Of a DNA stretch of 64,000 bases, positions 1-64,000 are shown piece after piece; position 1 is the stretch's first letter, and each line of letters starts with the position of its first letter. Made by a program: the position numbers and the translations under genes. Under the pieces are notes generated by a model. The model saw nothing but the letters and a program-made list of their open reading frames with translations. It made no database searches and was not told the DNA's origin. Source of the stretch: Citromicrobium bathyomarinum (GTDB taxonomy: Bacteria; Pseudomonadota; Alphaproteobacteria; Sphingomonadales; Sphingomonadaceae); the NCBI RefSeq assembly GCF_021021475.1, contig NZ_JAINWL010000001.1:806001-870000 (forward strand), given 5' to 3'.

Positions 1-1253
<1,253 letters not shown>

Positions 1254-1277
1254 AGCCCAGCGAGATAGGGAGCCACG

Positions 1278-2156
1278 ATGGCTAACCTCAAAGAACTCAA
1301 GGGCCGGATCAAGTCGGTCAGGTCGACGCAGAAGATCACCAAGGCCAAGCAGATGGTCGCGGCAGCGAAGCTGCGCCGTGCGCAGGAGGCTGCCGAAGAG
1401 GCACGCCCCTACGCGGAGCGGCTGAACGCCGTCATGGCCAGCCTGGCAGCCAAGGTGGGCGATACTGCCTCGGCCCCCAAGCTGCTGACCGGCACGGGGA
1501 GCGACCAGCGCCACCTGCTGGTGGTGGTCAACACCGACAAGGGCCTGTGCGGCGGTCTCAACGCCAACATCGTCAAGGAGGCGCTGCGCAAGGCCGCCGC
1601 GCTCCGTGAAGCTGGCAAGACGGTCGAATTCTATCTCGTCGGCAGGAAGGGGCGCGCCCCGATCAAGCGGGCCAATGCCAGCGCGATCGCCAAGCACTTC
1701 GACACCTCCGACGTGCGCACCCCCGGCTTCAACGAGGCGGAAGCGATCGCCAACGAGCTGCTCGAAATGTTCGAGGCAGGCGCGTTCGACGTCGCGCACC
1801 TGGTCTATCCGGTCTTCAAGTCCGCGCTCGCGCAGAACCCGACCGTGCAGCAGCTGATCCCGGTCCCCGCACCCGAAGCGGGCGACGTGCCCAAGGCGGA
1901 TGCCGTGGTCGAATACGAGCCGGGCGAAGAGGAAATCCTCGAAGCCCTGCTGCCGCGCTATGTCCGCACGCAGCTGTTCGCCGCGCTGCTCGAACGCGAG
2001 GCGTCCGAACAGGGTGCCTCGATGACCGCGATGGACAACGCGACGCGCAACGCGGGCGACCTGATCAAGAACCTCAACATCGAGTACAACCGCCAGCGTC
2101 AGGCTGCGATCACCACCGAGCTGATCGAAATCATCGCAGGGGCGGAGGCACTGTAA
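1278..2156 (+). CDS. atpG: ATP synthase F1 subunit gamma
   Basis: Central rotary shaft of F1, coupling rotation of the c-ring to the catalytic beta subunits. The protein is 292 residues, a normal family length. The N-terminal [25 protein letters not shown]-type helix and the C-terminal helix with [12 protein letters not shown], which form the antiparallel coiled coil of the shaft, are both visible. A good Shine-Dalgarno (AGGGAG) precedes the ATG. Its TAA shares one base with the ATG of the following small lipoprotein gene, so that gene is translationally coupled to it. Confidence 0.98.
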
Positions 2157-2551
2157 TGCTGGGCCGCTCCATCATCCTCGCATCGCTCTTCGCGCTCGCC
2201 GCCTGCGCCGAGCCGGTGGATGATGACGCCACCACCGATACGGCCGACATCGAGGCCGCGCCGGTGGTCGAGCAGAGCCCCGCCGCGCCCGAACCGGTCG
2301 GCGCCACCGCCGAGCTGGAAGCGGACGAAAACGTGCCCTCGCTCGCCGAGGTGCAGGTCGCGCTGCAGCAGTGCGCCAAGGATCGCAAGGTTCTGGACGC
2401 GCAGTGCGAGGCGACCGGCGAAGGCACGGAATTCACCTGTACCTATTCGCTCGACGGCGACACGCCCGAAACCGAACGCGAGGCCATGATCGCCGCCGAT
2501 GGCGCGAGCTATGTCCTCATCGATATTCCCGAAGACTGCCAGCAGCTGTAA
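2156..2551 (+). CDS. Small lipoprotein encoded between atpG and atpD
   Basis: A 131-residue protein not recognised as a named family. The N-terminus is a signal peptide with a lipobox ending LAAC (Cys17), followed by an acidic Ala/Pro/Glu-rich linker to about residue 65. The C-terminal part contains three cysteines (QQCAKDRK, AQCEATG, FTCTYS) and a fourth near the end (EDCQQL). A periplasm-facing lipid-anchored protein is therefore expected. It starts one base inside the atpG stop codon and ends 18 nt before atpD, so it is cotranscribed with the ATP synthase. Such an insertion is not part of the standard operon; a link to ATP synthase assembly is only a guess. Confidence 0.85.
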   Translation: MLGRSIILASLFALAACAEPVDDDATTDTADIEAAPVVEQSPAAPEPVGATAELEADENVPSLAEVQVALQQCAKDRKVLDAQCEATGEGTEFTCTYSLDGDTPETEREAMIAADGASYVLIDIPEDCQQL

Positions 2552-4039
<1,488 letters not shown>

Positions 4040-4046
4040 GCGGGCC

Positions 4047-4535
4047 ATGGCTGATGGGCAGCAGGTGAGTGCGCCGACCGGCGTCGACCTGCTGCTCCGC
4101 CGGCTGTTGCAGCTCGGCATTGCGGACTTCCTGCTGATCTCCGCCTTCGACATTCACCGCTGGCGGCGCGACAACTGGCAGGATTTCGACGAAATGTTCC
4201 AGATCGCGGCGCGGATGGTGTTCGACCAGCCCGCACAACCGGTCTGGCTCTATGCCTTCGCTTTCCCGTTCGTCGCGATCAATTTCGGCTGCATGGTCCA
4301 GTGGCTGCGCGGAAAGCGCGCGCCGATCATGCTGCCGCTGTTCGTGATCAGCGCGATCGCCATCGCCGCAATGCCGCTGGCCGCGTGGCAGATGGTCGTC
4401 TACCGGATGATCTGGCCCGACATCCTGAGCTTCATCGGTTATATGATCGGCGGCGGAATAGCGATTATCATCGGGCTGCGGCTCGACAGCACATCACAGG
4501 CCGCGGCAACCCTGCGGCCCGACACGGAGACCTGA
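4047..4535 (+). CDS. Uncharacterised membrane protein between atpD and atpC
   Basis: A 162-residue protein with no family I recognise. It has three or four probable membrane spans, around residues 20-36, 68-88, 92-116 and 124-146, the last containing a [14 protein letters not shown] stretch. Between the first two lies a basic/aromatic loop ([15 protein letters not shown]). The start 7 nt after the atpD stop and the end 5 nt before atpC make cotranscription with the F1 genes very likely. It may be an accessory inner-membrane protein of the synthase or merely a passenger; sequence alone cannot decide. Confidence 0.85.
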
Positions 4536-4540
4536 AGATT

Positions 4541-4798
4541 ATGCCCCTCCACTTCGAACTGGTGACCCCCGCCCGCCACGTGCGCAGCGACGACGTGCAC
4601 ATGGTCGTCGTGCCCGGGACCGAGGGTGAATTCGGCGTGCTGGAAGGCCACGCGCCCTTCATGTCGACGATTCGCGACGGCGCGGTGCAGATCTTCAAGA
4701 CCGCCGGTGCGAGCCCCGAAACGATCGAAGTGCGCGGCGGCTTCGCCGAAGTGGGCGAGAACGGGCTGACCATCCTCGCCGAGCACGTCGAAGGCTGA
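4541..4798 (+). CDS. atpC: ATP synthase F1 subunit epsilon (short form)
   Basis: The epsilon subunit joins gamma to the c-ring and modulates ATPase activity. Only 85 residues are encoded: the N-terminal beta-sandwich with [19 protein letters not shown] is intact, but the C-terminal helical hairpin that inhibits ATP hydrolysis in E. coli is absent. In alphaproteobacteria that inhibitory job can be done by a separate zeta subunit, which is consistent but not shown here. The ATG at 4541 is chosen because homology begins immediately ([10 protein letters not shown]); the longer open frame upstream overlaps the preceding gene. Confidence 0.96.
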
Positions 4799-4838
4799 TT
4801 TCCTGGCCGGGGCTCCTGCCCCTCCCACGGGTCGCGCC

Positions 4839-5228
4839 ATGATCGTCTCCCCCCGCCTTGCCCGCTTCGCGCGGATCGCGCTGGTCGTGGCCGCGCTGGG
4901 TGCCTTCGCGCTCGCCATCCTGCCGACCGCGCCGGGGCCGGAGAGCATGAACGACAAGGTCAATCACGCCTTTGCGTTCTTCGTCCTCTCCGGGCTCGCC
5001 TATGCCGGGTGGCCCAAAGCAGGCGCGGTTCGAATCTTCGCGCTGCTGACCGCGTTCGGCGGGCTGATCGAGATCGTTCAGGGCCTCGATCTGATCGGCC
5101 GCGATGCGGATATCTACGATCTGTTTGCGGACATAGTCGGGATCGTGATCGGCCTCGTCACCGCGCGGCTGGTGCTGCGTTTTGCGCCCGAACTGACCGA
5201 AGAACTGCGCGAAAAGCTGAGCGACTAG
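4839..5228 (+). CDS. VanZ-like membrane protein
   Basis: A 129-residue protein with four likely membrane spans (about 9-27, 43-60, 67-85 and 92-112) and the VanZ-type pattern KVNHAFAFFVLSGLAY followed by GGLIEIVQ and DIYDLFADIVGIVIGL. Most bacterial VanZ-like proteins of this size have no known function; the name comes from a teicoplanin resistance accessory gene, and no resistance role is implied. It follows atpC by 40 nt and may be the last gene of the operon. It converges with the HNH gene only 9 nt away. Confidence 0.8.
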   Translation: MIVSPRLARFARIALVVAALGAFALAILPTAPGPESMNDKVNHAFAFFVLSGLAYAGWPKAGAVRIFALLTAFGGLIEIVQGLDLIGRDADIYDLFADIVGIVIGLVTARLVLRFAPELTEELREKLSD

Positions 5229-5237
5229 CGTCCTTCG

Positions 5238-5540
5238 CTAACGCGTCGGCGCGTGGAAATCGGGCGGCTTGTCCGCGATCCAGCGCACGAATTTCGCCAA
5301 CGCCGGATTGTCCTTCAGCCGCTCCGGATCGTCGCCGATCCTGGCCAGCTGCGCATTGGTGAAATTGGCGTGGATCGTGCGGTGGCAGATCGGGTGGACG
5401 GGCACGGTCGCCCGCCCCTTCTTCGCCTTGGGCACCGGATGATGCCATTGCAGCCGGGTCGCTATGGGCCGCCCGCATAGCCAGCAGACGAGCGGACCAT
5501 CATCGCGCCCGGTCCCGGATGCCTTGCGGCTAGTCGTAAT
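5238..5540 (-). CDS. Small HNH-type zinc protein (start uncertain)
   Basis: The reading frame encodes a zinc-ribbon/HNH fold: CWLCGRP near nt 5469-5486, then QWHHPVPKAKKGR, then VHPICHRTIHANFTNAQL, and a conserved-looking tail ending PPDFHAPTR. The only ordinary start codon inside the frame is GTG at 5433-5435, which would remove the CxxC pair and the HH dipeptide. The true start must therefore be further upstream. No ATG, GTG or TTG is seen there; ATT at 5538-5540, overlapping the upstream gene by 11 nt, is the best candidate (100 residues). Nuclease activity is plausible from the HNH motif but unproven. Confidence 0.7.
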   Translation of the reverse strand: MTTSRKASGTGRDDGPLVCWLCGRPIATRLQWHHPVPKAKKGRATVPVHPICHRTIHANFTNAQLARIGDDPERLKDNPALAKFVRWIADKPPDFHAPTR

Positions 5541-6147
5541 AGAACAGCTCGTCCGCGACGCCGCCGTAGGAATCGCCCGCCATCACATCGACCGATTCGA
5601 TCTTGGCGGTGCAATTGCGCTCGGCAATCACATCGCCGCCGCGCACCACCAGCACGCCATCGGTGAATTCGGGCTTGTTGCCCTCTTCATCGAAGCCGGT
5701 ACGCACGGTGCGGCTATAAACGATATAGCGCACGCCGCCATTGGCGAACTCTATCTGAGCCTCGCCACCGCCCGAGTAGGCCACGCTGGCAAAGCGCCCA
5801 CCGTCGAGCACGATCTCGGGCTTGCCCGAACCGCCGAACCGATACTGCGCGGTCTTCTGCCCCTGCGCATTGGTGACGCCGCATACGGCGATCCGCTTGG
5901 TACCGGCTGCGCAGGAAAACAGCTCCCGCTCGTCGGATGCGCAGGCCACCTTCGCCACAGCGGGAGATTTCTCATCGACCGAAGCATCGGCTTGCGCAGC
6001 GTCCTCTTGCGCCCCGGAAGCCTCGTCCGCAGCCTTCGCGGGAGCTTCGACGGCGTAATCCGCGCTCGCCCCGCTGGTTTCCGCGGTAGCATCGCCACAA
6101 GCCGCCAGCGCAAGCGCACCGCAGCCGACCAGAATCATTCTCTTCAC
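5530..6147 (-). CDS. Lipoprotein of unknown function
   Basis: A 205-residue protein with a signal peptide and lipobox LAAC (Cys17), then a low-complexity Ala/Glu/Ser-rich linker to about residue 60. The C-terminal domain carries several cysteines (KVACASDERELFSCAAG, VCGVTNAQG, ERNCTAK) that could form disulfides in the periplasm. No named family is recognised. The ATG overlaps the glmU stop by 4 nt (ATGA), so it is translated from the glmU mRNA. Confidence 0.85.
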   Translation of the reverse strand: MKRMILVGCGALALAACGDATAETSGASADYAVEAPAKAADEASGAQEDAAQADASVDEKSPAVAKVACASDERELFSCAAGTKRIAVCGVTNAQGQKTAQYRFGGSGKPEIVLDGGRFASVAYSGGGEAQIEFANGGVRYIVYSRTVRTGFDEEGNKPEFTDGVLVVRGGDVIAERNCTAKIESVDVMAGDSYGGVADELFYYD

Positions 6148-7499
6148 TTGGCTTCACCCTTTTTCTTTTTCTTCATTGTATCGTGGAAACGATCCGCCCA
6201 GCCGGGTTTGATTGACTGCTCGGCCCGCTCCATCCGCAACTCGCCCGGCGCGACATCGCGCGTCACCGTGCTGCCCGCCGCGACGATCGCGTCCGCCCCG
6301 ATGGTGACCGGGGCGACCAGCGCGGAGTTGGAGCCGATGAAGGCGCGCTCTCCGATGGTTGTCTTGTACTTGAAGTAGCCGTCGTAATTGCAGGTGATCG
6401 TACCCGCGCCGATATTCGCGCCCGCACCTATCTCCGCATCGCCGAGGTATGTGAGGTGGCTCGCCTTGGCACCCTGGCCCAGCGTCGACTTCTTCATCTC
6501 GACGAAATTGCCGACGAAGGCGTCCTTCTCCAGCACCGCGCCGGGCCGCAGCCGCGCATAGGGGCCGACCTGCGCGCCTTCGCCCACGGTCGCACCCTCC
6601 AGATGGCTGAAGGCCTTGATATGCGCGCCATCGGCCACACGCACGCCGGGGCCGAAGACCACATTGGGGTCGATCGTCACATCGCGCCCGATCTGCGTGT
6701 CATAACTGAAGAACACGGTTTCGGGCGCGCGCAGCGTGGCCCCGTTCGCCATCGCTTCCTCGCGCTTCAGCTCCTGCCACTGCGCTTCGGCGCGGGCGAG
6801 TTCGGCGCGGCTGTTGATGCCGGCGACCTCGCCCGGATCGCTCGCGGTCACGGCGGCGCAGGTGTCGCCATCGGCGATCGCGATATTGACGATGTCGGGC
6901 AGGTAATATTCGCCCTGCGCATTGTCGTTACCCACCCGGCGCAGCAGGTCGAACATGTCCCGCGCACGCGCCGCCATCAGGCCCGAATTGCACAAGGTGC
7001 ACGCACGCTCTTCCTCGTTCGCGTCCTTGAACTCGACCATCTTGGAAATCCGGCCCTCGTCGTCCGCGATCACGCGGCCATAGGCGAGCGCGTCTTCCGG
7101 TTCGAAGCCCAGCACCACCACCTTGGGCGCATCCTCGGCATGCAGCCGGTCGAGCATCGCACGCATGGTCTCCCCGCGCACGAAGGGCACATCGCCATAG
7201 AGCACCAGCACATCGCCGGTGAAATCGCCCAGCGGCTCTTCCGCCTGCTGCACCGCGTGGCCCGTGCCAAGCTGCGGCTCCTGCACGCGCGTTTCGGCAT
7301 CGTCGCCCAGCGCGGCTTCCAGCTGATCGCGGCCTGCGCCGACCACCACCACCTTGCGCTTGGGCCCCAGCGTGTCGATCGAGGCCATCAGGTGATGCAG
7401 CATCGCCCGCCCCGCAATCGGGTGGAGCACCTTGTGCAGGTCGGACTTCATGCGGGTGCCCTTGCCCGCGGCGAGAATGATGGCTGCGAAATCTGTCAT
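6144..7499 (-). CDS. glmU: Bifunctional UDP-GlcNAc pyrophosphorylase / GlcN-1-P acetyltransferase
   Basis: Makes UDP-N-acetylglucosamine, the precursor of peptidoglycan and lipopolysaccharide, in two steps: acetylation of glucosamine-1-phosphate and uridylyl transfer. It is 451 residues, full length. The N-terminal Rossmann domain begins IILAAGKGTRMKS; the C-terminal left-handed beta helix contains VGNFVEMKKSTLGQG, GDAEIGAGANIGAGTITCNYDG and the terminal VTRDVAPG segment. The ATG at 7497-7499 is chosen because the pyrophosphorylase motif follows at once; the open frame extends far upstream without homology. Transcribed divergently from gph, 60 nt away. Confidence 0.97.
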   Translation of the reverse strand: MTDFAAIILAAGKGTRMKSDLHKVLHPIAGRAMLHHLMASIDTLGPKRKVVVVGAGRDQLEAALGDDAETRVQEPQLGTGHAVQQAEEPLGDFTGDVLVLYGDVPFVRGETMRAMLDRLHAEDAPKVVVLGFEPEDALAYGRVIADDEGRISKMVEFKDANEEERACTLCNSGLMAARARDMFDLLRRVGNDNAQGEYYLPDIVNIAIADGDTCAAVTASDPGEVAGINSRAELARAEAQWQELKREEAMANGATLRAPETVFFSYDTQIGRDVTIDPNVVFGPGVRVADGAHIKAFSHLEGATVGEGAQVGPYARLRPGAVLEKDAFVGNFVEMKKSTLGQGAKASHLTYLGDAEIGAGANIGAGTITCNYDGYFKYKTTIGERAFIGSNSALVAPVTIGADAIVAAGSTVTRDVAPGELRMERAEQSIKPGWADRFHDTMKKKKKGEAK

Positions 7500-7559
7500 A
7501 TGCGGGGCTGTGCCACCATCGGCTTGCAGATTGAAGAAGGTTTCGCCACGCAGGCCCGC

Positions 7560-8249
7560 ATGAGCGATTTTCCCTTTGACGCGATAGGCCTCGATCTCGA
7601 CGGCACGCTGCTCGACACCAAGGCAGACCTTGCCGCGGCGGTAAACCACGCGCTGGCAGATGGCGGCTACCAGCAGGTGCCTGGCGAGAAGGTGGAGGGA
7701 CTGATCGGCGGCGGCGCGAAAGTGATGCTCGCCCGCGCGATCGAAGCCCAGGGCGGCAGCATGGCGGAGGAAGACTTCCGCCCTCTCTACAAGACGCTGC
7801 TCCGCTATTACTCGCAGCACAATGCGGTCCACACGCAGCCCTTCCCCGGCGTGATCGAGACGCTGGACGAGCTGGCGGCGATGGACGTGAAGCTGGCGGT
7901 GGTGACCAACAAGTTCGAAGGCTTCGCTGCCGAGATTCTCGAGCAGCTGGATTTGACCGACCGCTTCGTGACGCTGATCGGCGGGGACAGTCTGGGCAAG
8001 GATGCGGACGGCAATTTCCGCGCCAAGCCGGCCGCCGATCCCGTCCTCACCGCGATGGAGCGGTGCGGGTCGCGGCGCCTGGCCTTCGTCGGCGACAGTA
8101 CCTACGACGTGATGGCTGCGCGCGCGGCAGGCGTACCGGTGGTCGCGGCAGGCTACGGCTATTGCGACAAGCCTGCGCAGGATCTGGGCGCGGACGCAGT
8201 GATCGATAGCTTCGATGCGCTGATCCCTGCGCTTCGCGGGCTCGCCTGA
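7560..8249 (+). CDS. gph: Phosphoglycolate phosphatase (HAD family)
   Basis: Removes phosphate from 2-phosphoglycolate, a product of 3'-phosphoglycolate DNA end repair and of oxygenase reactions. It is 229 residues with all HAD motifs in order: DLDGTLLD (motif I, nucleophile Asp), VVTNK (motif II), a Lys in RAKPAADPV (motif III) and FVGDSTYD (motif IV). The cap domain lies between residues 16 and 90. The start at 7560 places motif I at residues 11-18. Specificity for phosphoglycolate is by family resemblance; a broader phosphatase role cannot be excluded. Confidence 0.88.
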   Translation: MSDFPFDAIGLDLDGTLLDTKADLAAAVNHALADGGYQQVPGEKVEGLIGGGAKVMLARAIEAQGGSMAEEDFRPLYKTLLRYYSQHNAVHTQPFPGVIETLDELAAMDVKLAVVTNKFEGFAAEILEQLDLTDRFVTLIGGDSLGKDADGNFRAKPAADPVLTAMERCGSRRLAFVGDSTYDVMAARAAGVPVVAAGYGYCDKPAQDLGADAVIDSFDALIPALRGLA

Positions 8250-8372
8250 TGCGGGCGCGCAATCGACAAACAGACAGCCGCTTCCGTCGAGCGACATTGG
8301 CAAGCCCCGCCCCGCGCGGGACAAGTGCCTCACATTTCACTCACTTTCATCCGTTCCAGGGGGAGCCAGCCG

Positions 8373-10523
8373 ATGAAATCCACCTCCATCCGCGCGATCA
8401 TCGCATCGCTCGCCGTATCGGTCGCTTGCGCGCCGCTTCTCACCAGCCCGCTTGCCGCGCAGGATACCAACGCCGTGGTTGAACCCGACTTCGAAGCCGA
8501 GAACGATCCCTTCATCTGGCTGGAGGAAACCCGCAGCGAGCGCGCGCTCGAATGGGTCGAGAGCGAGAACGAAAAGACCGTCGCCGCGCTGCAGACCGAC
8601 CCCCGGTTCGAGGCACTGAAGGCCGAAGCGCTGGCGATCTACGACGCCGAGGACCGCATCCCCAGCGTCTCTTTCAGGCATTATGGCCTGGTCAATTTCT
8701 GGCAGGACGCGAAAAATCCCAAGGGCATCCTGCGCCGTACCACGCTTGAAAGCTGGCGGACCGACAATCCGGAATGGGAGACCATCCTCGATGTCGACGC
8801 GCTTGCCGCAGCCGAGGGCAAGGAATGGGTTTATGGCGGGATGACCTGCCTGCCGCCCGACGGCACACGTTGCATGGTCTACCTGTCCGATGGCGGCAAG
8901 GATGCGAGCATTGCGCGCGAGTTCGACCTCGACACGCTCGACTTCGTGGATGGCGGTTTCGAACTGCCCGAAAGCCAGGGCAGCGCCAGCTGGGTCGATC
9001 AGGACACGCTGCTGGTCAGCCGCGATTTCGGCGACGGCACCGTCACCGACAGCTTCTACCCCTTCACCACCCGCGTGTGGAAGCGCGGCACCGCGCTGGA
9101 GGATGCGCCGGAAATCTTCCGGGGCGAGAAAAGCGATGTCTCTGCCGGGGCCTACCTGCTGCGCGATGGCGAAGGCACGATCCACGGGCGCATGGCCTAT
9201 CGCGGCGTATCCTTCCACGAGCGAGAATATTTCTACGAAATGGACGGCGAGTGGGTGAAGCTGGACCTGCCCGCCAAGGCCGGCCCCTATGGCATCATCG
9301 ACGGCCAGATCCTGTTCTCGACCGATGTCGACTGGGAAACACAGGGGCAGACGTTCCCGGCGGACTCGCTGGTCTCCGCCGATCTGGAAGAATGGAAAGC
9401 CGATCCCAACGGCGCCAAGAAGACGCTGGTGTGGAAGCCCGCCGATCGCCAGACAAAGCGCGGCGCAAGCTCCACCAAAAGCAGCCTCTATGTCAGCATC
9501 CTCGACAATGTCCGGGGGCAGGTGCTGAAGTTCGATTACGTCGATGGCGCGTGGACCAGCCAGCGGATCGCCCTGCCGGAGAACGCGACCGTCGGCGTGG
9601 CAACGGCGTCGGATGAGACCGACCAGATCATGTTTACCTCGACCGATTTCCTGTCGCCGGGCACCTATTACTACGCCGAGAACGGCGTCGATCTGGAAGT
9701 GGTCAAGGAAAGCCCCGAGCGGTTCGATGCCGCGGGCATGGAGATCGAACAGTTCGAGGCGACCAGCCCGGACGGCACCAAAATCCCCTACTTCCTCGTC
9801 AAGCCCAAGGGCATGGCGATGGATGGCAGCACCCCGGTGCTGATGGGCGGCTATGGCGGCTTCCAGGTACCGCGCCTGCCCTCCTATCTCGGCAGCACGG
9901 GCAAGATGTGGCTTGAGCGCGGTAATGCCTACGTCCTCGCCAATATTCGTGGCGGCGGCGAGTTCGGCCCGAACTGGCACCAGAGCGCCATTCGCGAGAA
10001 CAAGCAGCGCACGTGGGACGATTTCATCGCTGTCGGCCGCGATCTGGTCGCACGCGGAATTACCAGCCCGGAGCATCTGGGCGTCGAAGGCGGATCGCAG
10101 GGCGGGCTGCTGGTCGGCACTGCCTTCACCCAGGCACCCGACCTGTTCAACGCCGCGATCGTCCAGATCCCGCTGTTCGACATGCTGCGCTACCAGTATA
10201 TCGGCCGCGGAGCCTCGTGGATCGGCGAATATGGCGACCCGCGCATTCCCGAACAGCGCGCATGGATCGAAGGCTACTCCCCCTATCAGAAGCTGCTGGA
10301 GCAGAAGGACTACCCGCGGGTGTTCTTCGTCACCTCCACCGCCGACGACCGCACGCACCCCAGCCACGGGCGCAAGGCCGCCGCGCGCATGGCGGCGCAG
10401 GGCGACGATTACCTCTATTACGAGGATACCAAGGGCGGCCATTCGGGCGGCGTAGACAACGAACAGCGCGCGACGCTGCGCGCGATGCAGGTGGTCTACC
10501 TGCTGCAGCAGCTGGCGGACTGA
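8373..10523 (+). CDS. Exported prolyl oligopeptidase family (S9) serine peptidase
   Basis: Cleaves short peptides, probably in the periplasm, after proline or a related residue. It is 716 residues: a signal peptide ending near LAAQD (about residue 29), a seven-blade propeller-like N-terminal region, then an alpha/beta hydrolase domain. The catalytic triad is visible: Ser in GVEGGSQGGLLVG, Asp in TSTADDRTHPSHG and His in KGGHSGGVDN. The ATG at 8373 is preceded by a strong GGGGGAG ribosome binding site and begins a proper signal peptide. It stands alone, with a palindromic repeat behind it. Confidence 0.92.
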   Translation: MKSTSIRAIIASLAVSVACAPLLTSPLAAQDTNAVVEPDFEAENDPFIWLEETRSERALEWVESENEKTVAALQTDPRFEALKAEALAIYDAEDRIPSVSFRHYGLVNFWQDAKNPKGILRRTTLESWRTDNPEWETILDVDALAAAEGKEWVYGGMTCLPPDGTRCMVYLSDGGKDASIAREFDLDTLDFVDGGFELPESQGSASWVDQDTLLVSRDFGDGTVTDSFYPFTTRVWKRGTALEDAPEIFRGEKSDVSAGAYLLRDGEGTIHGRMAYRGVSFHEREYFYEMDGEWVKLDLPAKAGPYGIIDGQILFSTDVDWETQGQTFPADSLVSADLEEWKADPNGAKKTLVWKPADRQTKRGASSTKSSLYVSILDNVRGQVLKFDYVDGAWTSQRIALPENATVGVATASDETDQIMFTSTDFLSPGTYYYAENGVDLEVVKESPERFDAAGMEIEQFEATSPDGTKIPYFLVKPKGMAMDGSTPVLMGGYGGFQVPRLPSYLGSTGKMWLERGNAYVLANIRGGGEFGPNWHQSAIRENKQRTWDDFIAVGRDLVARGITSPEHLGVEGGSQGGLLVGTAFTQAPDLFNAAIVQIPLFDMLRYQYIGRGASWIGEYGDPRIPEQRAWIEGYSPYQKLLEQKDYPRVFFVTSTADDRTHPSHGRKAAARMAAQGDDYLYYEDTKGGHSGGVDNEQRATLRAMQVVYLLQQLAD

Positions 10524-10535
10524 GGGACATGACCG

Positions 10536-10630
10536 CTCCTCCCCCTTGAGGGGGAGGTTGGGTGGGGGTGTACGGCGCTGGCAGTAAAGGTCGTACACCC
10601 ACCCCCAACCCCTCCCTCAAGGGAGGGGAG
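10536..10630. repeat. Intergenic palindromic repeat, family A, copy 1
   Basis: Two arms of about 38 nt (roughly 10537-10574 and 10591-10629) form a long imperfect hairpin around a 16-nt centre. Each arm is itself palindromic (CCTCCC...GGGAGG with a TTGAG or TCAAG centre), and TTGGGTGGGGG is matched by CCCCCAACC on the other side. The same CCTCCC-N6-GGGAGGGG plus GGGGTGGG architecture occurs at 17215-17340 and 35993-36087. It sits just after the peptidase stop codon and could act as an RNA stabiliser or a weak terminator. Confidence 0.85.
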
Positions 10631-10767
10631 TCTATGATCCAGCTCGAACCGCCCACGGCCTGCCCCTACGGCATGGCGGTCCATCCCGCGCGGTGTTGCC
10701 AGAATGGCTGGAACCTGCCACTCCGCAGCCAATTTTCACGTTCTGGAACCCTAGCGGAGAGACACTC

Positions 10768-11697
10768 ATGAGCATCTCGTTCAAAGACAAAGTCGCAATC
10801 GTCACCGGTGCAGGCGGGGGCCTCGGCCGCGCTTATGCGCTCGAACTCGGGCGGCGCGGCGCGAAGGTCGTGGTCAACGATCTGGGCGGTTCGCGCGACG
10901 GCACCGGTTCGTCCGACGCGGCGGCTGCCGTGGTCGAAGAGATCGAGAAGGCTGGCGGCGAGGCGATGGCCAATGGCGCATCGGTGACCGAATACGAGCA
11001 GATGGAAAAGATGGTCGCCGACGCCAAGCAGAAGTGGGGCGGGGTCCATGTCCTGATCAACAATGCCGGCGTGCTGCGCGATAAAAGCTTCGCCAAGATG
11101 GAGCCGGCCGATTTCGAATTCGTGGTCGACGTGCACCTCAATGGATCGGCCAACGCGACCAAGGCCGTGTGGGAAACCATGCGCGAGCAGGCCTATGGCC
11201 GCATCCTGATGACCGCCAGCTCCACCGGGCTGTTCGGCAATTTCGGCCAGGCCAACTACGGCGCAGCCAAGCTGGGCCTCGCCGGCCTGACCAAGACGCT
11301 CCAGATCGAAGGCGCGAAGTACAACATCAAGGTCAACACTCTGGCCCCCGTCGCGGGCACCCGGATGACCGAAGACCTGTTCCCCAAGGAAGCGTTCGAG
11401 CTGTTCGCGCCTGAAAACGTGGTCCCCGCAGCGCTCTACCTCGTCAGCGAAGATTCGCCGACCAATGCCATCGTCGGCGCGGGCGCGGGCGGCTTCCACT
11501 CGGCATGGGTGGTGATGAACGACGCGGTGTGGCTGCCCGAGGGTGAGCGTACCGTCGAAGGCTTCGCCGCCAACTGGGCCAAGATCAGCGAGCAGTCCAA
11601 CCTCAAGGCCCCGCAGTCGGGTGCCGAGCAGTCGGGCGCGATCCTCGCCGCGATGCAGAAGGTCACCGGCACCGGGCCCGACTCGGCTCGCGGCTGA
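10768..11697 (+). CDS. SDR family 3-hydroxyacyl-CoA dehydrogenase-like protein
   Basis: A short-chain dehydrogenase of 309 residues. Cofactor loop TGAGGGLGRAYALELG, NNAG motif (VLINNAGVLRD), and catalytic Ser/Tyr/Lys in TASSTGLFGNFGQANYGAAK are all present. The VVNDLGGSRDGTGSS insertion after the first Rossmann unit and the extended C-terminal tail are typical of the dehydrogenase part of peroxisomal multifunctional enzyme type 2, so action on (3R)-hydroxyacyl-CoA in fatty-acid degradation is likely. The ATG at 10768 is chosen over the longer frame because it follows a GGAGAG ribosome binding site and starts the Rossmann strand. Confidence 0.88.
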   Translation: MSISFKDKVAIVTGAGGGLGRAYALELGRRGAKVVVNDLGGSRDGTGSSDAAAAVVEEIEKAGGEAMANGASVTEYEQMEKMVADAKQKWGGVHVLINNAGVLRDKSFAKMEPADFEFVVDVHLNGSANATKAVWETMREQAYGRILMTASSTGLFGNFGQANYGAAKLGLAGLTKTLQIEGAKYNIKVNTLAPVAGTRMTEDLFPKEAFELFAPENVVPAALYLVSEDSPTNAIVGAGAGGFHSAWVVMNDAVWLPEGERTVEGFAANWAKISEQSNLKAPQSGAEQSGAILAAMQKVTGTGPDSARG

Positions 11698-11734
11698 TCA
11701 CCGACGAACGACAGACCCGCTCCGTCGGGCTGTA

Positions 11735-11763
11735 TTGACACGCTAACACACTGGTCATAGCCT
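11735..11763 (+). promoter_or_regulatory. Possible sigma-70 type promoter for the 11796 gene
   Basis: A perfect -35 TTGACA (11735-11740), a 17-nt spacer and a weak -10 TAGCCT (11758-11763) lie about 33 nt upstream of the GTG start of the membrane protein. Only the -35 is strong; the -10 matches the consensus at three positions. Confidence 0.45.
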
Positions 11764-11795
11764 CCCTTTCCGAACAGGCAGGGGAGGCTTGGCCG

Positions 11796-12953
11796 GTGTA
11801 TTCCGAAGAAGACATCAATTCCGCCGTCGCGGCGGGCGCGCTTTCGGAGGATGCTGCGGCAGCCTTCCGTGCGCACATGAGCGAGGTGCGCGGCATTTCG
11901 CGCGGGGACGAGGAGAATTTCCGGCTCCTCAACTCCTTCAACGACATCTTCGTCGCGATCGGCATCGCGATCATGCTGTTCGCCGCAGGTGCGATCGGGC
12001 AGCAGATCGGCAAGCTTATCGTACCGGTGCAGGCCTGGGACTGGTCGGTCGAGGCCTCCGAAGCCGCATGGGCCGCCTACCAGCAGCAAAGCAGCCTGAG
12101 CACCGCGGTATCGGTCGCCATCGCCGCCGGGCTGGTCGCGCTCACCGCGTGGCCGCTGGCCGAGTTCTTCACCCGCAGGCGGCGCATGGCGCTGCCCAGC
12201 ATCATCCTGCTGCTGGCCTTCGTGGGCGGCGTGTTCGTCGGCACTACCGCGCTCGGCGTGGTGCTGGTGGGGACCGAACAGGGCGAGCCGCTGGCAGGCT
12301 ATTTCGTGGCTGGAGCAGGCCTGATCGCCGCGCTCGCTGCGTGGCTGCACTGGCTGCGCTTCAAGGTGCCGATCACGATTGCAGCGGGCGCGGCGGCGCT
12401 CTCGGCGACGGCGATCGGGCTGGCGCTGTCGGCGCTAGCACCGCTCGATATCGACAAGGGCAATATTGCGCTGTGGCTGGTCTTCGTCGCAGGCCTCGCA
12501 GTGTTCGCCTTCGCAATGCGGTGGGATCTTCAGGACCCGGCGCGCACCACCCGGCGCAGCGATGTGGCCTTCTGGCTCCATCTACTCGCCGCACCGATGA
12601 TCGCACACCCGATCTTCTCCACACTGGGCGTGGTCGGCGGATCGGATATCGGAATCGGCAAGGCGATCGCGGTGCTGGCGATCTACATCGTATTCGGAAT
12701 CGTCGCGCTGATCGTCGACCGGCGCGCACTGCTGGTTTCGGCGCTAATCTACGTGCTGTTCGCGCTCGCCTTCCTATTCGACCGCTTCGGCGCGGTGGAA
12801 CTGACCGTGGCGCTCACCGCGCTGGTGATCGGCTCTGCCCTGCTGACGCTGTCGGCCTTCTGGGCCCCAATCCGGCGCGGCGTCCTTGGGATCATACCCG
12901 AAGACTGGCGCGAGGCGCTGCCCAGCAGCGAGCGGGTGCTGGTGGCGGCGTAG
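11796..12953 (+). CDS. Polytopic membrane protein of unknown function
   Basis: A 385-residue protein starting with GTG behind an AGGGGAGG ribosome binding site. A soluble N-terminal stretch of about 45 residues (MYSEEDINSAVAAGALSEDAA, resembling a small helical domain) is followed by roughly ten hydrophobic spans. No transport signature is recognised. The layout resembles the large membrane proteins annotated with DUF2157-like N-termini, but I cannot confirm that family. It is monocistronic, with its own probable promoter and a shared terminator downstream. Confidence 0.8.
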   Translation: MYSEEDINSAVAAGALSEDAAAAFRAHMSEVRGISRGDEENFRLLNSFNDIFVAIGIAIMLFAAGAIGQQIGKLIVPVQAWDWSVEASEAAWAAYQQQSSLSTAVSVAIAAGLVALTAWPLAEFFTRRRRMALPSIILLLAFVGGVFVGTTALGVVLVGTEQGEPLAGYFVAGAGLIAALAAWLHWLRFKVPITIAAGAAALSATAIGLALSALAPLDIDKGNIALWLVFVAGLAVFAFAMRWDLQDPARTTRRSDVAFWLHLLAAPMIAHPIFSTLGVVGGSDIGIGKAIAVLAIYIVFGIVALIVDRRALLVSALIYVLFALAFLFDRFGAVELTVALTALVIGSALLTLSAFWAPIRRGVLGIIPEDWREALPSSERVLVAA

Positions 12954-12977
12954 CGGCCTACCGTCGGACATCAGAAG

Positions 12978-13013
12978 AAGGCCCGTCATCCTCGTGGATG
13001 GCGGGCCTTTTCT
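12978..13013. terminator. Bidirectional rho-independent terminator
   Basis: A 14-bp stem (12978-12991 with 12996-13009, one G-T pair) with a TCGT loop and a short T run. It lies between the convergent membrane-protein gene and the DUF2794 gene, and the A-rich left flank makes it usable in both directions. Confidence 0.8.
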
Positions 13014-13017
13014 ACGC

Positions 13018-13371
13018 CTAGTCCTCGATCGCCTTGACCAGCCGCCGTTCGAGCGGGGCGAGGACGCCCGCCAGCTCGTGTCCGCGCTTGAGGATCTGGC
13101 CGTGTTCGCCGAACAAGGTCCACATGCCCTGCTTGTTGCGCAAGGAAGGGCGCTTTTCCACGCGCGCCTGCGGGCGTTCGGCAGCGCGGCGGAAGGCGGC
13201 GAAGCTGGCCGCATCGCGCCCGAAATCCATCGCGTAATCGCGCCATTCGCCCGCCGCGACCATCCGGCCGTACAGATCGAGGATGCGCATAAGCTCTTCG
13301 CGCGCAAAGCCCACCTGGCTCGGTTTCGCGCCGGGGAAAGCGAGTACGGTGCCGCCGGGACCGGCTGCCAT
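13018..13371 (-). CDS. DUF2794 family protein
   Basis: A 117-residue protein matching the alphaproteobacterial DUF2794 pattern: an N-terminal strand VLAFPG, FAREELMRILDLYGRMVAAGEWRDYAMDFGRDAASFAAFRRAAERP, then KRPSLRNKQGMWTLFGEHGQILKRGHEL. The function is unknown. Its ATG shares one base with the TGA of the serine acetyltransferase gene, so the two are translationally coupled. Confidence 0.85.
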   Translation of the reverse strand: MAAGPGGTVLAFPGAKPSQVGFAREELMRILDLYGRMVAAGEWRDYAMDFGRDAASFAAFRRAAERPQARVEKRPSLRNKQGMWTLFGEHGQILKRGHELAGVLAPLERRLVKAIED

Positions 13372-14096
13372 CAGCTACCCGATCCGCTGCGGCGCATGGG
13401 GTCGCGCTCCGGCGCCCCGGGCGCCGCGCGATCCGCCTTCAGCGCCTCAATCTCGGCACGCAGAGCGGCGAGTTCCGCCTCCATCGCGTCCGCGCGCCGC
13501 TTGCCGACCGTCGACTGGTCTTCGCACGGTTCGTCGCACGGAGTGCCGTAGGGGATGAACTCGCGCAGCCATTCCTCGGCAGGCACCAGGGTCGATCGCG
13601 CCTTCATGCCGATCATCGTCGCGCCCTCTGGCACGTCGTCGGTGACGACCGCGTTGGCACCGATCCGCGCGCGCTGGCCGACTGTGATAGGGCCGATCAC
13701 CTGCGCGCCCGATCCGATGATGGCGTAATCGCTGATCGTCGGGTGCCGCTTGCCTGGCTGTCCGTTGGTCGGGTTGGTCCCGCCCAGCGTCACGCACTGG
13801 TAGATCGTCACCCAGTCGCCAATCTCGGCGGTCTCGCCGATCACGGTAAAGCCATGGTCGATGAAGAAGTATTTCCCGATCGTTGCGCCCGGATGGATGT
13901 CGATCGCGGTCAGGAAGCGCGAGAAATGGTTCACCAGCCGGGCGAGGAAATAGAGCTTGGCTTCGAACAGCCAGTGCGCGACCCGGTGCAGCCCCAGTGC
14001 GAGCACGCCCGGATAGAGCAGCACTTCCCACCGCGACCGTGGCGCGGGGTCCCGCTTCTTAACGGAGTCGAGATAGTCGATCAGACCCACGAGCAT
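13371..14096 (-). CDS. cysE: Serine O-acetyltransferase
   Basis: Acetylates L-serine with acetyl-CoA, the committed step of cysteine synthesis, in the cytoplasm. It is 241 residues of the compact EpsC-like form: a short N-terminal helical part, then a left-handed beta helix of hexapeptide repeats with AIDIHPGATIGKYFFIDHG, VTLGGTN, KRHPTISDYAIIGSGAQVIGPITVG and GANAVV. The last 50 residues form a charged Ala/Glu-rich tail (DAMEAELAALRAEIEALKAD), a likely coiled coil, which is unusual for the family and could mediate oligomerisation. It is followed by DUF2794 with a one-base overlap. Confidence 0.93.
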   Translation of the reverse strand: MLVGLIDYLDSVKKRDPAPRSRWEVLLYPGVLALGLHRVAHWLFEAKLYFLARLVNHFSRFLTAIDIHPGATIGKYFFIDHGFTVIGETAEIGDWVTIYQCVTLGGTNPTNGQPGKRHPTISDYAIIGSGAQVIGPITVGQRARIGANAVVTDDVPEGATMIGMKARSTLVPAEEWLREFIPYGTPCDEPCEDQSTVGKRRADAMEAELAALRAEIEALKADRAAPGAPERDPMRRSGSGS

Positions 14097-14125
14097 CGTG
14101 CTTTCAACATTTCACCGTTCCCCGA

Positions 14126-14749
14126 CTAAAGCAAGCGGCCCTGATCGGGACCATATAGGGTTTCGAGCGCATCGCGGCACAGGTTACGCGTCGGGCGGGC
14201 CTGTCGTTCCAAAGCGAGACGGTCCAGCACCGCAACGAACCTTTCTGCAGCGGCAAAGCTGCGGGTCATGCGCGGAACCACATAGGTCAGCGCGTCTTCA
14301 CCCAGCATCAGCCCGCGGCGCGCCGCATGGCTGACGATCAGGTCCCGCATCATGTCGTCGTCGGGCTGACCGATTTCAAGCGCCAGAGCCGCGCCCAGCC
14401 GCGATCTGAGGTCGGGCAGCGCGATCTCCCACGGGGCCTTTTCGGGGATCAGCAGCAGCGCGGCACCCTCTTCCTGCGCGCGGTTCCAGCGGTGGAACAG
14501 CGCGGTTTCCTCCATCGCGTCGGCCGGATCGATCGTCTCGCCCAGCCCGGCATGGGCGAACCAGCGCCCCAGCAGCGATTTGCCCGAGCGCGGCTCGCCT
14601 CGCAAAATCGCGGTCCGGAAGGGCCAGCGCTCCGGCTCGCGCAGCGCCTCGACCACCCCCAGATTGGCCGAGCCGATCACGATGCTGGCCGGGTCGCCCT
14701 CTTGCGCCGGAGGCAAGGGGAGCGCGAACTGGGAAGAGGGGCGCGACAC
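14126..14749 (-). CDS. hdaA: DnaA-related regulatory protein (HdaA type)
   Basis: A 207-residue AAA+ remnant related to DnaA that stimulates ATP hydrolysis by DnaA after replication starts. A clamp-binding-like N-terminal peptide (SQFALPLPP) precedes a Walker A-like loop GEPRSGKS. The Walker B position reads LLLIPEKAP, lacking the usual paired acidic residues of DnaA, so ATP hydrolysis by this protein itself is doubtful. It lacks the DnaA DNA-binding domain IV. It lies 13 nt after the upstream exported-protein gene and is probably cotranscribed with it. Confidence 0.82.
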   Translation of the reverse strand: MSRPSSQFALPLPPAQEGDPASIVIGSANLGVVEALREPERWPFRTAILRGEPRSGKSLLGRWFAHAGLGETIDPADAMEETALFHRWNRAQEEGAALLLIPEKAPWEIALPDLRSRLGAALALEIGQPDDDMMRDLIVSHAARRGLMLGEDALTYVVPRMTRSFAAAERFVAVLDRLALERQARPTRNLCRDALETLYGPDQGRLL

Positions 14750-14762
14750 CTAACGGCCCCGA

Positions 14763-16037
14763 CTAGCGACTGATATTGAGCGAATTGCCCGCGCGCTGCA
14801 CGTTGTAGCCGCGCTGCGCCAGCGCGCCGACCAGCTCTTCGATCGTGCCCTCGTAGGTCACGCTCAGCACCGAAGTACCGCCGATCGCGGCGCTGCCGAT
14901 AGAGGCTCCGCGCACGCCCGGCGTCCCGCGCACGGTGTTCAGGCCCGCTTCGAAGCTTGCCGCATCGGGGGTCGGGAAATTGATGAACAGGTTGATGATG
15001 CTCGGCGCGTCGCCGCCCGCCGCCGCATCGGCCTGCGCGGCATTGGCATCGGCGACGTTCTCTTCCTCGGTCGCGGCGCGAGTGCGCGCGGCTTCCGCCT
15101 GGGCCAGGATCGCACGGCTCTGTTCGATCAGGCGGGCAATGTCGCGGTCCATCATCCCGCTGCTGCGGCCCAGCGTCTTGTCAGGGCGAATCGTGCCATC
15201 GGCCAGCGCCTTGACGAACATCTCGTCGAACCGTTCGACCGCGCGGTTCAGCATCGCGGGCAGTTCGCGCGGCGAGCTCGCGCGCAGGGAGAAGCTGCCG
15301 AGATATTCGTCGTCGGGCCCGTGGCGCGCCACGAAACGCCCTTCGACCGGGCCGCCGGGATAGACGTAATGCAGCTGCGCGATCGGCACGAGGACGTCGG
15401 CCGCGCCGAACTGGTCGAGAATCGTCGCCCACCAGTTGCGGCTGCGGCGACCGGTCTGCCCATACGTCAGCAACAGCGATTCGCCCGCCTGCCCTGCCGG
15501 CCGCACATAATCGACCCGGCTTGCGCCCGGCTGGTACTCTGCCCAGGCGCGCTGCCACGGGTTGGCCTGTTCGTACATCAGCTCGGTCCCGGCGCTGACC
15601 GTCACCGGCAGCAGCAGGATCGGTGCGGAGCGCTGCGTCTCGCCCGAACGCCCGAGATAGCCCGCTGCACGCTGGCGATCGAACGTCACGCCCAGCGTGG
15701 CGACATAGCGCTTCGGCCCGGTTTCCTCGTGCTGGATCACGATCGCGGAGACGAGGCCCTGCAGCTGGCCATCGGAAATGTCGGGTCCGCCCAGCTTTTC
15801 CCACGCTTTGCGCTGCGCTTCCTGCCAGCCCTTCTGGCGCGCTTCCTCGGGATCGTCGGCGGTTATGTTCACCTCGATCCCGCCGACATTGATGTCGGTG
15901 CTGACCATCAGCGGCGCGATCCCGCGGTCGCCCTCGACCTGCGCGTTCGCCCACCCGCCATACAGCGCGGCACCCACGCCAGCGAGGGCGAGACAGACAA
16001 GGGCGATGCGCGCGAAAGGGGAAGCCGGAAGGGTCAT
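14763..16037 (-). CDS. Exported protein of unknown function
   Basis: A 424-residue protein with an N-terminal signal peptide or membrane anchor (ARIALVCLALAGVGAALYGG) and a mature part beginning around VEGDRGIAPL. The body contains VNITADDPEEARQKGWQEAQRKAWEKLGG; an Ala/Glu-rich probable coiled coil lies near residues 300-350. The C-terminal 85 residues (SIINLFINFPTPDAASFEAGLNTVRG... ending YNVQRAGNSLNISR) look like a ferredoxin-like or metal-binding-like fold without the usual cysteines. The start at 16037 is set by the signal peptide. It is divergent from purM. Confidence 0.8.
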   Translation of the reverse strand: MTLPASPFARIALVCLALAGVGAALYGGWANAQVEGDRGIAPLMVSTDINVGGIEVNITADDPEEARQKGWQEAQRKAWEKLGGPDISDGQLQGLVSAIVIQHEETGPKRYVATLGVTFDRQRAAGYLGRSGETQRSAPILLLPVTVSAGTELMYEQANPWQRAWAEYQPGASRVDYVRPAGQAGESLLLTYGQTGRRSRNWWATILDQFGAADVLVPIAQLHYVYPGGPVEGRFVARHGPDDEYLGSFSLRASSPRELPAMLNRAVERFDEMFVKALADGTIRPDKTLGRSSGMMDRDIARLIEQSRAILAQAEAARTRAATEEENVADANAAQADAAAGGDAPSIINLFINFPTPDAASFEAGLNTVRGTPGVRGASIGSAAIGGTSVLSVTYEGTIEELVGALAQRGYNVQRAGNSLNISR

Positions 16038-16109
16038 CGGGGAAACTCGCGGGCCTTTTGCCCAAGTGGCGATGGATTTCCAAGCGCGAAAGCGTAAGAC
16101 GGGGCCGCA

Positions 16110-17207
16110 ATGACCGACCCAGAAAAAAGCTACACCTACGAAGGTGCCGGAGTCTCGATCGCGGCGGGCAACGCGCTGGTCAAGGCGATCGGCCCGCTGG
16201 TACGCGCAACCGCACGGCCCGGCGCCGATGCAGAACTCGGCGGATTCGGCGCGTTCTTCGATCCCAAAGCTGCCGGGTTCAAGGACCCCTTGCTGGTCGC
16301 CGCGAACGACGGCGTCGGCACCAAGCTGAAGCTGGCGATCGATCACGACCGGCATGATTCCGTCGGCATCGATCTGGTCGCAATGTGCGTCAACGACCTG
16401 ATCGTGCAGGGCGCGGAGCCGCTGTTCTTCCTCGACTATTTCGCGACCGGCAAGCTGGAAAGCGGCGTTGCTGAGCGCGTGATCGCGGGCATAGCGGAAG
16501 GCTGCAAGCAGGCGGGCTGCGCACTGATCGGCGGCGAAACCGCGGAAATGCCCGGCATGTATGCGCCCGGCGACTATGACCTCGCAGGCTTCTGCGTCGG
16601 CGCGGTCGAGCGTGGGGCACAGCTGACCGGCGAGAGAATCGCTCCGGGCCATGTGCTGATCGGCCTCGCCAGTTCGGGTGTGCATTCCAACGGCTTCTCG
16701 CTGGTCCGGCGGCTGGCGCAGGACAAGGGCTGGAAGATGGACCGCCCCGCCCTGTTCGACCAGGACCGGCTGCTGGTCGATCACCTGATGGAGCCGACGC
16801 GGATCTATGTCGGCAGCCTGCTGCCGCTGATCCGCGATGGCCTGATCGACGGGCTGGCGCACATTACCGGCGGCGGCCTGCTCGAAAATATACCGCGCGC
16901 GCTGCCCGACGGCACCCGCGCGAAGGTCCACGCGCAGCGCTGGCCGCAGCCGCGGCTGATGGCGTTCCTCCAGTCGCAGGGCAATATCGAGCCCGAGGAA
17001 CTGGCGCGCACCTTCAACTGCGGCATCGGCATGGTGCTGATGGTGGCGCAAGAGCACGCAGAGGCGGTTACGCAGCGGCTTCAGGACGCTGGCGAAACCG
17101 TCTTCACCATCGGCGAGGTCGTCGAAGGGACCCGCGGCTGCGATGTCGACGGCACTGCCGGGCTATGGTCGGCGCAGAGCGACTGGCTTGCAGAGCATGA
17201 TCACTGA
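16110..17207 (+). CDS. purM: Phosphoribosylformylglycinamidine cyclo-ligase (AIR synthetase)
   Basis: Fifth step of purine synthesis: ATP-dependent ring closure of FGAM to AIR. It is 365 residues, normal for the family. Markers are [21 protein letters not shown], the [12 protein letters not shown] loop, the [19 protein letters not shown] segment, [11 protein letters not shown] and the C-terminal [10 protein letters not shown]. It is followed by purN after a palindromic repeat, the common purMN pairing. Confidence 0.97.
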
Positions 17208-17214
17208 TCGTTAT

Positions 17215-17340
17215 CCCTCCCCTCCCGCTGGCGGGAGGGGCCGGGGGTGGGCACGGGCCGCAAGGCCCACCCCGCTGCGCCTAGGCTTTGGCTCACGCCA
17301 AAACCAAGGCTCACTGCCCCTCCCGCAGGCGGGAGGGGAG
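17215..17340. repeat. Intergenic palindromic repeat, family A, copy 2
   Basis: Two near-identical 22-nt hairpins (17219-17240 and 17317-17338, CCCCTCCCGC-N2-GCGGGAGGGG) flank about 76 nt that contain a second inverted pair (GTGGGC...GCCCAC and GGCTTTGG...CCAAGGC). It fills the purM-purN gap completely. The right-hand GGAGGGGAG lies 4-5 nt before the TTG start of purN and so serves as its ribosome binding site. Confidence 0.88.
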
Positions 17341-17342
17341 TT

Positions 17343-18302
17343 TTGACGCCTCGCGCCAAAGTCGCGGTGCTGATTTCGGGCGAAGGCACCAATATGGCCG
17401 CGCTGCTCTATGCCAGCAGGCAGGGCGCGCCGTTCGAGATCGTGCTGGTCGCCAGCAACGATCCCCACGCGGGCGGCCTCGCGCTGGCCGAGGCGGAGGG
17501 CATTGCCACCTTCGCCCTCTCGCACAAGGGGATGAAGCGCGCCGAGCACGATGCCGCGATGGATGCAGCGATTCGGAAAAGCGGCGCGGAATATGTCGCG
17601 CTGGCCGGATATATGCGCGTGCTGGACGATGCCATCGTGGAGCGGTGGGAAGGCCGGATGCTCAACATCCACCCCTCGCTGCTGCCCAAGTACAAGGGGC
17701 TCGATCCCCATGCCCGTGCGCTGGAGGCTGGCGACGAGCTTGCCGGCGCATCGGTCCACCTCGTGACCACCGAGCTGGATGGTGGCGAGGTGCTGGGCCA
17801 GGCGGAGGTCGCGGTGATCGGCGGCGACACGCCCGAGACGCTCGCCCACCGCGTGCGGATCGCGGAGCACCAGCTCTACTCGCGCGTGCTGGGCGACTAC
17901 GTCTCGCGCCCCTATGACCCGGACTGGCTGCTGGGACGCCTGCGCAAGCTGGCGATGGAGTTGCCCGAAGCGGAGGCGGCGACCAGCCACGGATCGCCCG
18001 GGTTCAAGATCGCCGGCAAGAGCGGCAAGTTCTTCGCCCACTTCGCGGACCGCCACCACGGCGCGCATCAGATCGCGCTGCTCGCCAAAACGAGCGGGCA
18101 GGACGAACTCGCCGATCTGGTCGAGCGCGATCCCGAAGTGTTCTTCCGCCCCGCCTATTACCACGCGAGCGGCTGGGTCGGCATCGCGCTCAACCGGCCC
18201 GACTGCGACTGGGACCAGGTGCAACACTGGCTGGAACGCTCATGGCGCAGCGTTGCCCCCAAGCGGCTGACCAAGCTGATGGATGCGGCGGAGGAGTTTT
18301 AG
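17343..18302 (+). CDS. purN: PurN glycinamide ribonucleotide formyltransferase fused to a YjbR/MmcQ-like domain
   Basis: The N-terminal ~200 residues are a GAR formyltransferase (third step of purine synthesis, using 10-formyl-tetrahydrofolate): VAVLISGEGTNMAALLY, the catalytic NIHPSLLPKYKGLDPHARAL with the conserved His, GASVHLVTTELDGGEVLGQ, and a C-terminal helix. The last ~115 residues (from ATSHGSPGFKIAGKSGKFFAHF to PKRLTKLMD) match the MmcQ/YjbR fold, usually a separate protein of unknown function. Total length is 319, against about 200 for ordinary PurN. TTG at 17343 is the start because homology begins at once and a GGAGGGG site from the repeat sits just upstream. Confidence 0.9.
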   Translation: MTPRAKVAVLISGEGTNMAALLYASRQGAPFEIVLVASNDPHAGGLALAEAEGIATFALSHKGMKRAEHDAAMDAAIRKSGAEYVALAGYMRVLDDAIVERWEGRMLNIHPSLLPKYKGLDPHARALEAGDELAGASVHLVTTELDGGEVLGQAEVAVIGGDTPETLAHRVRIAEHQLYSRVLGDYVSRPYDPDWLLGRLRKLAMELPEAEAATSHGSPGFKIAGKSGKFFAHFADRHHGAHQIALLAKTSGQDELADLVERDPEVFFRPAYYHASGWVGIALNRPDCDWDQVQHWLERSWRSVAPKRLTKLMDAAEEF

Positions 18303-18415
18303 GGCTTTCGGAGCGCTGTTTGGCTTGAAGTACTGCCGCATCTGCGGAGCGACGCTTTAGAGACTTGCGAGTGGGTCTCACGCCCCGCTCGGATCGACGA
18401 GCGGCTCGCCCCGCC

Positions 18416-19381
18416 TCAGCTGCGGTCGGACACCCGCGCCCGCCGACGTCTTTTCTTGGTAGCGTAGAGCGCTGCGTCCGCACTGATAAAAAGCTCTTCG
18501 GCATCGTAGGAATGGGGATCGGACGGAAACGCGATGCCGCTTGAGGCGCTGATGGTGAACATGTGCCCTTGCCACAGAATGGGTGCACGCAAGCGGTTTA
18601 GGAAGCGGCTGATGCGCGCCTCGATCAGGTCTGCTGGCTCATCATTGCCAAGGATGACCGCGAACTCGTCGCCGCCAATCCTCGCGGTCAACAGTGCTTC
18701 GGGAAAGACCGCAGACAACCGCTCCGCGAATACCTTGAGGCAGGCATCTCCGGCCAGATGCCCCCGCCCGTCGTTGATTGTCTTGAAATCGTCAAGATCG
18801 AACAGGACTAGTGCGCCCACTCCTCCAACGGCTGAGCCATTTCGCCGCCCATTCAGGAATTTGCTTTCGTAGATTGCACGGTTGGCCAATCCGGTAAGCG
18901 CGTCGTTCTCGGCCAGACGCCGTAGCGCTTCCGAACGCTGCTTTTCCTCTGTCACATCCTGCTTTACCCCTTGCAGGATGGGAGCTTCGCCTACGCGATG
19001 GATCATCTCCCCGTGGATGCGCATCCACCGCATTGCGCCATCGGCACGCTTAACTTGAGCGTCGAGAGTGAAGATGCCGCCTCGGGCTATGGCGTCCGTA
19101 CGGAGCCGCTCCAGCGCATCGCGGGACTCGTCCGTGTACATATCGAGCGCTTGCCGCCGATCGACCGCGGTCTCGCGTGGTAATCCGAAGATATCGTAGA
19201 CGCCCGAGGTCCAGCTCAGCCCGTTGTCGGAAAGATTGCAGGACCAGGCACCGACCTTTGCCAGAGCAAGGGCACGGTCGACTAGCGGATCGACCCTGCC
19301 AGGCTGGCTTCCCAGCCAGGTCGGCGGTGGTGCGGTTTGCGCGCGACTGGACAGATCGGCCTGCTGAATAAGCGTCGACAT
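18416..19381 (-). CDS. PAS-GGDEF diguanylate cyclase
   Basis: Synthesises cyclic di-GMP from two GTP. The 321-residue protein has a PAS domain with a PAC tail (about residues 35-148: GAWSCNLSDNGLSWTSGVYDIFG to QGVKQDVTEEK) and a GGDEF domain (about 155-312) with an intact signature RIGGDEF at 236-240 and FDLDDFKTIND for metal and guanine binding. The product-inhibition I-site (RxxD five residues before GGDEF) is absent; PEAL stands there. No membrane span or signal peptide is present, so it is cytosolic. It is monocistronic. Confidence 0.93.
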   Translation of the reverse strand: MSTLIQQADLSSRAQTAPPPTWLGSQPGRVDPLVDRALALAKVGAWSCNLSDNGLSWTSGVYDIFGLPRETAVDRRQALDMYTDESRDALERLRTDAIARGGIFTLDAQVKRADGAMRWMRIHGEMIHRVGEAPILQGVKQDVTEEKQRSEALRRLAENDALTGLANRAIYESKFLNGRRNGSAVGGVGALVLFDLDDFKTINDGRGHLAGDACLKVFAERLSAVFPEALLTARIGGDEFAVILGNDEPADLIEARISRFLNRLRAPILWQGHMFTISASSGIAFPSDPHSYDAEELFISADAALYATKKRRRRARVSDRS

Positions 19382-19555
19382 GAACTGTCTGTAGGTGCGG
19401 GTATCTTAAAAGACGGTGTCTGAACCGGCGGCATTTGGTCGATGGGCAGGGGATTGGGGGCGTATACCGGATGCCCGCGCAGCGAGCCCGGAGTTTTCTG
19501 GGCGGACCGGTTTTGCGCGCCCCCGACCAATGCATAGACCCCGCCCACGAGGATA

Positions 19556-19592
19556 AAAAAAGGGCCCCGGATCGCTCCGGAGCCCCCTTTTT
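19556..19592 (-). terminator. Rho-independent terminator of ndk
   Basis: On the minus strand a GC stem (GGGCTCCGGA with TCCGGGGCCC, one mismatch, GCGA loop) is followed by seven T residues, 20-30 nt after the ndk stop codon. Confidence 0.85.
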
Positions 19593-19611
19593 CATCGGTC
19601 AGACTAGAACC

Positions 19612-20034
19612 TTAGCCGACAATCTCGTCGTCGCTGAAGAAGAACGCGATTTCGGTTGCGGCGTTTTCGTCGCTGTCCGAGCCGTGCACGGAGTTGGCTT
19701 CGATCGATTCGGCGAAGGCCTTGCGGATCGTGCCTTCTTCGGCGTCGGCCGGGTTGGTCGCGCCCATCACGTCGCGGTTGCGCTTCACGGCGTCTTCGCC
19801 TTCGAGCACCTGCACCACGACCGGGCCGCTGGTCATGAAGGCGACCAGTTCACCGTAGAACGGGCGCTCTGCGTGGACTTCGTAGAACTTCTTCGCCTGG
19901 TCTTCGCTCATCTGGATGCGCTTGGAGGCGACGACGCGCAGGCCGGCTTCTTCCAGCATCTTGGTGACCGCGCCGGTCAGGTTGCGGCGGGTGGCGTCGG
20001 GCTTGATGATCGAAAAGGTGCGGGTAACCGCCAT
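19612..20034 (-). CDS. ndk: Nucleoside diphosphate kinase
   Basis: Transfers the gamma-phosphate of ATP to nucleoside diphosphates. It is 140 residues, typical. It starts [16 protein letters not shown], and the active-site His lies in [38 protein letters not shown] is the nucleotide-binding loop. The start at 20034 is fixed by homology. A rho-independent terminator follows directly, so it ends its transcription unit. Confidence 0.98.
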
Positions 20035-20131
20035 GGTCTTGTTCCTTGCGAATTGTAGGGGGAGAATTTGGTCGCGCGCGCCACTAGCAGCTTCCACGCC
20101 AACGGCAAGTCCGCGCGGGCTGCTGCGGACG

Positions 20132-20578
20132 TCAGGCGACCTTAACCCAGCGCCCGTCCTTCTGTTCGAAGAAACTGCGTTCGAGGCCGTCGGTCGCGCT
20201 CAGCTCGCGCCACGCGACCCGCGCCGCCTCGCGCTGTTCGTCGCCGAATAGCAGGAATACCCGCTCGAAAGTTTCGCCTGCCAGCGCATCGGCTCGCCAG
20301 TGGCCATCGGCGAGGATGCAGGCGGTTGCCGCGTTGGTGGACACGCACGCCTCGCCGATCAGGATCGGCTGGTCCGCATCATGCGCCCCGCCCGCCTGCC
20401 CGTTGGCGAGGAAGGCTTCGGGCCGCGCCTCCCACAAGGTGGTGGAGACCGATTCGCGCTGCGCCGCATCGCCGCTGACCACCAGCGCGCGCCCGCCATT
20501 GGCCAGCACACGCTCGGCAATCATCGCGACCACGCGTTCCGCCGGATCGCGGGAGAGGAGCCAGAAATCGACCTTCAC
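20132..20578 (-). CDS. holC: DNA polymerase III chi subunit
   Basis: Accessory subunit linking the clamp loader to single-strand binding protein at the replication fork. It is 148 residues beginning [32 protein letters not shown], typical of HolC, and ending [14 protein letters not shown]. The start is GTG at 20576-20578, supported by a GTGA overlap with the stop of the upstream DUF2256 gene. It belongs to a pepA-DUF2256-holC unit, a common proteobacterial grouping of pepA with holC. Confidence 0.93.
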
Positions 20579-20727
20579 GAGCCCGCGCCAGCAGATTTGA
20601 CCGCCCGGCGGCACCGCTCCGAACAATATTTCACGGCGTCCCAGTCCCGCTCCCACTTTTTGCGCCACGCGAAGGGCAACCCGCAGGCCGCGCAAGGTTT
20701 GCTCGGCAGGTCGCCCTTCTTGCGCAT
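20575..20727 (-). CDS. Small DUF2256 zinc-ribbon protein
   Basis: A 50-residue protein, [19 protein letters not shown] at the N-terminus and YCSERCRR later, giving four cysteines in CxxC...CxxxC arrangement plus a Trp-rich middle ([15 protein letters not shown]). This is the DUF2256 pattern; function unknown, probably zinc-binding. It lies between pepA (21 nt upstream) and holC, whose GTG start it overlaps by four bases. A GTG nine bases upstream would add three residues. Confidence 0.9.
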
Positions 20728-20748
20728 CCTGGGCACGCGGGTTCTCGC

Positions 20749-22209
20749 CTAGCCCTCGATCACGTCGCGGACATACTGGTCGAGCAGGCGCACGCCGTAT
20801 CCGGTCGCGCCCTTGCCGTAGGTCGCGCCCGGCTTGTTCGACCATGCCATCCCGGCAATGTCGAGGTGCGCCCAGGGCATCCCGTCCTTGATGAAGCGCT
20901 GGAGGAACTGCGCGGCGGTGATCGAGCCTGCTTCGCGCGGGCCGACGTTCTTCATGTCCGCAATCGGCGAATCGATCAGCTTGTCGTAAGCCGGGCCGAT
21001 CGGCATCCGCCACACCTTGTCGCCGCTGGTCGCGCCTGCGGTGGAGAGGTTGCCCGCCAGCGTATCGTCGTTGGAGAACAGCCCCGCCTGTTCGTTGCCC
21101 AGCGCGATCAGCATCGCGCCGGTCAGCGTGGCGAGGTCGATCACCGCAGCGGGATCGAACTCGTTCTGCGCCCAGTGCAGCGCATCGCACAGCACCAGCC
21201 GCCCTTCGGCGTCGGTGTTGATGACTTCGACGGTCTGCCCGCTCATCGTCGTCACGACGTCGCCGGGGCGCTGCGCCTTGCCGTCAGGCATGTTCTCGAC
21301 CAGGCCGCACACGCCCACGACGTTCGCCTTCGCCTTGCGCTTGGCCAGCGCGACCATGGTCCCTGCGACAGCACCTGCGCCGCCCATGTCCCACTTCATG
21401 TCTTCCATTCCCGCACCCGGCTTGATCGAGATGCCGCCGGAATCGAAGGTCACGCCCTTGCCGACCAGCAGCGTGGGCTTGGCGCCCTTATCGCCGCCGT
21501 TCCAGCGCATCGCGAGGATGCGCGAGGGGCGGTCCGAGCCCTGCCCGACGCCGAGCAGCGCGCCCATGCCGAGCTTTTCCATCTGCGCATCGTCGAGCAC
21601 GATGATCTCGATCCCAGTCCCCTCGAGCGCCTTGCGGCAGCGTTCGACGAAGCTTTCGGGATAGAGGACGTTGGCGGGCAGGGTGACCAGTTCCTTGGTG
21701 AACTCGACGCCTTCGGCCAGCGCGCTCTCACGGGCCCACGCGGCTTCGATCCCCTCGGGCGCGCCGACGATGACCGCACTCTTGAGCGAAACCTTCTCCG
21801 CATCCTTCTGCGTGGTGCGGTATTCGTCCCACCGCCACGCGCGCAGCCGCAGGCCCAGCAGCACTGCGGCGGCGTCTTCCGCGGAAAGGCCCGCACCGGT
21901 CAGGTCGAGCGCGATCGTGCTCTCGCCCGAGGTCAGGAACTTCGCCGCCAGCGCGCCGCCCGCCTTTTCCAGATTGGCGCGGCGGTCATTCGCCTTGGGA
22001 TCGCCCGCGCCTGCGAGCGCAACCCGCAGCACCTTGCCATCGCGTTCGGCGAACCCGTCGACAACCTGGCCTGCCGATCCCTTGAACCGCGACCGCTTGG
22101 CCCCTTCGGCCAGTGCGGGTTCGGTCCCGTCGGGCAGGCTGTCCTTGTTCGCGATCGATGCGATCAGGACGGCATCGGAGGGAAGGCTGTCGGCGAAGGT
22201 GATTTGCAT
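20749..22209 (-). CDS. pepA: Leucyl aminopeptidase
   Basis: Two-metal M17 aminopeptidase that removes N-terminal residues from peptides; in some bacteria it also binds DNA. It is 486 residues. The C-terminal catalytic domain has VGKGVTFDSGGISIKPGAGMEDMKWDMGGA, the NTDAEGRLVLCDAL signature, and metal ligands within these motifs. The start at 22209 (MQITFADSLPSD) is chosen because the longer open frame upstream shows no homology. The N-terminal macro-like domain spans about 1-170. It is first in the pepA-DUF2256-holC unit and divergent from lptD. Confidence 0.97.
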   Translation of the reverse strand: MQITFADSLPSDAVLIASIANKDSLPDGTEPALAEGAKRSRFKGSAGQVVDGFAERDGKVLRVALAGAGDPKANDRRANLEKAGGALAAKFLTSGESTIALDLTGAGLSAEDAAAVLLGLRLRAWRWDEYRTTQKDAEKVSLKSAVIVGAPEGIEAAWARESALAEGVEFTKELVTLPANVLYPESFVERCRKALEGTGIEIIVLDDAQMEKLGMGALLGVGQGSDRPSRILAMRWNGGDKGAKPTLLVGKGVTFDSGGISIKPGAGMEDMKWDMGGAGAVAGTMVALAKRKAKANVVGVCGLVENMPDGKAQRPGDVVTTMSGQTVEVINTDAEGRLVLCDALHWAQNEFDPAAVIDLATLTGAMLIALGNEQAGLFSNDDTLAGNLSTAGATSGDKVWRMPIGPAYDKLIDSPIADMKNVGPREAGSITAAQFLQRFIKDGMPWAHLDIAGMAWSNKPGATYGKGATGYGVRLLDQYVRDVIEG

Positions 22210-22352
22210 GTGGTGGGGGTCCCTTGGATGATCTCGACCGGCGGCGCGGGGAACTACCTCCCCCGTGTCGCGCGGGCCACTAAAGAGCCGCGCCTGCGCG
22301 CGCTGCCGCAAGTGCGATTGCGATTAGGCAGGCTCGGTGCAATAGGCAAGGC

Positions 22353-24683
22353 ATGCGCCTGACCGATCGTTCCGCGTCGCCTGCCTTTGGTGGCCGCGCC
22401 TGCCTGCTGAGTGGTGCCGCATTGGCGGTGATGGCGACGATCGCGTGGCCCAGCCTCGCGCACGCCCAGGATGCGCCGCAAAGCGAGCCGCAGAGCGGCC
22501 AGCAGGCGGACGAGGAGGGCTCGGTCGAAGAGGCGGTGTCCGACTATATCGAAGGCGACCAGCCGCCCGGCACCCCGCGCGAGATCGGTTTCGAGGCGGA
22601 TAGTCTGGAGTATGATTCGCAGGCTGACACGGTGATCGCGCGCGGCAACGTGCTGCTGCGCGAGGGCGAGCGTTCGGTGCGCGCCGACGAGGTCCGGTGG
22701 GATCGCCCGGCGGGGCGGATCGATGCCAGCGGCGGCGTGCGTTACGTCGATGGCGACGGCAACCAGCTCTATGCCGAGCAGCTGGAACTGACCGACACCT
22801 TCGAGGCGGGCGCGCTGGAAGACCTGTTGCTGGTGCTGCGCGAAGGCGGACGGCTTGCAGCGGAACGCGGCGAGCGCGCGGGCGACGGGCGCATCGCGCT
22901 GACCAGAGCGGCCTATTCGGGCTGCCCGGTGGTGGGCGAGGATGGCTGCCCGAAGCGCCCGAGCTGGAAGATCACCGCAGAACGCGTCGTCTACAATCCC
23001 GACGCCAACACCGTGCGGTTCGAAAAGGGCTATTTCTCGCTGTTCGGCGCGCGCATCCTGCCGCTGCCCACGCTGGAGCTGCGCACCGACGGCGGACCGC
23101 AATCGGGCTTCCTTGTCCCCAGCCTGCGCATCTCGCGTTCCAACGGGGTGGAGGTCAGCGGCAGCTATTACTGGCGGCTCGCTGAAAACCGCGATCTTGA
23201 ACTGGCTGCGCACGTGTTCACCGATGCCGCTCCGATGGCGCGCGCGACCTATCGCGCGCTGTCGGACAAGGGCGCGTTCCAGGCGACCGGCTATGCCACG
23301 GTCAGCCGGCGAATCGACCTCAACACCGGCCTGTCCCAGACCGACGAGGATTTTCGCGGCTACTTCGCCGCCAACGGACGCTACCAGTTCGACGAGAACT
23401 GGAGCTTCACTGGCTCGGTCCGCCGCGCGAGCGACCGCACCTTCCTGCGCCGCTACGACATCAGCCGCGACGACCGGCTGCGCACCGTGGGCGAGCTGGA
23501 GCGGATCGATGCCAACAGCTATTTCGTGGTCGCGGGCTTCGCCACGCAGACCCTGCGGCTGGGCCAGCCGCAGGGCGAGGTGCCGGTCGCGCTGCCGCTG
23601 ATCGATTACCGCCGCCGGATTTCGGAGCCGCTGCTTGGCGGCACGGTGACGCTGCGCGGCAATACGCTGGGCATCTTGCGTGAGGACGGGCAGGATACCC
23701 AGCGCGGCTTCGCCTCCGCGCAGTGGAATCTGCGCCGGGTGACCGGCCTCGGCCAGGTGGTCGAACTGACCGCGCTGGCGCGCGGCGACATTTACAACAC
23801 CAACAATTCGGCGGCGACCACGGTTGCCAGCTATCGCGGGCGCGAAGGGTGGCAGGGCCGCGCGATCGGGCTCGCCGCGATCGACGTGTCGTGGCCGCTG
23901 GTGGGCCCGATTTTCGGCGGCACCCAGGTGCTGACTCCGCGGATTCAGGTGGTCGGCACCCCGCCGATCCGCAACGCCGCGATCCCCAACGAGGATTCGC
24001 GCTCGATCGATCTGGAAGACGTGAACCTGTTCTCGCTCAACCGCTTCCCGGGGGACGACCGGTTCGAAGACGGCGCGCGGGTGACCTACGGGGTCGACTG
24101 GCAATTCACCAAGCCGGACTGGCAGGTGACCGCCAATTTCGGCCAGTCCTACCGGCTCGACGACAAGCCGATCATCTTCCCCGACGGGACCGGCCTGTCG
24201 GACAGGTTCTCCGACTTCGTTGGCCGGGCGCGCGTGCGCTACAAGGATTTCGTCTCCTTCACCTACCGCTTCCGGCTGGACAAGGACGACTTCACCCCGC
24301 GCCGGACCGAGGTGGATGCGACCATCGGATCGCGGCGAACCTATGCCGAGATCGGCTATCTCAGGCTCGACCGGAACATCCCCAATATCAACGAGGATCT
24401 GGGCGATCGCGAAGAACTGCGCGCAGCGGGCCGCGTGGCCTTCGCCCGCTACTGGTCGCTGTTCGGTTCGGCGGTGGTCAACATGACCAACCGCGACGAA
24501 GACCCGACTCTGCAGGCCGACGGGTTCGACCCGATCCGCACCCGGATCGGGATCGCATACCAGGACGACTGCATCGATCTGGGGCTCACCTGGCGGCGCG
24601 ATTACGCCACCCAGGGTGACGCACTGCGCGGCAATACGTTCGAGCTCACCTTCCGCCTGCTCAACCTCGGCTTCGGCGGATGA
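22353..24683 (+). CDS. lptD: LPS-assembly protein LptD
   Basis: Outer-membrane beta barrel that inserts lipopolysaccharide into the outer leaflet. It is 776 residues: a signal peptide ending AHAQD near residue 43, a periplasmic OstA/LptA-like beta-jellyroll (about 70-200, PREIGFEADSLEYDSQADTVIARGNVLLREGERSVRADEV), and a C-terminal barrel of about 500 residues. Cysteines occur in SGCPVVGEDGCPKRP and, near the C-terminus, in QDDCIDLGL; interdomain disulfides between such positions are known to be needed in E. coli LptD. It heads the classical lptD-surA-pdxA-rsmA cluster. Confidence 0.96.
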   Translation: MRLTDRSASPAFGGRACLLSGAALAVMATIAWPSLAHAQDAPQSEPQSGQQADEEGSVEEAVSDYIEGDQPPGTPREIGFEADSLEYDSQADTVIARGNVLLREGERSVRADEVRWDRPAGRIDASGGVRYVDGDGNQLYAEQLELTDTFEAGALEDLLLVLREGGRLAAERGERAGDGRIALTRAAYSGCPVVGEDGCPKRPSWKITAERVVYNPDANTVRFEKGYFSLFGARILPLPTLELRTDGGPQSGFLVPSLRISRSNGVEVSGSYYWRLAENRDLELAAHVFTDAAPMARATYRALSDKGAFQATGYATVSRRIDLNTGLSQTDEDFRGYFAANGRYQFDENWSFTGSVRRASDRTFLRRYDISRDDRLRTVGELERIDANSYFVVAGFATQTLRLGQPQGEVPVALPLIDYRRRISEPLLGGTVTLRGNTLGILREDGQDTQRGFASAQWNLRRVTGLGQVVELTALARGDIYNTNNSAATTVASYRGREGWQGRAIGLAAIDVSWPLVGPIFGGTQVLTPRIQVVGTPPIRNAAIPNEDSRSIDLEDVNLFSLNRFPGDDRFEDGARVTYGVDWQFTKPDWQVTANFGQSYRLDDKPIIFPDGTGLSDRFSDFVGRARVRYKDFVSFTYRFRLDKDDFTPRRTEVDATIGSRRTYAEIGYLRLDRNIPNINEDLGDREELRAAGRVAFARYWSLFGSAVVNMTNRDEDPTLQADGFDPIRTRIGIAYQDDCIDLGLTWRRDYATQGDALRGNTFELTFRLLNLGFGG

Positions 24684-24822
24684 GCGCCACGATTGGCACA
24701 GCCGCGCGAACGCGCTAGAGGCTGCCTCCGCAGAATACTCAGCAATGGTTCAGCCAGATCGCGCGAATGCGCTCCTCCGGCGGGAACCCATCGCCCGCAC
24801 CAGCGACCAACAGGCTATCTTC

Positions 24823-26223
24823 GTGACCGACAGCATCAGCATTATCAGCAAGATCTCCACCTCGTTCGCCGCGTTTGCGATGGCGACGATGCCGATCGCG
24901 GCGCAGGCCCAGCAGGCTGGCGACGCTGCACAGCAGGGCGCTCCGCAGCCCTCCGCCGCGCAGCAGGCGGCAACGGACGGGCCCTTCGGCATCCCCGCCG
25001 AGGTGGTCAGGTCCGACCACCAGGACCCGAACATGCGCACCGCCACCGCCAAGGTGAACGGCACGGTCATCACCGGCACGGACATTGATCACCGGGTCGC
25101 GCTGGTCCTCGCCGCTTCGGAGCGCAAGGAAATCCCCGCCGATCAGCTGCAGGCGCTGCGGATGCAGGTGCTGCGTAACCTGATCGACGAAACGCTGCAG
25201 ATCCAGGCCGCCGCCGCGCAGGACATGGAAGTGTCTTCAGAAGAGGTGAACCAGCGCTACGCCATCCTGGCGCAGCAGAATTTCGGCAGCAATCCGCAGC
25301 AGATGGACAAGTTCCTGATCGCCGCAGGCTCGTCCCCCGCCACGCTCAAGCGTCAGATTCAGGGCGAAATCGCGTGGCAGATGCTCCTGCGCCGCAACGT
25401 GGCCCCGTTCATCAACGTCTCCGCCGAAGAGGTCAATGACACGATCGAGCGGCTCAAGACCTCGCGCGGGCAGGAAGAATACCGCCTCGCCGAGATCTAT
25501 CTGTCGGCAACGCCCGAAACCGCCGCGACCGTCGAAGCCAATGCCGAGCAGATCATGGACCAGATCCGCGCCGGCGGCAGCTTCCAGGCCTATGCCCGGC
25601 AGTTCTCCGAGTCGACCACCGCCTCGGTCGGCGGCGATCTCGGCTTCGTCCGGCTGGGCACCCTGCCCGGCCAGATGGCCGAGGTGGCGACCAAGATGAC
25701 CCCCGGCCAGCTGGTCGGCCCCGTGCCAATCCCGGGCGGCTATGTCATCATGCTGCTGCTCGACAAGCGACAGGTGCTGACCGCCGACCCGCGCGATGCC
25801 GTGCTCAGCCTCAAGCAGATCGCGATCACCTTCCCGCAGGGAACGAGCCAGGATCGCGCCAACGCACGGGTGGAAGAATTCGCCAACGCGATCGGCACGA
25901 TCCGTGGCTGCGGCGATGCGAACCGGGTGGCCGAATCGGTCGGCGCGAGCGTGGTCGACAATGATTCGATCACCGTGCGCGATCTGCCGCCCCAGCTGCA
26001 GGCATCGCTGATGGATCTGCAGGTCGGTCAGACCACGCCGCCGTTCGGCTCGATGGAGGATGGTGTGCGGGTGCTGCTGCTGTGCGGCCGCGACGATCCG
26101 GAAGCGAGCGGCGAACCCGATTTCGACCAGATCATGGACCGGATCGAGGAAGAACGGATCAGCAAGCGCGCCCAGCGCTTCCTCCGCGACCTCCGCGACG
26201 ACGCGATCATCGAATACAACTGA
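24823..26223 (+). CDS. surA: Periplasmic peptidyl-prolyl isomerase / chaperone SurA
   Basis: Chaperone for outer-membrane proteins, including LptD encoded just upstream. From GTG 24823 it is 466 residues: a signal peptide (ISIISKISTSFAAFAMATMPIAAQA), a Gln/Ala-rich linker, a SurA N-terminal domain (VNGTVITGTDIDHRVALVLA to about residue 200), one clear parvulin domain (EEYRLAEIYLSATPE to GGYVIMLLLDKRQ) and a more divergent second parvulin-like domain with GCGDANRVAESVGA. The start is uncertain: ATG at 24745 would add 26 residues ahead of the signal sequence. Confidence 0.92.
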   Translation: MTDSISIISKISTSFAAFAMATMPIAAQAQQAGDAAQQGAPQPSAAQQAATDGPFGIPAEVVRSDHQDPNMRTATAKVNGTVITGTDIDHRVALVLAASERKEIPADQLQALRMQVLRNLIDETLQIQAAAAQDMEVSSEEVNQRYAILAQQNFGSNPQQMDKFLIAAGSSPATLKRQIQGEIAWQMLLRRNVAPFINVSAEEVNDTIERLKTSRGQEEYRLAEIYLSATPETAATVEANAEQIMDQIRAGGSFQAYARQFSESTTASVGGDLGFVRLGTLPGQMAEVATKMTPGQLVGPVPIPGGYVIMLLLDKRQVLTADPRDAVLSLKQIAITFPQGTSQDRANARVEEFANAIGTIRGCGDANRVAESVGASVVDNDSITVRDLPPQLQASLMDLQVGQTTPPFGSMEDGVRVLLLCGRDDPEASGEPDFDQIMDRIEEERISKRAQRFLRDLRDDAIIEYN

Positions 26224-26227
26224 TCCG

Positions 26228-27115
26228 GTGACCACGCCGCTCCCGCTGGCCGTTACCATCGGCGACCCGGCGGGCGTCGGGCCGGAGATTGTCGCGCACA
26301 TCCTGGCGCGCGAAGCCGAGCTTGGCCTGCCCCCGCTGCGGGTGGTCGGAGAGCCCGGCTCTCCGTTGCGCCCCGGCCAGCCCGATCGTGCATCGGCCCA
26401 ATGCGCTCTCGACGCGCTGGGGCAGGCCGTCGCCATGGTCCGCTCGGACGAGTGCAGCGCCCTGGTGACCGGCCCGGTGGCCAAGTCCGCTATTGCCCAG
26501 ATCGATCCGAACTTCGTCGGCCAGACCGAATTCCTTGCCGATGCCTGCGGGTTGCCGCGGGAGGATGCGGTGATGATGCTCGCCGGGCCATCGCTCAAGA
26601 CCGTGCCGATGACGGTGCATTGTGCGCTGGCCGATGTCCCCGCGCGCCTCTCGCAAGACCTGATCGTGCAGCGCAGCCGGATCGTCCACGCGGCGCTGCG
26701 CCGCGATTACGGCATTGATGCTCCACGCATCGCCATCGCCGGGCTAAATCCCCACGCGGGCGAGGACGGGCGCATGGGGCGCGAGGAGATCGAGGTGATC
26801 GCCCCCGCCATCGCCACCTTGCGCGAACAGGGCATCGACGCCACCGGCCCGCACCCCGCCGACACGCTGTTCGCGCCGCACAAGCGAGGGACTTACGACG
26901 TGGCGATCGCGATGTATCACGATCAGGCGCTGGTCCCGATCAAGGCGCTCGATTTCGACGAAGGGGTCAACGTCACGCTCGGCCTGCCGATCGTGCGCAC
27001 CTCGCCCGACCACGGCACCGCGTTCGACATTGCGGGCAAGGGCATCGCCCGGCCCGACGCGATGATCGCCGCAATCCGCATGGCGGGCGAGATTGCTGCG
27101 CGGCGGAGCCAATGA
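26228..27115 (+). CDS. pdxA: 4-hydroxythreonine-4-phosphate dehydrogenase
   Basis: Oxidises 4-phosphohydroxy-threonine in pyridoxal-phosphate synthesis. It starts with GTG 26228, four bases after surA, and is 295 residues, about 35 fewer than the E. coli enzyme. The gap lies between LPPLRVVGE and DALGQAVAM, where the usual A-D-x-LL and LPV segments are missing. The metal-binding histidines remain ([25 protein letters not shown]). The substrate-contact motif reads GQTEF rather than GHTEF. Both features could be a lineage variant; activity is likely but not certain. Its stop overlaps rsmA by 4 nt. Confidence 0.9.
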
Positions 27116-27936
27116 CCGACCTTCCCCCCTTGCGCGAGGTGATTGCGGCGCACGGGCTCAGCGCGTCCAAATCGCTCGGCCAGAATTTCCTGTTCGACGA
27201 GCAATTGCTCGCGCGCATCGCGGCGGTGCCCGGCGACCTGTCGGGCAGGAACGTGCTCGAAGTCGGCCCCGGCCCCGGCGGCCTCACGCGCGCATTGCTG
27301 CGCGCCGGTGCGAAGGTCACCGCGATCGAGATGGACCGCCGCTGCCTGCCCGCGCTGGCCGAGCTGGGCGACGCCTTCCCCGGCCAGCTGACCGTGATCG
27401 AGGGCGACGCGCTCAAGATCGACCATGATGCGCTGTTCGAGGGCGAACCCTACGCGATCCTCTCCAACCTGCCCTACAACGTGGGCACCGCGCTGTTCAC
27501 CCGCTGGATGGGCGGCGAAGCGTGGCCACCCAACTGGACATCGCTCACCCTGATGTTCCAGCAGGAGGTCGCGCAACGGATCGTCGCGCAGCCGGGCGGA
27601 TCGGCATACGGACGCCTCGCGGTCCTCGCCCAGTGGCGCGGCACGGCGAAGCTGGCGATGAAGGTCCACCGCAGCGCCTTCACCCCGCCACCAAAGGTGA
27701 TGAGCGCGATCGTCCATGTGACCCCCGCTGCAATGCCCGATGGCGTCTCGGCCTCGAAGCTGGAGCAAGTGACCGCCGCGGCCTTCGGCCAGCGCCGCAA
27801 GATGCTGCGTCAGAGCCTGAAGGGTGTGCCCGGTGCGCTCGATGCGCTGGAGACGCTCGGCATCGACCCGGAGCGGCGTGCCGAAACGCTCGACGTCGGG
27901 GAATTCGTGGCGCTCGCCCGCGCGCTGTCCACCTGA
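27112..27936 (+). CDS. rsmA: 16S rRNA dimethyladenosine transferase
   Basis: Dimethylates two adjacent adenines near the 3' end of 16S rRNA during small-subunit maturation. It is 274 residues. SAM-binding motifs: [32 protein letters not shown] and IEMDRRC; the catalytic NLPYN is in [13 protein letters not shown]. The C-terminal helical domain contains [14 protein letters not shown]. The ATG overlaps the pdxA stop (ATGA), completing the lptD-surA-pdxA-rsmA cluster. Confidence 0.97.
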
Positions 27937-27977
27937 CCGGGCTTGGCCCGCCGCGTCGCGCAGGCTAGGCCCCCGGG

Positions 27978-29189
27978 ATGAACAGACTTTCCGGCCCCCT
28001 CCAGCAGGCTATCGACACCATCGACGGCGCGGCCATGCTCGCGCAGGTCGAGCGCTGGGCACGCATCAACTCGGGCACCGCCAACCTTGAAGGGCTCGCC
28101 CGCATGGCTCGGGAACTGAGCGAGGCGTTCTCTACCCTCCCCGGCGAGATCACGCTGGAAGAGCCCGCCCCCGTCACCGCAGTCGACGCCAGCGGCAAGG
28201 AAACCGCGGTCCAGAACGGCAAGCACTTCGTGCTGCGCGTCCGCCCCGAAGCGCAGCGGCGCTTCATCCTGACCGGGCACATGGACACCGTCTTCCCCGC
28301 CGATCACCCGTTCCAGGAGCTGACCTGGCTCGACGACGAGACCCTCAACGGCCCCGGCACGGCGGACATGAAGGGGGGCCTCGCGATCATCCTCGCCTCG
28401 CTGACCGCGCTCGAGCAGATCGAGGCATGGCAGCAGGTCGGCTACGACGTTCTGATCAATGCCGACGAGGAAACCGGATCGCTCTCTTCCGCCCCGCTGA
28501 TCGAGCGGCTGGCCGAGGGCAAGTATGCCGCGCTGACCTTCGAGCCTGCGGCAACGCCCGAGGGCACCCTCGCCCATGCACGCGGCGGCAGCGGGAATTA
28601 CAGCCTGACCGTCACCGGCAAGTCCGCGCACGCTGGGCGCAATCCGCAGGATGGCCGCAATGCCATCGTCGCCGCCTCCACCCTCGCGGTGCGGCTCAAG
28701 GAATTGCAGCGCGCCGATATCAGCGTGAACCCGGCCAAGATCGATGGCGGCGCGGCGAACAATGTCGTTCCCGACCATGCCGTGCTGCGCTTCAACATCC
28801 GCCCGAAGGAGCCCGCCGCAGCCGAGCGATTTGAGGCGGAAATGCACGCTCTGATCGGCGAGGTGAAGCAGGCCCAGGAGGTCGATATCACGATCCACGG
28901 CGGTATCTCGCGTCCGCCCAAGCCGGTCGACCGCAAGGCGCAGGCGCTGTTCGACCTCGTGCGCGAATGCGGCGCGGAGCTGGGTCAGGAAATCGACTGG
29001 AAATCCACCGGCGGCGTGTGCGACGGCAATAATATCGCCGCGACCGGCGTGCCGGTGGTCGATACGATGGGCGTGCGTGGCGGCAAGATCCACTCGCCAG
29101 ATGAATTCATGATTGCGCCAAGCCTTGCAGAACGCGCCGCGCTGGCGGCGATGGTCCTGCACGGGCTTGCTACGGAGGATGTGCTGTGA
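27978..29189 (+). CDS. M20 family metallopeptidase (carboxypeptidase G2 / ArgE-DapE type)
   Basis: A zinc amidohydrolase of 403 residues. Metal-site motifs are in order: TGHMDTVFPADH, GPGTADMKGG and NADEETGSLSS, with a dimerisation domain between about residues 190 and 310 and a C-terminal metal His near DEFMIAPSLAERAAL. The stop overlaps the astA start by 4 nt (ATGTGCTGTGAG region), so it is translated with the arginine succinyltransferase genes. Its acyl-amino-acid substrate is unknown; the linkage suggests it may act on a succinylated intermediate of that pathway. Confidence 0.9.
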   Translation: MNRLSGPLQQAIDTIDGAAMLAQVERWARINSGTANLEGLARMARELSEAFSTLPGEITLEEPAPVTAVDASGKETAVQNGKHFVLRVRPEAQRRFILTGHMDTVFPADHPFQELTWLDDETLNGPGTADMKGGLAIILASLTALEQIEAWQQVGYDVLINADEETGSLSSAPLIERLAEGKYAALTFEPAATPEGTLAHARGGSGNYSLTVTGKSAHAGRNPQDGRNAIVAASTLAVRLKELQRADISVNPAKIDGGAANNVVPDHAVLRFNIRPKEPAAAERFEAEMHALIGEVKQAQEVDITIHGGISRPPKPVDRKAQALFDLVRECGAELGQEIDWKSTGGVCDGNNIAATGVPVVDTMGVRGGKIHSPDEFMIAPSLAERAALAAMVLHGLATEDVL

Positions 29190-30199
29190 GTTTCGTGATC
29201 CGCCCGTCGCGCGAAGACGACCTTGAACACCTGTACGAAATGGCCAAGCTGACCGGCGGCGGCTTCACCAACCTGCCCGCCGATCGCGATGCGCTGACGG
29301 GCAAGCTTGAACGATCGGCCAAGGCCTTCGCCAATACGGGCGACGAGCTGGTCGACGAGACCTTTCTGCTGGTGCTGGAGAATACCGAGACCGGCGCGGT
29401 GCGCGGCACTTGCCAGCTGATGACGCAGGTCGGCCAGCAATGGCCGTTCTATTCCTACCGCCTCAACACGCTGACCCAGTACAGCCAGGAACTGGACCGC
29501 ACGGTGCGCGCAGAAATGCTGCATCTGGTGACCGATCTGGAAGGGTGCAGCGAAGTCGGCGGGCTGTTCCTCCACCCCAATGAACGCGCCGGAGGCCTCG
29601 GCCTGCTGCTCGCGCGCAGCCGCTACCTGTTCATCGCGATGCACCGCCAGCGCTTTGCCGAGCGCGTGCTGGCGGAGCTGCGCGGGATCATCGACGATCG
29701 CGGCGGATCGCCCTTCTGGGACGGGGTCGCCGGGCGCTTCTTCGGGATGACCTTCCAGGAGGCCGACTATTTCAACGCGATCAACGGCAACCAGTTCATC
29801 GCCGACCTGATGCCCAAATATCCGGTCTATGTCGCAATGCTGGACGACGATGCACGCGAGGTGATCGGCCTGCCCCACCCCACCGGCCGCGCGGCGATGC
29901 GGATGCTGGAGAAGGAAGGCCTGCGTTTCGAAGGCTATGTCGACATCTTCGACGGCGGTCCGACCATGCTCGCGCGGACCGACGATGTGGTCTCCGTCGC
30001 CGATGCCGCGCCGCGCACACTCGGCAAGACCGGGCTCGATGGCGGCGAGCGCGCGCTGCTCGCGTCCGGCAAACTGACCGATTTCCGCTGTTGCTACGGA
30101 TCGCGCGAGCTCGCTGACGACAGCGTCGCAATCGACGCTGCGGGCGCGGATGTGCTGCAGGTCGGCGAAGGCGATACGGTGTGGAGCGTGGCGAAGTAG
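29186..30199 (+). CDS. astA: Arginine N-succinyltransferase
   Basis: First step of the arginine succinyltransferase (AST) catabolic pathway: succinyl-CoA plus arginine. It is 337 residues. Family hallmarks are FVIRPSREDDLEHLYEMAKLTGGGFTNLP at the N-terminus, FLHPNERAGGLGLLLARSRYLF (acyl-CoA binding), GIIDDRGGSPFWDGVAGRFFGMTF and FIADLMPKYPVY. It starts inside the preceding peptidase gene with a 4-nt overlap; the start codon is GTG. astB follows after a palindromic repeat. Confidence 0.95.
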   Translation: MSFVIRPSREDDLEHLYEMAKLTGGGFTNLPADRDALTGKLERSAKAFANTGDELVDETFLLVLENTETGAVRGTCQLMTQVGQQWPFYSYRLNTLTQYSQELDRTVRAEMLHLVTDLEGCSEVGGLFLHPNERAGGLGLLLARSRYLFIAMHRQRFAERVLAELRGIIDDRGGSPFWDGVAGRFFGMTFQEADYFNAINGNQFIADLMPKYPVYVAMLDDDAREVIGLPHPTGRAAMRMLEKEGLRFEGYVDIFDGGPTMLARTDDVVSVADAAPRTLGKTGLDGGERALLASGKLTDFRCCYGSRELADDSVAIDAAGADVLQVGEGDTVWSVAK

Positions 30200-30210
30200 C
30201 GCGCCCCAAC

Positions 30211-30312
30211 CAGACCCGTTCGGGCTGAGCCTGTCGAAGCCCTGCTCTTTTTCGGGCGCGGGTCCAAATGTCAAAAACAGCCCTTCGACAAGCTCGGGGC
30301 GAGCGGAGTCTG
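30211..30312. repeat. Intergenic palindromic repeat, family C
   Basis: Left arm 30211-30244 (CAGACCCGTTCGGGCTGAGC..., then CTGTCGAAGCCC) and right arm 30279-30312 (GGGC-less CAGCCCTTCGACAAG, then CTCGGGGCGAGCGGAGTCTG) are imperfect inverted copies around a 34-nt centre. Elements of this sequence type, with TTCGACAAGCTC cores, are widespread between genes of sphingomonads. It fills the astA-astB gap, and its last bases touch the astB start. Confidence 0.85.
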
Positions 30313-30314
30313 GA

Positions 30315-31565
30315 ATGCCTCTCAAAGAGATCAATTTCGACGGGATCATCGGCCCCTCGCACAATTATGCGGGGCTGAGCCTCGGCAATATCGCCAGCGC
30401 GAGCCATCGCGGGCAGACCAGCCACCCGCGCGAGGCGGCGTTGCAGGGTCTCGCCAAGATGCGCGGCAACATGCAACGCGGCCTGCCGCAAGGCTTCCTG
30501 CTGCCGCTCCCGCGCCCCAATCCGGTGCTGGCAGATGCTCTCGCGCTCGACGAGACTGCCGATCCCGCGCTGCGCGCCGCGCCGTGGTCCGCCTCCAGCA
30601 TGTGGACCGCCAATGCGGCGACCGTCAGCCCTGCGCCCGACACCGCCGACGGGCGCTGCCACCTGACGCCCGCCAACCTGATCACCATGCTCCACCGCGC
30701 GCAGGAGTGGCAGGACACCAAGGCCCAGCTCGATATCGCCTTCGGTGACCCGAAGCACTTTGCCGTGCACGATGCAGTGCCGCCAACCTTCGGCGACGAG
30801 GGCGCGGCCAACCACATGCGCCTGTGCGAGAGCCACGGCGAGGCGGGCGTCGAGGTGTTCGTCTATGGCAAGCCGGGCGGCAAGTTCCCCGCGCGCCAGC
30901 ACGAACAGGCCAGCCGCGCGGTCGCGCGCATGCATGGGCTCGATCCGAAACGCACGGTGTTCATCGAACAGAACCCCGAAGCGATCGAGGCGGGCGCCTT
31001 CCATAACGACGTGGTCGCGGTAGCGAACGAGCGCGTGCTGTTTACGCATGCGCGCGCCTTCGCCGATCCGCAGGGGGCCTACGGCGCGATCCGCGAGGCT
31101 TTCCCCACGCTCGAACTGATCGAAGTGCCCGAGAGCGCGGTGAGTCTCGAAGAGGCGATCCGCACCTATCTGTTCAACGCGCAGTTGCTCACCCTGCCCG
31201 ACGGCACCATGGCGCTGGTCGTGCCGAGCGAGTGCCGCGAGTCGACAAGCGTGTGGGGCTTCTGCGAGCAGATGACCGCGGGCAATGGCCCCATCCGGCA
31301 GGTGATCCCGGTCGATGTGCGCCAGTCCATGGCCAATGGCGGCGGCCCCGCCTGTCTGCGCCTGCGCGTGGTCGCCGACCCCGCGACGGTCGATCCGCGC
31401 TTCCTGCTCGACGAGGCGAAGGCGAGCCGAATCGAGGCGGTCATCGCCGAGCATTGGCCCGAAGCGATCGAACCGGCCCAGCTTGGCACCGATGCGCTGA
31501 GCGAACAGGTCCGCGCGGCACGCGGCGCGCTGCTCGACGCGCTCGATCTCACCGAATTAGGGTAA
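30315..31565 (+). CDS. astB: N-succinylarginine dihydrolase
   Basis: Second AST step: converts succinylarginine to succinylornithine, CO2 and two ammonia. It is 416 residues. It begins INFDGIIGPSHNYAGLSLGN, and catalytic residues lie in HDAVPPTFGDEGAANHMRL, the conserved GAFHNDVVAV and the Cys of NGGGPACLRLRVV. The ATG at 30315 is selected by homology; the region just upstream (GGAGTCTGGA) is part of a palindromic repeat. astC, astD and astE are not in the window. Confidence 0.95.
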   Translation: MPLKEINFDGIIGPSHNYAGLSLGNIASASHRGQTSHPREAALQGLAKMRGNMQRGLPQGFLLPLPRPNPVLADALALDETADPALRAAPWSASSMWTANAATVSPAPDTADGRCHLTPANLITMLHRAQEWQDTKAQLDIAFGDPKHFAVHDAVPPTFGDEGAANHMRLCESHGEAGVEVFVYGKPGGKFPARQHEQASRAVARMHGLDPKRTVFIEQNPEAIEAGAFHNDVVAVANERVLFTHARAFADPQGAYGAIREAFPTLELIEVPESAVSLEEAIRTYLFNAQLLTLPDGTMALVVPSECRESTSVWGFCEQMTAGNGPIRQVIPVDVRQSMANGGGPACLRLRVVADPATVDPRFLLDEAKASRIEAVIAEHWPEAIEPAQLGTDALSEQVRAARGALLDALDLTELG

Positions 31566-31682
31566 ACGCTCTGGTTACCCTGTCGGGTAAGCTTACAACG
31601 GCCCGCGCGTTAACCAGCACGGGCCGCAGGAACCCTCATCTGGCACAGGCTTTGCGTAGGTAATCCGCCGGCCGCGTTAAGG

Positions 31683-31940
31683 ATGAAGATGCTCCGCAAG
31701 ATTTCCCGCCTGTTCGTGATCAAGACGCGCTTCGAGGCGTTCCTGATCATCTACGCGCTCGCGCTGGGCGCAACCGCGCGCGGGGCCAACTATCTGGAGC
31801 AATATCCCGGCTGGGGCGGCAAGCTGCTGTTCCTCGCCTGCTCGGCTGCGGTGTTCATGGCGGGGGCAAAGATCCTCGACTGCCTGAGGCACGAGAAGGC
31901 TGCGAAGGAGGCGCAAGGCCAATCCACGCAGGGGGGCTGA
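31683..31940 (+). CDS. Small membrane protein of unknown function
   Basis: An 85-residue protein with two hydrophobic spans (about 18-34, FEAFLIIYALALGATARGA, and 46-65, KLLFLACSAAVFMAGAKIL) and basic ends. The second half of the first span ends ARGANYLEQYPGWGGK. No named family is recognised, but base composition and codon use match true genes. It stands alone between astB and ssrA. Confidence 0.7.
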   Translation: MKMLRKISRLFVIKTRFEAFLIIYALALGATARGANYLEQYPGWGGKLLFLACSAAVFMAGAKILDCLRHEKAAKEAQGQSTQGG

Positions 31941-32099
31941 GATGCCGATAGCGGATTTTCATCATCTTTGGTCGAGATCGAGCCGAGAATGGTGATCGGC
32001 GAGAACCGGCGCGCAGCGACCATCAAGGTCGTGAGCACCGGAAGCGCAGCCGGTTGCCGTTCGCAGGCCGATATCGATCGAAGAGGGGGAAATCCAAGG

Positions 32100-32449
32100 T
32101 GGGGGATTCTGTTGCTAGGCTCCCCCGGGCCCCCGGTATCCGTTCTGTTGCCCGGTCGGTCCAACCGCGCTTTAGCTTTGTAAATTCAGGCCGTTAGGCC
32201 ATCAAATTACGCAGCGAGAGCGAGTGCTTCGTTATCGTTGGCACTTGTGAAATAAGCTTTTTACGGAGTGCTCATTCCGGGCAAAAACGATGCCTTTCAA
32301 CGCATGTCGATCCTGGTTCGGCCCCATCAGGAAGCCCGCCCCTCTCGCTATCGGGACCGGGCCTTTTGGTGGAGCCGCCGGGTACTGCCCCCGGGTCCAT
32401 TGCGTCTATTATACACCGCCATTTATCACCATAGCCGGCCGAAACCGGC
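32100..32449 (-). ncRNA. ssrA: Circularly permuted two-piece tmRNA
   Basis: Rescues ribosomes stalled on broken mRNA. Read on the minus strand: an acceptor piece starts near 32449 with a GCCGG/CCGGC hairpin, has a T-arm (32394-32378, loop GGCAGUA) and ends GGCUCCACCA at 32367. A 41-nt intervening segment follows. The coding piece then starts GGGGCCG at 32325. GGGGCC pairs with GGCUCC, giving the G3-U wobble recognised by alanyl-tRNA synthetase; CAUGCGU (32306-32300) pairs with ACGCAAUG (32405-32398). The tag frame 32242-32207 encodes ANDNEALALAA then TAA. The 3' end is approximate, set by a GGGGGA/UCCCCC stem closing at 32101. Split, permuted ssrA is a hallmark of alphaproteobacteria. Confidence 0.93.
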
Positions 32450-32456
32450 ACCGACC

Positions 32457-32484
32457 TATATAGGCGCTGCGCGCTGAATGTGAA
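32457..32484 (-). promoter_or_regulatory. Probable ssrA promoter
   Basis: On the minus strand TTCACA (32484-32479), a 16-nt spacer and TATATA (32462-32457) sit so that transcription would begin near 32450, exactly at the first hairpin of the acceptor piece. A TATAAT at 32413-32408 is inside the RNA, next to a paired strand, and is not taken as the -10 box. Confidence 0.65.
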
Positions 32485-32498
32485 GTGTACCCGAACAC

Positions 32499-32586
32499 CG
32501 TCACCCCCGCGAAGGCGGGGGCCCAGCTCCTTCGGTCGGAGACGCACATGCGCGGGTGATGGGCTCCCGCCGTCGCGGGAATGACG
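32499..32586. repeat. Intergenic palindromic repeat, family B
   Basis: Left arm CGTCACCCCCGCGAAGGCGG (from 32499, continuing GGGCCCAGCT) and right arm GGGCTCCCGCCGTCGCGGGA (32561 on, continuing ATGACG) form an imperfect 30-bp inverted repeat with a 30-nt centre. Each arm contains its own CCCGC...GCGGG hairpin. This is a common alphaproteobacterial intergenic element. It lies behind mscL and upstream of the ssrA promoter; the rest of 32450-32618 shows nothing else. Confidence 0.88.
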
Positions 32587-32618
32587 AATTCGGCCAAAGT
32601 AGCTCCTCGGCTTCCCCC

Positions 32619-33119
32619 TCAGCCCATCGGCCCCTTGTCCGGCGCGTAGTCCGCCCCGCCCCGCTCCGCCTTCAGCTCGGCCAGAATCTTCTTCAGCACA
32701 TCGAGCTGCGGGTCGGTCGGCACGTCGTCGCTCTTGGAGCTATCCTCCACCTCGGCCTGCTTGCGCTGCATTTCCTCGGTCACGCGGTTCACGCCGCGCA
32801 CCAGCAGGAACAGCGCGAAGGCGACGATCAGGAAATTGATGATCGCGGTGATCAGCGCGCCGTAGCCGATCATCGCGACGCCCGCTTCCTTCAGCTGCTC
32901 GTAATTGTCGAGCGAGCCTTCATAGCCTTCGGGCACCTGGCTCAGCCGCAGGAACCAGTTGGAAAAGTCGATATCGCCGAACAGCCAGCCGATCAGCGGC
33001 ATCAGCACCCCGTCGGTCAACTGCTTCACGATCCCGCTGAACGCCGCGCCGATCACCACGCCGACCGCCAGATCGATCACGTTGCCACGCGCGATGAATT
33101 TCTTGAATTCCTTGAACAT
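32619..33119 (-). CDS. mscL: Large-conductance mechanosensitive channel
   Basis: Opens under membrane tension to release solutes on hypo-osmotic shock. It is 166 residues. It begins MFKEFKKFIARGNVIDLAVGVVIGAAFSGIVKQL (amphipathic N-helix plus TM1 pore helix), with TM2 at GALITAIINFLIVAFALFLLVRGVN and a cytoplasmic helix EMQRKQAEVED. The periplasmic loop and C-terminal tail are a little longer than in E. coli. The start at 33119 follows from homology; the upstream extension is spurious. Divergent from lemA. Confidence 0.96.
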   Translation of the reverse strand: MFKEFKKFIARGNVIDLAVGVVIGAAFSGIVKQLTDGVLMPLIGWLFGDIDFSNWFLRLSQVPEGYEGSLDNYEQLKEAGVAMIGYGALITAIINFLIVAFALFLLVRGVNRVTEEMQRKQAEVEDSSKSDDVPTDPQLDVLKKILAELKAERGGADYAPDKGPMG

Positions 33120-33215
33120 GCGAGAGGTGCCCCCTTGGTCTAGCGCTCCGTTGTCGCCCTTTTGCACAGAGGCCCGGCGCGCGACAATCTTGCCCCCGAT
33201 TGCACCCACAAATCC

Positions 33216-33243
33216 TTGCACCGGCGGGGGCGTGTCGTATATT
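33216..33243 (+). promoter_or_regulatory. Probable promoter of the lemA-TPM operon
   Basis: TTGCAC (33216-33221), a 16-nt spacer and TATATT (33238-33243) lie 33 nt upstream of the lemA ATG; a CCGGAGAGAT ribosome binding site follows at 33261-33270. Confidence 0.6.
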
Positions 33244-33276
33244 GGCAATACACCATTTTTCCGGAGAGATAATTCG

Positions 33277-33960
33277 ATGGCGTTCCGCAATCTCGTTCGA
33301 TCGATCCTGCTCGCGCTCGGCCTCGTGTCGCTTAGCGCATGCGGCATCAACTCGGTCCCCACGGCAGAGGAAGAGGCAAACGCCCGCTGGGCCGACGTGC
33401 AGAGCGCGTATCAGCGCCGCGCAGATCTGGTCCCCAACCTCGTCAACACGGTGCGCGCTGCCGCGGCGAGCGAAGAAGACATCCTCACCCAGGTGATTCA
33501 GGCCCGCGCCAGTGCCACCCAGACGCAGCTGACCACGGACGATCTCAAGGATCCGGCGGCGATCCAGCGTTTCGACCAGGCGCAGAGCCAGCTGGGCGGC
33601 GCGCTCAGCCGCCTGCTCGTGACGGTCGAGAAGTACCCCGAGCTGCAGAGTCAGGCGCGTTTCGCGGACCTGATGACCCAGCTGGAAGGCACGGAAAACC
33701 GGATCGAAGTGGCGCGCAACCGCTACAACGAGGCGGTGCAGAAATATAACACCACCATCCGCACCTTCCCCGCGACGATCGCCGCCAACGTGATCTACGG
33801 TGCGGAGCCGATGGAAGGCTTCAAGGCGCAGGCTGGCAGCGAGATCGCGCCCGAAGTGAACTTCGACGACATGAGCAGCCCCAGCGCCGCCGCGCCCGCC
33901 AACGACAACGCGGCAACCGGCGCTGCTCAGAACGGGGCCGCGACCGGCACCGACAATTGA
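33277..33960 (+). CDS. lemA: LemA family lipoprotein
   Basis: A 227-residue LemA-type protein, here with a lipobox LSAC (Cys22) instead of the usual simple N-terminal membrane anchor. The helical core reads NARWADVQSAYQRRADLVPNLVNTVRAAA, then the KYPELQSQARFADLMTQLEGTENRIEVARNRYNEAVQKYN signature and FPATIAANVIYG. A low-complexity Ala/Asn/Thr tail ends the protein. The function of LemA is not settled; it is commonly coded with TPM-domain proteins, as here. The ATG at 33277 is preceded by GGAGAG. Confidence 0.93.
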   Translation: MAFRNLVRSILLALGLVSLSACGINSVPTAEEEANARWADVQSAYQRRADLVPNLVNTVRAAAASEEDILTQVIQARASATQTQLTTDDLKDPAAIQRFDQAQSQLGGALSRLLVTVEKYPELQSQARFADLMTQLEGTENRIEVARNRYNEAVQKYNTTIRTFPATIAANVIYGAEPMEGFKAQAGSEIAPEVNFDDMSSPSAAAPANDNAATGAAQNGAATGTDN

Positions 33961-33971
33961 TCGGGCGGCTT

Positions 33972-34484
33972 ATGCCTGCCCGCTGTGTCGCCATTGCGCC
34001 GCTGCTGCTGGCCGCCTGTTCGCTGCAAAGCGCAGCGACGCCGGTGGCGCAGCGGCCCGATGGCCCCGTACTGGACGAGGCCGATGTTTTCGCGCCCGAA
34101 GCCGAGGCCGCACTCGACCAGGACCTGACCGAGTACTGGCGCACATCGGGCGTTGCGTTGGTCGTTTTCACCGACGCATCGCTCGGCGGCGAGTCGATCG
34201 AGCACGTGGCGAACGAGACGTTCAACGAATGGGGCATCGGTGACGAGACAACCAAGTGCGGCCTGCTCGTCCTCGTCGCACCCGCCGAGAGGACGGTACG
34301 GATCGAAGTGGGCCTCGGGCTGGAAGGCGATGTCAGCGACGTTCGCGCGAAGCGCATCATCGAGAATGCGATGATCCCTCTCTATCGCGCAGGCGACATC
34401 GCCGGAGGCACGCTGGCCGGGGTCGAGGAACTCAAGCGCGCCGCCCCCAATCCCCCGCAATGCCGTGAAGGTGCCCCCTCGTGA
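33972..34484 (+). CDS. TPM-domain lipoprotein
   Basis: A 170-residue protein with lipobox LAAC (Cys16) and a single TPM (YgcG-like) domain: GPVLDEADVFAPEAEAALDQDLTEYWRTSGVALVVFTDASLGGESIEHVANETFNEWGIG, then GLLVLVAPAERTVRIEVGLGLEG. TPM domains are envelope-associated; the plant member acts in photosystem II repair and bacterial roles are poorly known. The ATG at 33972 gives a proper lipoprotein signal; a TTG at 33957 overlapping the lemA stop is the alternative. Its stop overlaps the next gene by 4 nt. Confidence 0.88.
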   Translation: MPARCVAIAPLLLAACSLQSAATPVAQRPDGPVLDEADVFAPEAEAALDQDLTEYWRTSGVALVVFTDASLGGESIEHVANETFNEWGIGDETTKCGLLVLVAPAERTVRIEVGLGLEGDVSDVRAKRIIENAMIPLYRAGDIAGGTLAGVEELKRAAPNPPQCREGAPS

Positions 34485-35311
34485 CCCTGCTTAGAACCCT
34501 GCTCCTGTTCGCCCTCGCGCTGCTCGCGCTCCCCGCAGCGGCGCAGGAGCTCCCGCCGCGCCCCGAAGGGCCCGTCTATGACGGCGCGAACATGATCGAC
34601 GCCGCGACAGAGGCCAAGCTCGACGAGGAACTGCGCGCCTATAACAAGGCGACCGGCCGCGCGGTGACCGTCGCGACCGTTCCCAGCCTCGATGGCGAGA
34701 CGGTCGAAGGCTATGCGGTCAAGCTGTACGAGACCTGGGGCATCGGCGGCGAGCAGACCGACGAGGGCGCGCTGCTGCTGGTCGCGAAGGAAGAGCGCAA
34801 GATCCGGATCGAGGTCGGCTATGGCTCCACCCCCACGCTGACCGACGCGATGTCCGGGCGGATCATCCGCAACACGATCACCCCCGCCTTCAAGCAGGGC
34901 GATTTCAGTGGCGGGATCGCGGCAGGCGTCGCGCAGATGATCGAGGCGCTCGACATGGACCCGGCAACCGCCAGGGCGATCGAGGAAGCGGAGGCCGCCG
35001 CGCGCGCGCAGGAGGGTGACGAGGTGACCGGCGCAACCATCGGCGGCGCGTTCGTGTGGCTGATCCTGATTTTCGCCTTCATCGCCATCTTCGGGCGCGG
35101 CAAGAAGGGTCGCAGGCGGCGGCGCTACGGCGCAGGCAGCGCGGTGGGCGATGTGCTTCTGTGGACCGCGATCAACTCCGCACTCAACTCGGGTGACGGC
35201 GACGGCTGGGGCGGCGGTGGTGGCGGCTTCGGCGGTGGCGGAGGCGGCGGTGGTTTCGGCGGCTTCGGCGGCGGCATGTCCGGCGGCGGCGGCGCGAGCG
35301 GAGGCTGGTGA
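34481..35311 (+). CDS. TPM-domain membrane protein with glycine-rich tail
   Basis: A 276-residue YgcG-type protein: signal peptide (LLRTLLLFALALLALPAAAQE), a TPM domain (about 28-165, GPVYDGANMIDAATEAKLDEELRAYNKATG to RIEVGYGSTPTLTDAMSGRIIRN), one membrane span (FVWLILIFAFIAIFGRG, about 188-204), a basic KKGRRRRR cluster and a C-terminal glycine-rich tail with many GGGG runs ending GASGGW. Such tails are typical of YgcG proteins. It is the middle of three consecutive TPM genes; GTG start at 34481 overlaps the previous stop. Confidence 0.92.
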   Translation: MTLLRTLLLFALALLALPAAAQELPPRPEGPVYDGANMIDAATEAKLDEELRAYNKATGRAVTVATVPSLDGETVEGYAVKLYETWGIGGEQTDEGALLLVAKEERKIRIEVGYGSTPTLTDAMSGRIIRNTITPAFKQGDFSGGIAAGVAQMIEALDMDPATARAIEEAEAAARAQEGDEVTGATIGGAFVWLILIFAFIAIFGRGKKGRRRRRYGAGSAVGDVLLWTAINSALNSGDGDGWGGGGGGFGGGGGGGGFGGFGGGMSGGGGASGGW

Positions 35312-35982
35312 TGCAGATAACCCACGCAGATAGCGAAGCGGTGACCCGCGCGGTCGCCGAAGCGGAGCTGAAAACTTCGGGCGAGATCGTCACGGTCGTG
35401 GCGCAGGAGAGCGACGGCTATACCGACGTCGCACTGGCGCTGTCGGCCTTCGTCGCCTTCACCGGGCTGGTGCTGCTCGCCTTCTTTCCCGATCCCGTCA
35501 CCGGGCTGGTGGATACGCTGTCGGGCGGATGGAACAGCGAATGGACCGCGTCGGGCCTGCTGGGCCTCGCCAGCGCGATCACCATCGTGCTGTTCCTTGC
35601 GACCTTTGCACTGACGCTCAGCCCCGCGGTGCGCTTCGCTCTCATCCCGGGCCGGGTGAAGACGTTGCGGGTGGAAGACGCCGCGATCCGGCATTTCAAG
35701 GTCGGCGCGGAACGGCGCACGCATGGCCGCACCGGGGTGCTGATCTTCGTCTCCTTGCGCGAACACCGCGCGCAGATCGTCGCCGATTCCGCGATTGCCG
35801 AGCAGGTGCCGCCCGAAGTGTGGGGCGATGCGATGGTCGACATGCTGCGCGAGATCAAGGCGGGCCAGCTGGGCGCCGGGATCGCGGCGGGCGTGCGCGA
35901 CGTAGGCGAAATCCTCGCGCCCCATTTCCCCCGCGCCGACGACGACCAGAACGAGCTGCCCGACCGCCTGATCCAGCTTTGA
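35311..35982 (+). CDS. TPM-domain membrane protein (third in cluster)
   Basis: A 223-residue protein. A short N-terminal part (ADSEAVTRAVAEAELKTSGEIVTVVAQESDGY) is followed by two membrane spans (about 33-52 and 72-100) and then the rest of a TPM-like domain with KVGAERRTHGRTGVLIFVSLREHRAQIVADSAIAEQVPPEVWGDAM. The domain is thus split by, or wrapped around, membrane helices, as in the family often annotated with the TPM phosphatase name. ATG at 35311 shares one base with the preceding stop. It ends the lemA-TPM operon. Confidence 0.88.
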   Translation: MQITHADSEAVTRAVAEAELKTSGEIVTVVAQESDGYTDVALALSAFVAFTGLVLLAFFPDPVTGLVDTLSGGWNSEWTASGLLGLASAITIVLFLATFALTLSPAVRFALIPGRVKTLRVEDAAIRHFKVGAERRTHGRTGVLIFVSLREHRAQIVADSAIAEQVPPEVWGDAMVDMLREIKAGQLGAGIAAGVRDVGEILAPHFPRADDDQNELPDRLIQL

Positions 35983-35992
35983 TGGCGGTGAA

Positions 35993-36087
35993 CTCCCCTC
36001 CCTGTGGGGAGGGGCCGGGGGTGGGGGTTCGACCTCTCGGCCCCGAGTACTCCCTCCCCACCCCCTTCCCTTAAGGGAAAGGGCGTT
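35993..36087. repeat. Intergenic palindromic repeat, family A, copy 3
   Basis: Left arm CTCCCCTCCCTGTGGGGAGG (from 35994) continuing into GGGGGTGGGGG; right arm CCCTCCCCACCCCCTTCCC (about 36051-36070) continuing TTAAGGGAAAGGG. A small central inverted pair (CTCGG/CCGAG) lies between. It separates the lemA-TPM operon from the Nudix gene. Confidence 0.82.
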
Positions 36088-36103
36088 TTAGGGCCCGCCT
36101 GAC

Positions 36104-36676
36104 ATGAGCTTCCCCCCCGATCACGACGCGCCCGAGGAAATCCGCTGGCAGGGCGACTATATCGTCGCGAAGCAGCGGGGCCGGTGGGAATATGCCAGCC
36201 GCCCGCGCAATATCCGCGCCGCCGCGATCATCGCGATCGACGCCTCCGATTCCGGGGCACACGTGCTGCTGGTCGAACAGTACCGCGTACCGCTGGGCCG
36301 CCGCTGCCTCGAAATCCCCGCCGGGCTGGTCGGCGACGATGACGGTGCGTCGGACGAAAGCGCCATCACCGCCGCGCACCGCGAGCTGGAGGAAGAAACC
36401 GGCTACCGCGCGGCCAAGATCACCGATCTGGGCGAGTTCTTCTCCAGCCCCGGGATGGTCTCGGAAGGGTTTTCGCTGCTGCGCGCCGAAGGCCTGACCA
36501 AGGTCGGCGATGGCGGCGGCGTCGATGGCGAGGATATCACGGTCCACCGCGTAAAGCTGGCCGAGCTGGCCGCTTTCGTGGACGAGAAACGCGCAGCAGG
36601 GGTTGCTCTCGACGTGCGCCTCGCCATGCTGCTGATGACACAGAAAATTGGAGAGAACGGATGGCTGGACGGGTAG
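36104..36676 (+). CDS. Nudix hydrolase (ADP-ribose pyrophosphatase-like)
   Basis: A 190-residue Nudix protein. The catalytic box [16 protein letters not shown] fits E-x7-REUXEEXGU, and the upstream [24 protein letters not shown] is the pattern of the ADP-sugar pyrophosphatase group (substrate-side loop). [15 protein letters not shown] follows, another ADP-ribose pyrophosphatase hallmark. Hydrolysis of ADP-ribose or a related nucleotide sugar is likely. Its 3' end overlaps the following SDR start by 16 nt. Confidence 0.87.
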
Positions 36677-37443
36677 CGGGCAAGCTTGCCCTGATTACGG
36701 GCGCGGCGCAGGGGCTTGGCGCTCAGGCCGCGACCACGCTGGCGCGCGAGGGTGCGCGGGTGCTGTGCACCGACATCAACGGCGACGGCGCGCAGGCGAC
36801 CGCCGATGCGATCAACGAAGAGCTTGGCGCGGACACCGCCTTCGCAATGACGCACGACGTGACCCAGCCCGACCAGTGGGATGCGGCGATCGAGATGGCG
36901 GAAGACAAGCTCGGCGGGCTGAGCATCCTGCTCAACAATGCCGGCATCGGCGTGCGCGGCAATATCGAGACCTGCACGCTGGAAGACTGGCGCCGCGGCT
37001 TCGCGATCAATGTCGATGGGCCGTTCCTGGGCTGCCAGAAGGCGCTGAAGCTGATGAAGGACAATCAGCCCGGCTCGATCATCAATATCAGCTCGATCGC
37101 GGGGTTGATCGCGAGCGACACCATGCCCGGCTACAATGCCAGCAAGGCGGCGGTGTGGATGCTGACCAAGTCGGTCGCGCTCTATTGTGCGAAGATGGGC
37201 TGGAATATCCGCTGCAACTCGATCCATCCGACCTTCGTCGATACGCCCATTCTGGATGGGATCGGCAAGAATGCCGGGCTCGACAAGGAAGTGGTGATGG
37301 GCAAGCTGGCGCGTCAGATCCCGCTCGGGCGGGTCGGCAAGCCGCAGGAAATCGCCAATGGCGTGCTCTATCTCGCCAGTGACGAGAGCAGTTTCATGAC
37401 TGCGGCGGAGCTGCGGCTGGATGGCGGCATTTCGGCAATGTGA
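36661..37443 (+). CDS. SDR family oxidoreductase
   Basis: A 260-residue classical short-chain dehydrogenase: [22 protein letters not shown] (cofactor loop), D after the second strand (CTDING, suggesting NAD(H)), [21 protein letters not shown] with catalytic Ser, [19 protein letters not shown] with Tyr/Lys, and the C-terminal [36 protein letters not shown]. The substrate is unknown; steroid/cyclic alcohol dehydrogenases are close relatives by pattern. It overlaps the Nudix gene by 16 nt, so both are one unit. Confidence 0.88.
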
Positions 37444-37456
37444 AGAAGGCTTGGTG

Positions 37457-37479
37457 CGGGGGCGATCCACTCGCCCCCG
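37457..37479. terminator. Hairpin between convergent genes (possible terminator)
   Basis: A perfect 8-bp stem GGGGGCGA/TCGCCCCC (37458-37465, 37471-37478) with a TCCAC loop lies 15 nt after the SDR stop; a second hairpin (GGCCGGA/TCCGGCC) follows near 37492-37512. There is no T tract, so termination strength is uncertain. Confidence 0.45.
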
Positions 37480-37515
37480 ACCGGGAGTTGTGGCCGGAGT
37501 GGGCCTCCGGCCGGG

Positions 37516-37731
37516 TCAGTCGGCGATCGCCCACAGGATGAGATAGGCGATCAGCGGGGCGCCGGTCAGGAAGATGGTCGTCAGCACGAAGGCGAGGCGG
37601 ACCATGGTGACGTCCCAACCGAAATACTTGGCGATCCCTGCGCAGACCCCGGCGATCGAGCCGCGCTGCCTGTCGAGGCGGAACTCGCGGGCGGGCCGCG
37701 ATGCGTGGCGGTCGGTGTCGAGCTGGCTCAT
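37516..37731 (-). CDS. pspC: PspC domain protein
   Basis: A 71-residue PspC-type inner membrane protein: EFRLDRQRGSIAGVCAGIAKYFGWDVTMVRLAFVLTTIF is the family core, followed by one span LTGAPLIAYLILWAIA. In enterobacteria PspC senses secretin mislocalisation and relieves PspF inhibition. Here it is the last gene of an operon of three tiny membrane peptides, its ATG overlapping the third peptide's TGA (ATGA). No pspA, pspB or pspF is in the window. Confidence 0.9.
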   Translation of the reverse strand: MSQLDTDRHASRPAREFRLDRQRGSIAGVCAGIAKYFGWDVTMVRLAFVLTTIFLTGAPLIAYLILWAIAD

Positions 37732-37844
37732 GCGACCATCCCGGCAGTATCGACCATCACGGGCACGATGGCGAAGGCGAAGGCGAGGCCGGTGAAGGCG
37801 AGTGCCCCGGCGGCGGCGAGCAGGTTGCGGGTAAGCGATTGCAT
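37728..37844 (-). CDS. Psp-linked small membrane peptide 3
   Basis: A 38-residue peptide beginning MQSLTRNLLAAAGALAF and ending VDTAGMVA. It has a short basic N-terminus and one hydrophobic span followed by a FAFAIVP motif that aligns with FFATAIVP/FFATAIIP of the two upstream peptides; the C-terminus has diverged from PASPTGLVIA. A TGGAGA ribosome binding site precedes the ATG. Overlap with pspC (ATGA) shows translational coupling. No known family is recognised. Confidence 0.8.
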   Translation of the reverse strand: MQSLTRNLLAAAGALAFTGLAFAFAIVPVMVDTAGMVA

Positions 37845-37882
37845 GGTGTCAGTCTCCAGTGAAAAATCTGTGGTGGGGTGGC

Positions 37883-37996
37883 TCAGGCGATGACCAGGCC
37901 GGTCGGGCTGGCAGGGATGATCGCGGTGGCGAAGAACATGGCCGAGATGCCGACTGCGAAGACGGCGGCGAAGGTGTTGCGGGCGATGGATTGCAT
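37883..37996 (-). CDS. Psp-linked small membrane peptide 2
   Basis: A 37-residue peptide beginning MQSIARNTFAAVFAVGISAM and ending FFATAIIPASPTGLVIA. One predicted transmembrane helix; N-in orientation is expected from the single Arg. It shares the last 17 residues with peptide 1 except one position, and the first residues MQS-x-x-RN with peptide 3, so the three are paralogues. AAAGGA lies 11 nt upstream of the ATG. It would be missed by gene callers with a length cut-off. Confidence 0.82.
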   Translation of the reverse strand: MQSIARNTFAAVFAVGISAMFFATAIIPASPTGLVIA

Positions 37997-38049
37997 GGTG
38001 AGTGTGTCCTTTGAAAAGCGGTTGGTGAGGTAGGTCAGACTGTGGCGGC

Positions 38050-38169
38050 TCAGGCGATAACGAGGCCGGTGGGGCTGGCAGGGACGATCGCGGTGGCGAA
38101 GAAAACGGCGGAGATACCCAGCGCCATAACGGCGGCGAACATGCGGCTGCGGAGGTCGGTGGTGGTCAT
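38050..38169 (-). CDS. Psp-linked small membrane peptide 1
   Basis: A 39-residue peptide beginning MTTTDLRSRMFAAVMALGIS and ending FFATAIVPASPTGLVIA. It is the first gene after the sigma-54 promoter, with a leader of about 45 nt and an AAAGGA ribosome binding site. Basic N-terminus, single hydrophobic helix, and the conserved PASPTGLVIA end after the helix. Three tandem copies with separate ribosome binding sites argue for real, highly expressed peptides rather than chance frames. Confidence 0.82.
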   Translation of the reverse strand: MTTTDLRSRMFAAVMALGISAVFFATAIVPASPTGLVIA

Positions 38170-38225
38170 GTGAGTAGTTCCTTTCACGTTTCCGGGGGAC
38201 CATCCCGCCGGATATCGACTACTTT

Positions 38226-38241
38226 GCAGGAGCCGTGCCAA
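38226..38241 (-). promoter_or_regulatory. Sigma-54 promoter of the small peptide-pspC operon
   Basis: On the minus strand TGGCAC-N5-CTGC followed by A matches the sigma-54 consensus TGGCAC-N5-TTGC with one mismatch outside the invariant dinucleotides. GG (38239-38238) and GC (38227-38226) are separated by exactly 10 nt, the obligatory spacing. The start site would fall near 38214. Confidence 0.8.
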
Positions 38242-38314
38242 GTTGAAGAAATGGCGAAATTGCGTGGTTCTGAGGTGAGCCGGACGACAACCACTCGTTC
38301 ACCTTTCCGAAAGC

Positions 38315-38331
38315 TTGGGAATTTTTCCCAA
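38315..38331. promoter_or_regulatory. 17-bp palindrome, candidate enhancer site for a sigma-54 activator
   Basis: A perfect inverted repeat TTGGGAA-TTT-TTCCCAA centred at 38323, about 90-100 bp upstream of the sigma-54 -12 element, the usual distance for enhancer-binding proteins such as PspF or NtrC. It also lies 78 bp upstream of recF, so a role there cannot be excluded. Confidence 0.6.
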
Positions 38332-38408
38332 CTCTTGGAGCCGGGCTTCTCGCGCATTCCGCTGGCCTGCATCCGCGCACCGCGCTAGGCCGGATTTCAA
38401 AGGCCCCC

Positions 38409-39494
38409 ATGGCGCTCGACCGCATCTCGATCCTCGATTTTCGCAACCATCGGCAGACCGCGCTGGAAGACACCGCGCGGTTCAATCTGCTCGTGGGTGC
38501 GAATGGTGCGGGCAAGACCAATGTGCTCGAAGCGCTCTCCCTGCTCGCCCCGGGCCGCGGGTTGCGGCGGGCGAAACTGCCCGAGATGGCGCGGATCGAC
38601 GGGCCCGGCGGATTCACCGTCGCCGCACGGCTCCAGCCTGCCGACGGCGCGGAGCCGGTCCAGCTGGGCACCGTGGTCGATGCGGCACAACCCAATCGCC
38701 GCCGGGTGCGTGTCAACGGGGCGGAGCGCAGCGCGCTGGGCCTGTCCGAATGGCTCTCGGTCCGCTGGCTGACCCCGGCGATGGACGGGCTCTTTACCGA
38801 CAGCGCGGGCGCGCGGCGGCGCTATCTCGACCGGCTGGCGCTGGCGACCGCGCCCGGCCACGCCGCGCTCTCCAACCGCTACGAAACCGCGCTGCGCAAC
38901 CGCAATCGGCTGCTGTCGGACGACGCGCCGCCCGATCCGCAATGGCTCGATGCGCTGGAGGCGCAGCTGGCGGAGCACGGCACCGCGATCGCCGCCAATC
39001 GCCGCGCGCTGGTCGAGGAGTTGAACCGCGAGCTGGAGGCGCAGGCCGATGCGCTCTTCCCCCGCCCTCTCCTGGCGATCGAGCCGACCGGGCCGGAAGA
39101 GCATGCCGCATTGGCCGATGCCCTGCGCGGCAATCGCCGGACGGAACGCCGCGCAGGCCGCACGCTGATCGGCCCGCATCGCGCGGAACTGGCGGTGACG
39201 CTGGCCGACAAGGGCGTACCCGCCGCCCGCGCCTCGACCGGCGAGCAGAAGGCGATGCTGATCGCGATCACGTTGGCGCACGGCGCGCTGGCGACACGCG
39301 GGCGCGCGGGGCTACTGCTGCTGGACGAGGTTGCCGCGCATCTCGACCCGCAGCGGCGCGAAGCACTGTTCGCGCGCCTCGCCGCCAATGGTGAGCAGGT
39401 GTGGATGACCGGAACCGAGCGGATGCCGTTCGACCCGATCCTGCCCGACGCCGCCGTGTGGGACGTGTCTGGCGGTTCGCTGCGGCGGATCTGA
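38409..39494 (+). CDS. recF: DNA replication and repair protein RecF
   Basis: SMC-like ATPase that helps RecOR load RecA at gaps. It is 361 residues. It begins ALDRISILDFRNHRQTALE, with Walker A GANGAGKTN, an ABC-type signature STGEQKAMLIAITLAHG and Walker B LLLLDEVAAHLDPQRREALF. The start at 38409 matches family N-termini. Unlike in many bacteria it is not next to dnaA/dnaN/gyrB here; its neighbour is the divergent small peptide-pspC operon. Confidence 0.96.
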   Translation: MALDRISILDFRNHRQTALEDTARFNLLVGANGAGKTNVLEALSLLAPGRGLRRAKLPEMARIDGPGGFTVAARLQPADGAEPVQLGTVVDAAQPNRRRVRVNGAERSALGLSEWLSVRWLTPAMDGLFTDSAGARRRYLDRLALATAPGHAALSNRYETALRNRNRLLSDDAPPDPQWLDALEAQLAEHGTAIAANRRALVEELNRELEAQADALFPRPLLAIEPTGPEEHAALADALRGNRRTERRAGRTLIGPHRAELAVTLADKGVPAARASTGEQKAMLIAITLAHGALATRGRAGLLLLDEVAAHLDPQRREALFARLAANGEQVWMTGTERMPFDPILPDAAVWDVSGGSLRRI

Positions 39495-39507
39495 GGCCGC
39501 CGGTCGC

Positions 39508-39966
39508 TTACTCGAAGGTTTCTGCAGTGACATGTTCCTTGGGGCTGGGTCCGTACTTGTTCGGCCCCGGCGTGCCCGGCAGCGCCATCACCACGATGAA
39601 GGCTATGGACGCTATCAGGCCGAGCAGCGGAATAGCGCTCAGGATAATGAAACCCAGATACCACCAGCCGGTCATCTCGCGATCGTGCAGGCGGCGCACC
39701 GACACCGCAATGCTGGGGATCAGCACGACCAGACCCCACACGATAAACAGCATCCCGAAGCCGCCGAAGAGGATCGAATAGACCGATGCAGGATCGTTCG
39801 GGTCTGCCGCCCCCAGACGGTCCGCAGTCGAGCCGGTGGTCACGATCAGAATGCCGATGACCGCGTAGACGATCACGTTGAGCAGCGCGAACATCCAGAA
39901 TTCGAGCCGCCTCGAACGGCCTTGAAAATCGAAGTACCGCTTAAACGGCAGGATCATCCACTGCAT
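39508..39966 (-). CDS. DUF805 family membrane protein
   Basis: A 152-residue inner-membrane protein: MQWMILPFKRYFDFQGRSRRLEFWMF is the family N-terminus, followed by four spans and the VSVRRLHDREMTGWWYLGFIILSAIPLLG signature. DUF805 proteins are often small stress-responsive membrane proteins of unknown function. Two adjacent ATGs exist; the second (39966) has better spacing from GGGGGAAG. Confidence 0.9.
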   Translation of the reverse strand: MQWMILPFKRYFDFQGRSRRLEFWMFALLNVIVYAVIGILIVTTGSTADRLGAADPNDPASVYSILFGGFGMLFIVWGLVVLIPSIAVSVRRLHDREMTGWWYLGFIILSAIPLLGLIASIAFIVVMALPGTPGPNKYGPSPKEHVTAETFE

Positions 39967-40085
39967 CATTCTTCCCCCAAGGCATTGGGCGTGCACCTGC
40001 CCGCCCGGACGTTACCCGGCGATATTGTGCATGGCCGCAACGCTGCCGCAAGGCCGAACACCGCCGCTTCCATGCATCTCGACGC

Positions 40086-40115
40086 AAAAAAGAGGCCCCG
40101 CAACGGGGGCCTCTT
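40086..40115 (-). terminator. Terminator of the TonB-dependent receptor gene
   Basis: On the minus strand an 11-bp stem AAGAGGCCCC/GGGGCCTCTT with a short loop is followed by a run of T, about 30 nt after the receptor stop codon. Confidence 0.85.
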
Positions 40116-40145
40116 CTCCTGGTGTCCAATTCTCTTGCGAGAGGC

Positions 40146-42827
40146 TTAGAACTTGAAGCGCACGGTGCCGCCATAGGTGCGCGGCGCGCTGGGATAGCCG
40201 GAAACCGAGCCAGACTGCGCAACGCTGGGGAAGACCGTCAGGATGTAACGGTCGTTGGTCAGGTTGCGGACATAGCCGGCAATCTCGATCCCGTTGGCGA
40301 GCGCCAGCGTGAGCGAGGCGTTGACCAGGTTCACTTCGCGGCGGAAGTTGTTGTCACGCACCGACGAAAGCCCGTTGTTCACGAACACGTTGCTCTCGTG
40401 GTTGTAGTCCACACGGGCGATCAGCTGGTTGCCGCTGTAGCCGAAATCGTGGGTGTACGTCGCCGAGGTCGAGATCGCGAACTCGGGGATGCCACCCGGC
40501 CGCATGCCGGTCAGGTCGCCAACCGGGGAGTTGGCGAAGCTGTCGTACGTCGCGTCGAGATAGGTCATCGCGAAGGTGATCGCCAGCGGGTCCGCCGGGG
40601 TGATGACCGTGTCGAACTCGAACCCGCGGGTCGACTGCTGTTCGGCGTTGGACAGCGCGAAGCCGGTGCCGGTGAACAGGTTCGACTGGAAGCCCTTGAG
40701 CGTCTGGTCGAACAGCGCGAGGTTGAACGAGATGCCCGGGTAGTTACCCTTCAGACCGATTTCATACACTTCGGCATTTTCCGGCCCGGCGAAGCGGGTG
40801 CCGACCGTCAGGTTGGTGATCGGCAGGCCCGCATCGCGGATCGGCGAGGACGGCGAGAGGAAGCGGCTGCCGCCGACCACGCCCGGCACACCCGCAGGGA
40901 GCGTGGCGGGAATGTAGTCACCGAACACCGGCCGGCTGTCACGCGACAGGTTGATCGAACTTGCCTTGAAGCCGGTCGCGTAGGTCACATAGGTGTTCAG
41001 CTCCGGCGTGATCTCGAACGAGGCACGCAGGGTGTAGGTGAACTTGTCGTCGTGGGTCTTGCCCGGTTCCACCGCGTTGGGGACGCCAAGGAACGGCGGC
41101 AGGAACTGCAGCGCGGCGAGGCCGAGCAGCGGGTTACACACCGCCGGGTTGGACACGCCGGTGGGGCACGGCGTCACCGCCAGCTGCGACACCTGGCCGA
41201 ACACGGCCTGCCCCAGAGGGGTGCCGACGAAGGCATTGAACTGGGCCGGGTCGGTCGCGTCGATCCCGGCCGCATTGGCCAGGGCGCCGACGATATAGGC
41301 ATCCGCCAGGTTGACGTTCGCCAGCGGATCGAGCGAGCGCTGCGAAAGCTGGAAGTCCTTGCGGTCGTCGGTGTAGTTGAAGCCCGCACTCAGGGTCAGA
41401 CGATCGTCGAGCATGGTGAAGTCGAGCGTGCCGAAGACCGACCAGCTCTCGTTCTGCATCGCGAAGCTTTCCCGCGTGCTCGGGCCCGCAGCGAAGCTCG
41501 AACCCACCGGCAGACCAAGCTGGGTCTCGACCGCCGCGAGCGTGCCCGGGGTGCCGCCACCCGCCAGCAGATCGAAGAACAGGCGACCATCCGCGCCGTT
41601 GGTGATGCCGCTCTGCTGGGTGACGTCGTCGTTGTAGTAGAAGCCGCCGAGCAGGAAGTTGAACGGGCCGTCGAAGTCCGAGGCGACCCGCACTTCCTGC
41701 GTGAAGGTCTTGGCCTTCTGGTCACGGAACTCGCGGATGAAGTCGAGCCCGGTGAAATCGACGTCCTGGTTGAAGAAGTTGTCGAGCACACGATACGCGG
41801 TGATCGCGGTGACCCCGATCGTATCCAGATCGAGGTCGGCCTGCCACGAGAGACCGTAGCTTTCGACTTCGTTGACCGGCAGGAGGTTGAGCGCCGCGGT
41901 ATCGCCGAAGAAATCATTGGTGATGATGTTGCCGCCTGCGGCGAACACCAGCGGCGTGGTCGGCCCGGCGACAAGGTTGTTCACCTGGCAGCAGATCTCG
42001 TCGATCTTGGAATAGTCGCCGATCGCACGCATGCGCAGCGGGCCGCCATTGTCGAACAGCAGGTCCGCACGCGCGTTCCAGCGGTTGCGATCGTTCAGCT
42101 TCTCATCGAAGCCGATCACTTCGGCGTAGCCGTCGCGCTTGTTGAGCCCGCCGGAAATCGCGAAGGCCAGATCGTCGGTCAGCGGACCGGTAAGATCGCC
42201 CTTCAGCACGAACTGGTTGAAGTTGCCGTAGGTCGCGCTGACCGAACCGCCGAAGTCGAACTGCGGCTCGCGCGTGATGACCGAGACGACACCGGCGCTC
42301 GCGTTCTTGCCGAACAGGGTCGACTGCGGACCGCGCAGCACTTCGATGCGGTTCACATTGGCAAGGTCGCCGATGGCGCCGGCAGAGCGCGACCGGAACA
42401 CACCGTCGATGAACACACCGACCGACGGCTCGACACCGAAGTTGTTGTCGCCGTTACCGAAACCACGAATGATGAAGGTGGTGGTGGAAGAGTTCTGCAA
42501 TTGGCTGACGCGCAGCGACGGGGTGACCGTCTGCACGTCGATAAGGTCGCGGATCTCGGCGCGCTCCAGCGTTTCGCCAGTGGTCACGCTGACCGAAACG
42601 GGCGCTTCCTGAAGGGTCTGTTCGCGCTTGGTCGCGGTGACGACGATGGTGTTGCCACCCAGCGCCTGCTCCAGCTCTTCCGCGGTCTCGACATCCTCGC
42701 CGTTGTCGGACTGGCCGGCAGGCGCGTTGTCCTGCGCGTGGGCTGCGACCGGCAGCGCGAGCGCGGCAACACCGGCAAACAGGGCGTGGCGGGAAAATCC
42801 GGCGATGCCGGAGGACGAATGAGCCAT
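40146..42827 (-). CDS. TonB-dependent outer-membrane receptor
   Basis: Imports an unidentified ligand across the outer membrane with energy from TonB-ExbBD. It is 893 residues: signal peptide ending AHAQD near residue 32, an Asp/Glu-rich linker, plug domain from NTIVVTATKREQTLQEAPVSVSV with FIIRGFGNGDN and RIEVLRGPQSTLFGKNASAGVVSVITREP, then a C-terminal barrel ending in GGTVRFKF with the terminal Phe needed for barrel assembly. The size is typical of the large sphingomonad receptor family; ligand not predictable. A GAGAGGAA ribosome binding site precedes the ATG; a terminator follows. No transport partner genes adjoin it. Confidence 0.95.
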   Translation of the reverse strand: MAHSSSGIAGFSRHALFAGVAALALPVAAHAQDNAPAGQSDNGEDVETAEELEQALGGNTIVVTATKREQTLQEAPVSVSVTTGETLERAEIRDLIDVQTVTPSLRVSQLQNSSTTTFIIRGFGNGDNNFGVEPSVGVFIDGVFRSRSAGAIGDLANVNRIEVLRGPQSTLFGKNASAGVVSVITREPQFDFGGSVSATYGNFNQFVLKGDLTGPLTDDLAFAISGGLNKRDGYAEVIGFDEKLNDRNRWNARADLLFDNGGPLRMRAIGDYSKIDEICCQVNNLVAGPTTPLVFAAGGNIITNDFFGDTAALNLLPVNEVESYGLSWQADLDLDTIGVTAITAYRVLDNFFNQDVDFTGLDFIREFRDQKAKTFTQEVRVASDFDGPFNFLLGGFYYNDDVTQQSGITNGADGRLFFDLLAGGGTPGTLAAVETQLGLPVGSSFAAGPSTRESFAMQNESWSVFGTLDFTMLDDRLTLSAGFNYTDDRKDFQLSQRSLDPLANVNLADAYIVGALANAAGIDATDPAQFNAFVGTPLGQAVFGQVSQLAVTPCPTGVSNPAVCNPLLGLAALQFLPPFLGVPNAVEPGKTHDDKFTYTLRASFEITPELNTYVTYATGFKASSINLSRDSRPVFGDYIPATLPAGVPGVVGGSRFLSPSSPIRDAGLPITNLTVGTRFAGPENAEVYEIGLKGNYPGISFNLALFDQTLKGFQSNLFTGTGFALSNAEQQSTRGFEFDTVITPADPLAITFAMTYLDATYDSFANSPVGDLTGMRPGGIPEFAISTSATYTHDFGYSGNQLIARVDYNHESNVFVNNGLSSVRDNNFRREVNLVNASLTLALANGIEIAGYVRNLTNDRYILTVFPSVAQSGSVSGYPSAPRTYGGTVRFKF

Positions 42828-43240
42828 CGAGTGCTTCCTCTCTCATGTGGTTTCGGTGCGCATGGTTTGCGCTTGGTTTCACCAGTAAACCGCGAGTTTC
42901 CCGCACTCAACTCCGAAAAGCGCAGAATCCGGCGGGCTCGCGCACAAGTGTTGCTCAAACGGCACAGGAAATGGCGCACGCTCGTGCATGCCGTAACGGA
43001 ATGGGGCAGGTCGCCAAATGCTTTGCGATGAGCCGAAATCCTTGTCGCAGCACCATTTCCGTCCGATTCGCAGGCACGAGAGCACGACCGACCTCACACA
43101 AAGCCTCACACAGGCGTGGCCTAACCCGCCTGCACGCGGGTTTAACGCGCGCATCACTTGCTGCATCGCACCAAGGCGGCTAAGGGCGCGGCGCAACAGC
43201 GCCCCGCGCGCGTCTCCCTCCCCGAAAGCGAACCTCTCCC
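42828..43240. other. 413-nt intergenic region between divergent receptor and typA genes
   Basis: No credible gene. It must hold both promoters, but no clear -35/-10 pair stands out. Visible structure: CCTCACACA repeated at 43092-43100 and 43104-43112 (12-nt period), and a perfect hairpin AACCCGC-CTGCAC-GCGGGTT at 43123-43142. Confidence 0.5.
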
Positions 43241-45067
<1,827 letters not shown>

Positions 45068-45073
45068 GCAGCT

Positions 45074-48061
45074 TCAGGCGGAGGCTTCGGCCTCCGCCCT
45101 TTCCTGATTGAGCCGGAACAGGCGGGCGAGGATTTCGTCCTCCGCCCCGTCGATCCATTCCGGCAGCGCGTCCGGTGACGCCTTGTTCTTGAACAGGTTA
45201 CCCCAGCCATAGGCATCGGCGACAGCTACATCGAGCGCGCGATGCGCGTTGTCGAGCCATGTCGGGCGAGCATTGTACAGGTTGGTGAGGGTGCGTTTCT
45301 TCAACTCCTTCGCCGCAGCCTCATCCTTCGGCAGGATGCGGTCGGGATAACCTTCAACCACCTCGGGCACACGCTCGATCCACTCCGGCGGGTTAAGCCA
45401 GTTTTCCCGCAGTTCGTTGAGCCGTGCCGCCGCTGCCGCAATGGCGTGCGCGCGCGGATCAGCGGCATAGTCGGCAGCGGGAATGTCGGGCGTCAGGCCT
45501 TCGGGGAATGGGAAAGTCTCGAAGGTTGTTGAGGGCGTGTAGCGAGGACGATCCTCGAGCGCCGTACCCATGCGCAATGCCCATAGCTCGTGGAAACGAC
45601 TGTGCAGAATACCGAAGGTCGTGTCGTCATCGCGGGCTATTGCCACCGTGGCAGAGTCAGCAACGACCGCAGATGCGCGCCAAACAAATAGGCGGTGCTT
45701 CGATACCCTTGGAGTCACGATCTGTCTTTGCAAACCGCAAAGGGCGCCCCTGAGTTCAGGGCGAGCGCGCCACAGGCGCCACCAATATTTGTTGAGAGCC
45801 TCATTATCGCGTTTTGCCCTGAAGGGCTTCACCCGTTCAGCAGCTATAGTCCAAGGCCGTTCGTATAAAGATGCTGTTGTCTCGGTCGCGTCGTCCGCAA
45901 ACGCAATGATCCATTGATCCGACGACCGGCGCGTAATGTCCTGCCCATTTGTCCACGGCCTAACCACATCACGATTAAATGATCCGTCCGGATTGCTCGG
46001 CTGCTGGACCAACTGCCGCGCTTCATCACCTGATATTTGGAATGGGCCATAGCTTATGACACCCTGAAACGCACACTCGCTATTTGAGGACAACTTTATT
46101 GCCTTGGTCAAATCGACGGTCTCAATTCCGCCAGTGAGGTCCGAATAGATTTGAGGAACTCGACAGCCATTAAGCAGCCCGGGCTCGCCATGAACCTTGT
46201 CGAAGCACACAATCGAGACTCGAACGGCAGCTCCATCGACTGTCCATTTTTCATCACTCAAGGCCTCGAAAACCCGCCCTCCGGCGACCACCGGCTTCAG
46301 AACTTCGCGGTTAGCACCGCCTCTGATTGAATTGGTTGCAACCAAACCTGCCCGCTCGAGTCGATTATCTCTTATCCTCTCCCATGCCTTAGCAAACCAA
46401 TAGCAAACAAGATCGGCACCGCCTGGTACAGTGCCAGAGTATGCGTGTCGCAAACTTTCCGCATACTTCGCGCCCAGTTCAGGGACGATCTTGCGATCCC
46501 CGAGAAACGGTGGATTCCCGACCACCACGTTCGCTTCTGGCCATTCCGCTCGGCAAGGCCTACCCTCTTCATCCAGCACGGGGTCGCCCTGCTTGTCCGT
46601 CACCAGCACGGCATCGCGGTTCTCGATATTGCCGAGCGGTTTGAGAATGGGATTCTTCGCCGCTTCGAAGCCGTTCCGCCGCATCCACTGGATTTCGCCT
46701 ATCCAGACAGAAACCCGCGCCAGCTCCGCCGCGTAGGTGTTCAGCTCAATGCCCAGCACACATTCTGGACCCACCGTAGGTGAGAACCGGCCTAAACCAA
46801 ACTGTTCGGCTTCCAAGTTGACGAGGTGCTCAATATCCTTGAGTGCCAAAAGTGCCAGATACAGAAAATTTCCCGACCCACACGCTGGATCGAGCACACG
46901 AAAATTGCGAAGCCGGTCGATGAACGCTCCGTGCAACTCTTGTGCGCCTTTTAACGCCTTAGCCTCCGCCCGTCGCGCAGCGGCGTAGACTTTTTTCGCT
47001 TCACTCTGTCTGGCCGGAGTCCGGCTTCTGGCTTCTTCAGCTTTACGGATATTCGCTTCGATTTCGTTACGAATAGCCTCCCAATCAGCCGTGAGTGGAC
47101 GAACAATCACCGGCTCTACGATCTGCATAATCTTGTCGCGGTCGGTGTAGTGCGCCCCCAACTGGCTGCGCTTGTCAGGGTCCAGCCCACGCTCGAACAA
47201 GGTGCCGAGGATTGAAGGGTCGATTTCCGACCAGTCCAGCGCGGCAGCGGCAATCAGGTTGTCAATGTCCGCGCGCTCCAGCGGCAAGGCGCTGTCATCG
47301 TCGAAGAGGCCACCGTTGAACCAATCGATGGGAGTAAAACCGACGCGCCCGTTCTTCTTGGCCATGGCCCGGAAAAGCTGGCTGGCATTCTCCGTGAAAC
47401 TATCCGCATCGCCGATGCTTGCCTTCAGCATGGCGGTGAACATGTGGCCGGGCAGTAACCCGACGTCCTCGGCAAACATGCAGAAGACCAACCGGTTTAC
47501 GAAGTGCGCGACGGCATGGGCCTCGTGCCCCCGCTTGCGCAGCCGCTGCGCCAGTTCGGAAAATTCCTCGGCAGCTTCCTCGGTTAGCATCTGCCGCGTC
47601 TTGGCAGGCTTCAATTGCTCGGGGTCGAGGAAGCAATTGCGCAGGAGGTCGCGCGTCGCGCCGTCCCGCAGATCGTCCAGCCGAACTTCGTGGACCTCCT
47701 GAACCGTGTTGGTCCAGTTCGTGTGAATGCGAAAGCGATCCATGTCGCACACGATCAGCAGCGGCGGATTTTCCAGCGCGATGGCGTATTGCTGAAGCTG
47801 CGCAAAGGCGCGGTCGAGGTCCTTCTTCTTGCCCTTGTATTCCCAGGCAAAGCATCCCTTGCGCCAGACATCGGCCCAACCTTCGCCGCCGCCGGTCTTC
47901 GACGCGCCCTTCTCGAAGGTGAACCACTCCCCCTTCGGGTCGACGCTGGCGGGCTTGGGGATGTCCAGCAGTTCGCATAGGTCGAGGAAGTGTTCCTGCG
48001 CCGCGCTACGCTCTTTCAGCTCTGCGGCGTGCCACTTCTTGATAAACTCGGTCGGTGTCAC
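45074..48061 (-). CDS. MmeI-like single-chain restriction-modification enzyme (Type IIL/IIG)
   Basis: A 995-residue fusion of nuclease, methyltransferase and target recognition. N-terminal nuclease motif D64-x9-E74-Y-K76 has exactly the MmeI spacing. A helical spacer runs to about residue 310 (LGAHYTDRDKIMQIVEPVI). The SAM site DPACGSGNFLYLALL is at 391-405 and the catalytic GNPPF at 515-519 marks an N6-adenine methylase. The target-recognition part lies near 630-860, and the matching DNA (about 45480-46420) is visibly less GC-rich than its surroundings. No separate restriction or specificity gene adjoins, as expected for this class. Target sequence unknown. Convergent with typA. Confidence 0.9.
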   Translation of the reverse strand: MTPTEFIKKWHAAELKERSAAQEHFLDLCELLDIPKPASVDPKGEWFTFEKGASKTGGGEGWADVWRKGCFAWEYKGKKKDLDRAFAQLQQYAIALENPPLLIVCDMDRFRIHTNWTNTVQEVHEVRLDDLRDGATRDLLRNCFLDPEQLKPAKTRQMLTEEAAEEFSELAQRLRKRGHEAHAVAHFVNRLVFCMFAEDVGLLPGHMFTAMLKASIGDADSFTENASQLFRAMAKKNGRVGFTPIDWFNGGLFDDDSALPLERADIDNLIAAAALDWSEIDPSILGTLFERGLDPDKRSQLGAHYTDRDKIMQIVEPVIVRPLTADWEAIRNEIEANIRKAEEARSRTPARQSEAKKVYAAARRAEAKALKGAQELHGAFIDRLRNFRVLDPACGSGNFLYLALLALKDIEHLVNLEAEQFGLGRFSPTVGPECVLGIELNTYAAELARVSVWIGEIQWMRRNGFEAAKNPILKPLGNIENRDAVLVTDKQGDPVLDEEGRPCRAEWPEANVVVGNPPFLGDRKIVPELGAKYAESLRHAYSGTVPGGADLVCYWFAKAWERIRDNRLERAGLVATNSIRGGANREVLKPVVAGGRVFEALSDEKWTVDGAAVRVSIVCFDKVHGEPGLLNGCRVPQIYSDLTGGIETVDLTKAIKLSSNSECAFQGVISYGPFQISGDEARQLVQQPSNPDGSFNRDVVRPWTNGQDITRRSSDQWIIAFADDATETTASLYERPWTIAAERVKPFRAKRDNEALNKYWWRLWRARPELRGALCGLQRQIVTPRVSKHRLFVWRASAVVADSATVAIARDDDTTFGILHSRFHELWALRMGTALEDRPRYTPSTTFETFPFPEGLTPDIPAADYAADPRAHAIAAAAARLNELRENWLNPPEWIERVPEVVEGYPDRILPKDEAAAKELKKRTLTNLYNARPTWLDNAHRALDVAVADAYGWGNLFKNKASPDALPEWIDGAEDEILARLFRLNQERAEAEASA

Positions 48062-48384
48062 TCGCGTCTCCCTAATCTGGAAGTCTTAGCGCAGCGGAGT
48101 CGCCGGACAACCCGATGATTTTCCTACTCCCCCGCGCGGCGCTATAGCTGGCATTGCTCTTTGTCCGCTCTTTGTCATCGTCCCGCTCCGGCGTTCCTCG
48201 CCCCTCCCGCGCGTTGATCGAACCGCTCGATCAGTCGCGCACCGCTGATCGGTTTGATTTCTCCCTTTAGACACTGTGTCAGGTGTGTCAGGCCTCGGAT
48301 CGACGCGCGCTCCGGTGGCCGCTTGCGGGGCACTTTCCAGCCCACGGTGGCCAAAGCGCTCAGCATCCGTTAACCAGCGCCGCC
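48062..48384. other. 323-nt intergenic region
   Basis: Between the divergent restriction-modification gene and the symporter gene. No gene or clear promoter is seen. A perfect tandem duplication of TGTGTCAGG occupies 48275-48292. Confidence 0.5.
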
Positions 48385-49881
48385 ATGCAGACAGGCGTAC
48401 TCATCTCACTCGCAGCCTATTTCGTCCTCATGCTGGCGATCGGGCTATTTGCTTGGAAGAAATCGACCGATACCTCGGAAGGGTATCTGCTCGCCGGACG
48501 CGGGCTGTCGCCGGGGGTGGCGGCGCTCTCCGCCGGGGCGTCGGACATGTCGGGCTGGCTGTTGCTGGGCCTGCCCGGCGCGCTCTACGCCGCCGGCCTG
48601 GTCGAAGCTTGGATCGGCATCGGCCTGTTCCTGGGCGCGGTGCTCAACTGGACGATCGTCGCGCCGAGACTGCGCGAACAGACCGAACGGCTGGGCAATG
48701 CGCTGACCATTCCGGAGTTCATGGCCAACCGCTTCCCCAGCCGCGCGGTGGCGCTGCGGGTGGTCTCCGCGATCGTGATCGTGGTGTTCTTCATGGTGTA
48801 CTCCGCCGCAGGCCTGGTCGGCGGCGGCAAGCTGTTCGAAACCGCCTTCCCCGCGCTGCTGCCCGATACGGGGTTGAGCGACTACATGATGGGCGTGTGG
48901 ATCACCGCGGGCGTGGTGCTGGCCTACACGATGGTGGGCGGGTTCCTCGCGGTGAGCCTGACGGACTTCGTGCAGGGGGTGATCATGCTGCTGGCGCTGG
49001 TGGTGATGCCGCTGGTGGTGATGTTCGGCCCCGGCGGGAGCGCGGGCGACAGCCTGACCGAGATCCAGCCCGGCTTCCTCAGCCTGACGCAGGGGCTGAC
49101 CGCGATCGGCTGGCTCAGCGCGGTGACCTGGGGCCTGGGCTATTTCGGGCAGCCGCACATCATCGTGCGCTTCATGGCGATCCGCTCGATCCCCGAGGTC
49201 GCGACGGCGCGCAATATCGGGCTGATCTGGATGTTCGTGTGCCTGCTCGGCTCGCTGGGCATCGGGCTCGCGGGGCGCGCCTATGCGGACCGCAACGGGA
49301 TCGTGGTCGACGATCCGGAGACGATCTTCGTGGTGCTGGCGGACCTGCTGTTCCACCCGCTGGTGACCGGCTTCCTGCTCGCCGCGCTGCTGGCCGCGAT
49401 CATGAGCACGATCTCCTCGCAGCTGCTGGTCTCGTCCAGCTCGCTGACCGAGGATTTCTACCGCCTGTTCCTGCGCCGCGATGCGAGCGAGCGTGAGGCG
49501 GTGAACGTGGGCCGCGTCAGCGTGCTGATCGTGGCGTTGGCCGCGATCTGGGTCGCGAGCGATCCGGAAAGCGAAGTGCTGGGCCTGGTCGCCAATGCCT
49601 GGGCCGGGTTCGGTGCCGCATTCGGGCCGCTGATCCTGCTCGCCCTGGTCTGGCCGCGGATGACCGGGTCCGGCGCGCTCGCCGGGCTGGTGGTCGGCGC
49701 GCTGACGGTCGGTATCTGGATCGCGCAGGGCTGGAACAGCGAGTTCCTGGGCGGCCCGGGCGTGTACGAAATCATCCCCGGCTTCATCGCCTCGACCATC
49801 GCGGTCGTATTCGTCAGCCTCGCCACCAAGGAAGAGGATCTGGGCCACTACGCGGTCGAGGGCGAGCCCGAGGCAGCTTAG
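48385..49881 (+). CDS. putP: Sodium/proline symporter (SSS family)
   Basis: Sodium-coupled uptake of proline at the inner membrane. It is 498 residues with about 13 predicted spans. PutP-type features: SEGYLLAGRGLSPGVAALSAGASDMSGWLLLGLPGALY in the first spans, TERLGNALTIPEFMANRF, GLGYFGQPHIIVRFMAI and the sodium-site helix AALLAAIMSTISSQLLVSSSSLTEDFY with conserved Ser residues. The ATG at 48385 begins MQTGVLISLAAYF; the longer frame lacks homology. A proline substrate is inferred from overall similarity. Confidence 0.92.
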   Translation: MQTGVLISLAAYFVLMLAIGLFAWKKSTDTSEGYLLAGRGLSPGVAALSAGASDMSGWLLLGLPGALYAAGLVEAWIGIGLFLGAVLNWTIVAPRLREQTERLGNALTIPEFMANRFPSRAVALRVVSAIVIVVFFMVYSAAGLVGGGKLFETAFPALLPDTGLSDYMMGVWITAGVVLAYTMVGGFLAVSLTDFVQGVIMLLALVVMPLVVMFGPGGSAGDSLTEIQPGFLSLTQGLTAIGWLSAVTWGLGYFGQPHIIVRFMAIRSIPEVATARNIGLIWMFVCLLGSLGIGLAGRAYADRNGIVVDDPETIFVVLADLLFHPLVTGFLLAALLAAIMSTISSQLLVSSSSLTEDFYRLFLRRDASEREAVNVGRVSVLIVALAAIWVASDPESEVLGLVANAWAGFGAAFGPLILLALVWPRMTGSGALAGLVVGALTVGIWIAQGWNSEFLGGPGVYEIIPGFIASTIAVVFVSLATKEEDLGHYAVEGEPEAA

Positions 49882-50852
49882 CTGGCGTCGCTCCCGGTCA
49901 CGACCTCGACGATCGCGTCCACCACCCCGGGCGCGAGCGGCAGGTCGGGGGCGGCATAGGTAGCAAGGTTGGCCGCGCGGGTGTCGTCCGGCACCTGCTT
50001 GAGGACGTGGTTCACACGCTCGAGGATCACCAGCGTTGCATCGGGCCGCACGGAGGCCAGCGCCCGCGCGTCGGCGGCGGGCGTCTGCAGGTCCGCGGTG
50101 CCGTTGAGGATCAGCACCGGCAGATCATGCGCCGCGATCAGCTCGGCCGGCTCCTGCCGGAACACGCTGCCGAGGAAGCCCTGCACCTGCGGGGCGAACA
50201 GCGGCACGAGTGCGGGATGCATCCCGGCAGCCGGAACGCTCTCGCCCGCCTTCAGCTTAGCGATGATCGCGTCGATCTCGGGCAATATCGGAGCATTTGC
50301 GGGATTGGCGGCGAGCTGCGCCCTGAGGACATCGCCAAGGTTGCGCGCCACGCTCGCCACCAGCAACAGCCCGCAATAGCGCGACGGGTCCTTCGCCGCT
50401 GCCGCCATACCCATCAGTCCGCCCTCGCTATGGCCGAGCAGCCAGACGCACTGCCCGCCGCTTGCTTGGGAGATCGTGTCCGCCCAGCTCTCTATGTCGG
50501 CGACATAGTCGTCCACGGTCACTGCGTTGGGATCGGGCACCGCGGCCGCGCTGCCGAACATCCCGCGCTTGTCGATCCGGACCGAGGCAATGCCCCGCTG
50601 CGCCAGCGCCTCGGCAAGCAGCTTGTAGGTCTGCGCCGCGATGCCCAGCGGGCTGTTGCCGTCGCGGTCGGTCGGGCCGGAGCCGGGTACGATCAGCACT
50701 GCGGGAGTCCCTTGCGCGAGCGTGCCCTCCAGCGTGCCAGCAAGGTCGCCCTGCAAACCGGCATTGGTGGTGGTGATTGCCTCCTTGGCGAACAAGGGAC
50801 TCGCCACTGCCGAGAGCATCAGCGCGGTCGCAAGCGTGATAGCTCTGCGCAT
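49878..50852 (-). CDS. Exported alpha/beta hydrolase
   Basis: A 324-residue protein with a signal peptide (ITLATALMLSAVASPLFAKE) and an alpha/beta hydrolase fold: oxyanion region VLIVPGSGPTDRDGNSPLG, nucleophile elbow LLGHSEGGLMG, acid in LNGTADLQTPAADA and His in ERVNHVLKQV. The G-x-GPTDRDGN pattern is seen in periplasmic serine hydrolases annotated as esterases. The substrate is unknown. It ends inside the symporter stop region (4-nt convergent overlap) and follows the SdpI-like gene by one base, so it is probably the third gene of that operon. Confidence 0.85.
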   Translation of the reverse strand: MRRAITLATALMLSAVASPLFAKEAITTTNAGLQGDLAGTLEGTLAQGTPAVLIVPGSGPTDRDGNSPLGIAAQTYKLLAEALAQRGIASVRIDKRGMFGSAAAVPDPNAVTVDDYVADIESWADTISQASGGQCVWLLGHSEGGLMGMAAAAKDPSRYCGLLLVASVARNLGDVLRAQLAANPANAPILPEIDAIIAKLKAGESVPAAGMHPALVPLFAPQVQGFLGSVFRQEPAELIAAHDLPVLILNGTADLQTPAADARALASVRPDATLVILERVNHVLKQVPDDTRAANLATYAAPDLPLAPGVVDAIVEVVTGSDAS

Positions 50853-50853
50853 C

Positions 50854-51522
50854 TTACGCCTCCTTCCCGGCGTGGCGGTGGCTGCGCCAGAACCACCAGC
50901 TGTAGACCACCGGCACCAGCGCGGCGAGCAGCGTGCCGCCGAGCATCACTGCCAGACGCAGTCCGGCAGACACATCCAGCAGCGCCGCGATCGCGAGTGC
51001 GACGCCCGCCAGCATGAACAGCTTGCCGCCCAGCCGATGGGTCGCGACCCAGTTGTCTTCATCGGTGATCGTCCACGGCGTCCGGATACCGACGAAGAAC
51101 CCGGGGCGCGACTTGGGCAACGTGTTGCCGATCACCACGAACAGCAGGCCGACCAGCAGCATGATCGCCCCTGCACCGGGCGAATAGCCGAAGACCGGCG
51201 CCGCGATGATGCCCTGCAGGGCGACGAACAGCGCCATCATCCCGATCCAAACCGCGCGCAGCAGCGGCGCGGATTTGTCGAGCTTGTCCTGCAGCGGCTC
51301 CAGCATCGGAGTGACCGCGAAGACAAGCGCGACGAACAGGGAGACACCTGCGGGCATCAGCAACGCGGGCAGCGGGGCCATCGTCTGGTCGACTTCGCCG
51401 GCAGCGTTCCAGTGGGTCGGCAATTCCATCCCCACGGGCGCGATGCCCGCAACCCAGAAGGCAAACCCTGCCATCAGCGCGACGAGCAGCAGATTGACCA
51501 GCAACAGCGATCGTACCTTCAT
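50854..51522 (-). CDS. SdpI family membrane protein
   Basis: A 222-residue membrane protein with six probable spans. The N-terminal DUF1648 pattern (ELPTHWNAAGEVDQTM) and the later LPKSRPGFFVGIRTPWTITDEDNWVATHRLGGKLFMLAG are diagnostic of SdpI proteins. B. subtilis SdpI gives immunity to the SdpC toxin and sequesters the repressor SdpR. Here it overlaps an SdpR-like gene by 4 nt, but no SdpC-like toxin is seen. Confidence 0.9.
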   Translation of the reverse strand: MKVRSLLLVNLLLVALMAGFAFWVAGIAPVGMELPTHWNAAGEVDQTMAPLPALLMPAGVSLFVALVFAVTPMLEPLQDKLDKSAPLLRAVWIGMMALFVALQGIIAAPVFGYSPGAGAIMLLVGLLFVVIGNTLPKSRPGFFVGIRTPWTITDEDNWVATHRLGGKLFMLAGVALAIAALLDVSAGLRLAVMLGGTLLAALVPVVYSWWFWRSHRHAGKEA

Positions 51523-51833
51523 GTGCTTTCCTTTCCATTCAAACCGTCGCGCTGCGACACGGCGTCCGGTGCGGAGCCGATCCCGACACGTCCCATGAAC
51601 CCGTGCAGCGCCTCTTCGAGCGTGGACATGTTGATCGTGTAGACCACCGATCCCCGGCGGTTTTCGCCCTGGATCAGCCCGGCTTCCTTCAGCTTGGCGA
51701 AGTGGCCGGACATGGTCGGCTTGGACACGGGGAAGCGATCGGCGAGATCGCCTGCGGTCATCCCGCCCGACTTGAGCAGTTCGAGCACTTCCCGCCGGAT
51801 GGGGTGCGAAAGGGCATCGAAAACCTTGTTCAT
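51519..51833 (-). CDS. ArsR-family repressor (SdpR-like)
   Basis: A 104-residue winged-helix regulator: KVFDALSHPIRREVLELLKSGGMTAGDLADRFPVSKPTMSGHFAKLKEAGLIQGENRRGSVVYTIN. It lacks cysteine metal sites, as in SdpR. It is cotranscribed with the SdpI-like gene and probably autoregulated. ATG at 51833 is preferred to ATG at 51839 because the latter lies inside the operator palindrome and because MNKVFDALSHPIRR is the usual N-terminus. Confidence 0.9.
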   Translation of the reverse strand: MNKVFDALSHPIRREVLELLKSGGMTAGDLADRFPVSKPTMSGHFAKLKEAGLIQGENRRGSVVYTINMSTLEEALHGFMGRVGIGSAPDAVSQRDGLNGKEST

Positions 51834-51869
51834 AGGCATTTAGCTAAATGCCTAAATGATTCGCGTCAA
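51834..51869 (-). promoter_or_regulatory. Promoter-operator of the ArsR/SdpI operon
   Basis: A perfect 20-bp palindrome AGGCATTTAGCTAAATGCCT occupies 51834-51853. On the minus strand TTGACG (51869-51864), a 17-nt spacer and TAGCTA (51846-51841) place the -10 in the centre of the palindrome and the start site at about 51834, one base from the ATG. The mRNA would be leaderless and its synthesis blocked by repressor binding. No Shine-Dalgarno is present. Confidence 0.72.
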
Positions 51870-51939
51870 GATGCGCGTTAGGCGCACGGCCACAGGTGCG
51901 GTAGAATAGCGAAAGGTCGCGCAGGGAGAGGATGACGAG

Positions 51940-52314
51940 ATGGCGAGAGTGACGGGCCTGGGCGGCGTATTCTACGTCGTGAAAGATCCCGCTGCGACAC
52001 AGCGGTGGTATGAAGAAATGCTCGGCCTGACCGGCGATTAGGGCCCGCAGATCCCATGGTCGAACGAGCCGCACGCAGCGCCCTACTCGCTGATCAGCCA
52101 CTTCGCGGACGACAAGTATATCGAACCCGGCAAGGGCGGCTTCATGATCAACCTCAGGGTCGATGATTGCGACGCGATGGTCGAGCAGTTGAAGGCCAAG
52201 GGGGTCGAGATCTTCGGTCAGGTCGATGAAGGCTATGGCAAGTTCGCCTGGCTGCTCGACCCCGACGGGGTGAAGATCGAGTTGTGGGAACAGGGCGACA
52301 CGCGCGATTCCTGA
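51940..52314 (+). pseudogene. VOC/glyoxalase-family gene with an in-frame amber codon
   Basis: From ATG 51940 (behind GGGAGAGG) the frame reads MARVTGLGGVFYVVKDPAAT, continues to LGLTGD, then hits TAG at 52039-52041 (codon 34). The same frame goes on without another stop to TGA at 52312-52314 with a complete VOC domain: GPQIPWSNEPHAAPYSLISHF, GFMINLRVDDCDAMVEQL, VEIFGQVDEGYGKFAWLLDPDGVKIELWEQ. A single change of a TAT or TAC tyrosine codon explains the stop. Metal ligands (Glu in IELWEQ) are intact, so inactivation is recent, or the base is a sequencing error. Confidence 0.85.
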
Positions 52315-52386
52315 CCACTCGCCACTCAGGGTTCTCACGTGCTAGACCGGCGCGGGGTCGCGCGATTGGGGGGAGTTAATCCGGGT

Positions 52387-53412
52387 ATGATTGCGCATCT
52401 GATGCCGCGCGCCGTGCTTCTGGCAACGGCTGGCTTCCTGCTCGCCAGCCCGATCGCCGCGAACGATTCCGAGGCCGAGATTTCGGTGGGCGGGATCACC
52501 CTCACCCCCTCGGGCGACCTCAGGCTGGTCAGCGAAGACCTGTACCTCTCCGCCGACAAGGTGACGGTCGACTACCTGTTCGAGAACCCGACCGGCCGTG
52601 CGATCACCACCACCATCGCTTTTCCGATGCCATCGCAACCGCGCGGGATGCTGGCGCGCGGGGGTTATTACGAGACGAGCGAGGACTGGTCGGGCTTCGG
52701 CTTCGCCACCCGGATCGACGGACGGCCCGTGCGCCTGCTGCAAATGGACCGCGCGAGGATCGGCGACCGCGACGTGACCGAACAGGTCATCGGCAACGGC
52801 TGGCCGGTCTACTGGACCGATACGATCGACGGCAATCCCTTCGCCAACGTGCCGGGCGCGCGGCTCGCCACACCGCTGGCCGATGGCATGGCGATCCGTG
52901 ATCCGCTGTTCGAGGATCGGGTGGTGCCCGCGTGGGAGGGGATCACCTATTTCGTGCGAGAGCAGACTTTCCCGCCCAACTCGAAAACCCGCGTAAACCA
53001 CGAATATGCGCCGATGACCGGCGGCAGCGTGGGCGGCGCGCTGTACCCGCAATATCGCGAGGACGACGAGTGGGGCACGCTGGCCGAATATCGCGGGCGC
53101 TACTGTGTCGACGACCATTTCCTCGCCGGGGTCGACCGTCGTCTGGCCAAGGCGGCGCGTGGCGCGCAGGACCAAGCATATATGCAGGAGACGTGGCTCG
53201 GCTACGTCCTGTCATCCGGGGCCAACTGGAACGGCCCGATCGAACGCTTCCGGCTGGTGGTGGACAAGGGATCACCCGACAATCTGGTCAGCTTCTGCAT
53301 GGTTGACGTGACGAAGATCGGTCCCACGCAGTTCGAAGTCGTGAAGACCGACTTCGAACCGACGCGAGACCTGAATGTGCTTATCGTGGAATTCTACAGC
53401 CCAGCCGATTGA
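52387..53412 (+). CDS. DUF4424 family exported protein
   Basis: A 341-residue secreted protein: signal peptide (PRAVLLATAGFLLASPIAAND) then SEAEISVGGITLTPSGDLRLVSEDLYLSADKVTVDYLFEN, the DUF4424 N-terminus, with FPPNSKTRVNHEYAP and a C-terminal GPTQFEVVKTDFEPTRDLNVLIVEF. The function is unknown. An upstream GGGGGGAG is 12 nt from ATG 52387; ATG 52402 is an alternative that still keeps the signal peptide. Confidence 0.85.
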   Translation: MIAHLMPRAVLLATAGFLLASPIAANDSEAEISVGGITLTPSGDLRLVSEDLYLSADKVTVDYLFENPTGRAITTTIAFPMPSQPRGMLARGGYYETSEDWSGFGFATRIDGRPVRLLQMDRARIGDRDVTEQVIGNGWPVYWTDTIDGNPFANVPGARLATPLADGMAIRDPLFEDRVVPAWEGITYFVREQTFPPNSKTRVNHEYAPMTGGSVGGALYPQYREDDEWGTLAEYRGRYCVDDHFLAGVDRRLAKAARGAQDQAYMQETWLGYVLSSGANWNGPIERFRLVVDKGSPDNLVSFCMVDVTKIGPTQFEVVKTDFEPTRDLNVLIVEFYSPAD

Positions 53413-53415
53413 GGC

Positions 53416-54201
53416 CTACTGGAAAGCCTGGAAATTGGGCTGGCCGTTCGATGCGCTGACTCCGCCATCCACGGGCAGGTTCACACCGGTGACGTGGCGC
53501 GCATCCTCGCTGGCAAGGAAGGCGACCACCGCCGCGACATCCTCCGGCTCGCCCGCGCGGCCCAGCGGGATGCGGCGCAGGAAGGCGTTGTACAACTCGT
53601 CGTTATCACGAATGCCCTCGCTCATCTCGGTCTTGGTCATCGAGGGACACACCGCGTTCACGCGGATGCCCTGATTGCCCAGTTGCAGCGCAAGGCCGCG
53701 CGTCAGGTTCGTCACCGCGCCCTTGCTCGCGTTGTAGATCGGCATGGTCCAGTCGCCGCCGGTGCCAGACACGCTGGAGGTGTTGACGATCGAGCCGCCG
53801 CCGGGCGCGTCACTCTTGGCGAGGTGCGGGATCGCGGCGCGGCACAGGTACAGGACGCCCTTCACGTTGATGTCGATCACTGTGTCGATATCGTCGTCGC
53901 TCGCCTCGGCAAGTGGGCCTGCCGTCGCGGTGCCCGCATTATTGACCAGGCAATCGAGCCCGCCGAACCGCTCGACAGTGCGCGCGACCAGTTCCTTCGC
54001 GAAGGCGGCGTCTGATACGTCCCCCTCCACCAGCAGCGTGCGGGCATCGTCCAGATCGCTCGCCACGCTCTCCAGATCATCGCGGCTGCGGCTGTTGAGG
54101 ACCACATTGGCACCCTCCTGCGCAAAGCGGCGGGCGATGGCTGCGCCGATCCCCTTGGAAGATCCGGTCACGATCACGGTGCGGTCGGTAAAGCGTTGCA
54201 T
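53416..54201 (-). CDS. SDR family oxidoreductase
   Basis: A 261-residue classical short-chain dehydrogenase: VTGSSKGIGAAIARRFAQEGANVVLNSRS (Asn-Ser-Arg after strand 2 suggests NADP(H)), VNNAGTATAGP, NTSSVSG (Ser), PIYNASKGAVTNLTRGLALQL (Tyr/Lys) and PLGRAGEPEDVAAVVAFLASEDARHVTGVNLPVDGGVSASNG. The substrate is unknown. It converges with the DUF4424 gene 3 nt away. Confidence 0.9.
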   Translation of the reverse strand: MQRFTDRTVIVTGSSKGIGAAIARRFAQEGANVVLNSRSRDDLESVASDLDDARTLLVEGDVSDAAFAKELVARTVERFGGLDCLVNNAGTATAGPLAEASDDDIDTVIDINVKGVLYLCRAAIPHLAKSDAPGGGSIVNTSSVSGTGGDWTMPIYNASKGAVTNLTRGLALQLGNQGIRVNAVCPSMTKTEMSEGIRDNDELYNAFLRRIPLGRAGEPEDVAAVVAFLASEDARHVTGVNLPVDGGVSASNGQPNFQAFQ

Positions 54202-54312
54202 GCATTCCTCTTTCTGGCTGCGTCACCTTGGCAATGGGCGGCCCCCGCGAATGTTTCCGGGCACCCGCCCTTAGGCCCGTGTTAACCAAGCCCCGACCAT
54301 GATCGCACCGTC

Positions 54313-55002
54313 ATGCACCTATCGAGATCCCTTCTTGTGGCCTGCATCGCGATCGGCCTTTCCGGCTGCCAGCTGCTGCCCAGCGGTGGCGGGCGCGCCG
54401 ACCGGCCGGGACCGCGCACCCCGACCAGCGCACCGCAGACCGGCGCGGTCGCGCCGAGCCTCATCGGCCAGCAGTGCCTCGCCAAACTGGGTGCCTCTGG
54501 CGCGAGTTTCTCGCCCCTGCCCAACGCCTACGACGCGCCCGGCTGCACCCGGATCGACACCGTCTCGCTGAGCGATCTGCGGGGCGATGCGGGCCGCTTT
54601 GGAATCGCCAATATCGGACCGGTCACCTGCCAGACCGCGAGCACCTTCGCAGGCTGGGTCCGCTACGGTGTCGATCGCGCGGCGCGGGCCTATCTCGGCA
54701 GTCCGCTCGCCCGGATCGAGACGATGGGCAGCTATTCGTGCCGCAACGTCGCGGGCACCAGCAGACGCTCCGCCCACGCGCGGGCGGAGGCGATCGACGT
54801 CGCTGCCTTCGTGCTCGAAGACGGGCGGCGCATTTCGGTGATCGGGGACTGGAAGGGCGGCAGCTCGGACGAGCGCCAGTTTCTACGAGTGGTACGCGAG
54901 AGCGCATGCAAGCGCTTCGGCACCGTGCTCAGCCCCGATTACAACGCCGCGCATGCCGATCATCTGCATCTGGAAGTGGGCGACAGCAGCTTCTGCCGCT
55001 AG
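54313..55002 (+). CDS. Extensin-like family lipoprotein
   Basis: A 229-residue lipoprotein (lipobox LSGC, Cys19) with a Pro/Ala linker and the bacterial extensin-like C-terminal domain: SLIGQQCLAKLGASGASFSPLP, VTCQTASTFAGWVRYGVDRAA, GSYSCRNVAG, RRSAHARAEAIDVAAFVLEDGRRI and the C-terminal HADHLHLEVGDSSFC. The paired HxxxxxxD and HxH residues resemble LAS-type peptidoglycan endopeptidases, so cell-wall cleavage is plausible. Its stop codon is immediately adjacent (0 nt) to the stop of the convergent hydrolase gene. Confidence 0.88.
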   Translation: MHLSRSLLVACIAIGLSGCQLLPSGGGRADRPGPRTPTSAPQTGAVAPSLIGQQCLAKLGASGASFSPLPNAYDAPGCTRIDTVSLSDLRGDAGRFGIANIGPVTCQTASTFAGWVRYGVDRAARAYLGSPLARIETMGSYSCRNVAGTSRRSAHARAEAIDVAAFVLEDGRRISVIGDWKGGSSDERQFLRVVRESACKRFGTVLSPDYNAAHADHLHLEVGDSSFCR

Positions 55003-55848
55003 TCAGTCCTCGTCGGCCCAGTCTATCTCGCGGGCGACCGCACGGATCGCCTCGGGCGAATAGGAAAAGCCCATATGGCTGCAGCGCAGGGCAACCGCCC
55101 GGTCGCGCTCACCCGGGTAGCCGGCGGCCGAGCGCGGGCTGATCGCGCCGTCGCGCGGGCTCCACAGCGCCACGGTTTCGACCGGGGGCTTGCGTGAAAG
55201 CTGCGCGGCGATCTTCACATCGGCAATCCGGTGGCCGGCAACCGCCTGATAGATCCGCCACACATTGTTCGCGCGCAGATTGCCCGAAAAGGGCGAGCCC
55301 ATCGAAATCACCTTCGCCACCGCATCGGGCTGACGCTTGGCCAGTTCGCGCGCGTAGAGCCCGCCGAGGCTCCAGCCGACCAGAACCACCGGTGCGCCCG
55401 CCCGCTGGCGCAGGTCGAGCAGGCGGTTTTCCAGCTGGCTGAACAGCTCTTCCGAAAAGCCCCAGTTATAGCCGCAACCCCAGCGCTTGACCGTATGGCC
55501 CGCATCTTCCAGCCGCCGCGCGAAATAGCGCATCTTGATCGGGTTGGTCCCGAAACCGGGCAGCACCATCACCATCCGCGGGGTTTGTGCCTTGGCTATG
55601 CGGAACGGTTTGAACAGGCTGCGGTAAAGGCGGCGCGCGGGTTCGATCATGTAGCCAAGCTCGCGCAGCAGCAGCCACAGGCGCGGGCCGGTAGAGCCGT
55701 CGGGATCGGGTTCGCTGGCAAGTTCGATGCGGCGCGCCCACTCGCTGTCGGCGAGCGCGGTGAACCCGTACACGCCGGTGCTGGGTGCTGGCTGAGCGGT
55801 GGCCTGTGGTATCCTGAAAAACCCTCGCATGCCTTCATAATGCGGCAA
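55003..55848 (-). CDS. Alpha/beta hydrolase (lipase/esterase-like)
   Basis: A 281-residue protein without a signal peptide. MVMVLPGFGTNPIKMRYFARRL is the oxyanion region, VVLVGWSLGGLYARELAKRQPD the nucleophile elbow (GWSLGG), and His may be in RCSHMGFSY near the C-terminus. This resembles PGAP1-like or lipase-class serine hydrolases. The substrate is unknown. ATG 55848 is the longest start; ATG at 55830 (MRGFF) is an alternative. Confidence 0.83.
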   Translation of the reverse strand: MPHYEGMRGFFRIPQATAQPAPSTGVYGFTALADSEWARRIELASEPDPDGSTGPRLWLLLRELGYMIEPARRLYRSLFKPFRIAKAQTPRMVMVLPGFGTNPIKMRYFARRLEDAGHTVKRWGCGYNWGFSEELFSQLENRLLDLRQRAGAPVVLVGWSLGGLYARELAKRQPDAVAKVISMGSPFSGNLRANNVWRIYQAVAGHRIADVKIAAQLSRKPPVETVALWSPRDGAISPRSAAGYPGERDRAVALRCSHMGFSYSPEAIRAVAREIDWADED

Positions 55849-55916
55849 GAGGCTTAGAGTTTCACGAATGCGTCGACACTGGTCCTATGCGCAGGGCGCA
55901 TGGGTGGTGCGCGCGC

Positions 55917-56435
55917 CTACTTCGCCTCGCCGGGGCACTCGCCGATCCGCTCGCTCGTCACGCGCATGTCGATACCGCCCTTACCGCCTTCGAACCCGGC
56001 GACGGTCATCCTCAGGTCGGTTGCGGTCTCGCTCAGCGTGCCCTCGATCCGGGCCTCCGTCTCCGGCTGGAACTGGTCACCCTTGCAGGTCATCACCGCG
56101 TTCAGCGTACCATCCTGCAGATCGTAGCTATCGAAGCGACAAGCATCGCGGCCCTGCATGTCGAGCAGCATCTCACGATAGCCACCAGCGACGTCCGCCT
56201 GTGTGAGACAGGTCGTATCGTCGGCAAACTGGCTGCCCGAGGCATCGCCGCCCGCCCCGCCGATACTCACCTGCATGCGGTACAGCCCGGGCTGGAGGAC
56301 GACATCCCCATCCACCTTTTCGGGCGGCGCCTCGTCCTTGTCGTAGAGCGACTCCCCGCAGCCCCCCAGACCCAGCGCGAAGGACAGGGTCAGGAGCGCA
56401 ACGATGCCGCCCCGGGGTACAACGCGCTTGGTCAT
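55917..56435 (-). CDS. DUF3617 family lipoprotein (copy 1)
   Basis: A 172-residue lipoprotein (lipobox GLGGC, Cys26). The DUF3617 core is LQPGLYRMQVSI, a cysteine-containing TTCLTQADVAGG, CRFDSYDLQDGTLNAVMTC and a C-terminal RIGECPG. Four conserved Cys could form two disulfides in the periplasm. The function is unknown. It is second in a tandem pair with 56488-57045, 52 nt apart in the same direction, sharing the TxxCLTQ...RIG(E/D)CP pattern. Confidence 0.87.
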   Translation of the reverse strand: MTKRVVPRGGIVALLTLSFALGLGGCGESLYDKDEAPPEKVDGDVVLQPGLYRMQVSIGGAGGDASGSQFADDTTCLTQADVAGGYREMLLDMQGRDACRFDSYDLQDGTLNAVMTCKGDQFQPETEARIEGTLSETATDLRMTVAGFEGGKGGIDMRVTSERIGECPGEAK

Positions 56436-56487
56436 GGTGTGCCTTTATCGCTTGCTTGTCAGTTTGGTCCGGTGGCGGGCGGCGTGA

Positions 56488-57045
56488 CTAGGCCGGGCAG
56501 TCGCCGATCCGCTTGCCGGTGACGGTGCCCTTCATGGTGACATCGCCTGCACGCGTGCCGCTGATCCGGTTGTCCATGGTGAGCGTGAAGCTCTCGTCCC
56601 CGAACGTGCCGTCCATTGCGATTTTGGCCGTGCCGCCCTCATCGGTTGCGCAGGTCATCCGCAGGGTCAGGTTGCCGCCTGCATGGTCGAACTTGTCATA
56701 GGTGCAGTTGTCGTTCTTCTCACCGCCGAAGAAGCCCGCGTTGGGCCGGTCCGCTTCCTCCTGCGTCAGGCAGGATGTGGTCGTCATCGCGCTGCCCATC
56801 TGCTTGGTCATGAAGTCCTTCATCTTCTCGGGCACGCCGGGAATATCGAATTCGGTGAACTCGATCGTGTTTTCCCACTGGCCGGGGCGCATGGTGATCT
56901 CGTCGCCGGCAGCAGCGACTTCGCTGGCCATTTCCTCGCTGGTGAGTTTGCCATCGGCGTCGGCCTTGTCGGCATTATCGCTCGCGCCGTCGGAGCAGGC
57001 GGCCAGCAGGGCCAGGCAGGCGGAAGCGGCAAGAATGGTGCGCAT
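56488..57045 (-). CDS. DUF3617 family lipoprotein (copy 2)
   Basis: A 185-residue lipoprotein (lipobox LAAC, Cys17) with an acidic linker and a DUF3617 core: ITMRPGQWENTIEFTEFDIPGVPEKM, TTSCLTQEEADRPNAGFF, NCTYDKFDHAGGNLTLRMTC, terminating KRIGDCPA. It is likely a periplasmic protein of unknown role. With 55917-56435 it forms a tandem duplication, diverged strongly outside the cysteine blocks. It is divergent from uvrB. Confidence 0.88.
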   Translation of the reverse strand: MRTILAASACLALLAACSDGASDNADKADADGKLTSEEMASEVAAAGDEITMRPGQWENTIEFTEFDIPGVPEKMKDFMTKQMGSAMTTTSCLTQEEADRPNAGFFGGEKNDNCTYDKFDHAGGNLTLRMTCATDEGGTAKIAMDGTFGDESFTLTMDNRISGTRAGDVTMKGTVTGKRIGDCPA

Positions 57046-57164
57046 GGTGTGTCTCCCCGGGAAGCATTGGTGGGCCGTAACCCGTCAGGCCATCACCCTA
57101 GGCAGCAGGGCCAAGCGCGACAACTGCCATTGCGACGGGCGTGCGATGCGCCAATATGAACGCC

Positions 57165-59342
<2,178 letters not shown>

Positions 59343-59403
59343 ATCGAACAACTTTTGCGTGCTTAGCATCTGAAAACGCTATGGAGTCCTCTAACTGGTA
59401 ATT

Positions 59404-59432
59404 AGACGCCGCTCCGGCAAGCGTCTGTTTTT
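59404..59432 (+). terminator. Rho-independent terminator of uvrB
   Basis: AGACGC (from 59404) pairs with GCGTCT (59421-59426) around a partly paired loop, followed by GTTTTT, 62 nt after the uvrB stop. Confidence 0.7.
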
Positions 59433-59536
59433 GAAAGACATTCTCCTGCCTTCGCGTCGCACCGTGCGACGTGAGGACTTGTAGACTCATCGATATCTGG
59501 TGCTAATAAAGTTCTCGCCCTTTTGAGGACGAGCAA

Positions 59537-59644
59537 ATGACCCCCTTCGAAATCGTCTCCCTGATCGTCGCCATCATCATGCTCGCAGGCGGCTTCACCT
59601 TTGCGGGCATCCAGATCGGCAAGTCGCTCGGCGAGAAGAAGTGA
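59537..59644 (+). CDS. 35-residue single-span membrane peptide
   Basis: MTPFEIVSLIVAIIMLAGG, then FTFAGIQIGKSLGEKK. One transmembrane helix with a basic C-terminal tail, a layout seen in small regulatory membrane peptides and in class I toxin-like peptides. A GAGGACGAG ribosome binding site precedes the ATG. No family recognised. It lies alone between uvrB and higBA, upstream of a palindromic repeat. Confidence 0.65.
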   Translation: MTPFEIVSLIVAIIMLAGGFTFAGIQIGKSLGEKK

Positions 59645-59660
59645 GCGCCCTTCCCCTCCC

Positions 59661-59752
59661 CGTCATGCTGAACTCGTTTCAGCATCCAGCCCTCCGCCTG
59701 ATCCGGTCATCACGAGCCGAAGACTGGACCCCGAAACGAGTTCGGGGTGACG
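59661..59752. repeat. Intergenic palindromic repeat, family D
   Basis: Left arm CGTCATGCTGAACTCGTTTC (from 59661, continuing AGCATCC) and right arm GGACCCCGAAACGAGTTCGG (59726 on, continuing GGTGACGG) are imperfect inverted copies of about 27 nt around a 38-nt centre. A widespread intergenic element type in sphingomonads. Confidence 0.85.
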
Positions 59753-59818
59753 GCTTCGGTATGCCGCACAGATCAAGCTTTACACGCAGGCGATGCGAAG
59801 AGGTTATTTTGGCTTTTT

Positions 59819-59831
59819 CCGTGACTCACGG
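59819..59831. promoter_or_regulatory. Inverted repeat upstream of higBA
   Basis: CCGTGA-C-TCACGG, a perfect 13-bp inverted repeat 74 nt upstream of the toxin start. It is a candidate operator for the HigA repressor, which usually autoregulates such operons. Confidence 0.5.
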
Positions 59832-59904
59832 ACTACCGCGAAATAACTATTGCTTTCGGAAAAACTGTGATTCAACTGAATGGCTGCCATTCGGAGCGTG
59901 CAGC

Positions 59905-60192
59905 ATGATCGAGTCCTTCGCCGATCCCGAAACCGAAAGCGTCTTTCGCGGGTCGCGGAGTCGCAAGCTGCCGCCCGACATCCAGAACACCGCTCGGCGC
60001 AAGCTGCGTCAACTCAACCGGGCGGCAAAGCTCGACGACATGCGCATTCCAGGCGGCAATCGCTTCGAGAAGTTGAAAGGCCTCACACCTTCGCGATATA
60101 GTGTGCGGGTCAATGACCAGTGGCGGGTAACCTTCCGCTGGTCCGAAGGAGACGCGCACGATGTCCGCATCGAGGACTACCACAAGGGATGA
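59905..60192 (+). CDS. higB: HigB-like toxin (RelE superfamily)
   Basis: A 95-residue ribosome-dependent mRNA interferase of a type II toxin-antitoxin pair: MIESFADPETESVFRG, LPPDIQNTARRKLRQLNRAAKLDDMRIPGGNRFEKLKG, YSVRVNDQWRVTFRW and DVRIEDYHKG are the HigB landmarks. Toxin first, antitoxin second is the characteristic order. The reading frame is intact. The ATG at 59905 is selected by homology. It overlaps the antitoxin gene by 32 nt. Confidence 0.92.
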   Translation: MIESFADPETESVFRGSRSRKLPPDIQNTARRKLRQLNRAAKLDDMRIPGGNRFEKLKGLTPSRYSVRVNDQWRVTFRWSEGDAHDVRIEDYHKG

Positions 60193-60481
60193 CGACCTGC
60201 TGGACAATGTCCATCCGGGCGCGATCCTGCGCGAGGATTTCCTGATCGGCACGGAAATTTCGCTGCAGGAAACGGCGATCGGTACCGGCCTTGCGAAAGA
60301 GCGGATCGAGGCGCTGCTCGCCGAAAGCGCAGCCGTCGACGCGGAAGCCGATCTGCGGCTGGCGCGGTACTTCGGAGTCAGCGAAGGGTTCTTCCTCGGC
60401 CTCCAGATCGACTATGATCTGGAGGAAGAGCGGCGCACGAATGGCGAAGCGCTCGACCGCATCACGCCACGCGCAGCCTGA
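60161..60481 (+). CDS. higA: HigA-like antitoxin
   Basis: A 106-residue XRE-type helix-turn-helix antitoxin: NVHPGAILREDFLIGTEISLQETAIGTGLAKERIEALLAESAAVDAEADLRLARYFGVSEGFFLGLQIDYDLEEER. It neutralises HigB by binding it and represses the operon. The ATG at 60161 lies inside higB; an internal start nearer DNVHPG is possible. The coding density and 32-nt overlap argue for a functional pair. Confidence 0.92.
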   Translation: MSASRTTTRDDDLLDNVHPGAILREDFLIGTEISLQETAIGTGLAKERIEALLAESAAVDAEADLRLARYFGVSEGFFLGLQIDYDLEEERRTNGEALDRITPRAA

Positions 60482-60495
60482 TACTCGCCCTCGCC

Positions 60496-61026
60496 ATGAG
60501 CCTCGCCGCCATCGAACCCGGCACCTGCCGCACGCTGGTCGACTTTACCGATCCTGACGAATTCGCGCGGTGGGAAGTCATCAACGACGGCGTCATGGGC
60601 GGCCTCTCCAAGGGCCATATCGAGCAGGTCGACGACGCCCTTTCCTTCACCGGGACCATCAACACCAATGGCGGCGGGTTCACCTCGCTGCGGCGGACCT
60701 TGCCCGAAAGCGCAATGGCCGGGGCACGCTCGCTGCGGATCGTCTATTCGGGCGATGCGCGCACCTACGAGGTGACGCTGCGTTCCGATGCGAGGGAGCG
60801 GGGGCGGCGTATTGCCTATCGCGCGCCCCTGACGCCCGAGGAAAGCGCCGGGGAGTGGTCCGTCGCGGTGATCGATCTTGCACACTTGGAAACCTCGCTG
60901 TTCGGGCAGCAGGTCGACGCGCCCGCCTTCGCAACGCGGGAAGCGCACAGCATCGGCCTGATCATCGCCGACGGGATCGATGGCGATTTCGCGATGCGGC
61001 TCAGCCGGATCGAAGCCTGCGCATAG
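60496..61026 (+). CDS. CIA30 family protein
   Basis: A 176-residue protein with the CIA30/NDUFAF1-like galactose-binding-like fold: LVDFTDPDEFARWEVINDGVMGGLSKGHIE, FTGTINTNGGGFTSLR and SIGLIIADGIDGDFAMRLSRIEA. In mitochondria CIA30 helps complex I assembly; bacterial members are uncharacterised. It starts 14 nt after higA but is probably an independent chromosomal gene. Confidence 0.87.
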   Translation: MSLAAIEPGTCRTLVDFTDPDEFARWEVINDGVMGGLSKGHIEQVDDALSFTGTINTNGGGFTSLRRTLPESAMAGARSLRIVYSGDARTYEVTLRSDARERGRRIAYRAPLTPEESAGEWSVAVIDLAHLETSLFGQQVDAPAFATREAHSIGLIIADGIDGDFAMRLSRIEACA

Positions 61027-61086
61027 CGGCCATAGGCTGGCCGCAGGTGGATTTACGCGTGCGTGAAGGGCTGGCATAGCGCCGCC

Positions 61087-62598
61087 ATGATCCTTCGCAC
61101 GTTCAGCAATCTTGCCGCCGCAGCCGCGCTGGCAGCCGCCCTTCCCACCATCGCCATCGCGCAGGACAAGGCTGACGCCGCGAAGTCGGAAGCGCCGAGT
61201 ATCGACCCGCAGGTCCGCACCCGCGACCTCAGCGGCACCTTCGGCGGGCAGCGGATCGGCTACACCGCGACCATCGCCGAGCACGTGCTGGCCAACGACG
61301 ATGGCAAGGCAGAGGCGGTGATCGTCACCACCAGCTACGTGAAGAACCCGCGCGATACCTCGCGCCCGGTGTTCTTCATCTACAATGGCGGGCCGGGCTC
61401 TGGCTCGGTGTGGCTGCAGATGGGGGCGTTCGGGCCCAAGCGGGTGGCGATTCCCAGCGACGCGCGCGACGATGGTGCGCCGCCCTACCCGATCCTCGAC
61501 AATCCGGACTCCCTGCTCGACGTCGCGGACCTCGTCTTCATCGATCCGCCGGGCACGGGCTTCAGCTACCTGACCAAAGGCACCGACCCGGAGAAATATT
61601 ACGGGCTGGAGCAGGACGCGCGCGCCGTCGCCACGGTGATCCGCCGCTGGATCAACGACAATAACCGCTGGAACAGCCCCAAATATCTCGGCGGCGAAAG
61701 CTACGGCACCACCCGCACCGCAATGGTCGTGCGCGAGCTGGAAGGGGCGACCTACAACGATGTCGGACTCAACGGGCTGATCCTGATTTCGACCATCCTG
61801 GATTTCGCCGCGCGCGAGCCGACGCCGGGCAACGAGATGGCCTACGTGATGGCGCTGCCCAATATGGCGACCGCCGCCTACTACCACGGCAAGGCGCAGG
61901 CCCCGTCGGTGCAGGCGATCGCGGAGGAAGCGCGGCAGTTCGCGATCGGCCCCTACGCCACCGCGCTGCTGAAGGGGCAGGACCTGCCCGCCGCCGAACG
62001 CGCGAGCGTGCGCGCGCAGCTCTCCCGCCTCACCGGCCTGTCCGAAACCTTCCTCGACCAGGCGGAGCTGCGGGTGACCGACCAGCGCTTCTACAAGGAG
62101 CTGCTGCGCGACCGCGGCCTGACCATCGGCCGGCTCGACAGTCGCTATACCGGCACGGATTACGACAATGCGGGCGAATATCCGGACAACGACCCGAGCT
62201 TCTACGGCATCGATGGCGGCTATACCGCCGCGATCAATTCCTGGGCGCGCGATACGCTGGGGTTCGAGACCGACCGCGAGTACCAGGCGATCGGCAGCGA
62301 TCCGGGCCGCTACTGGGACTGGAGCCTGTCGGGCCGGGGGCGCGGTGCCTATCTCAACGTCGCGCCCTTCATCGGCGATGCGATGCGCCAGAATTCGCAG
62401 CTGCGCACCTTCGTCGGCCAGGGATGGTACGATTTCGCCACGCCCTTCTTCGGCGCGGAATACTCATTGAACCGCGTGGGCATCCCGCAGGACCGGGTCG
62501 AGTTCCATTACTATGATGCAGGGCACATGATGTATATTCGCGACGAGGACCGGGCGAAGCTGTCGCGCGACATCCGCGCCTTCATCCGCGCCCGCTGA
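61087..62598 (+). CDS. Exported serine carboxypeptidase (S10 family)
   Basis: A 503-residue peptidase with a signal peptide ending AIAQD near residue 27. Catalytic triad: Ser205 in LGGESYGTTR, Asp probably in FIGDAMRQN or the later barrel region, His in YYDAGHMMYIRDED. The YNGGPGSGSVWLQMG motif forms the oxyanion hole. S10 enzymes release C-terminal residues at acid pH; the periplasmic bacterial ones are little studied. ATG 61087 begins the signal peptide. The stop shares a base with the next gene. Confidence 0.91.
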   Translation: MILRTFSNLAAAAALAAALPTIAIAQDKADAAKSEAPSIDPQVRTRDLSGTFGGQRIGYTATIAEHVLANDDGKAEAVIVTTSYVKNPRDTSRPVFFIYNGGPGSGSVWLQMGAFGPKRVAIPSDARDDGAPPYPILDNPDSLLDVADLVFIDPPGTGFSYLTKGTDPEKYYGLEQDARAVATVIRRWINDNNRWNSPKYLGGESYGTTRTAMVVRELEGATYNDVGLNGLILISTILDFAAREPTPGNEMAYVMALPNMATAAYYHGKAQAPSVQAIAEEARQFAIGPYATALLKGQDLPAAERASVRAQLSRLTGLSETFLDQAELRVTDQRFYKELLRDRGLTIGRLDSRYTGTDYDNAGEYPDNDPSFYGIDGGYTAAINSWARDTLGFETDREYQAIGSDPGRYWDWSLSGRGRGAYLNVAPFIGDAMRQNSQLRTFVGQGWYDFATPFFGAEYSLNRVGIPQDRVEFHYYDAGHMMYIRDEDRAKLSRDIRAFIRAR

Positions 62599-63164
62599 TG
62601 GAGCGTCGCACCCTCGCCCTGTTCGCCGCGCTCCCGCTCGCGCTGGCGGCGTGCCAGCCGCCTGCGGCAGAGCGCTACGAAGAGCGTAACGATCCGCCCG
62701 CGCCGGAGAGCTTCGCCAGCGAGCCGCAGGCCTCGCCCGATGCGCAAGGCGCGGTGTGGGCCCCGAGTCAGACGCCGCTGCGCCTGCTCTACGGCATTCC
62801 CGGCCAGCAGCCCTTCGCCGCGATCGCGTGCGAGATGGAGGAGGAGACGCCATCGCTGCGCGTGACCCGCTTCGTGCGGGCGGACGAGGGCGCACAGGCG
62901 CTGATGGCGATGGTCGGCAATGGCCACAAGGAACGCTTTGCCGTCGATGCGATCGATAATGGCCGCGCCTTCCTGTGGGAGGGGACGATCCCGCTCGCGT
63001 CGGAAAAGCTCGACGTGCTGACCGGCCTGCGCCGGGTGGAGCTGACCATTCCGGGTGCGGGCACGCTGGCGCTCAACGCCAGCGATGCGCCGCGTAATCT
63101 TATCGAGAGCTGTCGTCTGGCCGCGCGGAAGCAGTCGCCAGATCCGGAAGAACCTGCGGAGTAA
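62598..63164 (+). CDS. Lipoprotein of unknown function
   Basis: A 188-residue lipoprotein (lipobox LAAC, Cys19). A Pro/Glu-rich linker is followed by a beta-rich domain with LRLLYGIPGQQPFAAIACEME, RFVRADEGAQALMAMVGNGHKERFAVDAIDNG and RRVELTIPGAGTLALNASDAPRNLIESC. Not recognised as a named family. ATG overlaps the S10 stop (TGATG). Its 3' end overlaps the convergent DsbD-like gene by 65 nt. Confidence 0.83.
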   Translation: MERRTLALFAALPLALAACQPPAAERYEERNDPPAPESFASEPQASPDAQGAVWAPSQTPLRLLYGIPGQQPFAAIACEMEEETPSLRVTRFVRADEGAQALMAMVGNGHKERFAVDAIDNGRAFLWEGTIPLASEKLDVLTGLRRVELTIPGAGTLALNASDAPRNLIESCRLAARKQSPDPEEPAE

Positions 63165-64000
63165 GCACCTGCGGCAGGCGCTGCGGCTCGCTCGCGCCCG
63201 GCGCATACCATAGGTAGAGCGGCACGCCCGCCACGCCCTGCTGCGTCAGGAACTCGGTGATCGCGGGATCGCGCCGGGTCCAATCGCCGCGCAGCACCAC
63301 CGCATCGGCAGCGTCCAGCGCCTGCGCGCTCGCCCGCGTCTCGATCGCGACGCTCTCGTTCACCTTGCAGGTCAGGCACCAGTCGGCGGTGAAATAGAGG
63401 AACACCGGGCGGTTGGCTGCACGCGCCTGCGCCAGCGCCGCCTCGCTGAAGGGCTGGCTGTCGAGCATGTCGCTGGACGGGGTGCTTGCATCCGGATCGA
63501 ACTGCTCCGCTGCGTGCATAAGCAGGAGGGGCGCGACGATCGCGAACATGGCAATCAGCGGGGTGCGCTTTGTCTGCTGCCGCTGCGCCGGAGCAAGCAG
63601 GACCGCGAGAAGCCCAAGCACGCTCGCCGCCGCGCCCACACATAAGACGAGGAACATCGTCCCGCCGGTTCGCCAAAGCAACCAGCCGAGCGCCAGCGCG
63701 GTCAGCCCCATCGGCAGCGCCATCCAGCGGCGGAAGGTCACCATCCACTTGCCGGGCCTCGGCAGGCGCCGACGGATGGCGGGCACGAAGCCGACCAGCA
63801 GGAACGGCAGCGCGATACCCAGCCCCAGCGCGGCGAACAGGCCGAGCGCGAGGGGCCACGGCAGCACCAGCGCCGCGCCCAGCGCCGCCGCCATGAACGG
63901 GCCCGTACACGGTGTGGCCACGAACGCCGCGAGCAGGCCGGTCGCGAAGGAGCCGCGCCCGCTCGCGCCGCCGCCGGTGATCGCCATCCCGGGAATCTCG
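63100..64000 (-). CDS. DsbD-like thiol:disulfide interchange protein (N-terminus outside window)
   Basis: Carries electrons from cytoplasmic thioredoxin to periplasmic thiols. The visible 300 residues contain the end of the transmembrane electron-shuttle domain with its second cysteine (FVATPCTGPFMAAALGAALV), further spans, and a C-terminal thioredoxin domain with FTADWCLTCKVNE (CxxC active site) and the cis-Pro loop GVAGVPLYLWY. The frame stays open to the window edge, so the ATG at 63985-63987 is internal. Assignment to DsbD rather than ScsB is by these motifs. Confidence 0.9.
   Translation of the reverse strand, partial: EIPGMAITGGGASGRGSFATGLLAAFVATPCTGPFMAAALGAALVLPWPLALGLFAALGLGIALPFLLVGFVPAIRRRLPRPGKWMVTFRRWMALPMGLTALALGWLLWRTGGTMFLVLCVGAAASVLGLLAVLLAPAQRQQTKRTPLIAMFAIVAPLLLMHAAEQFDPDASTPSSDMLDSQPFSEAALAQARAANRPVFLYFTADWCLTCKVNESVAIETRASAQALDAADAVVLRGDWTRRDPAITEFLTQQGVAGVPLYLWYAPGASEPQRLPQVLTPQVLPDLATASARPDDSSR

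What the first reader, a model, noticed from the sequence alone, without database searches (positions are those of the whole stretch)
45074..48061. Solitary MmeI-like restriction-modification gene with a compositionally distinct recognition region
The nuclease motif D64-x9-E-x-K76 matches MmeI spacing exactly, with SAM and NPPF motifs downstream. The stretch about 45480-46420, corresponding to the target-recognition part, is noticeably AT-richer than flanking parts of the same gene, suggesting that the specificity module was exchanged horizontally.
Basis: partly seen in the sequence, partly recalled or inferred. Interest (0 to 1): 0.52.

Follow-up and report, generated by a model that had tools for sequence, protein, structure and literature searches.

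The report
Swappable restriction enzyme at swap site
A one-gene bacterial defence enzyme that cuts foreign DNA carries an exchangeable target-reading middle part, and it sits at a chromosomal spot where close relatives carry quite different DNA-cutting systems, so both the enzyme and its aim appear to be swapped between strains.

Summary
The gene is real, intact and on the minus strand (GTG start at 48061, stop at 45074; 995 aa). It is an MmeI-family (Type IIL/IIG) restriction-modification enzyme by sequence, motifs and predicted fold. The AT-rich stretch is real: at fourfold sites the query's low segment is residues 535-850 (45512-46459), 0 of 500 shuffles as strong. But the same trough, residues 526-835, is family-wide (lower in 74 of 78), so GC alone does not show that this gene acquired its module. 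Exchange is shown otherwise: trees of backbone and module conflict, and AU tests reject keeping the query with its backbone sisters. Outside the given coordinates, the gene sits in a slot between typA and putP. In 7 of 10 genomes of the genus a recognised restriction gene or system fills it, of four kinds; one holds a motif-only candidate, one an unknown gene, one none found. A genome of the same species has C5-methylase + Vsr + EcoRII-type there and no MmeI. Enzyme: ordinary member. Slot: a new example of a known kind of defence-exchange locus, with module swapping nested inside. Specificity and activity are untested.

The parts
45074..48061 (-). MmeI-family (Type IIL/IIG) restriction-modification gene, 995 aa, GTG start
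   Evidence: Pfam MmeI_N, MmeI_hel, MmeI_Mtase, MmeI_TRD; PADLOC PDLC03627, 1050 bits; profile vs 5hr4 E 1.9e-73
47834..47872 (-). nuclease motif D64-x9-E74-x-K76
   Evidence: invariant in 31 sequences
47144..47158 (-). GAHYT (302-306); H304 corresponds to MmeI His314, which stacks on the flipped adenine
   Evidence: role from PMC4833311
46862..46891 (-). SAM-binding motif I DPACGSGNFL (391-400)
46505..46516 (-). catalytic motif IV NPPF (516-519); left anchor of the exchangeable module
45557..46486 (-). exchangeable specificity module (residues 526-835): rest of the methylase plus TRD, low synonymous GC
   Evidence: family change-point, tree conflict and AU tests, DNA mosaic
45542..45556 (-). 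E836-D-R838-P-R840, equivalent to MmeI E806/R808 (base 6 = C) and R810 (base 4 = purine)
   Evidence: alignments; rules from PMC4833311; query residues
45650..45655 (-). S803-A804, equivalent to MmeI N773/A774 (bases 3 and 4)
   Evidence: rules
45707..45709 (-). R785, equivalent to MmeI E751 (base 3; R/K tends to G)
   Evidence: rules
45077..45098 (.). 9-bp hairpin with TTCG loop just after typA; it encodes the last residues AEAEASA of the enzyme
   Evidence: -22.9 kcal/mol, z -3.6; present also in congeners without an intact MmeI gene (G001, G002, G005)
45061..48115 (.). variable slot: replaced as a block in a genome of the same species (G060)
   Evidence: BLAST break points 45060 and 48116; content of G060
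43241..45067 (+). typA (bipA), conserved left border
48286..49881 (+). putP, conserved right border

Best explanation
The gene encodes a complete MmeI-type enzyme. One polypeptide binds an asymmetric site through its TRD, methylates the N6 of one adenine on one strand to mark host DNA, and, when two copies meet on unmodified sites, its N-terminal PD-(D/E)XK domain cuts about 20/18 nt downstream (mechanism from the family literature; not tested here). By homology to the MmeI contact residues the site should end in 5'-...RAC-3', perhaps ...GRAC-3', with the A methylated (inferred; last base most secure, third base weak). Residues ~526-835 behave as a cassette that relatives exchange between conserved anchors (NPPF on the left, RYTP...FETFPFPEG on the right), which would change cutting and methylation specificity together (exchange shown by tree conflict; the effect on specificity is inferred). 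The whole gene sits in a typA-putP slot in which restriction genes of different kinds replace each other among congeners and even within the species (replacement shown; homologous recombination in the shared flanks is the inferred route, because the slot of the query holds no integrase, transposase or flanking repeat that I could find).
For: Four MmeI Pfam domains and best PADLOC hit REase_MTase_IIG; profile hit to MmeI 5hr4 E 1.9e-73; AlphaFold model pLDDT 86, best PDB fold match 5hr4, TM 0.74-0.75 by target length. Catalytic residues intact. Module: the query backbone is sister to L015 (84% identity, support 97) but L015's module groups with L003/L045/L047 (support 100); module data reject query+L015 (p 0.0027), query+L015+L014 (p 1e-67) and query+L015+L014+L002 (p 8e-6); backbone data reject L015+L003+L047+L045 (p 2e-15). 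Pairs with 0.88-0.90 backbone identity but 0.45-0.50 TRD identity. Same-slot DNA mosaic against L002: residues 51-200 0.81-0.92, 501-850 0.39-0.52, 851-995 0.84-0.93. Slot.
Against: No methylome, expression or restriction data. One backbone pair with strongly reduced module identity (L022/L037, 0.90 vs 0.50) still groups together in the module tree, so part of the divergence is fast evolution, not import. The AU tests used quick trees under a simple model, on the first 44 of 75 usable sequences. Which partner received the new module (query or L015) is not resolved; the query's own module has no close donor in the set (best 56% identity). Outside the genus, the ORFs searched between typA and putP were not restriction genes. 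The correspondence to MmeI contact residues is weakest at bases 1-3.
Confidence: 0.8

Rival explanations
1. The AT-rich middle is not imported but reflects local constraint: fast diversification under selection, weaker codon optimisation, or slower translation between domains lowers synonymous GC at the same place in every member.
For: The trough is family-wide at the same residues; the slope of module GC4 on backbone GC4 is 0.63, so it still follows the host partly; some pairs diverge in place without regrouping (L022/L037).
Against: Fourfold sites are free of amino-acid constraint; the same interval shows phylogenetic conflict, which constraint alone does not give. The two causes can coexist.
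Confidence: 0.3
2. The slot is an integration site of a mobile element, and the restriction genes are its cargo.
For: Contents differ between congeners and within the species, with sharp borders.
Against: In the window and in G060 the interval holds only the restriction gene(s); no integrase or transposase turned up among the profile-searched ORFs of the slots and no long flanking direct repeat in the window (two chance-like pairs of 14-16 nt); no tRNA at the border (one search finds only a tmRNA at 32116-32462). The leftover of an earlier MmeI gene at the border of G005 looks like overwriting, not excision.
Confidence: 0.15
3. The enzyme now works only as a methylase (a regulatory or orphan modification enzyme), with restriction lost.
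For: Nuclease activity is untested; 5 of 83 family members carry an in-frame stop, so decay occurs in the family.
Against: D64, E74, K76 and the other catalytic residues are intact and the frame is open.
Confidence: 0.1

Closest known systems
MmeI (Methylophilus methylotrophus; PDB 5hr4), Type IIL
   Same: Domain order nuclease - helical spacer - gamma methylase - TRD - helical C-terminus; D-x9-E-x-K; NPPF; E-x-R-x-R base-6/4 contacts; best fold match
   Different: 995 aa against 919; about 21% identity over the fold alignment; a long helical linker at ~308-385; R785/S803 in place of E751/N773
Enteric immigration control region (hsd-mcr-mrr, between yjiA and yjiN; PMC12707154)
   Same: Fixed chromosomal borders with interchangeable restriction systems and no mobilising gene at the border
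   Different: Here Type II/IIG-sized cassettes of about 3 kb between typA and putP, in another group of bacteria; the enteric locus holds Type I and IV systems
TRD exchange in Type I hsdS (PMC3874165 passages)
   Same: Recombination between conserved stretches swaps the recognition part
   Different: Here the module lies inside a single chain that also cuts and methylates, and includes the C-terminal part of the methylase domain

Membership tests
MmeI family (Type IIL R-M enzymes) | Sequence membership: MmeI_N, spacer, MTase and TRD domains in one chain | tested here: met
   all four above the curated cut-off
MmeI family (Type IIL R-M enzymes) | PD-(D/E)XK site with D-x9-E-x-K | tested here: met
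   spacing from PMC4833311
MmeI family (Type IIL R-M enzymes) | gamma-class 6mA motifs DPACG.GNFL and NPPF, and His314/Trp570 equivalents | tested here: met
   H304, W606, NPPF invariant in 31 sequences, aligned
MmeI family (Type IIL R-M enzymes) | Fold of 5hr4 | tested here: met
   model pLDDT 86.1, pTM 0.71; Foldseek top hits 5hr4_J and 5hr4_C
MmeI family (Type IIL R-M enzymes) | m6A on one strand only of an asymmetric site | not testable with these tools
   no methylome at hand
MmeI family (Type IIL R-M enzymes) | Cleavage about 20/18 downstream, needing two sites | not testable with these tools
   biochemistry needed
Restriction exchange locus (immigration-control-region type) | Same conserved borders in related genomes | tested here: met
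   typA and putP about 1.8-4.5 kb apart in all 10 genomes of the genus
Restriction exchange locus (immigration-control-region type) | Different restriction systems replace each other | tested here: met
   7 of 10 genomes by family profiles or homology; same-species pair G000/G060 differs
Restriction exchange locus (immigration-control-region type) | No dedicated recombinase at the border | tested here: inconclusive
   none in profile-searched slot ORFs, no repeats in the window; not every slot ORF was profile-searched

The most novel reading that the evidence does not exclude
Two nested layers of exchange: a dedicated chromosomal socket (typA-putP) in which whole restriction systems overwrite one another by recombination in shared flanks, and inside the MmeI allele a second socket (residues 526-835, between NPPF and the RYTP...FETFPFPEG anchor) through which specificity modules circulate among alphaproteobacteria and beyond as a gene pool only loosely tied to the host genome, as its family-wide low synonymous GC suggests.
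Probability: 0.4. Interest if true: 0.62.

Novelty: new member of a known kind. Interest (0 to 1): 0.45.

Why it matters
Single-chain R-M enzymes can change aim without killing the host because cutting and marking share one recognition domain. For the MmeI family the text I read stresses changes of contact residues as the route (PMC4833311 sections, PMC3874165 passages). Here the approximate borders of a naturally exchanged module are mapped by three signals (synonymous GC, identity, tree conflict), which gives a design for chimeras; and a compact swap site used across a genus offers closely matched strains that differ in which restriction system they carry, useful for testing what restriction does to phage resistance and gene flow.

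Tried and rejected
GC dip as proof of exchange: rejected as a stand-alone argument because it is family-wide.

In-frame stops in relatives as a possible switch or recoding: 5 of 83 family members carry a single in-frame stop (L034 at R570, L015 at E599, L086 at R614, L041 at S616, L037 at W717, query numbering, numbering checked). They cluster, but codons, residues and places differ; in a wider look one more case had the same sequence context as L034 and another was the natural stop, while other truncations lay elsewhere (L162, L166). Read as independent decay, not pursued.

The 799-aa gene of G001 as an MmeI relative: profile comparison finds none (probability 1.2%); no Pfam, NCBIfam, PADLOC or PDB match beyond chance. 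It is kept only as a motif-level candidate (see Noticed in passing).

Restriction slot beyond the genus: typA and putP lie within about 14 kb also in G010, G012, G016, G022, G023 and G033; the ORFs that I profile-searched there were not restriction genes (four of G010; six ORFs of G016, G022, G033 and G023, with weak partial PADLOC hits only). Not every ORF there was searched, none of G012.

Literature: searches listed no paper on a typA-putP restriction site or on naturally exchanged modules mapped in MmeI-family enzymes; only open-licence papers are held, few of the listed papers were opened, and the 2009 MmeI-family paper is not held. Papers seen: PMC4833311 abstract, Introduction, Results parts 1-2 of 3, and DNA Cleavage; PMC12707154 passages and its section on defense islands; passages only of PMC3983042, PMC3091717, PMC3874165, PMC4919336; the rest as search listings.

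Full report
What is there. The open frame 45074-48061 lies on the minus strand, 995 codons from a GTG at 48061, without internal stop. It hits MmeI_N, MmeI_hel, MmeI_Mtase and MmeI_TRD in Pfam, all above cut-off, and a Type IIG restriction-methylase model of PADLOC over nearly its whole length with 1050 bits. NCBIfam has no hit. A profile of 31 sequences finds MmeI 5hr4 with E 1.9e-73. The AlphaFold model (pLDDT 86.1, pTM 0.71) matches 5hr4 first (TM 0.74-0.75 by target length), before CamA, DrdV, BpuSI and BrxX. One copy exists in the genome. The genome is not otherwise free of restriction: a C5 methylase, Vsr and an MvaI/BcnI-type nuclease gene lie together on contig 6.

Active sites. D64-x9-E74-x-K76 has the published MmeI spacing (PMC4833311). 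H304, motif I 391-400, NPPF 516-519 and W606, of which H304, NPPF and W606 are equivalents of residues that hold the flipped adenine in MmeI, are invariant in 31 sequences. Expression and activity are untested.

The GC dip. GC falls to 0.52 at 45900-46349. At fourfold-degenerate sites the best low segment of the query is residues 535-850, window 45512-46459 (0.52 against 0.78; none of 500 shuffles as strong). After dropping five near-identical rows, 74 of 78 have lower GC4 in the TRD (Wilcoxon p 6e-14), and the family's own low segment is residues 526-835 (0.63 against 0.81). The trough starts just after NPPF, ends before the conserved RYTP...FETFPFPEG stretch, and includes the last part of the methylase. 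It is smaller in genes of low backbone GC (mean difference -0.03 for 4 genes with backbone GC4 under 0.6, -0.20 for 14 genes above 0.9), and TRD GC4 follows backbone GC4 with slope 0.63. This fits modules that come from a shared pool, but constraint is not excluded.

Exchange. Among relatives, pairs with 0.88-0.90 identity in the backbone may have 0.45-0.50 in the TRD (L022/L037, L028/L042, L023/L045, L027/L038), others 0.81 (L042/L043). Trees of 44 rows (the first 44 of 75 after dropping 8 duplicates or fragments from 83) conflict: in the backbone (444 columns) the query pairs with L015 (support 97) within a group with L014 and L002 (97); in the module (310 columns) L015 goes with L045, L003 and L047 (100) and the query stands alone. 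AU tests on module data reject query+L015 (p 0.0027), query+L015+L014 (1e-67), query+L015+L014+L002 (8e-6), L028+L042 (0.0036) and L023+L045 (0.0097); L022+L037 stays together; backbone data reject L015+L003+L047+L045 (2e-15). At the DNA level the query and L002, which sits in the same slot of a congener, are 0.81-0.92 identical over residues 51-200, 0.39-0.52 over 501-850 and 0.84-0.93 over 851-995. So the part was exchanged somewhere between these sisters; donor and recipient are not resolved.

Specificity forecast. From the alignments to MmeI: E836/R838 correspond to E806/R808, which in the family exclusively specify C at base 6; R840 and A804 correspond to R810 and A774, which allow a purine at base 4; R785 stands for E751, where R or K with D at 773 gave G at base 3, while here 773 is S803 next to D802; L835 and V786 stand for the residues over the base opposite the methylated A (rules: PMC4833311). 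Forecast...RAC, possibly ...GRAC; bases 1 and 2 not forecast. The sisters differ at these places: L014 LGVGNDPRY, L015 LQDRPRY, L002 LGAGNQGRY against LEDRPRY of the query, as expected if exchange changes specificity.

The slot. typA ends at 45067 and putP starts at 48286. In all 10 genomes of the genus typA and putP are neighbours. Contents: G000 (window) MmeI type; G007 MmeI type, 63-66% identical; G005 an HNH restriction-type gene plus a leftover of the 3' end of an MmeI gene (residues 939-986, 81%) still abutting typA; G003, G008 and G060 a C5 methylase, Vsr and EcoRII-type nuclease (the Vsr of G008 is by sequence likeness only); G006 a 1067-aa Type ISP/IIG enzyme. That is 7 of 10 recognised, of four kinds. 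G001 holds a 799-aa gene without database match but with D35...E44-A-K46, a DMCAGVGNL and an NPPY motif kept in 7 of 7 aligned members: a candidate fused nuclease-methylase, by motif only. G002 holds an unknown 469-aa gene. G004 has none among the three ORFs searched. G060 is labelled same species (typA protein 100% identical). Window and G060 are 98.4% identical up to 45060 and 93.7% from 48116 on, with nothing shared between, and G060 has no MmeI match (in one search G000 and G007 match in the same search). By kilobase the pair is mostly 93-99% identical, with 87% at 48001-49000 next to the slot and 80-83% in four other windows, so raised divergence beside the slot is not unique.

Borders. 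A 9-bp hairpin with TTCG loop follows typA at 45077-45098 (-22.9 kcal/mol, z -3.6); it codes for the last residues AEAEASA of the enzyme in the window and in G007, and is kept in G001, G002 and G005. Most relatives elsewhere that I listed end within a few to some twenty residues after an NQ-like LNQ motif, with other letters. Either the gene was joined into a resident terminator or its end was left as a scar; I cannot tell which. The simple terminator scan did not list the hairpin. No flanking repeats beyond two chance-like pairs. Among the 80 loci from named genomes none has typA nearby and one has a distant putP-like hit (L050, 33% identity).

Known kinds. The enzyme is an MmeI-family member by all features testable here. 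The slot behaves like the enteric immigration control region, where borders are fixed and restriction systems replace each other without a border recombinase (PMC12707154). Similar cases in Neisseria and Helicobacter are recalled, from no call. Matches at E 1e-100 or better occur in 25 of 397 family genomes, G000 included, so presence is patchy.

Noticed in passing
L116:1123-3522 (+), genome G001, same slot: 799-aa protein of an unnamed family (found in 9 of 298 family genomes, G001 included) with an N-terminal D...E-A-K, a DMCAGVGNL and an NPPY motif; no Pfam, NCBIfam, PADLOC or PDB match beyond chance. Candidate new kind of fused nuclease-methylase.
   Followed up: partly
L117:3130-4539 (+), genome G002, same slot: 469-aa AT-richer protein without any family match in the restriction slot; possible unknown defence gene.
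   Followed up: partly
L015, L034, L037, L041, L086: Five of 83 family members carry one in-frame stop, all between residues 570 and 717 (query numbering), leaving nuclease and SAM motifs upstream.
   Followed up: partly
window 46802-47161: Second low-GC4 stretch (residues ~301-420), not shared by the family average; the closest backbone relative L015 also has reduced GC3 in the linker.
   Followed up: no
G000 contig 6, 724120-725307 and neighbours (L138): C5 methylase + Vsr + MvaI/BcnI-type nuclease elsewhere in the window's genome, while the same-species genome G060 has its C5 methylase + Vsr + EcoRII-type set in the typA-putP slot.
   Followed up: partly
window 5001-6000, 30001-31000, 52001-54000: Windows of 80-83% identity between two genomes of one species in otherwise mostly 93-99% identical sequence.
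   Followed up: no
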